Origin: Candidatus Gastranaerophilales bacterium
GTDB taxonomy: Bacteria; Cyanobacteriota; Vampirovibrionia; Gastranaerophilales; Gastranaerophilaceae
Length of the DNA: 42,739 bases
NCBI GenBank assembly: GCA_944325075.1
Contig: CALUYU010000013.1
Span: 1-42,739 of the forward strand
Reading direction: 5' to 3'
The notes below the pieces were generated by a model. That model was given only the letters and a program-made list of their open reading frames with translations, was not told the DNA's origin and ran no database searches. How positions within the stretch are numbered: position 1 is the stretch's first letter; every line of letters starts with the position of its first letter. Position numbers and translations under genes: made by a program. Of this stretch, positions 1 through 42,739 are shown piece after piece.

Positions 1-114
1 TTATTTACGATTGATACAGAAAAATTTGATTTGGAGACAAATTTGAAGAAAGGTATTTTTGACAAAAACCCTTGTCTTTCTGCCAAAGAAAAAAGTAAGA
101 CATACTTAGCTTGA
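1..114 (+). CDS. 3' end of an unidentified protein gene
   Basis: Frame 1 is open from the window edge to TGA at 112-114 and encodes the last 37 residues of a protein whose start lies upstream. The visible tail is hydrophilic and lysine-rich, ends in KSKTYLA, and contains no motif I recognise. The stop codon overlaps the -35 element of the next gene's promoter. It is open from the edge, has typical local codon use and ends just before a strong promoter, but with so little sequence the call as a real gene end is moderate and no function can be given. Confidence 0.5.
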   Translation, partial: LFTIDTEKFDLETNLKKGIFDKNPCLSAKEKSKTYLA

Positions 115-139
115 AAATGAATTGAAAATATGCTATAAT
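111..139 (+). promoter_or_regulatory. Sigma-70-type promoter of prepilin-like gene 1
   Basis: TTGAAA at 111-116, a 17-base spacer and TATAAT at 134-139, with a TGC extended -10 just before it. A strong Shine-Dalgarno AAGGAGGA follows at 167-174, eight bases before ATG 183. The same architecture (same hexamers, same spacer, TGN extension, same SD) recurs before prepilin-like gene 2 at 27430-27458. Confidence 0.8.
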
Positions 140-182
140 AGGGTTGAATATTATCTAGATAATTTTAAGGAGGATTTTAAAT

Positions 183-233
183 ATGCTAAAATTCAATCAT
201 AGTGCGGATTTTCCCGATAGGGGGGGGGGCTAG
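183..233 (+). other. Conserved leader reading frame with G10 tract (frame broken relative to pilin body)
   Basis: ATG 183, correctly spaced from AAGGAGGA, opens a 16-codon frame (MLKFNHSADFPDRGGG) that ends at TAG 231-233 immediately after ten consecutive G bases at 220-229. The pilin-coding frame downstream is offset by one base. Nine Gs (or twelve) would join ATG 183 in frame to the prepilin. Seen directly: SD, ATG, G-run and stop. Inferred: the run is a slippage-prone switch, and this copy is in the OFF or frameshift-dependent state. A sequencing or assembly miscount of the homopolymer is the main alternative. Confidence 0.75.
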
Positions 234-1116
234 GCTACACCTAAAACCGTTATCCCTTGGCCATTACGGCAAATTCTTTGTGTCGGGACAGCGTTATAAA
301 CTCATTTTTAAATATAAGACAATAGCACAGTGCCTGAGGCTCCGCTCGACTCGTAAAGCCGCGTTTACTCTGGCAGAAGTTTTTTTACCATACTATTTAT
401 CGCCTCGCCGAATTGCATTTACACTGGCCGAGGTTTTAATAACCCTTGGCATTATCGGCGTTGTCGCTGCTATGACCTTGCCGACTTTAATTGCAAATTA
501 TCAGAAGCAGGTTACTCTGGCAAAATTAAAGAAAGCATACTCCGTATTATCACAGGTATTAGAAAGAAATTATTATGACCATGGTGATATTGGTTCTTTT
601 GTGGGAACCGGAAGTGAAGTAACAGAGCAAAAAACCCGGGATTTTTTTAATACTTATTGGCTGCCATATTTTGATTCTCCGGAGATTTCAAAAGAAGGAA
701 CATTCCCATATGGTAAATCTGTTCCGTTTCGTGGTTTTGATAATACTACTTTCACTACCAGTGTTACTACTTCATATGCCGATGGAAGAATTGCTCTTAC
801 AACAAAAGATGGGATAAGTTATTATATTTTTACATTGAGATGGGTAGATGTAACAGATGAAAACGGTAATGTGATTGACCGAAAAATGACTTATGCAGAT
901 AATATGCAGGTATTCGTCGATGTTGACGGCACAAAAGGTGAAAATAAGATGGGGAAAGATGTATTTATCTTTCAGATTGATACAACAAAAAATAAAGTAA
1001 ATCCATATGGACATAACCTTTCCAGCTCAGTTCTTGAAAGAAATTGCCCTAATGGAAACGGTTCATATTGCAGCGCCAGAATTTTAAAGGAAGGCTGGAA
1101 GATTTCTTATTTTTAG
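202..1116 (+). CDS. Prepilin-like (type II secretion/type IV pilin family) protein 1
   Basis: The open frame runs from GTG 202 to TAG 1114-1116 (304 codons), but its natural start is probably ATG 183 through the G-tract. The type IV prepilin signature is at residues 73-90: Ala before the cleavage point, then FTLAE with Glu at +5, then a hydrophobic helix (VLITLGIIGVVAAM). The rest is a globular domain of about 215 residues, with an acidic FVDVDGTKGENKMGKDVF segment near 225-245 typical of this pseudopilin group and two late cysteines. Such proteins are normally trimmed by prepilin peptidase and assembled in the envelope. Odd points: the pre-cleavage region exceeds 70 residues, against the usual 5-25, and a second FTLAEV lies 18 residues earlier (55-60). 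The partner machinery is not in the window. The family call is firm; the start and expression state are uncertain. Confidence 0.8.
   Translation: MRIFPIGGGARLHLKPLSLGHYGKFFVSGQRYKLIFKYKTIAQCLRLRSTRKAAFTLAEVFLPYYLSPRRIAFTLAEVLITLGIIGVVAAMTLPTLIANYQKQVTLAKLKKAYSVLSQVLERNYYDHGDIGSFVGTGSEVTEQKTRDFFNTYWLPYFDSPEISKEGTFPYGKSVPFRGFDNTTFTTSVTTSYADGRIALTTKDGISYYIFTLRWVDVTDENGNVIDRKMTYADNMQVFVDVDGTKGENKMGKDVFIFQIDTTKNKVNPYGHNLSSSVLERNCPNGNGSYCSARILKEGWKISYF
220..229 (+). repeat. G10 homopolymer
   Basis: Ten consecutive G in a strongly AT-rich neighbourhood, inside the leader frame of a prepilin-like gene. Runs of this length commonly mutate by replication slippage. Confidence 0.9.
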
Positions 1117-1211
1117 AACTTTATTATATTTTATAGTAATTTTCGTATTAAAATATTCATACCTATATAATGTAGCCGAAATTGTAGTTAATATTAAGTA
1201 TAGTTACAGGC

Positions 1212-1240
1212 TTGAAAGTTTTTTGTTTTTTATGTAAGAT
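1212..1240 (+). promoter_or_regulatory. Putative clpC promoter
   Basis: TTGAAA at 1212-1217, 17-base spacer, TAAGAT at 1235-1240, followed by AGGAG at 1267-1271 and ATG 1278. No CIRCE-like inverted repeat or CtsR-like direct heptads were noticed. Confidence 0.5.
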
Positions 1241-1277
1241 ATATATATAATTTAATATGTTAGTATAGGAGCAAATA

Positions 1278-3779
1278 ATGTTTGAACGTTTTACGGAGAA
1301 AGCTATAAAGGTAATAATGCTCGCACAGGAAGAAGCCCGAAGATTGGGTCATAACTTTGTCGGAACAGAACAGGTTCTGCTTGGTTTGATCGGAGAGGGC
1401 ACCGGCGTTGCCGCTAAAACCCTTAAATCAATGGGGGTTAATCTTAAGGATGCAAGGGCAGAAGTTGAAAAAATTATCGGCCGTGGTTCGGGATTTGTCG
1501 CTGTAGAAATTCCTTTTACCCCTCGTGCTAAAAGGGTTTTGGAGCTTTCATGGGATGAGGCCAGACAGCTTGGGCATAACTACATAGGTACAGAACACCT
1601 GCTGCTTGGTCTGATACGGGAAGGTGAAGGTGTTGCAGCCAGAGTTCTTGAAAATCTCGGTGTTGATTTGAACAAGGTTCGTAGTAATGTTGTCAAAATG
1701 CTTGGCGAAACAAAACCTCAGACAACAGCCTCATCATCCTCTTCTACAAGCTCTTCAAGCGGAAAGACCAAAACACCAAGTCTTGATGAATTTGGCAGAG
1801 ATTTAACGCTTGCGGCCCAGGAGTTAAGGCTTGATCCGGTTGTTGGGCGAGATAAAGAAATTGAACGTGTTATTCAAATTTTGGCAAGACGTACTAAAAA
1901 TAATCCTGTTCTTATCGGTGAGCCGGGGGTTGGTAAAACTGCCGTTGCTGAAGGGCTTGCCATAAGAATTGTTAATGCGGAAGTTCCGGATATTCTTGAC
2001 GGTAAAAAAGTTATTCAGCTTGATATGGGGCTGCTTGTTGCCGGTACAAAGTACAGAGGTGAATTTGAAGAACGTCTTAAAAAAATTATGGACGAAATTC
2101 GCCAGGCCGGAAATATCATTCTGGTAATTGACGAAATGCATACTCTTATCGGTGCAGGAGCTGCTGAAGGCGCAATTGATGCTGCCAATATCCTGAAACC
2201 GGCGCTATCAAGAGGTGAAATTCAGGTTATCGGAGCAACAACTCTTGAAGAATACCGTAAGTATGTTGAAAAGGATTCGGCTCTTGAAAGACGTTTCCAA
2301 CCGGTTATTATAGACGAACCAAGTGAGGATGAATCTATTGAAATCCTTAAAGGTCTGAGACAAAAATATGAAGATCACCATAAGCTTATAATTTCCGATG
2401 AAGCTATTGTTGCTGCGGTTAAATTATCTAATAAATATATTACTGATCGTTTCCTTCCGGATAAGGCTATCGATGTAATAGACGAAGCCTCTTCAAAAGT
2501 CCGTTTGAAGGTTTCAACTCTGTCACCGGAAGGCAAGGAGCTTGAAAAAGAATTGCGCTCGCTAATTAAAGACAAAGAAGATGCTATAAGAAACCAAGAA
2601 TTTGAAAAAGCCTCTCAACTGCGTGATGAAGAAGCTGATTTGAAGGAACGTATCAGAGAAATGTCTCAAAAGTATAAAGAAGAACACGAGGCTAATAAAC
2701 CGACCGTTACAGCTGAAAACGTTGCTGAAGTTATCTCAACAATGACCGGGGTTCCGGTTACAAAACTTACTGAGGGCGAAAGTGAACGTCTTCTTAAGCT
2801 TGAAGATACACTTCACGCAAGAGTTATCGGCCAAAACGATGCGGTTGTTGCGATTTCTAAGGCTATCAGACGCGCAAGAGTCGGTTTAAAGAGTCCGAAC
2901 AGACCAATCGGAAGTTTCATCTTCTGCGGACCTACCGGCGTTGGTAAAACTGAACTTGCAAAAGCTCTTGCCGAGGCTGTATTTGGTTCTGAAGATAATA
3001 TGATAAGAGTTGATATGTCTGAATTTATGGAAAAACATTCGACAGCTAAACTTATCGGCTCTCCTCCGGGATACGTTGGGTACGATGACGGCGGTCATTT
3101 GACAGAGCTCATTAGAAAGAAACCTTATTCAGTTGTTCTGTTTGATGAAATTGAAAAGGCTCATCCGGATGTATTTAATATAATGCTCCAAATTCTTGAT
3201 GACGGACGGTTGACCGATTCTAAAGGCCGTCACATAAACTTCAAAAATACAATCATTATCATGACCTCAAATGTCGGGGCAAGCATGATTACAAATACTT
3301 CAAGATTAGGCTTTGCAACTTCTGATGATGAGTCTAAGGATAAATATGAAAAACTGAAAGAAACTGTTACTGAAGAAATGAAAAAAGCTTTCAGACCTGA
3401 ATTCTTAAACCGTATAGATGAAACAATTGTATTTGCACATCTGACTAAGGAAGAGATCAGGCAGATTGTGGATTTGATGCTGAAAGATTTGTTCAAACGT
3501 CTTGATGAACGAGAATTATCTGTAGAGGTTACGGATGAAGTTAAGGATCATCTAGCTGAAGCGGGTTATTCGGAAGCTTACGGTGCAAGACCTCTGAGAA
3601 GATTAATTCAGCGAAAGATTGAAGATATGCTTGCAGAAGAAATTCTTTCAGGCAAGTATTCTCCGGGCGATACTATTAAGCTGGTTCTTGTTGACGGGAA
3701 AATTACCTGCGAGAGATGTGCTAAGAAAAAGCACAAATCAAAAGAAGAAGCTACTGCAGAAGAAGTTACACAATCATAG
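1278..3779 (+). CDS. clpC: ATP-dependent Clp protease ATP-binding subunit ClpC
   Basis: An 833-residue Hsp100 unfoldase that feeds substrates to ClpP in the cytoplasm. Two Clp N repeats (about 5-75 and 80-145) are followed by a Ser-rich linker. AAA-1 has Walker A GEPGVGKT near 214 and Walker [13 protein letters not shown]-type coiled segment lies near 420-460 (middle domain, ClpC rather than ClpB type). AAA-2 has GPTGVGKTE near 551, Walker [11 protein letters not shown], and a C-terminal D2-small domain. The length is normal for ClpC. It is preceded by AGGAG with good spacing and followed at once by a hairpin terminator, so it is a single-gene unit. The ctsR-mcsA-mcsB genes of Firmicutes are absent, as in cyanobacteria. 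An oddity is a CERC cysteine pair in the hydrophilic C-terminal tail. Confidence 0.97.
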
Positions 3780-3780
3780 A

Positions 3781-3809
3781 GAAAGCGCCACTAGGGCGCT
3801 TTCTTTTTT
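3781..3809 (+). terminator. Intrinsic terminator of clpC
   Basis: GAAAGCGCC (3781-3789) pairs with GGCGCTTTC (3795-3803), followed by six T. Confidence 0.9.
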
Positions 3810-3834
3810 GAGGCTATTTGAGATAAACTTAACT

Positions 3835-4154
3835 TTATATTGCGAATTGTTTTCTTTGTTCTCTTAAGTAGTTTATTATTCTTACAGGTGTTTTTAGGAC
3901 GATTCCTATTTGAATAGCTTGGTTTCCAAGTCTGTCTTTAAATGTTTTATCAAGAATTTGAATATCTTTAGGGTCAAATACAACAAGCTGCGACTGCTTG
4001 CAGGCGACAAGAGCATCTACAAGTTTATTTTTGCAAAGATTCCTACTCCAAGAGCTTCTTTTGTGTATGCCGCATTATAACCGTTTCGTTGGAATAAGTT
4101 TTTTACTATTAATTCTCTTATTGCATGATTTTGAGCATAAAAAAATTGCTTAAT
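3835..4154 (-). pseudogene. Frameshifted remnant of an unknown gene
   Basis: Two minus-strand frames join into one plausible protein if one A is restored in an A5 run of the coding strand at about 4036-4040. The upstream part reads RELIVKNLFQRNGYNAAY and on to GIFAK. The downstream part continues NKLVDALVACKQSQLVVF, then DPKDIQILDKTF, and ends ...REQRKQFAI at the stop 3835-3837. Uncorrected, the upstream frame stops at TAG inside the junction. No start codon with an SD is present, and the 5' end runs into the 3' end of the ketopantoate reductase-like gene, so it is probably truncated as well as frameshifted. I do not recognise the family. Confidence 0.5.
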
Positions 4155-4156
4155 TA

Positions 4157-5107
4157 TTAAGAAACTTTGCAAGCTACATTTTTATTTTTTTTGATTATCT
4201 GATTCTCATGAATTATATCAAACATTTCTTTTAGAAAGGAACAGTATGGCGTAGGAAAATTATGTTTTTTACCAAATTCAATCATTGTGCCGGCAAACAT
4301 ATCAATTTCAGTAGGACGTCCAGCTTCAACATCCTGGAGCATAGAGGTTTTTCCGTCCGGAATCATTGTATGAAGATGTGCAACAGTTTCATCAATCATT
4401 GTCTCTGCTCCCCGAACCCCCTCAGCTTTTGCAGCCATTTGTACTTCTTTCATAATATTAACGGCAAGCTGCATAAAATGTTTATTCTCAAGCATTTCCC
4501 CAAAAGTCATTCTAAGAAGTGCTGTAGTAGGGTTGGATGCAACATTCAGTATAAATTTACACCATAGAGAATGTCTGATATCCTCCGGCACTTTATAGTT
4601 TATACCTGATTTTTCAAAATAGTCCTTGACCTTTTCAACCCTCTCATCGTTTTGAGAATCCGCACCAAATACAAATGTGTTTACGTCGTCATGAGTTATT
4701 GAATTTCCGCTCCTTATCGAGCTATGACCTATAAAGTATGCATATAAAACATGCTTCCATCCATAACAATCTGCAATAATTTGTTCACTTGTAACCCCAT
4801 TTAAAAGCGGTATTATTATAGTTTCTTCCTGAACAAAATCTTTAATCTGACATATTGCCTCATTAAGTCCGGTCATTTTTGTTGCAATGACAATTAAGTC
4901 TGCCTTATAATCACTTTCTCCGGGGAGAATATATTTAAAACTCATTTCCTTGCCGTTAAAAATTACAGGGTTGGCCATATATTTATTCTTTCGCTCTTTG
5001 TTAACCAAAACACGAAAGTTATCAGGATCATATTTTTGAAATTTTTCAGCGTAAATTGTTCCAACCGCGCCAAGTCCGCATAGCAGAACATTCTTAATAT
5101 CTTTCAT
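4157..5107 (-). CDS. Ketopantoate reductase family protein (ApbA/PanE-like)
   Basis: A 316-residue NAD(P)-dependent oxidoreductase of the 2-dehydropantoate 2-reductase family, which in pantothenate synthesis reduces ketopantoate to pantoate. The N-terminal Rossmann domain begins at MKDIKNVLLCGLGAVG (GxGxxG at residues 10-15). The C-terminal ApbA-type helical domain carries the conserved W-x-K...N...N-x-T-A-L segment (LWCKFILNVASNPTTAL). I chose ATG 5105-5107 because a promoter at 5115-5143 lies directly before it; the longer frame from TTG 5143 would begin inside the -35 element. There is no SD, so the transcript is probably leaderless. No other pantothenate genes are nearby, and the family includes members of other specificity, so the substrate is not certain. 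Confidence 0.85.
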   Translation of the reverse strand: MKDIKNVLLCGLGAVGTIYAEKFQKYDPDNFRVLVNKERKNKYMANPVIFNGKEMSFKYILPGESDYKADLIVIATKMTGLNEAICQIKDFVQEETIIIPLLNGVTSEQIIADCYGWKHVLYAYFIGHSSIRSGNSITHDDVNTFVFGADSQNDERVEKVKDYFEKSGINYKVPEDIRHSLWCKFILNVASNPTTALLRMTFGEMLENKHFMQLAVNIMKEVQMAAKAEGVRGAETMIDETVAHLHTMIPDGKTSMLQDVEAGRPTEIDMFAGTMIEFGKKHNFPTPYCSFLKEMFDIIHENQIIKKNKNVACKVS

Positions 5108-5114
5108 ACTTTGA

Positions 5115-5143
5115 ATGGTATCATATTTTTTATTAAATTTCAA
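5115..5143 (-). promoter_or_regulatory. Promoter of the ketopantoate reductase-like gene, leaderless type
   Basis: On the minus strand, TTGAAA (5138-5143), 17-base spacer ending in TGA, then TACCAT (5115-5120), with only seven bases between the -10 and ATG 5107. The expected transcript start falls on or beside the start codon. Confidence 0.55.
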
Positions 5144-5260
5144 ATATCTAATCAGGTTAATTTTTAAATTTTGTTAAAAATATAAACCAATCTGGAAATT
5201 ATTCTTAAAAAAAATACTTTATATAAGAGTGTGTTAGATAAAATTTTGGTGTGTGTATAG

Positions 5261-6076
5261 ATGGGAATTGATATAAATCGTTTAACCGGCGCCGGATTTT
5301 TATTACCCGGGCGTGCTGTAGACAAAAAACCTAATTCAATACCTTATTTTTCATCTTCAACCCTTAAAGAAGACAGGTTTGAGAGTTCTACTCCTGAAAA
5401 ATATACCACAGAATTCATGATAAATAAGCTTGTTCGTGAAAATCCAAAATTGAATCAAATGCTTAATTCACCAGGTATACCTTATAATTTAAACATAGAT
5501 GAGCTAAAAAATATTTTAGATACGCACTGCAAAGATACCCGCCTAATTGCCGAAGGGATAGTTAATAGCCTGCCGTTTTCGCTTAAAAATAAAGCCAATC
5601 TTTCGTCAATAAAAGACGCAGCATATCTTCATGATATTGGGAAAGTTTTTATTCCAAAAGAAATTCTATGCAAAAACGGGCCGCTTGAAGGTAATGAAAT
5701 AGATATAATGCACTCTCATGCTGAGTTGGGTTATGAGCTTCTGAAAAATACAAACATTAATCCCAAAACCCTTCACTTAATTCGTAACCATCACCAAAAT
5801 GCAAAGAAAAACGGTTATCCGGCTGTCGGAAAAAACTTTTTTGCCGATCTGGATTTACAAATTCTCTCACTTGCCGATAAATATTCGGCCCTTACCGAGC
5901 AAAGGCCTTATAAACCGGCATTTGAGAGTAAAAAGGCCTTGGGTATTATTTATCAAGATGTGCGGGATGGAAAACTCAATCCAATTGTTTATAATGCACT
6001 GGTAAGCTATGTTACCAAGGCAGACAATAATTTCAATATTACCCCAAAACCTTTGTGTAGTGCTTACTCAGCATAA
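5261..6076 (+). CDS. HD domain protein, HD-GYP-like (possible cyclic-dinucleotide phosphodiesterase)
   Basis: A 271-residue predicted soluble protein with an HD-type metal-dependent phosphohydrolase domain from about 85 to 250. Visible motifs in order: H89, the HD pair in LHDIGK (123-128), H151 and H153, NHH at 177-179 followed by NGYP at 184-187, and the LADKYSALTEQRPYKPA block at 204-220. This is the HD-GYP layout with a shortened motif (NHHQNAKKNGYP rather than HHERxDGxGYP). Family members cleave c-di-GMP, or in some cases cGAMP. The first 50 residues are low complexity with no membrane segment or receiver domain. No clear SD precedes ATG 5261. The fold is confident; the exact nucleotide substrate is inference. 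Confidence 0.8.
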   Translation: MGIDINRLTGAGFLLPGRAVDKKPNSIPYFSSSTLKEDRFESSTPEKYTTEFMINKLVRENPKLNQMLNSPGIPYNLNIDELKNILDTHCKDTRLIAEGIVNSLPFSLKNKANLSSIKDAAYLHDIGKVFIPKEILCKNGPLEGNEIDIMHSHAELGYELLKNTNINPKTLHLIRNHHQNAKKNGYPAVGKNFFADLDLQILSLADKYSALTEQRPYKPAFESKKALGIIYQDVRDGKLNPIVYNALVSYVTKADNNFNITPKPLCSAYSA

Positions 6077-6163
6077 AATTTAATTTTTGTTAAAAATTTT
6101 TTAAATCTAATGACAAAAATTTCTTCTTGTCTTATTATTATATTACTAGCAGGAGGAAGTCTC

Positions 6164-6643
6164 GTGATAGATGAACTTATTGAAAAAAAATCCGGTTTTG
6201 ATTTAACATCAAGAAGTGCTCTTTCTAATCAGGAAGATTCATTCACTTCCCGTTCGTATGCCGCGCTTCTGGCTAAAAATGAAATTCCGTATTCCCATAA
6301 ACGGGTCGCTGATAACTATATTGTTATTAAACGGATTTATAAGTTTCAGGCAGTACAAAGCCGTATAACCCAATCAGAAAAAGAATTACTCCTTAAATAC
6401 GATTTCAATACTCTTGAATACACAACAGCTAAACAAATGTATGAAGAGCTTGCCCTGCTTCAGAAATGGTCTTCTTCTTCCGACTTAGCTTTAAAGGCTG
6501 ATTCCGATAAAATTATGGAAATCAGAGCCAAAGAGTTAAAATTTATCGACGCAAATTGTTATGCAACCATTTCTAATGAAATTTACAGAGGGTATGTAGC
6601 TCTTACTCATTATTTTGAAGAAATAAGCAAGTTTAAGAATTAA
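6164..6643 (+). CDS. Hypothetical protein, alternative starts change its predicted location
   Basis: I do not recognise this protein. The frame can start at ATG 6110 (177 residues) or GTG 6164 (159 residues). The shorter form is preferred because AGGAGG at 6151-6156 sits seven bases before GTG, while ATG 6110 has no SD. The longer form would begin with a hydrophobic stretch (SSCLIIILLAGGSLVI) that would act as a signal anchor, but its LAGGS codons are the SD itself. The body is mostly helical and charged, with no enzyme motif. It follows the HD-GYP-like gene by under 90 bases and ends before a strong terminator, so the two may be co-transcribed. Confidence 0.6.
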   Translation: MIDELIEKKSGFDLTSRSALSNQEDSFTSRSYAALLAKNEIPYSHKRVADNYIVIKRIYKFQAVQSRITQSEKELLLKYDFNTLEYTTAKQMYEELALLQKWSSSSDLALKADSDKIMEIRAKELKFIDANCYATISNEIYRGYVALTHYFEEISKFKN

Positions 6644-6665
6644 GATATAGCTGAGATGTATTGAA

Positions 6666-6696
6666 AAAGAACCTGCTTTTATAAAGCAGGTTCTTT
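6666..6696. terminator. Bidirectional terminator between convergent genes
   Basis: AAAGAACCTGCTTT (6666-6679) pairs with AAAGCAGGTTCTTT (6683-6696) around a three-base loop. It serves the plus-strand pair and, in reverse, apt. Confidence 0.9.
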
Positions 6697-6724
6697 TGTT
6701 TTCAAATAATGTTTACTCTATTTT

Positions 6725-7258
6725 TTAATACTTGAGCATAGAGATAATCCGGCCGCAATCTTTGAGTTTTTCACGGCCTTTGAGGTCTTCAAGCTCAATT
6801 AAAAAACCGACCCCAACAAGGTTTGCCCCGGTTTTTTTTACAAGTTTGCAGGCCGCCTCTGCAGTCCCGCCGGTTGCAAGTAAATCGTCAATAATCAGAA
6901 CGTTATCACCTTTACCAAAGGCATCTTTATGTATTTCAATACGATCTGTGCCGTATTCCAACTCATATTCCTGAGAAATAGTTTCGGCCGGAAGCTTATT
7001 AGGTTTTCTTACCGGGACAAAACCTGCATTTAACTGGTATGCTATAGGCATTCCAAATATAAATCCACGGCTTTCAATTCCCGCTACATAATCTATTTTT
7101 ACATCTTTAAATTGATCACATAAATAATCAATTATTGTTTTCAAAGTTGCCGGATCTTTTATGGCTGTAGTTATATCCCTGAATAAAATACCTTCTTTAG
7201 GAAAGTCTTTAATGCTTCTTATTTTTGCTTTAACACTTTCTTCAATTGTTGTTGTCAT
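6725..7258 (-). CDS. apt: Adenine phosphoribosyltransferase
   Basis: A 177-residue type I phosphoribosyltransferase of purine salvage: adenine plus PRPP gives AMP and pyrophosphate. It carries the APRT core SIKDFPKEGILFRDITT near 15-30, the flood-loop/base region ESRGFIFG, and the PRPP-binding loop VLIIDDLLATGGTA near 120-133. ATG 7256-7258 is chosen because GGAGAT lies about seven bases upstream; a TTG five codons earlier overlaps that SD. The start is 18 bases after the stop of the upstream glycosyltransferase gene, so the two form an operon, perhaps with no functional link. Confidence 0.96.
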   Translation of the reverse strand: MTTTIEESVKAKIRSIKDFPKEGILFRDITTAIKDPATLKTIIDYLCDQFKDVKIDYVAGIESRGFIFGMPIAYQLNAGFVPVRKPNKLPAETISQEYELEYGTDRIEIHKDAFGKGDNVLIIDDLLATGGTAEAACKLVKKTGANLVGVGFLIELEDLKGREKLKDCGRIISMLKY

Positions 7259-7276
7259 TTTGTAGATCTCCAATCT

Positions 7277-8650
7277 TTATATTCTAACTTTTGGGTTTTC
7301 ATGTTCTTTTCCATTTTCTTTTTGAGCCATATTCTGCTGGATATATTCTTCTTCTTCAAGCACAAGCCCGTGGGTTGTTTTACCCCATTTCATATCTTTT
7401 TTACGAAAGAGTATTTTAAAACAAATAAACAACTCAAGAGGGAACCATATAATAAGAAGATAAATGCTTGTTATAAACGCTTCTTTAACAGCCTTTAAAC
7501 GCGGGAAATTGTCATATCTTCTAAGCGCATACCTTATGGCCGTAAAGAATCCAAGTCCTATTGCACAACTTATAATTATAGAAGAATAAAGCATGTGCGG
7601 AGGTGCATCTTTCGCGAAAACTTTAAAAGCTCTTATGATAAATTCCATAACACACCAAAGCGGCATAATACATTCCGAAATATAAGCGGTCATGTCAACT
7701 CTGGCTCTTAAAGACATGTCTTTTGATCTGATTGCTTCTCCCGAATACTCAAGATATCTTCTTAAGGTTCCTTCAAGCCACCGGCGACGCTGACGGAAAA
7801 GAGGCCATATATATGCTATACCCTCTTCATAAACAACCGCATCAATACAAAACCTTACATCCCAACCGTTTATGTGAAGTCTTGTTGACATGTCCAGGTC
7901 GTCAGTAATTGTGTAGTTATTCCAGCCCCCAATATCTTCAATTGCTTCTCGTTTAATTAGCTCGCCGTTACCTCTCAATTCAACAGCACCTTTTACAGAG
8001 TCACGGCCTATTTGCATGTATGAATCAAATGTATATTCATTATTTTGACATTTTGTTAGAAGGTTGTAATCTTTGTTTCTGATAACTTTTCGTGCCTGTA
8101 CAGCCCCGACGTCAGCCGGTTCAAGCATAAATATAAGTTTTGACAAAAAATCAGGATCAACTGTCGCATCCGCATCAAAAACAAGTATTGCCTCTCCTTT
8201 TGCAAGTTTAAAAGCGTCATTTAATACGGCAGATTTTCCCGGGAATGCGGATTTATCACGTATCATGGCCGTTACTTTATCATAATTTTTCTCTAAATCT
8301 TTTATTACTGACCCAGTGTTATCGGTACTTCTATCATCTATAACTATTATTTCAAAGTTATCATAATCCATGCTTAGGATGTTTTTAACCGTATGCCCAA
8401 TAACAGCCTCTTCATTGTGAGCCGGAATCAATACTGAAACAAACGGCTTGTATTCATTGTTCACTACTTCAGGATACTGTTTCAACTTACGCTTTTTGTA
8501 ATTATATGCCAGGGTAGAAAATACTGCATATATCGTCATCAGAGTACATAAAAATGCCAATGCCCAAACCGTATTGAAGTAGTTTTGGAATATATACAAA
8601 AAAATTCCGAGGCCAAAAACAATTATAAAAAGTATTAATCTTTCCTTCAT
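7277..8650 (-). CDS. Membrane glycosyltransferase family 2 (poly-N-acetylglucosamine synthase-like)
   Basis: A 457-residue processive-type inverting glycosyltransferase. Two membrane helices at about 5-25 and 30-50 are followed by a GT-A catalytic domain from about 70. Motifs: IPAHNEE, IDDRSTD (DDR 105-107), DADATVD (159-165), TDDLD (249-253), and the polymer-synthase signature QRRRW (287-291). Two to three further helices lie between 310 and 420. The layout matches PgaC/IcaA and related synthases that polymerise a UDP-sugar at the inner membrane. No deacetylase or export partner is adjacent, so the product is unknown. The weak SD (CAGGG) and a promoter at 8703-8731 support ATG 8650. Confidence 0.88.
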   Translation of the reverse strand: MKERLILFIIVFGLGIFLYIFQNYFNTVWALAFLCTLMTIYAVFSTLAYNYKKRKLKQYPEVVNNEYKPFVSVLIPAHNEEAVIGHTVKNILSMDYDNFEIIVIDDRSTDNTGSVIKDLEKNYDKVTAMIRDKSAFPGKSAVLNDAFKLAKGEAILVFDADATVDPDFLSKLIFMLEPADVGAVQARKVIRNKDYNLLTKCQNNEYTFDSYMQIGRDSVKGAVELRGNGELIKREAIEDIGGWNNYTITDDLDMSTRLHINGWDVRFCIDAVVYEEGIAYIWPLFRQRRRWLEGTLRRYLEYSGEAIRSKDMSLRARVDMTAYISECIMPLWCVMEFIIRAFKVFAKDAPPHMLYSSIIISCAIGLGFFTAIRYALRRYDNFPRLKAVKEAFITSIYLLIIWFPLELFICFKILFRKKDMKWGKTTHGLVLEEEEYIQQNMAQKENGKEHENPKVRI

Positions 8651-8702
8651 TAAAATTTCCCTGCTGACTGACTATCAATCCACGCTGTTTAATTCCTTTT
8701 CT

Positions 8703-8731
8703 ATTGTAGCAAAAAACAAAAAAAAAGTCAG
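8703..8731 (-). promoter_or_regulatory. Promoter for the glycosyltransferase-apt operon
   Basis: On the minus strand: CTGACT (8726-8731), 17-base spacer largely of T, TGC extension, TACAAT (8703-8708). Confidence 0.6.
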
Positions 8732-8823
8732 ATTTTTTTTACTTTTTGTATCATTTTTGCCAATAAAATATCAAACAAACAGAGGTTTTTTCTTAGAAAA
8801 ATGTTAAAATTCCTTAATGATAC

Positions 8824-8851
8824 TTGCGCAAAATTTAAATTAGGCTATAAT
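8824..8851 (+). promoter_or_regulatory. HU gene promoter
   Basis: TTGCGC (8824-8829), 16-base spacer, TATAAT (8846-8851), then AAAAGGAG about seven bases before ATG 8884. Confidence 0.6.
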
Positions 8852-8883
8852 AAGGAAGTACAAATAAGAAAAGGAGTTTTACA

Positions 8884-9165
8884 ATGAACAAAGAAGAATT
8901 AGTACAAGAAGTTGCAAAGAAAGCAAGCGTATCTCAAAAAGAAGCTGCAGAAGTAATCAATGCTTGGGTTGAAACTGTTCAAAAAACTGTAGCAAAAGGT
9001 AAAAAAGTTACATTGGTTGGATTTGGAACTTTTGAATCAAGAAAAAGAGCTGCCAGAACTGGTAGAAACCCTCAAACTGGTAAGGAAATTAAAATCCCTG
9101 CTAAAACAGTTCCTGCTTTTTCTGCTGGCAAAAAGTTTAAAACTGTTGTTAATGGCGGTAAATAG
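8884..9165 (+). CDS. hup: DNA-binding protein HU
   Basis: A 93-residue HU/IHF-family nucleoid protein that binds DNA as a dimer. Seen: the helical N-terminus MNKEELVQEVAKKASVSQKE, the turn VTLVGFGTFESRKRAARTGRNP with the DNA-intercalating arm RNPQTGKEIKIP, and the closing FSAGKKFK. Length and sequence are typical of homodimeric HU. It stands alone with its own promoter, SD and terminator. Confidence 0.97.
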   Translation: MNKEELVQEVAKKASVSQKEAAEVINAWVETVQKTVAKGKKVTLVGFGTFESRKRAARTGRNPQTGKEIKIPAKTVPAFSAGKKFKTVVNGGK

Positions 9166-9214
9166 TTTAGTAAATTTAATTTATTCAAACTATTTAAATT
9201 TAAGTTGTGTACTT

Positions 9215-9248
9215 CAAGGCTGTTCATGTAGAACAGCCTTGATTTTTT
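9215..9248 (+). terminator. Intrinsic terminator of the HU gene
   Basis: CAAGGCTGTTC (9215-9225) pairs with GAACAGCCTTG (9231-9241), followed by A and six T. Confidence 0.9.
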
Positions 9249-9263
9249 AGTTCATAGTATATA

Positions 9264-9297
9264 AAAAAGCCGTAAATCTGGGAATTTACGGCTTTTT
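9264..9297. terminator. Bidirectional terminator (HU / lysS)
   Basis: AAAAAGCCGTAAAT (9264-9277) pairs with ATTTACGGCTTTTT (9284-9297) around a six-base loop. The orientation suits lysS on the minus strand and backs up the HU terminator. Confidence 0.88.
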
Positions 9298-9325
9298 ATT
9301 ATTAATTTTTATATTTATTATGACT

Positions 9326-10822
9326 TTATTGACGTTTTTTTAATGTAGGGAACGCAATTACGTCTCTAATAGAAGGCGAATTGGTTAAGAGCATTACAAT
9401 TCGGTCAATGCCGATCCCTAAACCTCCTGTCGGCGGCATTCCGTGTTCAAGCGCACAAATAAAGTCCTCATCTATTTCCATCGCTTCTTCATCACCACCC
9501 GCCTTTGCCAGTGCCTGAGCCTCAAAACGCATTCTTTGATCAATAGGATCAGTTAGTTCTGAAAATGCATTCGCGACTTCCCAACCGTTAATCCTAGTTT
9601 CAAAACGTTCCGTTAATCTGTCATTATCTCTATGAACTTTAGCCAGCGGAGATATATCTCTTGGGTAGTCAATTATATGAACCGGCTGAATTAATGTCGG
9701 TTCAACCTTTTCTTCAAAAATTAAGTCTATAACCTTACCCCAATTATCGCAATCTTCAGGATCAACACCAAGAGCTTTCGCTTTATTTTTGGCATCTTCT
9801 GCAGTAAAGCATGTGGAAAAATCTATTCCGGTTTTCTCCTTTATTGCGCCGAGCATTGTCATTCTATCCCAAGGAGGTGTAAGATCAATTTCTTTATCGT
9901 CATAAGTAATTTTCATTGTGCCAAGAACTTCCTGAGCAACAGTTGAGATAAGATTTTCAGTTAATTTCATCATTTCATTATAATCAACATATGCCTGATA
10001 TAGTTCCATCATTGTAAACTCAGGATTATGTCTTACGTCAATTCCTTCGTTTCTAAAACTTCTGTTAATTTCAAAAATCTTTTCGCTTACACCGCCGACC
10101 ATAAGTCTTTTAAGGTATAATTCCGGAGCAATTCTTAAATACATATCCATATCAAGTGTGTTATGGTGAGTAATGAATGGTCTTGCATTTGCCCCGCCGG
10201 CTTGTGGATGAAGCATAGGGGTTTCAACTTCCAGAAAACCACGGTTAGTCAAATATTCTCTTATTTTTTGAATAATTAAACTTCTTGTTCTGAATGTTTT
10301 ACGGACATCTTCGTTGACAATCATGTCGACGTATCTTTGTCTATAGCGGGTTTCCACGTCAGTTAATCCGTGAAATTTTTCAGGCAGGGGAAGTAATGAT
10401 TTTGATAATAATGTTAATGACGTTGCCTTGATTGAAAGTTCTCCGCGCGGAGTTCTTCTTATTGTTCCGGTAAAACCGACTATATCACCTATATCTATAA
10501 GTTTTAATATTTTTAACTGGTCTTCCGATAAATTTTCTTTATGAGAAAATATTTGAATTTTCCCGGATGCATCCATCAGGTCAATAAACATTCCGGTATT
10601 TCTTATAGCCATAACACGTCCAGCTACAGAATATTCATCTTCTGTTTCTACTCCGGCCTCAAGATCTTTGTATTTTTCCTGAAGTTCTGCTGCATCAGCA
10701 TTTTTGTTAAATACATATGGATATGGATTTACTCCTTTATCAGCCAAATCTGCAAGTTTTTGAATTCTTGTTTGTCTTATTTGACTTTTAGCCGAATTTG
10801 GCTCGTGATTTTGTTGTGTCAT
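9326..10822 (-). CDS. lysS: Lysine--tRNA ligase (class II)
   Basis: A 498-residue class II lysyl-tRNA synthetase, the usual length. An N-terminal OB-fold anticodon-binding domain (about 45-150) is followed by the catalytic core with motif 1 (RGFLEVETPMLHPQAGGANARPF), motif 2 (FRNEGIDVRHNPEFTMMELY) and motif 3 (GLGIGIDRIVMLL). It ends DVIAFPTLKKRQ. ATG 10820-10822 is chosen because AAGGAAG lies just upstream and the protein then begins with the normal MTQQNHEP-type tail. The frame stays open about 260 bases further upstream, through the promoter and a repeat, which is not coding. Confidence 0.97.
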   Translation of the reverse strand: MTQQNHEPNSAKSQIRQTRIQKLADLADKGVNPYPYVFNKNADAAELQEKYKDLEAGVETEDEYSVAGRVMAIRNTGMFIDLMDASGKIQIFSHKENLSEDQLKILKLIDIGDIVGFTGTIRRTPRGELSIKATSLTLLSKSLLPLPEKFHGLTDVETRYRQRYVDMIVNEDVRKTFRTRSLIIQKIREYLTNRGFLEVETPMLHPQAGGANARPFITHHNTLDMDMYLRIAPELYLKRLMVGGVSEKIFEINRSFRNEGIDVRHNPEFTMMELYQAYVDYNEMMKLTENLISTVAQEVLGTMKITYDDKEIDLTPPWDRMTMLGAIKEKTGIDFSTCFTAEDAKNKAKALGVDPEDCDNWGKVIDLIFEEKVEPTLIQPVHIIDYPRDISPLAKVHRDNDRLTERFETRINGWEVANAFSELTDPIDQRMRFEAQALAKAGGDEEAMEIDEDFICALEHGMPPTGGLGIGIDRIVMLLTNSPSIRDVIAFPTLKKRQ

Positions 10823-10860
10823 TTCTACTTCCTTATTTCTTAGTGTAACTCTCTGCTTAA

Positions 10861-10889
10861 ATATTACCATGGACATGTTTGATTGTAAA
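10861..10889 (-). promoter_or_regulatory. lysS promoter
   Basis: On the minus strand: TTTACA (10884-10889), 17-base spacer ending in TGG, TAATAT (10861-10866). Confidence 0.6.
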
Positions 10890-11013
10890 ATTCTCTGCAG
10901 AGCAATAAGAATCGTTTGGTTAAAATTTTTCATTGATGTTTTAAAACGTTCTTTTTTGCAAACAGAGTGGATCCAAATATATTCGTACAAGTTCGCCGTA
11001 TGGCTTGTAAAAA

Positions 11014-11067
11014 TACAGGTTAGGGGTTCAATCCCAACAAAATTAATGTTGAGCAGAAAGCCGCCCA
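11014..11067. repeat. Degenerate copy of the GTAGGTTGG palindromic repeat
   Basis: The stretch reads ACAGGTTAGGGGTTCAATCC, then CAACAAAATTAATGTTGAGC, then AGAAAGCCGCCCAA. It aligns with the copy inside prepilin-like gene 2 at 27676-27735 (GTAGGTTGGGGGT ... ACTAATGTTGAGCCGAAAGT). It lies in the gene-free 315 bases between lysS and nifJ. The GGGGTTCAATCCC piece resembles a tRNA T-arm, but no cloverleaf forms around it. Confidence 0.5.
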
Positions 11068-11071
11068 AAAA

Positions 11072-11106
11072 AAGAAACGGATCCAAATAAGATAGATCCG
11101 TTTCTT
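11072..11106 (-). terminator. nifJ terminator
   Basis: AAGAAACGGATC (11072-11083) pairs with GATCCGTTTCTT (11095-11106). In minus-strand reading it is followed by a run of T (11067-11073). Confidence 0.85.
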
Positions 11107-11137
11107 CCTTTTTATTATAAAGTGAGGTTTATGAAAA

Positions 11138-14100
11138 TTACTTCATTAATTCACCAACGGCCTTGTAAACAGCCATTCTCTTAGCCGCATCCTCTTCAGC
11201 TTTTTTGTATAAAGCTTCAGCATCTTCAGGGTTAGTCTTTAATAGAGACTTGTAACGGCCTTCACTTCTGATGAAGTCTTGGTAACTTCCTTTAGGATCT
11301 TTAGCATCCCAAGTGAACGGTTGTTCGTTATCAGGATTGTATCTGTATAACGGGAAGTATCCGGCTTCAACAGCGCGTTTTTGTTCGGTTTGAGTTTTAC
11401 TCATATCAATACCATGAGCGATACAAGGAGCGTATGCAAAGATTATTGACGGTCCTTTGTAAGCTTCAGCTTCTTGGAATGCCTTCAGAGTTTGAGCTCT
11501 GTCTGCCCCAAGTGCAACTGATGCCACATAAACGTAACCGTAAGACATACTCATCAAGCCCATGTTTTTCTTATAAGTTCTCTTACCGCCGGTAGCAAAT
11601 TTCGCAACAGCACCGGTTGGTGTTGACTTAGAAGCTTGACCTCCGGTGTTAGAGTATACTTCTGTATCAAGAACAAGAATATTAACATCCTTATCCTGAG
11701 CCAGTACATGGTCTATACCACCGTAACCGATATCGTTAGCCCAACCGTCTCCACCAATAATCCATACAGATTTATCAGTAAAGTAGTCTTGAAGTTCTCT
11801 TACTTTTGCTAAGTCCGGACAATCAACATTTTCGTATTTAGCAAGAACTTCTTTAGCCTTATCTTGAGCTGCAATAGCTTCTTCTGTTTTTGAATTATCA
11901 AAGTGAGATATTGCATTTTCAAGAGCTTCCTTAAGATCTGCCGGAGTTTTTTCATTGGCCAAAACTTTTTCAACATAAGATTTCAAAGTTTCTCTGTTTT
12001 GATCAACTGCAAGTCTCATACCGAAACCAAATTCAGCATTATCTTCAAACAGAGAGTTAGCCCAAGCAGGACCGCGTCCATCCTTATTTTTAGTATAAGG
12101 AATTGTAGGGAATGTTCCGGAATATATTGAAGAACAACCGGTAGCGTTAGCAACAATTACGTTTTCTCCAAATAATTGGGAAACCAATTTAACATAAGGT
12201 GTTTCACCACATCCGGCACAAGCTCCGGAGAATTCAAACAATGGTTTTCTAAGCATTGCGCCCTTAATTGTTTTGGTAGTATTTTTACCCATAACATTAT
12301 CAGGCAGATCGTCAAAGAATTTTTCATTAACCATTTCGCAAGCTTCTTCTTCTTTTTCGATAGAAGACCAAGTAAGTGCTGCTTTTTCAGGGTTTTTAGA
12401 CATCGGACACTGATCAAGACAAACACCGCAGCCTGTACAATCCTTGCAGTAAACCTGAACTTTGAATTTTTCACCGTGATCATTTGGTTTAGCATCGATT
12501 GTGTTAAATGATTCCGGAGCATCCTTCAAGTTTTCAGGCTCAATCAACTTGGTTCTGATTGCAGCATGCGGACATGCTGACGCACAAATTCCGCACTGAA
12601 TACAATTTTCAGAATTCCAGTGAGGAACACGAGGTGCAATACCACGTTTTTCCAAGCAAGCAGTACCGGTAGGAATAACACCGTCAAATGACATTGCAGA
12701 TACCGGAATATCATCACCCTTTTGTCTCATTGAAGGTTCGATAATCTTTTTAGCAAAGTCGCTTGCATCATCAGGAATTAATTTAACATCATCTATACAA
12801 CCAACACCGTCTAATGATGAAGGAACTTCAACTTCCTGACAAGCATCAACAGCAGCATCGATTAATGCTAAGTTCATGTTAACAACATCATCACCTTTTT
12901 TCTTAAAGGTTTTCTTAGTCATTTCTCTCATACCTTCAAGAGCCTGTTCAAACGGAATAATCCCGGAAACTTTGAAGTAAGCTACCATCATAACTGTATT
13001 AGCCCCTTTACCTCTCAAGCCAGGCTGCTGTTCAATAAGTTTTTCAGCATCAACATTATAGAATTTAATTTTCTTATCTATAATTGTTTTTTGCATATCT
13101 CTTGTCAAATGAGCGAAAGCTTCTTCTTTTGTATAAGGGCTGTTAAGCAAGAAAGTTCCGCCTTCTTTAATACCTTTCAGCAAGTCATATCTTCCGATAT
13201 AAGCGTGAGCTGAGCAAGATACAAAGTCAGGAGCAGTAATTAAATATGTAGATTTAATTGGTTTATCACCAAATCTCAGGTGAGAAACGGTAACACCAAA
13301 AGATTTTTTAGAGTCATACGCAAAGTATGCCTGAGCATCTTTATTTGTGTATTGGCCGATAATCTTAATAGAGTTTTTGTTAGCCCCGACTGTACCGTCC
13401 GAACCCAATCCCCAGAACATACAATTTGTAGTACCGGCAGGTTCTGTAACGATATGATCAACAACTTCCAATGATTTATGGGTAACATCATCTTCAATAC
13501 CCACTGTAAATCCGTGGAAACCGTTATTTTCAGAGTGTTTATAAACAGCAAGAACCATAGACGGAGTAAATTCTTTAGAAGATAATCCGTAACGTCCGCC
13601 GATTACTCTTACGTCTTTTCTATCAAGAGCTGCAACAACATCAAGATATAACGGTTCGCCGATTGAACCAGGTTCCTTAGTTCTGTCAAGAACAACGATT
13701 CTTTTAACAGATTTAGGAAGAGCATCATTGAAACGTTTAACATCAAACGGTCTGTATAATCTAACCTTAACCAAACCATATTTAGTTCCGCGTTTTTCGT
13801 TCAGGTATTCAATTGTTTCTTCAATTGTTTCGCAGCCGGAACCCATTGCAACGATAACATCAGTGGCATCAGGAGCACCAACATAATCGAACGGATGATA
13901 TTGACGACCGGTTACAGAAGCAACTTTATCCATATATTCCTGAACAATATCCGGAACAGCGTTATAATATTTATTAACAGTTTCACGGCCTTGGAAGTAT
14001 ACGTCGGTATTTTGGGCACCTACTTTACAAATAGGAGCTTCAGGTCTCATTGCACGTTTTCTGAATTCTTCAATATATTTAGGTTCAACTAATTTAGCAA

Positions 14101-14671
14101 TATCTTCATAAGAAATTTCTTCAATTTTATGAACCTCATGAGAAGTTCTGAACCCGTCAAAGAACTGCAAGAACGGAACTTTAGCCTTGTAAGTAGCAAG
14201 GTGTGCAACTAAAGCCAAATCCATTTCTTCCTGAACAGAGTTTGCAGCAAGCATTGCATAACCGGTATTACGGCAACCCATAACATCCGAATGATCTCCG
14301 AAAATTGCAAGAGACTGAGCAGCAATAGCTCGAGCCGCAACGTGAATAACTGAAGGAAGCATTTCACCGGCAATTTTGTGCATTACCGGGATCATCAACA
14401 GTAAACCCTGGGAGGCAGTGTATGTAGATGTTAATGAACCTGCCGCCAAAGAACCATGAACAGCACCGGCTGCCCCTGCTTCCGATTGCATTTCTGCTAC
14501 TCTTACTGTTTGCCCCCAAATATTTTTCTTATGTTGGGATGCCCATTCATCAATCCATTCTCCCATTGTTGAAGAAGGAGTGATTGGATAAATTGCCGAT
14601 ACTTCACTCAGAGCATATGCTATATGCGCTGCAGCGTAGTTACCGTCAACTGTTATTGTTTTTCCAGCCAT
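11138..14671 (-). CDS. nifJ: Pyruvate:ferredoxin (flavodoxin) oxidoreductase
   Basis: A 1177-residue single-chain enzyme that decarboxylates pyruvate to acetyl-CoA and reduces ferredoxin or flavodoxin, the central anaerobic pyruvate step. Domains in order: the pyrimidine-binding N-terminal domain (TVDGNYAAAHIAYALSEVSA, YPITPSS); a transketolase-C-like domain; the gamma domain with GLGSDGTVGANKNSIKIIG; an EKR-type region; two 4Fe-4S motifs (CIQCGICASACP near 690 and CKDCTGCGVCLDQCP near 745); and the TPP domain with ACAGCGETPY, the proximal-cluster Cys residues and GGDGWANDIGYGG. All cluster cysteines are present and the length is normal for homodimeric PFOR. ATG 14671 has AAGGAGGT upstream. 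It is monocistronic between a promoter and a terminator. Confidence 0.97.
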   Translation of the reverse strand: MAGKTITVDGNYAAAHIAYALSEVSAIYPITPSSTMGEWIDEWASQHKKNIWGQTVRVAEMQSEAGAAGAVHGSLAAGSLTSTYTASQGLLLMIPVMHKIAGEMLPSVIHVAARAIAAQSLAIFGDHSDVMGCRNTGYAMLAANSVQEEMDLALVAHLATYKAKVPFLQFFDGFRTSHEVHKIEEISYEDIAKLVEPKYIEEFRKRAMRPEAPICKVGAQNTDVYFQGRETVNKYYNAVPDIVQEYMDKVASVTGRQYHPFDYVGAPDATDVIVAMGSGCETIEETIEYLNEKRGTKYGLVKVRLYRPFDVKRFNDALPKSVKRIVVLDRTKEPGSIGEPLYLDVVAALDRKDVRVIGGRYGLSSKEFTPSMVLAVYKHSENNGFHGFTVGIEDDVTHKSLEVVDHIVTEPAGTTNCMFWGLGSDGTVGANKNSIKIIGQYTNKDAQAYFAYDSKKSFGVTVSHLRFGDKPIKSTYLITAPDFVSCSAHAYIGRYDLLKGIKEGGTFLLNSPYTKEEAFAHLTRDMQKTIIDKKIKFYNVDAEKLIEQQPGLRGKGANTVMMVAYFKVSGIIPFEQALEGMREMTKKTFKKKGDDVVNMNLALIDAAVDACQEVEVPSSLDGVGCIDDVKLIPDDASDFAKKIIEPSMRQKGDDIPVSAMSFDGVIPTGTACLEKRGIAPRVPHWNSENCIQCGICASACPHAAIRTKLIEPENLKDAPESFNTIDAKPNDHGEKFKVQVYCKDCTGCGVCLDQCPMSKNPEKAALTWSSIEKEEEACEMVNEKFFDDLPDNVMGKNTTKTIKGAMLRKPLFEFSGACAGCGETPYVKLVSQLFGENVIVANATGCSSIYSGTFPTIPYTKNKDGRGPAWANSLFEDNAEFGFGMRLAVDQNRETLKSYVEKVLANEKTPADLKEALENAISHFDNSKTEEAIAAQDKAKEVLAKYENVDCPDLAKVRELQDYFTDKSVWIIGGDGWANDIGYGGIDHVLAQDKDVNILVLDTEVYSNTGGQASKSTPTGAVAKFATGGKRTYKKNMGLMSMSYGYVYVASVALGADRAQTLKAFQEAEAYKGPSIIFAYAPCIAHGIDMSKTQTEQKRAVEAGYFPLYRYNPDNEQPFTWDAKDPKGSYQDFIRSEGRYKSLLKTNPEDAEALYKKAEEDAAKRMAVYKAVGELMK

Positions 14672-14731
14672 AATTTGATAACCTCCTTATTTAATACGCT
14701 ATACATTATGGTACACTATCACTATGGCAAC

Positions 14732-14760
14732 ATGATAATACAAACATGTTTTTTTGACAA
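14732..14760 (-). promoter_or_regulatory. nifJ promoter
   Basis: On the minus strand: TTGTCA (14755-14760), 17-base spacer, TATCAT (14732-14737), leaving a leader of about 55 bases with a strong SD. Confidence 0.55.
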
Positions 14761-14861
14761 AAAATTTTCATTGTAAAATTATGTTACAATTATAATTGAT
14801 TTTATTATTATAAAGTCAATTTTTTAATTTAGCAGTGTTATATTTTTTGAAAGGAATAACT

Positions 14862-16100
14862 ATGAATATTAGAGCAATTACCCCTGATTTCCAAAACGTT
14901 AACAATTCAAGGAAGAACTTTTTGAATAACAGACATGTTATTCAACCAAATAGTTTAAACTATTTGGGCCGGGACACGGTTTCCTTTTCCGGCAAAGCGC
15001 AAATTACGAGCACTATTGGCGATGTTATAAGGAAATCTTACAGTGACAAAATTCCTCAATATAAAATCATGGGGATTAAGCTAATGGATACAATGGAAGT
15101 TATCGCCAATAAATTCAAAGATCGCGGGGTAAGTTTTGACAGAAAATATTGCGAACATAGTCCGGTTAAAAGCACGGAATCTTTTATATCCAAATTCAGA
15201 AGAAGCGGTGAAAACCCTTATGATAGAATAAGAACGACCTTATATGTCGAAAATCCTTATGATTTCAAACTAATAAGAGATATATTAGGAGAACTTAAGC
15301 TTAGAGGTTATGAAATTGCCCAAATTCCGGATAAGGTTTCAGGTAAACGAGTATTGAGCAGAAAACCTGATTTTGATATCAGATTGGCAAATGTGAATGA
15401 AGCCGACACCAAAATCCTTGGAGCTGAACTTCAAAATCAAATAAGCAAACCGCTGAGTACCGGATATGAAGATATCCAAATGAGACTTACAGATACAGCA
15501 TTAAAAGGGAAAGACACTCCGCCGCTTGAAGTTTTGATTTTATATGGCAAGAACTTTGCAAAAGCCAAGGAGACCGAATCATACTACTCTTATGACATCA
15601 GAAGAGCCATTGATAAATTACTTCACATCTCATCTGTAAAAAATCCGCCTATAAATTCTCCGGCATACAGAGTTCATAGTAACAACAGAATAATCTGCGA
15701 TACATTATGCAACAATATCTCAAAACCACTATTTTATAACGCCAAAAATAAAGACTTCAATCACGAAAGTTTTCAGCTGCCGGTGGAACTTAGCAAATCA
15801 ACAATAAAAGCCTTGACCGGATTGATTGAAGGTATTAGATCAAAAATTTCCCTTCACTACAAGGCAGAAATTGCAAAAATTTCATCTGATGAATTTAAAC
15901 CTGAACTTGAAAAACTCTTTAAAGCTTCTCAAGAATACAAAGAACGCCAGGACAAAACTATTTACATTAAAGATTTAATTGACATGAAAAATCAGCTAAT
16001 TAATAACTTGAAAGCACAGAAAAAAGATGATTTGACATTAATAATGAAAGTTCAGGAAAGATTCGCTGAAACAGCTGAAAAATTTGGAAAAAAAGATTAA
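14862..16100 (+). CDS. Uncharacterised protein with possible RelA/SpoT-like nucleotidyltransferase fold
   Basis: 412 residues from ATG 14862 (GAAAGGAA at 14849-14856); an upstream TTG start is not supported. The N-terminal 45 residues are low complexity and end in DTVSFSGK. The part from 98 to 250 resembles the (p)ppGpp synthetase pattern: HSPVKSTESFISKFRRSG (K and S spacing like the ATP-binding segment), DRIRTTLYVENPYDF (like D-I-x-G-x-R), TGYEDIQMRL at 200-209 (like GY-x-S-x-H), and PLEVLILYGKNFAKAKETES (like the E-V-Q-I-R-T ... AE strand). The C-terminal 160 residues are helical and charged. There is no HD hydrolase, TGS or ACT domain. The fold call is inference from pattern only, and the usual His is Gln, so activity may be changed. 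It is convergent with the rlmD-like gene, with overlapping stop codons. Confidence 0.6.
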   Translation: MNIRAITPDFQNVNNSRKNFLNNRHVIQPNSLNYLGRDTVSFSGKAQITSTIGDVIRKSYSDKIPQYKIMGIKLMDTMEVIANKFKDRGVSFDRKYCEHSPVKSTESFISKFRRSGENPYDRIRTTLYVENPYDFKLIRDILGELKLRGYEIAQIPDKVSGKRVLSRKPDFDIRLANVNEADTKILGAELQNQISKPLSTGYEDIQMRLTDTALKGKDTPPLEVLILYGKNFAKAKETESYYSYDIRRAIDKLLHISSVKNPPINSPAYRVHSNNRIICDTLCNNISKPLFYNAKNKDFNHESFQLPVELSKSTIKALTGLIEGIRSKISLHYKAEIAKISSDEFKPELEKLFKASQEYKERQDKTIYIKDLIDMKNQLINNLKAQKKDDLTLIMKVQERFAETAEKFGKKD

Positions 16101-17443
16101 ACTGCTAACACCGCAACTGTTTCAACGTGATAAGTGTGACAAAACATATCAAAAGGCTGTATTGATTTTAAAGTACAGCCTTTTTGGCATAAGTACTTTA
16201 AATCTCTGGCTAAAGTTGCAGGATTACAACTAACATATATAATTTCTTTTTTAGTATGCTTCAAACTCAACTCCAATGACAGTTGGGAACATCCCTTGCG
16301 CGGAGGATCAAGAATTGTTATATCAAATTTTCGCTTAACAGATGACAGATACTTGGCAGTATCCTGTGCGTGGAGTTCAACATTTTTAATATTATTGATT
16401 TCAAGAGCTTCTTCAGCCATTTTTATTGAATCTTTATTTTCTTCTACACTTACAACTGCTCCGGCCGCATTGCTTACAACTATACCAAAAGCCGCAATTC
16501 CTGCATAAGCATCCAGAACAGAAGGCAACTCAAATTTTCCTATTTCATTTTTAACATAAGAAAATATATTCTCTGCACTTTTAGGGTTAACCTGAAAAAA
16601 TGTATTAGAACCTATTTTAAAAATTTTATCAAGAACTTTCTCTTCAACAAAATTATCCCCGCAAATACACTCTGATTTATTAGAAAGAATAACATTGGTT
16701 TGTTTGGAATTGAAGTTCAGGCAAACTCCGGAAACTTTTTCAAATTCATCATAGATTGCATACGCAAACTTTTCATAACGGTGGAATTTTTGTGATGAAT
16801 TAAAAACAAGAGTTACAAGAACGTTTCCGCTGTATTCGGAAACTCTAAGCACAACATGCTTCAAATCCCCCGAATGAGTTGTTTCATCATATCCGGAAAT
16901 ATTATATAGAGGAGCCTTCTCGCGGACAAATTCTATAATTTTATCACATATAGGCGGCTGAATAGGACAATATTTTATATTAACAATTTCATGGCTTTGA
17001 GGCTTGTAATAACCTGCTAAAATCCGTTTTGAAACTTTTGTTTGGGAAACCGGATATTGTATTTTATGGCGGTAACAGATATTTTCAGGCGCGGGTATAG
17101 TTTTTGGGATCTCCAAATCAAATCCTGCAATATTACGCATTGCATCCTTAACCATTTCCGATTTAAAAACAAGCTGCCGGTCATAATCTATAAACTGAAT
17201 TTGGCAAGCCCCGCAGACTTTCTGCATCGGACAAAATGGCTTAACTCTTGATTTAGAAGGAGTAGTTATTTCTATAATTTCGGCATATGCATAATTCTTA
17301 TTAAGTTTTGTTATCTTAGCTCTGATAACATCGCCGGGACAAGCCCCTTGAACAAACACGACAAAACCGTCAATTTTAGCTATTCCGAAACCAAGATTTG
17401 AAAGTTTTTCAATATTAAGAACTAATTCATCGTTAATATTCAT
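16097..17443 (-). CDS. rlmD: 23S rRNA (uracil-C5)-methyltransferase, RlmD/RumA family
   Basis: A 448-residue SAM-dependent RNA methyltransferase. It has an N-terminal TRAM domain (about 3-60), an iron-sulfur motif (CPMQKVCGACQIQF, with a further Cys beyond), the FFQVNPKSAENIF substrate segment, the SAM site LDAYAGIAAFGI, the catalytic ILDPPRKGCS, and the nucleophile Cys in IYVSCNPATLARDL. Family members make m5U at 747 or 1939 of 23S rRNA; which one cannot be told from sequence alone. ATG 17441-17443 is chosen as it starts the TRAM domain and lies six bases after a TATAAT; the longer open frame upstream is promoter. No SD is present. Confidence 0.92.
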   Translation of the reverse strand: MNINDELVLNIEKLSNLGFGIAKIDGFVVFVQGACPGDVIRAKITKLNKNYAYAEIIEITTPSKSRVKPFCPMQKVCGACQIQFIDYDRQLVFKSEMVKDAMRNIAGFDLEIPKTIPAPENICYRHKIQYPVSQTKVSKRILAGYYKPQSHEIVNIKYCPIQPPICDKIIEFVREKAPLYNISGYDETTHSGDLKHVVLRVSEYSGNVLVTLVFNSSQKFHRYEKFAYAIYDEFEKVSGVCLNFNSKQTNVILSNKSECICGDNFVEEKVLDKIFKIGSNTFFQVNPKSAENIFSYVKNEIGKFELPSVLDAYAGIAAFGIVVSNAAGAVVSVEENKDSIKMAEEALEINNIKNVELHAQDTAKYLSSVKRKFDITILDPPRKGCSQLSLELSLKHTKKEIIYVSCNPATLARDLKYLCQKGCTLKSIQPFDMFCHTYHVETVAVLAV

Positions 17444-17449
17444 AAAAGA

Positions 17450-17458
17450 ATTATAACA
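17450..17458 (-). promoter_or_regulatory. Extended -10 promoter of the rlmD-like gene, leaderless type
   Basis: TGTTATAAT on the minus strand (TATAAT at 17450-17455), six bases before ATG 17443. No good -35 was found, which the TGT extension can compensate. Confidence 0.5.
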
Positions 17459-17497
17459 TAAACTATTACAACAAATTTTTCCGGTAATTTTTATCAC

Positions 17498-18075
17498 TTA
17501 AAGCGTAAAATGCACATTTTTATACCATTACGATTACTTGAAGAAATTAAAAAAATACATATATAAATCCGTCTATGCAGTTAATGGCCGTAGTTGTTCC
17601 CCAAATAAAATGTCAATGTTGGGGGGCCTGAGGCACTGCACTATTATGCTGTGCTCGTCAGTATTCAACAAAATATTATTGTCGGTTGGACATCCTTGAC
17701 AAACATTTCTTGAAAAGTTTATGTAGGTTGGGGTTTCCACCCCAACATTAGATTTATTTTCGTCTGATACAGTTAATGTAGGTTGGACTGAAAGCCCAAT
17801 ATTAGATTTTTGAGTACAAATGACTGAACATTCTTGACGACAGCCAGTTCATGTAGGTTGGGGGTTCCACCCCCAACATTAGATTTATTTTCGTCTGATA
17901 CAGTTAATGTAGGTTGGACTGAAAGCCTAATATTAGATTTTTGAGTGAAAATTCCCAAACATTCTTGACGACAGCCAGAGCCTGAAATGAGTTCTTGATG
18001 ACATTTGATTGATTGCTGAAAATTTTTATCATTATAAAAACGATTTTAAAGAAAATTTTATAGAGAAAAAAGTTA
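17498..18075. other. Gene-free repeat region upstream of tRNA-Val
   Basis: I see no protein gene here. It holds two 130-base tandem units (17721-17978), several GTAGGTTGG palindromes, and at 17612-17665 a GTTGGGGGGCCTGAGGCACT stretch that resembles part of the region downstream of the prepilin gene 1 leader (GTGCCTGAGGCTCCGCTCG at 331-349). Confidence 0.6.
17721..17978. repeat. Two tandem 130-base units, each with two GTAGGTTGG palindromes
   Basis: Unit 1 starts at 17721 and unit 2 at 17851, with near-identical order: ATGTAGGTTGGGG hairpin (stem GTTGGGG/CCCCAAC), CATTAGATTTATTTTCGTCT, GATACAGTTA, a second ATGTAGGTTGGACTGAAAGC palindrome, ATATTAGATTTTTGAGT, and CATTCTTGACGACAGCCAG. Differences are a few substitutions and one base in the loop, so the duplication is fairly recent or homogenised. 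Confidence 0.85.
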
Positions 18076-18104
18076 TTGACAATAAAAAATGTTTAGTTTA
18101 ATAT
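18076..18104 (+). promoter_or_regulatory. tRNA-Val promoter
   Basis: TTGACA (18076-18081), 17-base spacer, TAATAT (18099-18104), about 20 bases before the tRNA. Confidence 0.65.
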
Positions 18105-18123
18105 AAGAAATGTCGAAAGACGG

Positions 18124-18199
18124 GGGCGTTTAGCTCAGTTGGTAGAGCGTCTCCCTTACAAGGAGAGGGTCAGAAGTTCGAGTCTTCTAACGCCCACCA
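18124..18199 (+). tRNA. tRNA-Val (anticodon UAC)
   Basis: A 76-base cloverleaf with the CCA end encoded. The acceptor GGGCGTT pairs with AACGCCC, the D arm is GCTC-AGTTGGTA-GAGC, the anticodon stem is TCTCC/GGAGA with loop CTTACAA (anticodon TAC at 18157-18159), the T arm is AGAAG-TTCGAGT-CTTCT, the discriminator is A, then CCA at 18197-18199. All stems pair fully. Confidence 0.97.
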
Positions 18200-18204
18200 T
18201 TTCT

Positions 18205-18231
18205 AAAAAGAGCCTTTTGAGGCTCTTTTTT
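18205..18231 (+). terminator. tRNA-Val terminator
   Basis: AAAAAGAGCC (18205-18214) pairs with GGCTCTTTTT (18221-18230), ending in a T-run. Confidence 0.9.
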
Positions 18232-18351
18232 AGTGGCTTTTCGCCTGCGGTCTGCGTTTGCAGATTTCGAGTATTTTGAAAGAATTTTTTAAAAATCGCT
18301 AAAACTCTTTTGTATTGTCAGTTTTAGAGGTTCGAGTCTCTTTGGCTATTC

Positions 18352-18436
18352 TGTCATGCTGAACTTGTTTCAACATCTTACAAGCTTGGAGTAAAACTAA
18401 TAATATGTAAGACCCTGAAATAAATTCAGGGTGACA
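18352..18436. repeat. 85-base imperfect palindrome of the TGTCATCCTGAAC type
   Basis: The left arm TGTCATGCTGAACTTGTTTC (18352 on, to CTTAC 18381) and the right arm (GTAAGACCCTGAAATAAATT to GGGTGACA, 18407-18436) are imperfect inverted copies. A half copy (TGTCATCCCGAATTTTCTTC) follows at about 18447, and another arm sits inside prepilin-like gene 2 at 27783-27810. The form is like REP/MITE-type intergenic repeats found in many bacteria. The remaining 18232-18626 carries no gene that I can see. Confidence 0.75.
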
Positions 18437-18626
18437 ACAATATAAATGTCATCCCGAATTTTCTTCAATCAGGCGGAGTTGTTAAGAGTAATATCTGCAA
18501 GGTTCCCCCTTTCGGGATTGTACCAGCTGGAAACTGAAACTTCAATTTGGTAAGATGCAGCACTTTGTAAGGACAGCATCTTAAAACTTGGCGTGTTATA
18601 ATTAGAATAAAAAAAAGTTAATTATT

Positions 18627-18654
18627 TTGCTTTTAACGTATTTTGTATTAATCT
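18627..18654 (+). promoter_or_regulatory. Promoter of the exonuclease gene, leaderless type
   Basis: TTGCTT (18627-18632), 16-base spacer, TAATCT (18649-18654), then six bases to ATG 18661. There is no SD. Confidence 0.45.
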
Positions 18655-18660
18655 GTAGAC

Positions 18661-19212
18661 ATGGGACGTGACAGAAGTTTAGAATTTTATCCAAAAGATT
18701 ATGTAGTTGTAGATATTGAAACAACCGGGCTTTCTGCTGCCAATAACGAAATTATAGAACTTTCAGCACTAAAAGTTATTAACGGGACAATACAAGACCA
18801 GTTTTCAAAATTGATTAAACCAAACGGAGAAATCAGCCCTTTTATAACAAACCTTACCGGCATAACCCCTGGAATGCTCAAAAATGCAGATGATATTACA
18901 AATACTCTTCCGGAATTTATAAACTTCTGCCAAAACAGCATAATATTAGGCCATAATATAAAATTTGACCTGAGATTTATTAACACAAATCTTCTAAAAC
19001 ACTTTAACAAATCTTTCAATAACGATTATGTAGATACGCTCAAAATTGCAAGGGAATTTCTGCCTCAACTGCAAAGTAGAAAGTTGGGATTTCTTGCAAA
19101 ACATTTTAATTTTGATTCTAAAGGTATGCACAGAGGTCTGAAAGACTGTATTATTACAAACCTCTGTTACAACCAACTTTTAAAAATGAAAAAACAAAAA
19201 GATATTAATTAA
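18661..19212 (+). CDS. DnaQ/PolC-type 3'-5' exonuclease
   Basis: A 183-residue DEDDh exonuclease. Exo I VVVDIETTGL (residues 16-25, acidic pair D18/E20), Exo II LGHNIKFDLRF (about 98-108), and Exo III HRGLKDC (about 158-164) with the His-x4-Asp pair. It is a stand-alone domain, like DNA polymerase III epsilon subunits or DnaQ-like repair nucleases; no polymerase-binding tail is obvious. Its last eight bases overlap the end of the convergent dehydrogenase gene. It has no SD, and a -10 element lies six bases before the ATG. Confidence 0.9.
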   Translation: MGRDRSLEFYPKDYVVVDIETTGLSAANNEIIELSALKVINGTIQDQFSKLIKPNGEISPFITNLTGITPGMLKNADDITNTLPEFINFCQNSIILGHNIKFDLRFINTNLLKHFNKSFNNDYVDTLKIAREFLPQLQSRKLGFLAKHFNFDSKGMHRGLKDCIITNLCYNQLLKMKKQKDIN

Positions 19213-20212
19213 CATTATTTTGTATCCGGCCTTCTCTAAATGCCTGAATATTACTAATTGTTGTAGTTAGTATTCTGTCAATTGCTTCATAAGTATTATA
19301 TGCAATGTGCGGAGTAACTATTACATTCGGCAGCTGGAAAAGTCTGGAATTAATAATTGTATTTCGTAATTCATCGTTAGAGAGCCTGTTAATCCCTATA
19401 ACCAGGTTCAAATCATTGATTGTAGCCTCACTTTCCAAAACATCCAGACCGGCGCCGGCAATTTTTTCAGAGGCAAGTGCGTTAAATAAAGCCTCAGAAT
19501 CAATTAGTTCCCCTCTTGCTGTATTAATTAACACCGCGGATTTTTTCATCTTAGCAAAGGCCTCAGCATCAAAAAGGTGAAAATTGTCTTTCATAAGAGG
19601 AGCATGTAACGATATAAAATCTGATTCACGCAAAATAGTTTCAAAATCGACATATTTAATTCCGTACTTATCTATCAGCTCCCTATTTGGCTTTAAATCA
19701 TACCCTAAAATTTTCATATCAAACCCGTAAGCAAGTCTTACAAATGCAGCGCCAATTGCTCCGACACCAATTACACCAACCGTTTTACCGCCAAGTTCAG
19801 AACCTACAAGGTTATTAGGATTGATAACCATATTCTTGTAATCATTTTCCGCCGGGAAAATTTTCCGGCAGACTCCAAGCATAAGTGCAAATGCGAACTC
19901 TGCAACACTTTTGTTACCATAATTCGGGGAGGTCTCAACCGTAATATTATGCGCATTACAGTAATCCAGATCAACATGATTAAAACCTACTGACCTTAAA
20001 GCAATTAGTTTTAAGTTCGGAAATTTTGAAAGGATATTTTTTGTCACACGAGATGTTGTAAAAACTGAAATAATTTCAGCCTCTGAAAGTTCCTCATTAA
20101 CTTTTGTCTGATCGTTTAAAGGGCTTTCTACAAGAAAAAAGCTGCCATCATTGTTTTTATTCAAAAAGTCCTTTTCGTAATCCTCAACATCAAAAAAAAC
20201 TATTTTAGCCAT
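19205..20212 (-). CDS. D-isomer-specific 2-hydroxyacid dehydrogenase (D-lactate dehydrogenase-like)
   Basis: A 335-residue NAD-dependent dehydrogenase. It has an N-terminal substrate domain with SVGFNHVDLDYC, a Rossmann domain with GVIGVGAIG near 145, and the catalytic Arg (NTARGELID), Glu (LDVLESEA) and His (VTPHIAYNT) in the usual order. Family members reduce 2-keto acids such as pyruvate to D-lactate, and the overall layout is LdhA-like. It starts six bases after the hcp stop, so the two genes are one operon. Fermentative redox balancing is plausible beside nifJ elsewhere in the window, but the substrate is not proven. Confidence 0.9.
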   Translation of the reverse strand: MAKIVFFDVEDYEKDFLNKNNDGSFFLVESPLNDQTKVNEELSEAEIISVFTTSRVTKNILSKFPNLKLIALRSVGFNHVDLDYCNAHNITVETSPNYGNKSVAEFAFALMLGVCRKIFPAENDYKNMVINPNNLVGSELGGKTVGVIGVGAIGAAFVRLAYGFDMKILGYDLKPNRELIDKYGIKYVDFETILRESDFISLHAPLMKDNFHLFDAEAFAKMKKSAVLINTARGELIDSEALFNALASEKIAGAGLDVLESEATINDLNLVIGINRLSNDELRNTIINSRLFQLPNVIVTPHIAYNTYEAIDRILTTTISNIQAFREGRIQNNVN

Positions 20213-20218
20213 AAAATT

Positions 20219-21760
20219 TTACTCCTTTGATAATATTGCTTTCAAATCGTCCTGAGGGGTTGAAACCGGTTTGATTTTGAATTTTTCGACCAAAAAATTT
20301 AAAATATCACTGGAAACAAATGCCGGTAATGTTGGGCCAAGCCTAATATTTTCAATCCCCAGATAAAGAAGTGTTAACAATATACACACAGCTTTTTGCT
20401 CATACCAGGAAAGTACAAAAGAGAGCGGAAGTTCATTAACAGAACAATTAAAAGCTTTTGCGAGCTCACTTGCTACTTTAATTGCGCTGTATGCATCGTT
20501 ACACTGCCCCATATCAATAATTCGCGGAATTCCGCCAATTTCACCAATATCAAGGTCATTAAACCTGAATTTTCCGCAAGCCAGAGTAAGAACCAGGCTA
20601 TCAGACGGAGTTTGTTTAACAAATTCCGTATAGTAATTTCTACCGGGTTTAGCGCCATCACATCCCCCAACAAGAAAAATATGCTTTACAGCACCCGATT
20701 TAACAGCGTCAATAATTTTATCTGCTATAGAAAGTACAAAATCATGCCCGAATCCAGTTGTAAGAACTTCTCCACCGTTTATACCGGACATTTTTTGCTC
20801 CTCCTGATATCCGCCAAGTTGAAGAGCTTTTTCAATAACAGGTGAAAAATCTTTATCCTCTCCGATATGTACAACCCCAGGGTAACCAACTACAGACGTA
20901 GTAAATACACGGTCTTTGTAAGAATCCTTAACCGGCATTATGCAATTAGTTGTAAACAAAATCGCCCCGGGTATATTATCAAATTCTTTCTGCTGGTTTT
21001 GCCATGCTGTTCCGAAATTACCTTTCAGATGGGAATATTTCTTCAATCCCGGATAAGCATGACAAGGAAGCATTTCCCCGTGAGTATAGATATTTATGCC
21101 CTTATCCTTAGTTTGTTCAAGTAAAATTGCCAAATCATGCAAATCGTGACCAGTAACTACAATGAAAGGCCCTTTTTCTATATGAGTTGACACTTTTACC
21201 GGAGAAGGAGTCCCGTATGTTTCAGTATTAGCTTTATCAAGCAGTTCCATACATTTCAGGTTAAGTCTGCCAGTCTCCATAACATAGTGAATAAGATCTT
21301 CTTCCGAGGAGTATAACGGAATATACTTTAATGCCTCATAGAAATATCTGTCAACATCAGGGTCTCTATAGCCAAGAATTCTAGCATGATGTGCATATGC
21401 TGCCATCCCCTTAAGACCAAACAGAATAAGTGATTTTAAACTTCTCACGTTATCATCTCTTTGCCAGAGCGATCTTATATCAAAATCCGGTTTCCCGTAT
21501 TTTTTGTCAATTTGGTCTATAAAAAGTTTGATATCATTATCATCAAAATTAACGTTAGTAACCGTAATAAATAGCCCGTCAATAAGAACTTTAGTATTTT
21601 CCTCATTAACCTCAGCAGATTCAGCAAGAGTTATGAGGGAATTAATCAGGTCATCCTGAATATTTGCTACAATCGGAACCTTTCCGCATACACCGGAAAC
21701 AGTACAAGCATGACCTCCGGCCGTTTGCTCACATTGAAAACAAAACATTTTATTATCCAT
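20219..21760 (-). CDS. hcp: Hydroxylamine reductase / hybrid cluster protein
   Basis: A 513-residue Hcp of anaerobes; the family is linked to NO reduction, hydroxylamine reduction and nitrosative stress defence. The N-terminal cluster motif is C7-x2-C10-x8-C19-x5-C25 (MFCFQCEQTAGGHACTVSGVCG). Hybrid-cluster ligand regions are visible: HDLHDL with GEMLPCHAYP, FTTNCIMP, FLVGGCDGAKPGRNYYTEF, LACGKFRFND and SWYEQKAV. SD GAAGGAG precedes ATG 21760, and a TATAAT on the minus strand lies at 21785-21790 without a clear -35, so an activator is possible. The electron donor gene hcr is not adjacent. Confidence 0.95.
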   Translation of the reverse strand: MDNKMFCFQCEQTAGGHACTVSGVCGKVPIVANIQDDLINSLITLAESAEVNEENTKVLIDGLFITVTNVNFDDNDIKLFIDQIDKKYGKPDFDIRSLWQRDDNVRSLKSLILFGLKGMAAYAHHARILGYRDPDVDRYFYEALKYIPLYSSEEDLIHYVMETGRLNLKCMELLDKANTETYGTPSPVKVSTHIEKGPFIVVTGHDLHDLAILLEQTKDKGINIYTHGEMLPCHAYPGLKKYSHLKGNFGTAWQNQQKEFDNIPGAILFTTNCIMPVKDSYKDRVFTTSVVGYPGVVHIGEDKDFSPVIEKALQLGGYQEEQKMSGINGGEVLTTGFGHDFVLSIADKIIDAVKSGAVKHIFLVGGCDGAKPGRNYYTEFVKQTPSDSLVLTLACGKFRFNDLDIGEIGGIPRIIDMGQCNDAYSAIKVASELAKAFNCSVNELPLSFVLSWYEQKAVCILLTLLYLGIENIRLGPTLPAFVSSDILNFLVEKFKIKPVSTPQDDLKAILSKE

Positions 21761-21864
21761 TTTTATACTCCTTCTTATTTGAACATTATAAAATGAAGAA
21801 TATAAAAATATCTTTTCCCCAAGCAGGCTATAATTTTATGAGAAATATTCAATAATCACCAGCA

Positions 21865-22908
21865 TCAGCTGACTTGTTCGCTAAGCTGAGCCCACTTTTG
21901 CAGTTGTCTTTGAAATTTATAAGCTTCCTTTTCAAGCCCGTTTTGCAAGTATCCGTCGGCAACAGATAACTTACCATTGGAATCTCTTGCAATACCCTTA
22001 TAAATTGAGAGAGCCTCTAAATCTTTAGCAGCTTTCAAACCTTCAGGCGAGTTTGGCGAAAAGCACGGTTTTTTAATAATATTAGCAAAGTTTGTTAATA
22101 ATGTTTCTCTTTCCTTAGAAGAAAGTTTTCCGCCGTTTGATTCAAGTGCCTGAATATATTTTTCAATCCCGAATGTACGAATTATTCCCTCTACCTGCCT
22201 TGCATGCATCATTTCATGACCTATCATTGCAGTCTGCTCAGGTTTAGAAAGTCTATAAAACTGACTTTCAAAGAAAATTTTATTCTCCACAAAATTATAA
22301 CCGCCGACTAGATCTGTAGCAAAGATATCTCCGAAAAAGCCTTTCGGTTTCAGAACAGTTATTTTTCCGTCAGCAGTTCCGCTGATACCAAGTGTTTTTT
22401 TCAACTCATTGTATGAAGCCTGAACATATTCCTCTTTAGTCTGAAATTTTTTAAGTTTTGTAAGCATTGTTCTATATTCTGCCGGAACTTTTGCTGTATA
22501 TAATCTTCTATATAAAGGCTGTGACATCCGTTTATAAAGGTTTCCTGCAAAAGATTTTGCCTCTTCCAAAGCCGGCCTTAGATACAAATCTTTTATCACA
22601 TCCCAGTTTGAATTATATTTTGCAAGTACTTGTTCTGAGGCTTTTGAAAGTGATTTCGAGATAGATTGTGGAATTTCTTTTGTTAAATCATCAATATTTA
22701 TAGTCTTTAAGGCATCGCGAAAGGCACTATAACTGGTAAATTGCAGATTTGTGCAAACGGAGGCCTTTTGCCGAAATAATGAAATGGCCTTTTCTTTATC
22801 CGCCGGATTTAGTCTAGCAAGACGATTGTAAGCTTTACCGGCATTTCCTTCCGAAGTTGAATCAATAACAAAATTAGCAACTTTTTTCAGTGTCCTTAGC
22901 TTAACCAT
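21865..22908 (-). CDS. Putative zinc metallopeptidase-like protein (HExxH)
   Basis: A 347-residue protein that I cannot place in a named family. Residues 1-150 are helical, with no signal peptide. From about 170, GISGTADGKITVLKP and the GGYNFVENKIFFE strand region lead to MIGHEMMHARQVEG, an HExxH motif at 231-235 followed by Gln. A downstream EKEAYKFQ at 326-333 could supply the third ligand as in gluzincins. AAAGGAG precedes ATG 22908. It is a single gene between hcp and the divergent 23016 gene. Catalytic activity is inference from the motif and its placement at the end of a helix after a strand. Confidence 0.7.
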   Translation of the reverse strand: MVKLRTLKKVANFVIDSTSEGNAGKAYNRLARLNPADKEKAISLFRQKASVCTNLQFTSYSAFRDALKTINIDDLTKEIPQSISKSLSKASEQVLAKYNSNWDVIKDLYLRPALEEAKSFAGNLYKRMSQPLYRRLYTAKVPAEYRTMLTKLKKFQTKEEYVQASYNELKKTLGISGTADGKITVLKPKGFFGDIFATDLVGGYNFVENKIFFESQFYRLSKPEQTAMIGHEMMHARQVEGIIRTFGIEKYIQALESNGGKLSSKERETLLTNFANIIKKPCFSPNSPEGLKAAKDLEALSIYKGIARDSNGKLSVADGYLQNGLEKEAYKFQRQLQKWAQLSEQVS

Positions 22909-23015
22909 AAAATTTCTCCTTTATAAATTTCCCCTTTATATAAATAAAAAAAATTATTCAAAAAAATTGCCTTTTGGAATAATGAATTATAAAAAAATTA
23001 ATAAATAATGTTATT

Positions 23016-24329
23016 ATGAATACTGTAAACAAACTTCTAAAAACGTACGGTCATAATACTATATTACATTTTGACAAATGGGCAGATAACCATAAATTCG
23101 TTTCAGGTAAAAAAAAGTGGATTGCAAATATCTTACCCTATGAACTGCTTAAAAGAAGTATCAAAAAAACTGTAGAATCTCTGGTTACATTATGCGAATG
23201 TGATGTATTTTATAACAGATTTCCAGATGAAATATTAACCCCTGATTATGGAGATACATGGGGACGATCCGCAAATTATATAGAAATTAACAACCGTGCA
23301 ATAGCCGAAATGAGTGGGAATATAAGCCGAAAAGGATTATTAAGTTCAATGAAACTTCTACCTGCAATTCCTCCGTCTGCAAAAAGCTGGGCAAATTGTG
23401 TTATTTTATCACAAATTTTCAAAAATATATTCGGTGACGGATTAGTAAAAGGGCCGTTTGAAGAAAATTCTATATACGGAATACGTCTTAATGCAGGGTA
23501 TAGCGATAATATAGTTGACTATACCATTGTAGGGAAAATAACGGAAGAAGAACAATTTAAGGCCTTTAACGATTTAGCTCATTTCCACGGGCTTAAAACC
23601 GGATTCAGAACGGTAATCTCTGCCGACCAGATCAAAATAGCAAGGCCCGATTCACCTGATGAAGGCTTTAACTGGTGCAACCCTGAACATCAGGAAATTT
23701 TTATAAATGAACATGTAAAACTTATTAACACCGGATTTGAGTGCATATTTTTTGACTCTGCAAAACATATAGGCGGATATGAATGTGAAACTTACACCGG
23801 AGTAGGTGCTCTTCCTGAGTACGGTCAGATGCAGTATATTCTAAATGAAATAAGATCACGCAGCGGTTCAACAACATTAAGTTTTGTTGGAGAAAAAAGC
23901 AGCGGGGATTTTGAAAGGTATAAAAATCTGGGATTAACAGCCGGAACAGCGTTTATATCTCCTGATAATTATGAAGAAGTAAAAAAATGGTCTGAAAAGC
24001 TTAAATACTTGAGAAAATATGCTCCCGGAATTGAAGTATCCAATGACAATGATGAAGGCGGTTCACGTTATGAAGACAGATTAAACAGAATAAATACCTG
24101 CCTTTTCGGATATGAATATCCAAGCGATAAACTTCCAAGTTTTATGCAAATGGAAGATCTGTTTCCACTAAGGTATGACACATCAACCCATCATTTGATG
24201 ATGACAAATCCTTCATATTCTACGGACGGAACAGAGCTTAGCCACTGGAAAAATCTCTTTACGACCGATGACGGACGTAGTTATAACGCCAAGGCAGCCG
24301 AACTTTTTGTTCATGCACTTAATTTATAA
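23016..24329 (+). CDS. Putative (beta/alpha)-barrel glycoside hydrolase-like protein
   Basis: A 437-residue soluble protein without signal peptide. The central part looks like a TIM barrel with amylase-type (GH13-like) sites. ECIFFDSAKHIGG at 242-254 matches the nucleophile strand pattern xxxDxxKHx (D247, K250, H251). TTLSFVGEKSSGD gives a Glu (E293) at the end of the next strand, as for the acid/base. NRINTCLFGYEYP and a TSTHHLMMTNPSYSTDG stretch follow. The usual first and fourth GH13 regions (DxVxNH and FxxxHD) are not clear, so this may be an inactive or divergent relative. No SD is obvious before ATG 23016. It lies alone between the metallopeptidase-like gene and the sigma factor. Confidence 0.6.
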   Translation: MNTVNKLLKTYGHNTILHFDKWADNHKFVSGKKKWIANILPYELLKRSIKKTVESLVTLCECDVFYNRFPDEILTPDYGDTWGRSANYIEINNRAIAEMSGNISRKGLLSSMKLLPAIPPSAKSWANCVILSQIFKNIFGDGLVKGPFEENSIYGIRLNAGYSDNIVDYTIVGKITEEEQFKAFNDLAHFHGLKTGFRTVISADQIKIARPDSPDEGFNWCNPEHQEIFINEHVKLINTGFECIFFDSAKHIGGYECETYTGVGALPEYGQMQYILNEIRSRSGSTTLSFVGEKSSGDFERYKNLGLTAGTAFISPDNYEEVKKWSEKLKYLRKYAPGIEVSNDNDEGGSRYEDRLNRINTCLFGYEYPSDKLPSFMQMEDLFPLRYDTSTHHLMMTNPSYSTDGTELSHWKNLFTTDDGRSYNAKAAELFVHALNL

Positions 24330-24468
24330 TTGATAAACCATAGGGCAAAAATCTCTATGTTTTGCGGAAAGATAATTAAACTAATCAGATATCTTAATTG
24401 CAACTTTTTATAAAGTCTTACGTCAAAATTTGTGTAAGGGGAATTAAGAATAGAGGGAGAGTTTTTAG

Positions 24469-25449
24469 ATGAGCATAAAGACTGAGAATGTACTGGAAAC
24501 CTTATACAGCGATTTTGAGACAAATATAAATGAAAATCTTGAAGTTCAGACTGAAGAAGTTGATGAAGACTTAATCGTAAACAATGAACCAAGAACATTT
24601 AACTCTATAGCCAAAGATGATGATATTTTACAAATGTACCTCAAAGATATCGGAAAAATTAATCTTCTAAATTCAAAAGAAGAAAAAGTGTTGGGCAAAG
24701 AAATCAAAGAAGGTAAAAAGAACGAATCAGATATAGCAAAAAGAAAACTTATTCAGGCAAATTTGCGTCTTGTCGTAAGTATTGCTAAAAAATATATTGG
24801 CCAGGGTGTGCTTTTCATGGATCTTGTTCAGGAAGGCTCGGTAGGGTTAATAAAAGCTGCCGAAAAATTTGATTATTCAAAAAACTGCAAATTTTCAACC
24901 TATGCAACATGGTGGATCAAGCAAACAATAATGCGGGCAATTGCAAACAACTCAAAAACAATAAGAATACCAATTCATATGTCCGACAAAATAAGAAAAT
25001 ACAAAAGGGCATATTCAGAGCTGAATTTTATGCTTGGAAGAGAACCTAAGGATGAAGAAATTGCACTTAAGCTTGGGCTAACAGTAAAAAATATTACGGC
25101 AATAAAACGTGCACTTATAAAAGAACCGATAAGTCTTGAAACACCGGTTACAGATGATCTGTGCGTCGGAGACTATATTGAAGATAAAAGTTACAATTCT
25201 CCGGATACGCACGCTAAAAACAAATCACTTGAGGCAAATGTTTCATCATTACTTGACACACTTACAGAAAGAGAGAGGAAAATTATTAACTGTAGATTTG
25301 GAATAAACGGGGAAAAAACACTTACTCTTGAGCAATTGGGGAAAAAGCTCGGCTACTCAAAGGAGCGGATACGGCAATTGGAAGACCTTGCTATCAAGAA
25401 GATGAGGGATCAAAATATAAGTCATTTTAAAGACTTTATTGAGGACTAA
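24469..25449 (+). CDS. RNA polymerase sigma factor, RpoD/SigA family
   Basis: A 326-residue sigma-70 family protein. After a 45-residue acidic tail comes region 1.2 ([20 protein letters not shown]), region 2 with the core-binding [18 protein letters not shown] and the -10 recognition helix [15 protein letters not shown], region 3 ([18 protein letters not shown]), and region 4.2 helix-turn-helix [20 protein letters not shown]. It lacks a large region 1.1 and is shorter than a typical housekeeping RpoD, so it may be either the primary factor in this lineage or a group 2 paralog. AGAGGGAGA precedes ATG 24469, and a strong terminator follows. Confidence 0.9.
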
Positions 25450-25459
25450 CTGCACACAC

Positions 25460-25497
25460 AAGACCTGACAAAAATAAATCAGGTCTTTTTTTTTTTT
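25460..25497 (+). terminator. Sigma factor gene terminator
   Basis: AAGACCTGA (25460-25468) pairs with TCAGGTCTT (25479-25487), with twelve T through 25497. Confidence 0.92.
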
Positions 25498-25597
25498 ACT
25501 TTAACAACCAGTACTTCTCCCCAAAAAATCAGCATTAATAAAAAACTCTTGCCAATTAATCAAAAGTTTCCCGCAAACCGAAAGCGCACGCCCAAAC

Positions 25598-27250
25598 TTA
25601 AACCTCCAGCAAAGAACGTGCAAACCCCACAGACTGATCATTAATCTCACCACCTGCAAGTTCTGCAAGAGCCTTAACCCTATTTTCTCCGGTGAGAACA
25701 TAAACCTCAACTTTAGTCTCATCTTCCTGAGATTTTCTAACATAGAAATGCTTGTCCGCTTTTGAAGCAATAATAGGCTGGTGTGTGATAAGAATAATCT
25801 GGTGGAATTTAGAAAGTTCTTTTATTTCTTCCGCCACACTCTGAGAAGCCTTCCCTGATATTCCGGTGTCTATTTCATCAAAAATTACAGTGTCAATATC
25901 ATCAGATTGAGCAAAAATAGACTTAATTGCAAGCATTACCCGGGAAATTTCGCCCCCTGAGGCAACTTTTGCCAGAGGCCGCAGATCTTCCGAAACGTTT
26001 GTTGAAATTAGAAATTCAACATTATCAGCCCCGTCAGCAGAAAGCTCCTTTGGTGTTACGGAAATTTCAAAACGGGCTTTTGGCAGCTCAAGTTTCTCAA
26101 GTTTTTCCTGAATATAAACTGAAAGTACTTTTGCATAATTCTGCCTGTTTTCAGTTATTTGGGAAGAAATTTCAGTAAGTTTACTATGAATTTTATTTAA
26201 AGCATTTTCAAGTTCTTCAATATTTTGTGTGGAATACTCTATTCCTGCAAGCTCTTCCGAAAGTTTTTTATAAGATTCCAGAACAGAAGAAAGCGTTCCT
26301 CCGTATTTGCGCTTAAGCTTATCAAGCAAAAAGAGCCTTTCCTGAATTTCGTTTAATCTTGCCTCGTCATTGTCGAGATTTTGGCTGTAATCACGCAATT
26401 CAGAGGCGCAATCCCGCAGATTTTCAACAGTATCTACAAAACGCTGCTCCAACTCTTCAAGTGCCGGATCCATTGATACGGCTTTTGAAATATTTTGCTT
26501 AATTTTACCAAGCGCCTCAATTACCGATCCGTCGTCTCCGTTAATTGTCCAATAAGATTGACCGGTAAGCTCCTTTAGCCTTTCCGCGTTTGCAAGAACT
26601 TCTAATTCCGCATTAAGCTCCTCATCTTCAGTCTCACTTTGAATTTCCGCTTCTGCAATTTCATTAACCTGAAATTTCAAAAATTCCAGCTGATTTTCAG
26701 TAGTATCCGCAGAATTTTTTGCTTGTTCCAAGAGGTTTCTGGTGTCAATATATTTTTTATATTCTGTTCTATACTCTTCAAGAAGACTTCCATATACATC
26801 TTTTGCATAATTATCCAGAAGATTAATATGATACTTAGGCTGCATAAACACATAAGTCTGGTGCTGTGAATGAATATCAAGGAATAATGATTTAATCTGC
26901 TTTAAAAATTCCTGATTTATTAAGGTTCCGTTAAGTCTTGTTCTAACACCGTTTTGTGTAATTTCTTTGGATAAAATAATCTCATTTCCAAAATCATCAA
27001 TCCCGTTTTCCTTAAATAATTCAGAAAGATTGTGCTTGGTATTTTCTATGGTAAGCTCTATTACGGCCTTGTCAGCCCCATGCTTAATAACATCTTTTGA
27101 AACCCGCGGAGAAAAAGCAAGATCAACAGCGCTAATTAGAATACTCTTCCCTGCCCCGGTTTCACCGGTTATTACATTAAGTCCTGAGTGAAAATTCGCT
27201 TCAAGTTCATCAATTAATATATAATCTTTTAACTTTAACTGCTTAATCAT
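25598..27250 (-). CDS. recN: DNA repair protein RecN
   Basis: A 550-residue SMC-like ATPase for double-strand break repair. Walker A GETGAGKS is near 32-39, a long coiled-coil runs from about 150 to 370, the ABC-type signature is KVASGGEISRVMLA, and Walker B with the D-loop is TVIFDEIDTGISG near 460-475, followed by the H-loop region ILITHQPIIAS. ATG 27248-27250 is chosen because MIKQLKLKDYILIDELE is the standard RecN N-terminus and a promoter ends seven bases upstream. No SD is present. About 100 bases between its stop and the sigma gene terminator hold nothing visible. Confidence 0.96.
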   Translation of the reverse strand: MIKQLKLKDYILIDELEANFHSGLNVITGETGAGKSILISAVDLAFSPRVSKDVIKHGADKAVIELTIENTKHNLSELFKENGIDDFGNEIILSKEITQNGVRTRLNGTLINQEFLKQIKSLFLDIHSQHQTYVFMQPKYHINLLDNYAKDVYGSLLEEYRTEYKKYIDTRNLLEQAKNSADTTENQLEFLKFQVNEIAEAEIQSETEDEELNAELEVLANAERLKELTGQSYWTINGDDGSVIEALGKIKQNISKAVSMDPALEELEQRFVDTVENLRDCASELRDYSQNLDNDEARLNEIQERLFLLDKLKRKYGGTLSSVLESYKKLSEELAGIEYSTQNIEELENALNKIHSKLTEISSQITENRQNYAKVLSVYIQEKLEKLELPKARFEISVTPKELSADGADNVEFLISTNVSEDLRPLAKVASGGEISRVMLAIKSIFAQSDDIDTVIFDEIDTGISGKASQSVAEEIKELSKFHQIILITHQPIIASKADKHFYVRKSQEDETKVEVYVLTGENRVKALAELAGGEINDQSVGFARSLLEV

Positions 27251-27256
27251 AACTAT

Positions 27257-27285
27257 AGAATAGCGCAACTATGAGCCGTTAGCAA
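27257..27285 (-). promoter_or_regulatory. recN promoter, leaderless type
   Basis: On the minus strand: TTGCTA (27280-27285), 17-base spacer, TATTCT (27257-27262), with six bases to ATG 27250. No LexA-like box was recognised. Confidence 0.55.
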
Positions 27286-27429
27286 TATTTTAAAAAATTT
27301 TAAAATAAATATATAGGTTGAAATATTGAATCTCAACTGTTCTAATAAAATAGAAATTATAATTTGAAAAAATATAATATACGCAAAAACATATATCTAT
27401 ACAAACAAGCTATACGAAATGCTTAACTA

Positions 27430-27458
27430 TTGAAAATTAGCTTCCGATATGGTATAAT
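27430..27458 (+). promoter_or_regulatory. Promoter of prepilin-like gene 2
   Basis: TTGAAA (27430-27435), 17-base spacer ending TGG, TATAAT (27453-27458), then AAGGAGGA (27475-27482) seven bases before ATG 27490. The layout matches the promoter at 111-139. Confidence 0.8.
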
Positions 27459-27489
27459 AAAGATATAACATATTAAGGAGGATTACATA

Positions 27490-27552
27490 ATGCTAAAATT
27501 CAATCATAGTGATGATTTCAGTCAAGGGGGGGGGGGGCTAAACCTTACCTAA
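27490..27552 (+). other. Conserved leader reading frame with G12 tract (frame broken relative to pilin body)
   Basis: ATG 27490 opens MLKFNHSDDFSQGGGGLNLT and stops at TAA 27550-27552. The G-run spans 27526-27537 (12 bases). The frame of the downstream prepilin (27558 onward) differs by two bases; 13 or 10 Gs would fuse it to ATG 27490. It shares its first seven residues, promoter type and SD with the leader at 183. Confidence 0.75.
27526..27537 (+). repeat. G12 homopolymer
   Basis: Twelve consecutive G in the leader of prepilin-like gene 2, the longest homopolymer of G in the window. Confidence 0.9.
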
Positions 27553-27557
27553 AACCA

Positions 27558-28655
27558 TTGTCCCATGGTCATTATGGCAGATTTTTTGTGTCGGGACATC
27601 GGTATAGACACATTTTTGAATATTTTAGAGTGACTGAGGCTCTGCAGAACCAAAAAAGTAAATCTACAAAAGATAATGTAGGTTGGGGGTGTCACACAAA
27701 CAAAACTAATGTTGAGCCGAAAGTCCAACCTACAAAAAATCTGTATGAGATGCATCGAAAAAAGTCAATAAATAACTCTATATGTCATCCTGAACTGGTT
27801 TCAGGATCTGTCCGCCGTCATGAATATATAGATTCAAGTATCAATAAATCCAATGTTGGGGTGGAAACCCCAACCTACTTTAATTTTAATACTATTTCTT
27901 ATGCATCTCGGAATGCGATGTGGCATGTTAGAGGGAACCTATTCCCTAAGTCCGCGTTTACTTTGGCTGATGTTCTTATAACCCTTGGCATTATCGGAGT
28001 TGTTGCGTCTCTTACACTTCCGGGATTAATCGCCGGATATGAAAAAATTGTTATCGAAACAAAATTAAAAACCGCATATTCGTTAATCGTAAACGCATTT
28101 AAAATGGCCGAAGCTGAATATGGCATCGGGTTTGACTTTTTAGAAAATACGTGGAAAAATGACGATACTCCAAATGGATATAATTTTGAATTTAGTGAAG
28201 CAGTATTTGAAACATACTTAAAACCGCATTTTAAAATCACTAAAAGTTACAATAAAACAGACAGTGTAAATAAATTCACGTATAACAATGGCACTACAAT
28301 AAACGGCAGCCCTAAATGTTATAAACTTGCAAACGGTATGGCAATATGTTTCATTGCCTCTGGCAATATTGACTCCACAGCTTACTTCTACATATTTTTA
28401 AAACCGAATAATAAAAATAAAATAGCCGGACGGGATGTTTTCAATTTTACAGTAAGAAAGAAAAATAAAAATTCATATTTTGGGTATCAGATGATGTCTG
28501 AAGTTTACAAAGAAAATAATCGGCAACAATTTATTGATGGTTGTGTTTCTCCGGAAAGATATCCCATTACAATTTATGATAAGCCGTTTATCTGCACAAC
28601 ATTAATATGGCTTAATAACTTCAGAATACCGGATGATTATCCGATTAAATTTTAA
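27558..28655 (+). CDS. Prepilin-like (type II secretion/type IV pilin family) protein 2
   Basis: The open frame runs from TTG 27558 to TAA 28653-28655 (365 codons); expression probably depends on ATG 27490 through the G12 tract, or on the internal ATG 27918. The prepilin signature is at 134-151: Ala then FTLAD, then VLITLGIIGVVASL. Position +5 is Asp, where Glu is nearly universal and needed for assembly in many systems. The C-terminal domain (160-365) ends with Cys-containing segments. Residues 1-24 (GHYGRFFVSGHRY) match gene 1. Residues 40-110 are translated intergenic repeats (NVGWGCHTNKTNVEPKVQ, CHPELVSGS, SNVGVETPTYF), so the leader seems to have been lengthened by repeat insertion. A start at ATG 27918 would give a normal 13-residue leader but has no SD. 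Confidence 0.75.
   Translation: MSHGHYGRFFVSGHRYRHIFEYFRVTEALQNQKSKSTKDNVGWGCHTNKTNVEPKVQPTKNLYEMHRKKSINNSICHPELVSGSVRRHEYIDSSINKSNVGVETPTYFNFNTISYASRNAMWHVRGNLFPKSAFTLADVLITLGIIGVVASLTLPGLIAGYEKIVIETKLKTAYSLIVNAFKMAEAEYGIGFDFLENTWKNDDTPNGYNFEFSEAVFETYLKPHFKITKSYNKTDSVNKFTYNNGTTINGSPKCYKLANGMAICFIASGNIDSTAYFYIFLKPNNKNKIAGRDVFNFTVRKKNKNSYFGYQMMSEVYKENNRQQFIDGCVSPERYPITIYDKPFICTTLIWLNNFRIPDDYPIKF
27676..27735. repeat. GTAGGTTGG-type inverted repeat inside the prepilin 2 frame
   Basis: ATGTAGGTTGGGGGT at the left and AGTCCAACCTACAA at the right form a long hairpin around ACAAAACTAATGTTGAGCCG. It belongs to the same family as 17721-17978 and 11014-11067. Confidence 0.75.
27783..27810. repeat. 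TGTCATCCTGAAC repeat arm inside the prepilin 2 frame
   Basis: TGTCATCCTGAACTGGTTTC followed by AGGATCTG. It is one arm of the palindromic element seen at 18352-18436, and is read as CHPELVSGSV in the open frame. Confidence 0.75.
27852..27880. repeat. GTAGGTTGGGG hairpin (inverted orientation) inside the prepilin 2 frame
   Basis: AATGTTGGGGTGGAAACCCC followed by AACCTACTT is nearly the exact reverse complement of the repeat starting at 17721. Confidence 0.8.
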
Positions 28656-28690
28656 CCCTTACGATGAGTCAACTAACCTTGCTAACTTCG

Positions 28691-29575
28691 CTATACTCTT
28701 ACGCCTGTCATACTCTTGAGTATGACATTTCTTACGTAATCGTAATAATCACTCTTATATCCTTCTATATTTTTAAGAATCTGCTCTCCGCTGATAAATC
28801 CGTGGAGATAAGCAATCTCTTCTAAGCAGGAAATCTTTTCTCCTTTATTAAGTTCCATAGATTGGACAAAGTTGCTTGCCTGAAGCATTGAATCATGCGT
28901 TCCGGTGTCAAGCCAGGCAAAACCCCGGCCTAAAATTTCAACTTTCAATGTACCCTTTTCAAGATAAATTTTATTTAAATCTGTTATTTCTAATTCTCCG
29001 CGTGCAGACGGTTTAAGCTGTTTAGCGTATTCACAAACATGCCCGTCATAAAAATACAAACCAGTCACCGCATAATCAGATTTCGGATGCTGCGGTTTTT
29101 CTTCAAGAGAAAGAACCTTTTTATTTTCGTCAAATTCAACTACCCCAAATCTTTCCGGATCCTTTACTGTATAACCGAAAACTGTTGCACCGATATTATT
29201 TTTAATAGCTTCTTTCATCAAAGTGGAAAAGCCATGTCCGTGAAAAATATTATCTCCAAGAATAAGAGCAACATCTTCTCCATTCACAAAATCCTCGCCA
29301 ATCAAAAAAGCATCAGCAATTCCTCTTTGGACATACTGGATTTTATATTCAATATTCAAACCAAAATGTGAACCGTCACCAAGCAGTTTTCTAAAATTAT
29401 CATAATCGGTTTCATTGGTTATAATCAAAATATCTCTGATATCCGCCAGCATAAGAGTTGAAATCGGATAATAAATCATAGGCTTATCATAAATTGACAA
29501 TAATATTTTAGATATAGGCTGAGATGCCGGATATAAACGGGTTCCTGCCCCTGCCGCAAGTACTATTCCTTTCAT
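28691..29575 (-). CDS. rfbA: Glucose-1-phosphate thymidylyltransferase-like protein (paralog 2)
   Basis: A 294-residue sugar-1-phosphate nucleotidyltransferase. It carries the nucleotide loop [11 protein letters not shown] (residues 6-16), YDKPMIYYP, LGDNIFHGHGF with the metal-binding Asp, and the ITDLN-x-IY and [14 protein letters not shown] signatures of RmlA, which makes dTDP-glucose from Glc-1-P and dTTP. It departs from the RmlA norm at SKILLSIYDKP (usually [11 protein letters not shown]) and at IQYVQRGIADAF (usually Q-x-x-P-x-GLAQAF), so nucleotide preference may have shifted. It is the last gene of the operon; its SD AAGGAG lies within the end of ugd. Pairs with the paralog at 31845-32717. 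Confidence 0.85.
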   Translation of the reverse strand: MKGIVLAAGAGTRLYPASQPISKILLSIYDKPMIYYPISTLMLADIRDILIITNETDYDNFRKLLGDGSHFGLNIEYKIQYVQRGIADAFLIGEDFVNGEDVALILGDNIFHGHGFSTLMKEAIKNNIGATVFGYTVKDPERFGVVEFDENKKVLSLEEKPQHPKSDYAVTGLYFYDGHVCEYAKQLKPSARGELEITDLNKIYLEKGTLKVEILGRGFAWLDTGTHDSMLQASNFVQSMELNKGEKISCLEEIAYLHGFISGEQILKNIEGYKSDYYDYVRNVILKSMTGVRV

Positions 29576-29576
29576 G

Positions 29577-30899
29577 CTACTCCTTATTTAACCTTTCTGC
29601 TTTTCTCCCTACTTGATAGTATTCAAATCCTTTATCACGCATAGAATTATAGTCGTATTGATTTCTGCCGTCAAAAATAACCGGATTTTTCAACAGTTTT
29701 TTTATCCGTTCAAAATCAGGTCTTCTAAATTCATTCCATTCTGTAATCAGCAACAAGCAATCAGCATTTTCTAATGCTTCATAGGATGAATTTGCATATG
29801 AAATTCTATCATTCCATATAGAATAAGCATAATCATACGCCTTAGGATCGTATGCCTGAATTTTTGCTCCGCGCTCAAGCAGTGCATTAATAATCGTAAT
29901 AGAAGGAGCTTCCCTCATATCATTTGTCTTTGGCTTAAATGCAAGCCCCCAAGCAGCAAATGTCAATCCGGAAAGATCTTCTCCAAAACGACTTATTATT
30001 TTATTAATAAATAATTGTCTTTGATGTTTGTTAGTTTTATCCGCCGCATTAATGATGGGACATTCCGTTCCATATACAGATGCCGTTTTTAAAAGCGCCT
30101 TGACATCTTTAGGAAAACAGCTCCCGCCATAGCCAAGCCCCGGATATAAAAATTTTGTCCCTATTCTTGTATCAGCACACATCCCAAGCCTTACTTTATT
30201 AACATCTGCCCCGACTGCCTCACAAAGATTTGCAATCTCATTAGCATAAGAAATTTTTACAGCAAGAAAAGAATTGGAAGCATACTTAACCATTTCAGCA
30301 GATCGAGTATCCATCGTGATAATTGGGTTTTGATTCCGGACAAAAGGCGCGTATAAATCAAGCATAATATCCCGTGCCCGTTCTGAATTTGCTCCGATAA
30401 TAACACGGTCAGGCCTCAAAAAATCATCAACAGCGGCCCCTTGCTTTAAAAATTCCGGATTTGAAACAACATCAAATTCCTCATTAGTATGCGACCTTAT
30501 AATATCCGCAACGATTTCTGCCGTTCCAACCGGAACAGTCGATTTATCAACAATAATTTTATATCCGTTAATAGACTTTCCGATACTTTCGGCAACCTGC
30601 TTAACATAATGTAAATCAGCCGAACCGTCCTCACCCTGTGGAGTTCCGACCGCAATAAAGCAAATCAGAGACTTCTTAACCCCTTCATCAAGATCAGAAG
30701 AAAAATGAAGTCTGTTCTCATTTACATTAGATTTAATCAAATCTTCAAGCCCCGGTTCGTATATAGGAATAATTCCATGACGCAATTTTTCTAATTTTTC
30801 AAGATTATTATCAACACAAATTACGTCATTACCCATTTCCGCAAGACAAGCACCCGCAACAAGCCCTACATATCCGGTACCGATTACACAGACTTTCAT
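29577..30899 (-). CDS. ugd: UDP-glucose 6-dehydrogenase
   Basis: A 440-residue NAD-dependent enzyme that oxidises UDP-glucose to UDP-glucuronate. It has the Rossmann motif GTGYVG (7-12), VDKSTVPVGTA, NPEFLKQGAAVDDFLRPDR, and the catalytic Cys in GYGGSCFPKDVKAL near 260, plus the C-terminal NAD-sugar domain beginning AAWGLAFKPKTNDMREAPS. The length is typical. Its start overlaps the uxs stop by one base, so translational coupling is likely and UDP-glucuronate is passed to the decarboxylase. Confidence 0.96.
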   Translation of the reverse strand: MKVCVIGTGYVGLVAGACLAEMGNDVICVDNNLEKLEKLRHGIIPIYEPGLEDLIKSNVNENRLHFSSDLDEGVKKSLICFIAVGTPQGEDGSADLHYVKQVAESIGKSINGYKIIVDKSTVPVGTAEIVADIIRSHTNEEFDVVSNPEFLKQGAAVDDFLRPDRVIIGANSERARDIMLDLYAPFVRNQNPIITMDTRSAEMVKYASNSFLAVKISYANEIANLCEAVGADVNKVRLGMCADTRIGTKFLYPGLGYGGSCFPKDVKALLKTASVYGTECPIINAADKTNKHQRQLFINKIISRFGEDLSGLTFAAWGLAFKPKTNDMREAPSITIINALLERGAKIQAYDPKAYDYAYSIWNDRISYANSSYEALENADCLLLITEWNEFRRPDFERIKKLLKNPVIFDGRNQYDYNSMRDKGFEYYQVGRKAERLNKE

Positions 30900-31843
30900 T
30901 AACAGTTCTCCCTGATTTTTCTATCAAAATATTCAATAGTTTTGCTCAAACCTGCTTCAATATCAACCACCGGCGTCCATCCAAGTTTTTCTTTTGCAAG
31001 AGAAATATCAGGTTTACGCCTTACCGGATCATCCATAGGTAAAGGCTTGTATACTATTTTCGAATTTGAATTTGTAAGCTTAATAATAAGTTCTGCAAAC
31101 TCTAGAATAGTCCGCTCAGAAGGATTACCTAAATTTACCGGGCCAATGAAATGCTCTTGATTATTCATCATCCTAATCATTCCGTCAACAAGATCCGACA
31201 CATAACAGAAAGACCTTGTCTGCGAACCGTCTCCGTATATAGTAATATCTTTTCCCTGCAAAGCCTGGATAATAAAATTAGAAACAACCCGTCCGTCATT
31301 CATTGCCATATTAGGCCCATATGTGTTGAAAATTCTGACAATTCTTGTATCAACAGCGTTTTGACGATGATAATCCATCATTAATGTTTCAGCACAGCGT
31401 TTTCCTTCATCATAGCAGCTTCTTATTCCTATCGGGTTAACATTTCCCCAATAATCTTCTTTTTGGGGATGAACTTTCGGATCGCCGTAAACTTCACTTG
31501 TAGACGCCTGCAAAATTGTTGCATTGCAGCGTTTTGCAAGTCCAAGCATATACATAGCCCCTAAAACAGAAGTCTTGATTGTCTTTATAGCATTATACTG
31601 GTAATGCGGCGGGCTTGCAGGACAAGCAAGGTTATAAATCTGGTCAACTTCTGCATAATATTCTTTTGTAATATCATGCCTGACGAGTTCAAAGTGATCG
31701 TTATGCAAAAGATGTCTGATGTTATCTTTTGAACCGGTAAAAAAATTATCCAAACAAATTATTTCATTACCTTCATTTAAAAGTCTTTCACATAAGTGGC
31801 TGCCAATAAACCCTGCGCCGCCTGTAACAAGAATACGCTTCAT
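30899..31843 (-). CDS. uxs: UDP-glucuronate decarboxylase (UDP-xylose synthase)
   Basis: A 314-residue extended SDR protein that converts UDP-glucuronate to UDP-xylose. It has the NAD motif GGAGFIGSH (8-16), the catalytic TSE at 115-117 and Y144-x3-K148 (YDEGK), and UXS-typical blocks [29 protein letters not shown] and [16 protein letters not shown]. It sits between rfbA paralog 1 and ugd with gaps of one base or overlap. AGGGAG precedes ATG 31843. With ugd it forms a complete route from UDP-glucose to UDP-xylose, probably for cell-surface glycan. Confidence 0.94.
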
Positions 31844-31844
31844 A

Positions 31845-32717
31845 CTACTCCCTTATTATTCGTTTAATATAATTATAATACTCGTTATTATTGTATTTTG
31901 CAACTATTGAAGATAAATCATCTTTGGATAAATACCCCATTCTGTATGCGACTTCCTCCAAACAAGCAATTTTAATTCCCTGGTTTTCTTCTATAGTCCG
32001 GACATACTGGCTTGCTTGCAGCATAGAATCATGTGTTCCGGTATCAAGCCAGGCAAAACCCCGGCCAAAAAGTTCAACCTTTAAGCCGCCCTGTTTCAGG
32101 TATATATTATTCAAATCAGTTATCTCAAGTTCACCGCGGGCCGATGGAGTAAGTGATTTTGCGTACTCACAGACTTTATTATCATAAAAGTATAACCCTG
32201 TAACAGCATAATGAGATTTTGGCTTTTCAGGTTTTTCTTCTAATGAAAGAACCTCCCCGGAAGCTCCAAACTCAACAACACCAAATCTTTCCGGATCTTT
32301 TACCGGATAGCCAAAAATAACAGCACCTCCGTTTTTAACACAACCGGCCGCATTCTTCAGCATGCCGGAGAACCCGGAACCATAAAAAATATTATCACCA
32401 AGAATTAGTGCGGCAGGCTCTTTATCAATAAAATCCTCGCCCAGCAAAAATGCTTGTGCCAAACCCTCAGGGCGGGGCTGTTCCTTATAAAAAAACTTTA
32501 CACCGAATTGCGAACCGTCGCCTAAAAGTTTCTTAAAATTAGGAAGATCATGAGGAGTAGATATAATCAAGATTTCCCGAATTCCTGCAAGCATTAAAAC
32601 AGATATCGGATGATATATCATCGGCTTGTCATAAATAGGCAAAAGCTGCTTGGAAACGGCCATTGTTGACGGATAAAGCCTGGTTCCGGCACCTCCTGCA
32701 AGCACTATTCCCTTCAT
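31845..32717 (-). CDS. rfbA: Glucose-1-phosphate thymidylyltransferase (paralog 1)
   Basis: A 290-residue RmlA with canonical motifs: [70 protein letters not shown]. The reaction is dTTP plus glucose-1-phosphate to dTDP-glucose. It is the first gene of the minus-strand operon rfbA-uxs-ugd-rfbA. ATG 32717 is supported by AAAGGAGAG seven bases upstream; a TTG two codons earlier is less likely. No rfbB, C or D is present in the window, so later dTDP-sugar steps must be encoded elsewhere. Confidence 0.94.
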
Positions 32718-32748
32718 ACACAAACTCTCCTTTCAAAATATGAACATA

Positions 32749-32777
32749 ATTATAAGCCGAATATTACTTTTTTGCAA
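32749..32777 (-). promoter_or_regulatory. Promoter of the nucleotide-sugar operon
   Basis: On the minus strand: TTGCAA (32772-32777), 17-base spacer, TATAAT (32749-32754), about 30 bases before ATG 32717. Confidence 0.7.
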
Positions 32778-32845
32778 GAAAAATCCGGAGACTTTTAACG
32801 AACTAAAAAAATTAAGAGATACTATCACATTTATTAATAATCCAT

Positions 32846-32873
32846 TTGAAAAAAATCATGTTCTTGTTATACT
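32846..32873 (+). promoter_or_regulatory. prfA operon promoter, leaderless type
   Basis: TTGAAA (32846-32851), 16-base spacer, TATACT (32868-32873), then seven bases to ATG 32881. The expected transcript begins on or one base before the start codon. Confidence 0.55.
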
Positions 32874-32880
32874 CATAAGT

Positions 32881-33963
32881 ATGAAAGATATGTTAGATAA
32901 AATTTTACAAATAGAAAAGAAATATATTGAATTAGGCAATACACTTTCTGATCCCACCGTAATTCAAGACTATAAACGATTCAGGGATTTATCAAAACAG
33001 AGAAAATCAATGGAAGAAACCGTTCACCTTTATTACGAATGGAAAAAAACAACGGATGCAATTGCAGACGCAAAAGAAATGCTTCACTCTGAATCAGATG
33101 ATGAAATGCGTGCTTTTCTAAAATCGGAAATAGAAGCAAATGAAGCAAAAATTCCGGAATTTGAAGAAAAAATGAAAGTTCTTCTTCTTCCCCGCGACCC
33201 TATGGATGATAAAGATATTATGCTGGAAATCAGAGGCAGCGCAGGCGGTGATGAAGCAAATATTTTTGCAGGCGATCTAATGAGAATGTATCTGCGCTAT
33301 GCTGACAAAAAAGGCTGGCAAACTCAGATATTGAGCAAAACCGACTGTGAAGCGGGAGGCGTCTCTGAAGTTATTATCTCAATTAAAGGTGATGCTGTAT
33401 ACTCACAATTAAAATATGAGTCAGGTGTTCACCGCGTACAAAGAGTTCCTGCAACAGAGTCCCAGGGACGAGTCCACACTTCAACCGCAACTGTAGCTGT
33501 TATGCCTGAAGTTGATGACGTTGAGGTTGAACTTAACATGAATGATGTGGAAATTACAACGGCACGTTCCGGCGGTGCCGGCGGTCAAAACGTCAATAAA
33601 GTTGAAACAGCAGCACGCGTATTCCATAAACCAACAGGGATTATGATCTTCTGTACAGAAGAACGTTCCCAGCTGCAAAACAAAGAACGAGCTCTCCAAA
33701 TCTTAAAAGCAAAACTTTATGATATGGAAGTTCAAAAACAAATGCAGGAAATAACAGATCTAAGAAGATCCCAGGTAGGTTCAGGAGACCGCAGTGAACG
33801 TATCCGGACTTATAATTTTCCACAAGGCAGGCTTACAGATCACAGGCTGAATCACAACCTTAATGTCTGGACCGTAATTGACGGGGATCTGGATGAGTTA
33901 ATTAAACTCCTTATGGAGTATGACCAAAAGCTTAAACTCGAAAAACTGGCCCAGGTGGAATAA
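32881..33963 (+). CDS. prfA: Peptide chain release factor 1
   Basis: A 360-residue class I release factor that reads UAA and UAG and triggers peptidyl-tRNA hydrolysis. It has an N-terminal coiled-coil domain, the codon-reading PAT tripeptide in [12 protein letters not shown], which marks RF1 rather than RF2, and the GGQ loop in [17 protein letters not shown] near 230. ATG 32881 gives the normal N-terminus [15 protein letters not shown]; the frame is open upstream through the promoter but that part is not RF1-like. There is no SD. It is first in a tight run with ylxR, infB, rbfA and truB. Confidence 0.96.
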
Positions 33964-33983
33964 AAATAAGATAAGGATGGTTT

Positions 33984-34229
33984 ATGATAGAAAGAAAGTG
34001 TGTTGGATGCGGTAAGCTGACTAATCGGGAAGATTTAATAAAAATTACCAAAGAACATTCGTCCAACACCCTTGTTATAAACGGGAATTCAAGAATATTT
34101 GGCAGATCCGCATATCTTTGTTATAATAAATCTTGTATTGAAAACGTTTTTAAGAAAAATAAATTGCAAAAGATTTTAAAATCGCCGGTTGACCCGGAAT
34201 TGAAAGGGAAATTAATAAATGAGTTATGA
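33984..34229 (+). CDS. ylxR: YlxR (DUF448) family RNA-binding protein
   Basis: An 81-residue small basic protein with the family motif RKCVGCGKLTNREDLIKI and a second GRSAYLCYNKSC segment. The four cysteines (C6, C9 and the C-x4-C of the second segment) are at the usual places. YlxR proteins bind RNA, have been linked to RNase P and translation, and almost always sit between nusA and infB; here prfA takes the nusA place. The last eleven bases overlap the start of infB, which points to coupled translation. AAGGATGG precedes the ATG. Confidence 0.92.
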   Translation: MIERKCVGCGKLTNREDLIKITKEHSSNTLVINGNSRIFGRSAYLCYNKSCIENVFKKNKLQKILKSPVDPELKGKLINEL

Positions 34230-36729
34230 TACAATAAGAATAAATGAATTAGCAAAAGAATTGAATTTAACAAATAAAGAATTGATAGAAAAACTATCAA
34301 AAATTTCTATTGTAGGTAAAACTCATTCAAGCACTCTTACACCGGATCAGGTAAGACGCATAAAAGAATTTATAGCAAACGGTGAAAAAGAAGTAAAACC
34401 GGCTAAACCCAAAGCTTTTATTGTAAAAAAATCAAAAGAAGCAGAAAAAAAAGAACCGATTGAGGCAGAAGAAAAAAAAGAACCGGTAAAAAAAGAACCT
34501 GAAAAACCCCGTATTGAAATCGTTAAACCAAAATCAAGATTAGAAATAGTAAGACGGCCGGTGAAACCAGCCCCTAATACTCCGGTTATAGTTCAGCCTA
34601 AAACAACCGGAACACAATCAGAAGAAGGTAAAAAGTTCGCCCCTAAATCCGGAGAAAAGTTTCATAAACCTTACCAGAAAAATGAAAAAACAGAAGGCTC
34701 AGATAAGCCTAAACGGCCGGAAAAGTCCGGAGACGGCCCTAAAAAACCAATACAGCGGCATATAATTTCCCAGGAAATTTACGAATCAAAAGGTTCTTCT
34801 AAAAAACGCAGCACAAATAATGCTCATAAAAAAGATAAAGAGTTTAATAAAAAAGAAGAACAAGAACGGATTTCACTCGAAAAAGCTGCAGCTCAAAAGC
34901 ATAAGAAAAGAAGCCACAAAGAAGAAGATGTAGAAGCTGTTACACAAATTGTAGTAACGCATGCGATGACTATAAGTGAGCTTTCCGAAAAAATTAAACA
35001 TACTCCGGCCGAAATAGTAAAATTCCTTATGATGAATGGAATTATGGCTACAGTAAACCAGCTTATAGATGTTGATGTTATCAAAAAAATATGCGCAGAA
35101 TATAATCTTGAAGTATTAGAAGAAGATCTTGATGCATATATAGAAGAAGAATTGGAAAAAGAAGAAGAGAAAAAGGCTCTTACAGAAGTCGATAAGAAAT
35201 TGTTGAAAAAACGTGCCCCGGTAGTAAGTATTATGGGCCACGTTGACCACGGTAAAACAACTCTTCTTGACAGCATCCGTGCCTCAAAGCACAAAATTGT
35301 AGCAACGGAAGTTGGCGGTATTACACAATCAATAGGTGCGTATACAGTTTATCTTGATAACAATAAAGAGAAAAAGATTGTATTTGTTGATACTCCGGGC
35401 CACGAAGCGTTTACGGAAATGCGTGCCCGCGGAGCAAAAGCAACAGATATAGCAATTCTTGTAGTAGCCGCAGATGACGGGATTATGCCTCAGACAATTG
35501 AAGCTATAAATCACGCAAAAGCAGCGGATGTACCGATTATTGTTGCTGTTAACAAAATTGATAAACCGGGAGCCAATCCTGATAAAATTTTACAGCAGCT
35601 TACAGAACACGGACTTGTTCCTGAAGAATGGGGCGGTGATACCATAACCGTAAAAGTTTCCGCACTTCAAGGAACCGGGATTGATGAATTACTTGAATAT
35701 ATCCTTCTTGTTGCAGATGTTCAGGATCTTAGAGCAAATCCAAAAGCTGAAGCATCAGGCGTTGTAATTGAAGCAAACCTCGACAAAGGTAAAGGGCCGG
35801 TTGCAACATTACTTGTTCAAAACGGGACATTAAGAATTGGAAATTGCGTTGTGGTGGGCACAGCTTGCGGCCGTGTAAGAGCCCTGCTTTCAGACAGCGG
35901 CGAAAGAATTCAAAAAGCTGAACCGTCCACCCCGGTAGAAATCCTTGGTTTAACAGAGGTTCCACAAGCCGGCGACAAGTTTGAAGTTGTAAAAAATGAA
36001 AAAGAAATGAAGGCAATCGTTGAAAAGAGAAAAGAAAAAGAACGCAATAAACGATTAGAAGCACTTCTTCCGGCTCATATCAGACGTGAAGCCGCCGCCG
36101 GAGAAGATGATATTCCTCAATTAAATTTAATTATTAAAGCTAATACTCACGGTTCGGCAGAAGCTGTTTCACAAGCGATTGCACAATTAGATTCAAAAGA
36201 AATTAAAACAAAAATCATACACGTTGGAGTCGGAGACATTTCCGAGGCTGATGTAATGCTGGCCTCTGCTTCCGGAGCGTTAATTTTAGGATTTACTGTT
36301 AAGGAAGATGCAAATGCACTTGCCGCAGCCGAAAAAGAAGGTGTAACTATTAAGAAATACGATATCATTTACCAAATTCTTGAAGATATGGAAAAAACAA
36401 TGTTATCGTTGCTTGAACCGGAAGTTAAGGAAGTTGAACTTGGTAAAGCTGAAGTAAGACAAGTATTTACAATCGGTAAAACCACAAAAATTGCCGGCTG
36501 TTACGTTACAGAAGGGAAAATTGTAAGATCTAAAAATGCTGTTTTGATTAGAAACGGAGAAACTATTTTTAGAGGCACAATTGATCAACTGAAACGATTT
36601 AAAGATGACGTAAAAGAAGTTGCACAAGGATTTGAATGCGGAATATCTTTTGCAAAATGGAATGATATTGAAGTTGGCGATATTATTGAAGTATCTACAA
36701 CAGAAGAGGTCGAAAGACAAAGTTTATAA
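34219..36729 (+). CDS. infB: Translation initiation factor IF-2
   Basis: An 836-residue GTPase that brings fMet-tRNA to the 30S subunit and promotes subunit joining. It has an N-terminal IF2-N helix motif ([20 protein letters not shown]), a long Lys/Glu/Pro-rich linker (about 55-245) and a second IF2-N domain (about 250-310). The G domain has GHVDHGKTT near 340, DTPGHEAF near 391 and NKID near 447, followed by domains II-IV. The domain IV Cys-containing segment is in the form FECGISF near the end. It overlaps ylxR and is followed by a 168-base gap before rbfA. Confidence 0.97.
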
Positions 36730-36897
36730 ACATAAGCCGTAAAGGCCAGAGAGAGAGAAATGGAGACTTTGTTGAACACCGGCTCCGTAAAAAGATAATA
36801 AACCTAAAAGTTATTCAATATTATCCAAAATAAATTATTAACGGTGATTAAAAATGAGACTTTTTATTGTATAATTAATTTCGCTAAGGAGATGATT

Positions 36898-37242
36898 ATG
36901 ACTTTAAGAAATGAACGGGTAAGAAAAGAATTAATGCGCGATATTTCTGAAATTCTAAGAAAAGAAATCAGAGGTCTTGCCGGAGTAGTATCAATAGTAG
37001 ATGTAGAAGTTGCGAGTGATAATTCTTTTGCAAAAGTTATCTATAGTGTTTTAGGCTCAGACGAGCAAATAAATAAAACAAAAGAAATAATTGAAAAAAG
37101 CACACCGAAAATAAGATATGAAGTTGGGAAAAGAATTAGACTCAGATTAACGCCTGAATTAAAATTTGTATATACAGACTCTCTTGAAAAAGGCTCAAAA
37201 GTTAACGAAATAATTAACAAAATATCAAAAGGAGAAATCTAA
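36898..37242 (+). CDS. rbfA: Ribosome-binding factor A
   Basis: A 114-residue KH-like 30S maturation factor. It begins TLRNERVRKELMRDISEILR and contains the typical VDVEVASDNSFAKVIYSVLG and KRIRLRLTPELKFVYTDSLEKG blocks. ATG 36898 is chosen for its spacing from AAGGAG at 36886-36891; the ATG at 36892 is too close and the further upstream frame is not RbfA-like. The 168-base gap after infB includes a TATAAT at 36870-36875 without a good -35 and a 12-codon frame (METLLNTGSVKR), so a local promoter is possible. Confidence 0.94.
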   Translation: MTLRNERVRKELMRDISEILRKEIRGLAGVVSIVDVEVASDNSFAKVIYSVLGSDEQINKTKEIIEKSTPKIRYEVGKRIRLRLTPELKFVYTDSLEKGSKVNEIINKISKGEI

Positions 37243-37249
37243 AGCTCCA

Positions 37250-38164
37250 ATGTTTGGGATTTTAAACATATATAAACCTTGTGGAATGACATCGCATGAT
37301 GTGGTAAATATTCTCCGTAAAATTTTAAAAATTAAACAAATAGGACACACCGGAACCCTTGATCCTTTTGCAGAAGGAGTTTTGCCGGTATGTATAGGAA
37401 AGGCAACAAGATTAATAGAATATCTTGATGATGACAAGGAATATATAGCCGAAGTACAATTTGGTACCTCTACAAGCACATATGATACCGAAGGCGAGGT
37501 TACCCAAACAAGCAATAAAAAAGTTAGCAAAGAAGAAGTTCAAACAGCTTTAAAAAATTTTGAGGGAGAAATTTTTCAGTTACCGCCAGTATATTCAGCA
37601 ATAAAAGTTAACGGGAAAAAACTCTATGAATACGCCCGTAAGGGAGAAAAAGTAGAAATAACCAAGCGCAAAGTTACAATATTCAACCTGGAACTAAAAG
37701 ATTTTAATGAAGAAAAACAAACAGCAAAAATTCTTGTAGACTGCTCTAAGGGAACCTATATACGATCTCTTGCAAATGATTTGGGAGAATTATTAGGCTG
37801 CTGCGGGCATTTAATCCGCCTGATAAGAACCAAAGCCGGAAAGTTCCGGGTGGAAACAGCAATGAAACTTCCGATTACTATTGAAGAAAATACCGGCAGC
37901 GAAAAATACCGTAAATTTACAATAAATGACGGAGCCGAAGAATTTGTGAAAAATTTAATTATAAATCCTATAGAAGTTTTACCCCTGGAAAAAATAGAGA
38001 TTACAGCAGAAGAAAGAGAAAAAATCTTCCACGGACTTCCGATTAATAAAAGTGTTAAAGAAATAAAAAGTGGTGATTTTATAATTTTGGTTTATAATAA
38101 TCATGTCGATGCAATAGGTCAGCTCGACGGAGAAAAAATTAAGGTTAAAAAGGTGTTTTTGTAA
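37250..38164 (+). CDS. truB: tRNA pseudouridine(55) synthase
   Basis: A 304-residue enzyme that isomerises U55 in the T-loop of tRNAs. It has the N-terminal GILNIYKPCGMTSHDVV, the catalytic Asp38 in HTGTLDPFAEGVLP, the YIAEVQFG strand, LPPVYSAIKVNGKKLYEYAR, and the CSKGTYIRSLANDLG block, with a C-terminal PUA-like part. The length is normal. It starts eight bases after rbfA. Confidence 0.96.
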   Translation: MFGILNIYKPCGMTSHDVVNILRKILKIKQIGHTGTLDPFAEGVLPVCIGKATRLIEYLDDDKEYIAEVQFGTSTSTYDTEGEVTQTSNKKVSKEEVQTALKNFEGEIFQLPPVYSAIKVNGKKLYEYARKGEKVEITKRKVTIFNLELKDFNEEKQTAKILVDCSKGTYIRSLANDLGELLGCCGHLIRLIRTKAGKFRVETAMKLPITIEENTGSEKYRKFTINDGAEEFVKNLIINPIEVLPLEKIEITAEEREKIFHGLPINKSVKEIKSGDFIILVYNNHVDAIGQLDGEKIKVKKVFL

Positions 38165-38165
38165 T

Positions 38166-39026
38166 ATGAAAAAGATGTTATTAATTCTTGGAATTCTGCT
38201 AACGAGTGTATATCCGGCAAGCGCCATAGACTGCGGTTCGTTTCAATGTCCGCAAAATCCATACGACAGCGGAGTTTCAATAAGCAATATTACCGGAATG
38301 AACTTTTTTTCTGAGAAAATTGCCAATATTATACTTACAAGGCAGATAAAAAAAGACTCTGAAGGGAAGTACAAAGTTAACTTGCAATCATACAACTTAT
38401 CAGCACTTAAATCCGGGAAATTTAAATCGCTTGAAATAACCGGTGAAAACACCGTAACAGATGGAATTTATGCTTCCTTTATTCATCTGAAAACAATTTG
38501 TGATTACAATTATATAGAAGTAAACAACAAATTAAAGACAACAACTTTTAAAGAAAACTTTGGCATGGCATATGCGGTTACATTTACGGAAGATGATTTA
38601 AACAATACAATGAACAACAGCGTATACGGTGAAATGATACGAAAAGTTAACAGTATCGGAAATACCTATAAACTGTTTAATATTGTTTCTTCATCTGCCA
38701 AAATAACCGGCAACAAATTATTTTATATTATGAATATATCTGTTCCGCTGCTAAATATCAAAAAGGATATAATCGTACAAACAGATATGAAAGTTAGGAA
38801 CGGAGAAATAATACTGGATGACGCAAATGTTGTTACAGAAAACTTTAAATTTGATGTAAACAAACTTGCAATGATAATCAATTACTTAAATCCACTTGAA
38901 TTTTCCATGAACTTGTTTGACAATAAATATGCAGACATGCAAGTAAAAGAAATAAATATTAACAATAACAAAGTTAATGTTAGTGGAATTATTACCATAG
39001 ATAAAGATGTTGTAACACCGCAATAA
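38166..39026 (+). CDS. Secreted DUF2993/LmeA-like lipid-binding protein
   Basis: 286 residues with a clear signal peptide (KKMLLILGILLTSVYPASA, cleavage near residue 20) followed by DCGSFQCPQNP. The mature part is rich in beta strands of the DUF2993 type: SLEITGENTVTDGIYASFI in the first half and KKDIIVQTDMKVRNGEIIL with NVSGIITIDKDV in the second. Known members are exported and bind phospholipids or act in envelope assembly. Adjacent to truB with one base between and followed by a GerMN protein, it begins an envelope-protein addition to the translation operon. The family call is from pattern only. Confidence 0.65.
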   Translation: MKKMLLILGILLTSVYPASAIDCGSFQCPQNPYDSGVSISNITGMNFFSEKIANIILTRQIKKDSEGKYKVNLQSYNLSALKSGKFKSLEITGENTVTDGIYASFIHLKTICDYNYIEVNNKLKTTTFKENFGMAYAVTFTEDDLNNTMNNSVYGEMIRKVNSIGNTYKLFNIVSSSAKITGNKLFYIMNISVPLLNIKKDIIVQTDMKVRNGEIILDDANVVTENFKFDVNKLAMIINYLNPLEFSMNLFDNKYADMQVKEININNNKVNVSGIITIDKDVVTPQ

Positions 39027-39039
39027 AAAGGATTTAAAA

Positions 39040-39654
39040 ATGAACAAAAATCAGCAGCAAATAGTATTGGCAATATCCGGAATAGTAATTGTCGTAATCT
39101 CAATATTGGTAGGTATTAAAGTTCTAATGCCGGCAATGCCTTCTAATGAAGAGCAGCCGGGCGTAGTTGCAGAAATTCCACAAGACAACAAAGATGCACA
39201 ACAAGATCCAGAAGTTACTGAAGAGCCTAAAGAATATGTGCCAATCGTCTTTATAGGCAAAAGCGATACCGGAGAAGAAGTTTATAAAGTTGTAAAGAGA
39301 GAATATGATAAAGACATTGACGGAGATAAACTAAGATTTGCGCTAACTTCATTAATAATGGGGCCTAAACAGAATGAAAAAACTAAGGGAATTTATTCTG
39401 AAGTGCCGACATCAACAACTGTACTGCATGTATATGATCAGGCAGATAAAATTATAATTGATTTATCCTCAGGATTTGTATACGGCGGAGGTACTGACAG
39501 CGTTTACAAAAGACTGTTCCAGCTTATCAAAACGGTTGTAAGAAACACAGATAAACCGGCATATCTCTATATTGACGGTAAACAGGCTGATGTAATCGGC
39601 GGAGACGGAATAATGATTACGCAGCCTCTGAGCGAGAATTCTATTGGTGAATAA
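39040..39654 (+). CDS. GerMN domain membrane-anchored protein
   Basis: 204 residues with an N-terminal anchor at about 8-30 (IVLAISGIVIVVISILVGIK), an acidic linker, and a GerMN domain from about 70 to 195. The domain has LRFALTSLIMGPKQNEKTKGIY, SEVPTSTTVLHVY, IIDLSSGFVYGGGTDSVYKR and AYLYIDGKQADVIGGDG blocks. GerMN occurs in spore germination GerM and in many non-sporulating envelope proteins; no enzyme activity is established. It starts 13 bases after the DUF2993-like gene and almost touches the next small gene. Confidence 0.85.
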   Translation: MNKNQQQIVLAISGIVIVVISILVGIKVLMPAMPSNEEQPGVVAEIPQDNKDAQQDPEVTEEPKEYVPIVFIGKSDTGEEVYKVVKREYDKDIDGDKLRFALTSLIMGPKQNEKTKGIYSEVPTSTTVLHVYDQADKIIIDLSSGFVYGGGTDSVYKRLFQLIKTVVRNTDKPAYLYIDGKQADVIGGDGIMITQPLSENSIGE

Positions 39655-39658
39655 ATTA

Positions 39659-39925
39659 ATGAATAAAGATTTGGATTATTACCTAAACCTTAATTGGACA
39701 TTAATTGAAGGTGAAGATTTGGATTTTGAAGGGAAACTTTATCATTACATAATGATAGAGGAAATCCCAAGTTTTTGTTTCTGCGCAAGAACAGTCGAAA
39801 AGGCTCGTGAAAATTACAAAAAACAGCTAAAATTAATCCTGACAGTGATGCTTGAAAGCGGTGAACACATAAAAGAACCAGGAGAAGATGATGAAGAACC
39901 TGATTGGGAAGCACTTTGCCCGTAA
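39659..39925 (+). CDS. HicB-like small protein without an adjacent HicA
   Basis: 88 residues. The sequence has the HicB/DUF1902-like partial RNase H layout: strand LDYYLNLNWTLIEGE, strand YHYIMIEEIPSFCFCAR (like the y-x-v-x-i-P-e-l-x-g-c segment), helix TVEKARENYKKQLKLILTVM, then SGEHIKEPGED (like the g-x-x-i-p-x-P end). It has no C-terminal DNA-binding domain. HicB antitoxins usually neighbour a 60-residue HicA RNase toxin, but none is seen here. ATG 39659 follows the GerMN stop by four bases, so it is translationally linked with that operon, and a role other than antitoxin is likely. Confidence 0.6.
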   Translation: MNKDLDYYLNLNWTLIEGEDLDFEGKLYHYIMIEEIPSFCFCARTVEKARENYKKQLKLILTVMLESGEHIKEPGEDDEEPDWEALCP

Positions 39926-39927
39926 AA

Positions 39928-39956
39928 TTTACAATAATAAATTTTAATATTATAAT
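39928..39956 (+). promoter_or_regulatory. Promoter of the DUF151 nuclease gene
   Basis: TTTACA (39928-39933), 17-base spacer, TATAAT (39951-39956). Confidence 0.65.
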
Positions 39957-39989
39957 GTAATTAAAATTGAATTGAAAGGTAACAATAAT

Positions 39990-40505
39990 ATGATAGAAAT
40001 GAAAGTAATGGGCATAGCCCTTGATACAAGAACCGGTTCACCAATTGTAGTTCTGCATGATAAAGAAAACAGAAAAGCTCTCCCAATCTGGATTGGATCG
40101 GCCGAAGCCAGCGCAATAATCAGAAAAATAGAAAATTTAAGCGTATCACGTCCAATGACCCACGACTTAATTATTAACGTAATTGAAAAGACAGGATATA
40201 AGTTAGAAAAAATAGAAATAAATGATGTTGAAAAGGATACATATTACGCAACTTTATACCTAAGAAACCAAAACGATGAAGTGTTAGAAATAGATTCCCG
40301 TCCGTCAGACGCGATAGCACTTGCAATACGTGTGGATGCACCAATTTATGTTACCGCAAATGTTATATCTAACGGCTCAGTTTCTACTGATACGGCAAAG
40401 GACGAGGAAGAAGCCCAGGAGTTCAAAAAATTTGTCCAAAGTATCAAACCTTCAGACTTTGCAAAATTAATGAAAGATAATGATCATCACGAAAGCGATC
40501 AATAA
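39990..40505 (+). CDS. Bifunctional nuclease family protein (DUF151)
   Basis: 171 residues with the DUF151 blocks IEMKVMGIALDTRTGSPIVV, ALPIWIGSAEASAI, RPMTHDLIINVI and the acidic SRPSDAIALAIRVDAPIYV. Plant and thermophile members show DNase/RNase activity; the bacterial role is unclear. A C-terminal acidic tail (KDEEEAQEFKKFV and on) resembles a UVR-like helix in related proteins. ATG 39990 is chosen since GAAAGGT lies nine bases upstream; a TTG six codons earlier overlaps that SD. Confidence 0.9.
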   Translation: MIEMKVMGIALDTRTGSPIVVLHDKENRKALPIWIGSAEASAIIRKIENLSVSRPMTHDLIINVIEKTGYKLEKIEINDVEKDTYYATLYLRNQNDEVLEIDSRPSDAIALAIRVDAPIYVTANVISNGSVSTDTAKDEEEAQEFKKFVQSIKPSDFAKLMKDNDHHESDQ

Positions 40506-40572
40506 TTTTGTTCATTAACACTATAAGCATAGAATAAGCGGGCAGTTTTAAATAAATAATTATTATTTGCAA

Positions 40573-40597
40573 GGCGGCGGTCAAAATGACCGCCGCC
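40573..40597. terminator. GC-rich hairpin, terminator-like without a T-run
   Basis: GGCGGCGGTCA (40573-40583) pairs perfectly with TGACCGCCGCC (40587-40597) around AAA. It stands out in an AT-rich gap between convergent genes. Neither side has a proper T-run, so it may need a factor, or may act as an mRNA 3' stabiliser. Confidence 0.6.
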
Positions 40598-40629
40598 TGC
40601 TTTCCTCACTATTTGAGTGAAAAGAGGAT

Positions 40630-40860
40630 TTAGGCAATATTTTTCTTATCTTCCTTTTCTTTCTTTTCCTCTTTTTTCATTTCAGCTTTTTCATGAGCCT
40701 TTTCTGCTTTAGCCTTGATGTCTTCTTTTATATCGTTGACCTTATCCTTAGCTTTTGTCATACCTTCTTTGACATCTTCTTTCACATCTTCAGCTTTTTC
40801 TTTAATTTTTTCAGCTGCATGTTCGGCCTTTTCCTTTAAAGTTTCTTTTTCCTTTTCCAT
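40630..40860 (-). CDS. Small KE-rich helical protein, LEA-like
   Basis: 76 residues, almost all K, E, A and D, without aromatic residues or cysteine. It has an 11-residue-like periodicity (EKAEHAAEKIKEKAEDVKED, then EGMTKAKDKVNDIKEDIKAK), predicting a long amphipathic helix. It resembles group 3 LEA or apolipophorin-like bacterial stress proteins, but low complexity makes homology calls unsafe. AAAGGATG about ten bases before ATG 40860 supports it as a real gene. Confidence 0.7.
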   Translation of the reverse strand: MEKEKETLKEKAEHAAEKIKEKAEDVKEDVKEGMTKAKDKVNDIKEDIKAKAEKAHEKAEMKKEEKKEKEDKKNIA

Positions 40861-41063
40861 ATTTACAACACATCCTTTCCGGTTATATACGTATCCATTA
40901 TAAAAATAATTTTATCCGATTAAATTAGCCAAAAGTGTAATGTTTTTGCAGAAGGAAGTCAGATAAAAGAATTATTAAGAATGTAACAAAATTTACAGAA
41001 TTTGAAAAAGTACGCTAAAATACGTTTTTATATAAGAGAAGAGAGCAAAATCAAGAGGTCAAG

Positions 41064-41267
41064 ATGTTGGAATCGGTTAAAGCAATTCAGGCTCAGCAAA
41101 TCTACAGAGTGCAGCCTGTAAGCTTGGATGAAAAATCAAACAACAGAAATAACCAGCAGCAGCGAACAGCCGGAGTAAACTTCTTTACCGGAAAAACTTA
41201 CACTCCGAATTATCCGTCAGTTGAAGGAAGTCCGGTTTTGGGGCGTTCACTGGATCTGCTTGGATAA
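41064..41267 (+). CDS. Small protein A with C-terminal GRSLDLLG
   Basis: 67 residues; not recognised. A Gln/Asn-rich first half (AIQAQQIYRV, NNRNNQQQR) leads to GVNFFTGKTYTPNYPS and the end GRSLDLLG. AAGAGG stands about six bases before ATG 41064. It has no signal peptide and no cysteine. The downstream gene at 41391 has the same direction and a related ending, so the two look like ancient tandem paralogs. Confidence 0.65.
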   Translation: MLESVKAIQAQQIYRVQPVSLDEKSNNRNNQQQRTAGVNFFTGKTYTPNYPSVEGSPVLGRSLDLLG

Positions 41268-41390
41268 AAGCTTTATTTGCAATAATATGCGGCAATACTT
41301 AATATTTCTTAAAAATTACTCAAATTTGAGCAATTTTTCGTGTTACAAATTTTTTATATATATGTAAGGAAAAATTAAGGGGTAAAAATT

Positions 41391-41612
41391 ATGCCGCCAC
41401 TTTCAGCAATAGGTGCATTAAATGTATATGATTTAAGACGAGCCCAAGCGGGGCAGGGAATAGTTACAACTCCAGAACAAGCTGTAACTGCTCCGAAATT
41501 TTTAGCATTTACGTCTAAAAATTATTCATTGACTCATCCAAGGGCAAATGATTCAGAAGGTATTACACAAGGGACATCACATCTTGCTCGCAGGCTGGAT
41601 GTTATTGGATAA
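41391..41612 (+). CDS. Small protein B with C-terminal ARRLDVIG
   Basis: 73 residues; not recognised. It begins PPLSAIGALNVYDLRRAQAG and has FLAFTSKNYSLTHP in the position of FFTGKTYTPNYP of protein A, then ends ARRLDVIG. AAGGGG lies about nine bases before ATG 41391. It is followed by a hairpin terminator. The shared end (R-x-L-D-[LV]-[LI]-G, stop) in both proteins suggests a functional C-terminal tag or interaction motif. Confidence 0.65.
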   Translation: MPPLSAIGALNVYDLRRAQAGQGIVTTPEQAVTAPKFLAFTSKNYSLTHPRANDSEGITQGTSHLARRLDVIG

Positions 41613-41640
41613 AATTAATACAACCTCGAAAAATAAGAAT

Positions 41641-41668
41641 GACGGTTTAAAACCGTCGTTTTTTTTTT
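41641..41668 (+). terminator. Terminator after small protein B
   Basis: GACGGTT (41641-41647) pairs with AACCGTC (41651-41657), followed by ten T (41659-41668). Confidence 0.85.
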
Positions 41669-41677
41669 GGGGGGGGG
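41669..41677 (+). repeat. G9 homopolymer directly after a T10 run
   Basis: Nine G follow the terminator T-run, about 130 bases before the acetyltransferase gene. It is outside any coding frame. Confidence 0.9.
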
Positions 41678-41806
41678 AAGATGAATGAGAAGGACGGAGT
41701 TATATAACAAATATCCAAGAAAACATTGGATTAAGATAGTTTATTTCGAATAATTTTTCTACTTTGCTTATGCTAAAATTAAAATATAAATAGGAGAAAA
41801 AATTCT

Positions 41807-42367
41807 ATGCAAAGTGAAAAGCAAAAAATGATAGCGGGGGAAGATTATTTTCCAATTACTGACGAACTAACCCAAGAAAGAACACGAGCAAAAGAATTGT
41901 GTTATAAGTTTAACAGCCTTCCAAATACAAAACCGGAGGAACGAAAAGAAATACTTAAAGAACTTTTCGGAAAGTGTGAAGATGATATAGCAATAGAATC
42001 AAATTTCTTTTGTGACTATGGATATAACATAACGGCGGGTAAAGGATTTTACATTAATCACAACTGTGTTATTCTTGACTGTGCCCCTGTAACATTTGGG
42101 GATAAAGTATTAATAGGGCCTAATTGCGGTTTTTATACAGCTATACATCCAATATTAGCTGAAGAACGTGCTACTTTAATTGAATCAGCAAAACCAATTA
42201 CAGTTGGCAGCAACGTATGGATCGGCGGGAATGTTACAGTGCTGCCCGGGGTAACAATAGGTGATAATACAGTAATCGGAGCAGGAAGTGTTGTAACCAA
42301 AGACATTCCGTCAAATTCCGTCGCAGTTGGGAACCCGTGCAGAGTTATAAAAACACTAAAAAATTAA
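41807..42367 (+). CDS. Sugar O-acetyltransferase, maltose/galactoside acetyltransferase family
   Basis: 186 residues of the left-handed beta-helix acetyltransferase class (Maa/LacA/NodL), which moves acetyl from acetyl-CoA to a sugar hydroxyl. An N-terminal Mac domain (KMIAGEDYFPITDELTQERT) is followed by hexapeptide repeats: NITAGKGFYINHNCVILD, VTFGDKVLIGPNCGFYTAIHP with the catalytic His, and SNVWIGGNVTVLPGVTIGDN, GAGSVVTKDIPSNSVAVGNP. The length is typical. AGGAG at 41792-41796 supports ATG 41807. The sugar substrate is unknown. Confidence 0.93.
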   Translation: MQSEKQKMIAGEDYFPITDELTQERTRAKELCYKFNSLPNTKPEERKEILKELFGKCEDDIAIESNFFCDYGYNITAGKGFYINHNCVILDCAPVTFGDKVLIGPNCGFYTAIHPILAEERATLIESAKPITVGSNVWIGGNVTVLPGVTIGDNTVIGAGSVVTKDIPSNSVAVGNPCRVIKTLKN

Positions 42368-42394
42368 AAAAGCCGGATCTATTTATAAATATAG

Positions 42395-42427
42395 AAAAAG
42401 GCAATTGCCAGAGACAATTGCCTTTTT
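42395..42427. terminator. Bidirectional terminator between convergent genes
   Basis: AAAAAGGCAATTG (42395-42407) pairs with CAATTGCCTTTTT (42415-42427) around a seven-base loop. Confidence 0.92.
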
Positions 42428-42443
42428 ATCAGTATAAAATGTG

Positions 42444-42739
42444 TTATTTGCATTTATGCTTACCACTCCAGCTTAAGCCATCACACTTTAAGTAATCCAT
42501 ATTTTCATTAAAGATTACCCAGGCTGTACAAGCATAACCATTGGCACTTTGGCCATTGCTTGTTCTGGAACATAAGTCTTCAAACTTATATCTATCTTCA
42601 GCATATCCCATCGGCAATATACGATCCTTAAATACCCAAAAATAAAATATATCACGGCCATATGTATTTGGGGCTGCTGTTCCGTTTATGTCTACAAATA
42701 TGTCACCACAGGATTTCCGTTTATCTGTATTGCAGTCTG
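42444..42739 (-). CDS. Prepilin-like protein 3, C-terminal part (cut by window end)
   Basis: The minus-strand frame is open from the window edge to TAA at 42444-42446, giving the last 98 residues. It contains CGDIFVDINGTAAPNTYGRD followed by IFYFWVFKDRILPMGY, which parallels FVDVDGTKGENKMGKDVFIF of prepilin-like protein 1, then Cys-rich segments (FEDLCSRTS, GYACTAWVIFN, YLKCDGLSW, KHKCK). This matches the globular domain of the same pseudopilin group. Its N-terminus and leader are outside the window, so whether it also has a poly-G leader cannot be seen. Confidence 0.8.
   Translation of the reverse strand, partial: DCNTDKRKSCGDIFVDINGTAAPNTYGRDIFYFWVFKDRILPMGYAEDRYKFEDLCSRTSNGQSANGYACTAWVIFNENMDYLKCDGLSWSGKHKCK

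Follow-up and report, generated by a model that had tools for sequence, protein, structure and literature searches.

Out-of-frame poly-G tracts in the leaders of a large Gastranaerophilales prepilin repertoire suggest phase variation by replication slippage

Two prepilin loci with poly-G leaders

We found two prepilin genes with a poly-G tract in the window, that is, in the whole 42,739-nucleotide stretch of DNA analysed here (contig CALUYU010000013.1). The source is Candidatus Gastranaerophilales, with BRZ_DP bin38, Zag_111 and Scatousia as the named relatives. The gene with its ATG at 183 is referred to as the first copy (locus 1), and the one with its ATG at 27490 as locus 2. Their features are as follows.

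167..173, + strand: Shine-Dalgarno (SD) sequence AAGGAGG of the first copy, from the sequence
183..219, + strand: leader MLKFNHSADFPDR of the first copy with ATG at 183, from the sequence and leader matches
220..229, + strand: poly-G tract G10 of the first copy; in frame with 9 or 12 Gs
229..1116, + strand: prepilin body of the first copy; N_methyl PF07963, 24.5 bits
27453..27458, + strand: -10-like TATAAT, a putative promoter by consensus match only, 31 bases 5′ of the ATG
27475..27481, + strand: strong SD sequence AAGGAGG of locus 2, from the sequence; the SD-ATG-tract layout is conserved in the order
27490..27525, + strand: start codon and 12-codon N-terminal leader MLKFNHSDDFSQ of locus 2, from the sequence and genome-wide leader matches
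27526..27537, + strand: poly-G tract G12 of locus 2; in frame with 10 or 13 Gs
27490..27552, + strand: predicted OFF product of locus 2, a 20-residue frame-0 peptide ending at TAA 27550–27552
27537..28655, + strand: prepilin body frame of locus 2, with no internal stop and a long leader of about 134 codons with mosaic repeat modules
27957..28652, + strand: mature pilin-like protein of locus 2 starting FTLADVLITLGIIGVVASLTLPGLI, from a 13-sequence alignment and an AlphaFold model

At locus 2, ATGCTAAAATTCAATCATAGTGATGATTTCAGTCAA occupies 27490–27525 with the G12 directly 3′ of it, and frame 0 translates to MLKFNHSDDFSQGGGGLNLT before it stops. A preliminary description of this DNA had placed an ATG with an MLKFNHS leader and a G12 at 27526–27537 before an out-of-frame pilin body, which is exact by sequence, and frame translation confirms its statement that 13 or 10 Gs would restore the frame. 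In the pilin frame, stop codons at 27507, 27510 and 27513 precede the tract, so that there is no entry from upstream of it; this frame can only be accessed via the tract or from a start within the body frame. Possible in-frame starts 3′ of the tract are TTG 27558 and others. The 420 bases from the tract to the mature pilin are open in the pilin frame, and such an opening occurred in only 1 of 20,000 shuffles. From the ATG to the end of the run, locus 2 has a total of 48 nucleotides.

The leader between the tract and the mature pilin (window 27640–27950) is a mosaic that stays open in frame, and its modules CHPELVSGS, SNVGVETPTY, YASR.A.RHVRGDL and an NVGWGFHPN-like one recur in other pilins. 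No ortholog of locus 2 was seen in congeners among the matches listed, and the congener matches among them span only the cassette, the repeats and the conserved pilin N-terminus.

The locus 2 protein has the features of a type IV prepilin, namely a cleavage motif and a hydrophobic N-terminal helix, and its mature part (FTLADVLITLGIIG...) is 30–38% identical to twelve other prepilins in an alignment. The AlphaFold model (pLDDT 81) consists of a 53-residue N-terminal helix (residues 3–55) and a sheet. A PDB fold search with this model gave no match at E < 0.001, with pilins appearing only at E of about 1.4–1.9. The Pfam N_methyl score is above the cut-off for the first copy and below it for locus 2. 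Like N_methyl (PF07963) prepilins, these proteins have a FTLAEVLITLGIIG N-terminus, but unlike typical members they have very long repeat-module leaders, and locus 2 has FTLAD instead of FTLAE. In the first copy the cleavage motif is doubled (AAFTLAEVFLPYYLSPRRIAFTLAEVLITLG, window 360–480); other copies show similar doublings.

A genome-wide set of poly-G leaders

The window contains 10 matches to runs of G8 or longer, against 0.32 expected from shuffles, and the genome to which it belongs (the window genome, 2.26 Mb) contains 124 tracts of at least G10. The ATGCTAAAATTCAATCATAG leader has 19 matches in this genome with at most three mismatches and 0 for the reversed control. All 19 are followed by a run of G10–G13, and a prepilin frame lies behind nearly all of them; about 20 of the tracts belong to this MLK[FL]NH leader, with prepilin genes downstream. 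More than 50 further tracts are accounted for by a second leader family, MEKS.I..-G13, which also precedes prepilin genes. Its core, ATGGRAAAGTCAAGTATAGYRCGGCATAC-G13-TAACGAACCTCAAGGG, is present in 72 copies against 0 in the control, mostly with G11–G15. A third, related class (ATGCAAAACCCAATCATAG...G10-CAGACTAAGGG) precedes a frame of 60–90 codons that apparently ends near further prepilin genes; judged by its sequence, this class looks like a leader ORF more than a direct fusion. MQNPII-like tracts of the third class were found in L131, L128, L129 and L130 (contigs C34, C15, C16 and C18 of the same genome).

N_methyl is found at 92 places in the window genome, where the long leader after the tract has a median length of 128 residues. 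About 12 codons past the ATG, the 5′ coding region carries a homopolymer long enough to slip (G10–G14), both half-frames stay open, and a change of ±1 would restore the full protein.

We surveyed 383 genomes of the order, from 52 genera, with the pattern SD-ATG-18 to 45 nt-G10 and with the reversed pattern as a control. The layout was found in 131 genomes and 24 genera, while the reversed control gave almost nothing; raw matches reach about 190 per genome, with several per tract. The leader sequences vary between genera and the position of the tract is constant. The preliminary description had proposed to search the genome for the leader and tabulate its G-runs, and had named copies without a G-run as evidence against a family-wide switch. 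All copies have G10–G13, nearly all with a prepilin frame downstream, and none lacks the run. Its term 'family-wide' holds, on a far larger scale than it had supposed, for every leader copy, for the second leader family and for a third of the surveyed order genomes.

A constant offset of the pilin frame

We investigated the reading frame at 217 prepilin loci, paralogs among them, in 21 genomes; two of the genome handles, G066 and G162, are indistinguishable for nine loci. Only 29 loci (13%) are in frame (binomial against one third, 1.5e-11), and since the loci are paralogs and not independent, the p-values overstate their independence. The majority have one G too many (+1). A universal +1 offset was rejected, because some genera are at -1: of the 16 genomes that have four or more loci, ten have a modal offset of +1, five of -1 and one of 0, a value based on 4–6 loci in some of them. 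When tract lengths were permuted within genomes, the modal-offset sum was 134 (maximum 151), against 173 observed (p 2e-4 or less).

In the MLKFNH family, the total from the ATG to the end of the run is 47 in 17 of 20 copies (permutation mean 7.1, p 5e-5), the G count compensating for the length of the leader; two of the 20 copies have 48. Because of this common total, the different offsets of the two window loci are an exception. The preliminary description had taken these two offsets as an argument for a switch, to which we give no weight, as the offset is mostly +1 over the 217 loci and in-frame copies are scarce.

None of the 49 loci of Zag_111 and Scatousia is in frame. Of 191 out-of-frame genes, 90 lack any ATG, GTG or TTG in the pilin frame upstream of the mature N-terminus, including 22 of 23 in Zag_111 and 22 of 26 in Scatousia. 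From these genes, with no start codon of any type in the pilin frame, a pilin could be made only via a frame change at the tract. An internal start 3′ of the tract is thereby excluded for many loci, less so in the window genome.

A motif complementary to the Shine-Dalgarno sequence

In several genera, a CTCC motif complementary to the gene's own SD sequence lies 11–16 nt 3′ of the tract. SD/anti-SD pairing of at least 5 nt is found at 87 of 220 loci, compared with 9 of 219 at +100 nt, and the fifth base covaries (53 of 64 against 31.6 by permutation, with Zag_111 dominating). Its reading frame differs between Zag_111 and G042, indicating that the motif is kept as nucleic acid, and it may damp translation. 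The variants CTCTCC, GCTCC and ATCTCC at loci of Zag_111, G042, G064 and G066 fit each gene's own SD variant. This pairing is present only in some genera and absent at the MLKFNH loci of the window. An RNA hairpin at the two window loci was rejected on folding z-scores of +0.37 and +0.56, which are nothing unusual.

Phase variation and its alternatives

We consider it probable, on the sequence evidence and by analogy with known systems, that these genes form a large prepilin repertoire subject to phase variation by replication slippage and poised OFF by one G. The G-run would be a slippage contingency tract in leader-peptide codons, one per prepilin gene, and would gate scores of paralogous prepilins. 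Translation would begin at the ATG 5′ of the tract and, in most copies, which have one G too many, would stop a few codons past it (OFF). Loss of one G (or gain of two) by slipped-strand mispairing would fuse the leader to the prepilin frame; in this ON state, cleavage by a prepilin peptidase at the FTLAE motif could be followed by assembly of the pilin. Each cell might have few pilins ON, with many combinations across the population. We infer that slippage causes variation within populations, that pilin is made from the ON genes, and that the variation has an adaptive role, such as adhesion or evasion of immunity or phages.

The G13 family supports this mechanism. Tract lengths are equal in 28% of the pairs of copies less than 5% diverged and in 44–58% of the pairs 5–35% diverged; tract length is thus uncoupled from sequence divergence, suggesting that it mutates faster than the bases. 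Such free length differences between near-identical copies would be the mark of a hypermutable tract, and this result fits slippage for the G13 family only. In one ortholog pair, 99.7% identical downstream, the total is 46 (ON) in a congener and 47 (OFF) in the window genome, the leader having also been exchanged. Change faster than that of the flanks is seen in the G13 family and in this pair, and tract length is very constant in the G10–G11 families. This constancy counts against slippage, together with the absence of in-frame loci in Zag_111 and Scatousia and the total of 47 in most MLKFNH copies, since a freely slipping tract should also reach the other OFF frame. We nevertheless prefer DNA slippage because the experimental precedent and the variability of the G13 family weighed more. 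The preliminary description thus stands as regards the family-wide occurrence and falls as regards the two offsets, and its switch is the best reading, on the sequence and the Bifidobacterium precedent.

The constant offset of the G10–G11 families would also be accounted for by the main alternative, programmed recoding, in which the state with one G too many is encoded as such and functional, and slippage in transcription or frameshifting by the ribosome at the G-run yields a fixed share of prepilin, with a net +1 in most genera and a net -1 in a few. Consistent with this, tract length, leader length and downstream frame change without a change in the offset (the 173 against a permuted 134), 17 of 20 MLKFNH copies retain the total of 47, the two genera with 0 of 49 loci in frame mostly have genes without another start, and in some genera the motif past the tract pairs and covaries with the gene's own SD. 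G-runs allow net +1 and -1 frameshifting in herpesvirus thymidine kinase, and in RF2 the +1 frameshift relies on a GG_GGG signal upstream that resembles a Shine-Dalgarno sequence (PMC5009743). The herpesvirus gene and bacterial prfB would resemble the present genes in a net +1 at or beside a G-rich run, but they are single genes with known RNA-level events (PMC5009743), whereas such events are only proposed here. However, other genera are mostly at -1, in-frame genes make up about 13%, tract length varies freely in the G13 family, and the RNA folds of the two window loci are unremarkable. Moreover, the coupling is partly explicable by base substitutions at the tract edge and low slippage at G10–G11, and replication slippage is the mechanism of the Bifidobacterium analogue, whose default offset is the same. 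We therefore regard recoding as unlikely. It seems rather unlikely, too, that the constant offset (+1, or -1 by genus) is itself selected, with a whole paralog family held out of frame and read through regulated slippage on poly-G, either of RNA polymerase or of the ribosome, perhaps aided in some genera by pairing of the SD sequence with the post-tract motif in a helix; if true, recoding would be used genome-wide for a surface-protein repertoire.

Alternatively, the out-of-frame genes might be mostly unexpressed donors for gene conversion into a few in-frame expression loci, the leader cassette serving mainly as a recombination homology block. The leaders are indeed mosaic, those of L002 and L004 are identical over about 100 residues and precede different pilin bodies, and the leader was swapped in the 99.7% identical ortholog pair. 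Such a silent reservoir is nonetheless improbable: the copies retain their own SD sequence, ATG and a mostly open frame of 300–450 codons, and it would leave unexplained why the tracts of donors sit one G from ON.

The tract lengths come from public assemblies and can be wrong, and many contigs of the window genome break at tracts. Still, it is very improbable that poly-G was simply miscounted and that the genes are in reality in frame and constitutive. In favour of a miscount, poly-G is difficult to sequence, annotated lengths were cautioned against in the Bifidobacterium study (PMC9187656), in many contigs a tract lies within 150 nt of the end, and one contig end (L119) has G-rich junk at its tract. 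Against it, independent genomes share the same offset across G10, G11, G12 and G13 tracts, the offset of other genera is -1, and copies at contig ends agree with interior ones. The junk at L119:50–95 resembles the 'G's end' read artefact of poly-G templates (PMC9187656).

Comparison with known systems

Slippage of this kind would have a counterpart in the sortase-dependent pili of Bifidobacterium breve (bbr_0113 and bbr_1889), where an early G10–G11 likewise splits the ORF of the export signal from the body (PMC9187656). In B. breve, G11 and G10 tracts lie between the signal-peptide ORF and the pilin ORF, ON corresponds to -1+3n, and replication slippage was shown experimentally, the ON fraction being 3–6.5% in vitro and, for one locus, about 30% in the mouse gut (PMC9187656). 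A default of one G too many, the -1+3n rule and a gut commensal host are also common to both systems (PMC9187656). However, B. breve has two Gram-positive LPXTG pilin loci and the present repertoire has scores of type IV prepilin paralogs, and slippage was measured there (PMC9187656) whereas here it is proposed from the sequence. Neisseria pilC and the Neisseria poly-G phasome are similar in having a slippage tract in a gene of the type IV pilus system and a genome-wide set of tracts; unlike here, PilC is encoded by one or two accessory adhesin genes, not pilin genes, and a genome has 15–19 poly-G tracts (PMC5953494) compared with the 124 of at least G10 in the window genome.

We found no report of phase variation in the Gastranaerophilales lineage in the open-licence PMC literature. 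The repertoire would be an unusually large contingency system with a single mechanism, in which one kind of tract gates most of about 90 prepilins, in a widespread, uncultured gut lineage adjoining cyanobacteria. Existing metagenome reads could address which pilins are ON in which host, and could distinguish an encoded frameshift from a poised OFF state as the meaning of the +1 default. Automatic annotation will mark such genes as broken or misplace their start.

Other poly-G tracts

Other homopolymers inside genes, counted as a control, gave too few cases for a comparison. Some glycosyltransferase, acetyltransferase and polysaccharide-type genes also have a poly-G tract, internal or at their start (L042:1502; L272:11311, 17354 and 18465; L247:139), in mixed frames. 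With gene names assigned by eye, these are probably ordinary phase-variable glycan genes, as far as their sequences indicate, and tracts inside such genes count in favour of the slippage reading. At L064:1453–1550 (contig C11 of the window genome), two poly-G tracts on opposite strands are about 35 bases apart. In the window, a hairpin at 41640–41677 (GACGGTTTAAAACCGTC) is followed by a T-run and then by a G9, a terminator-like site that runs into poly-G.
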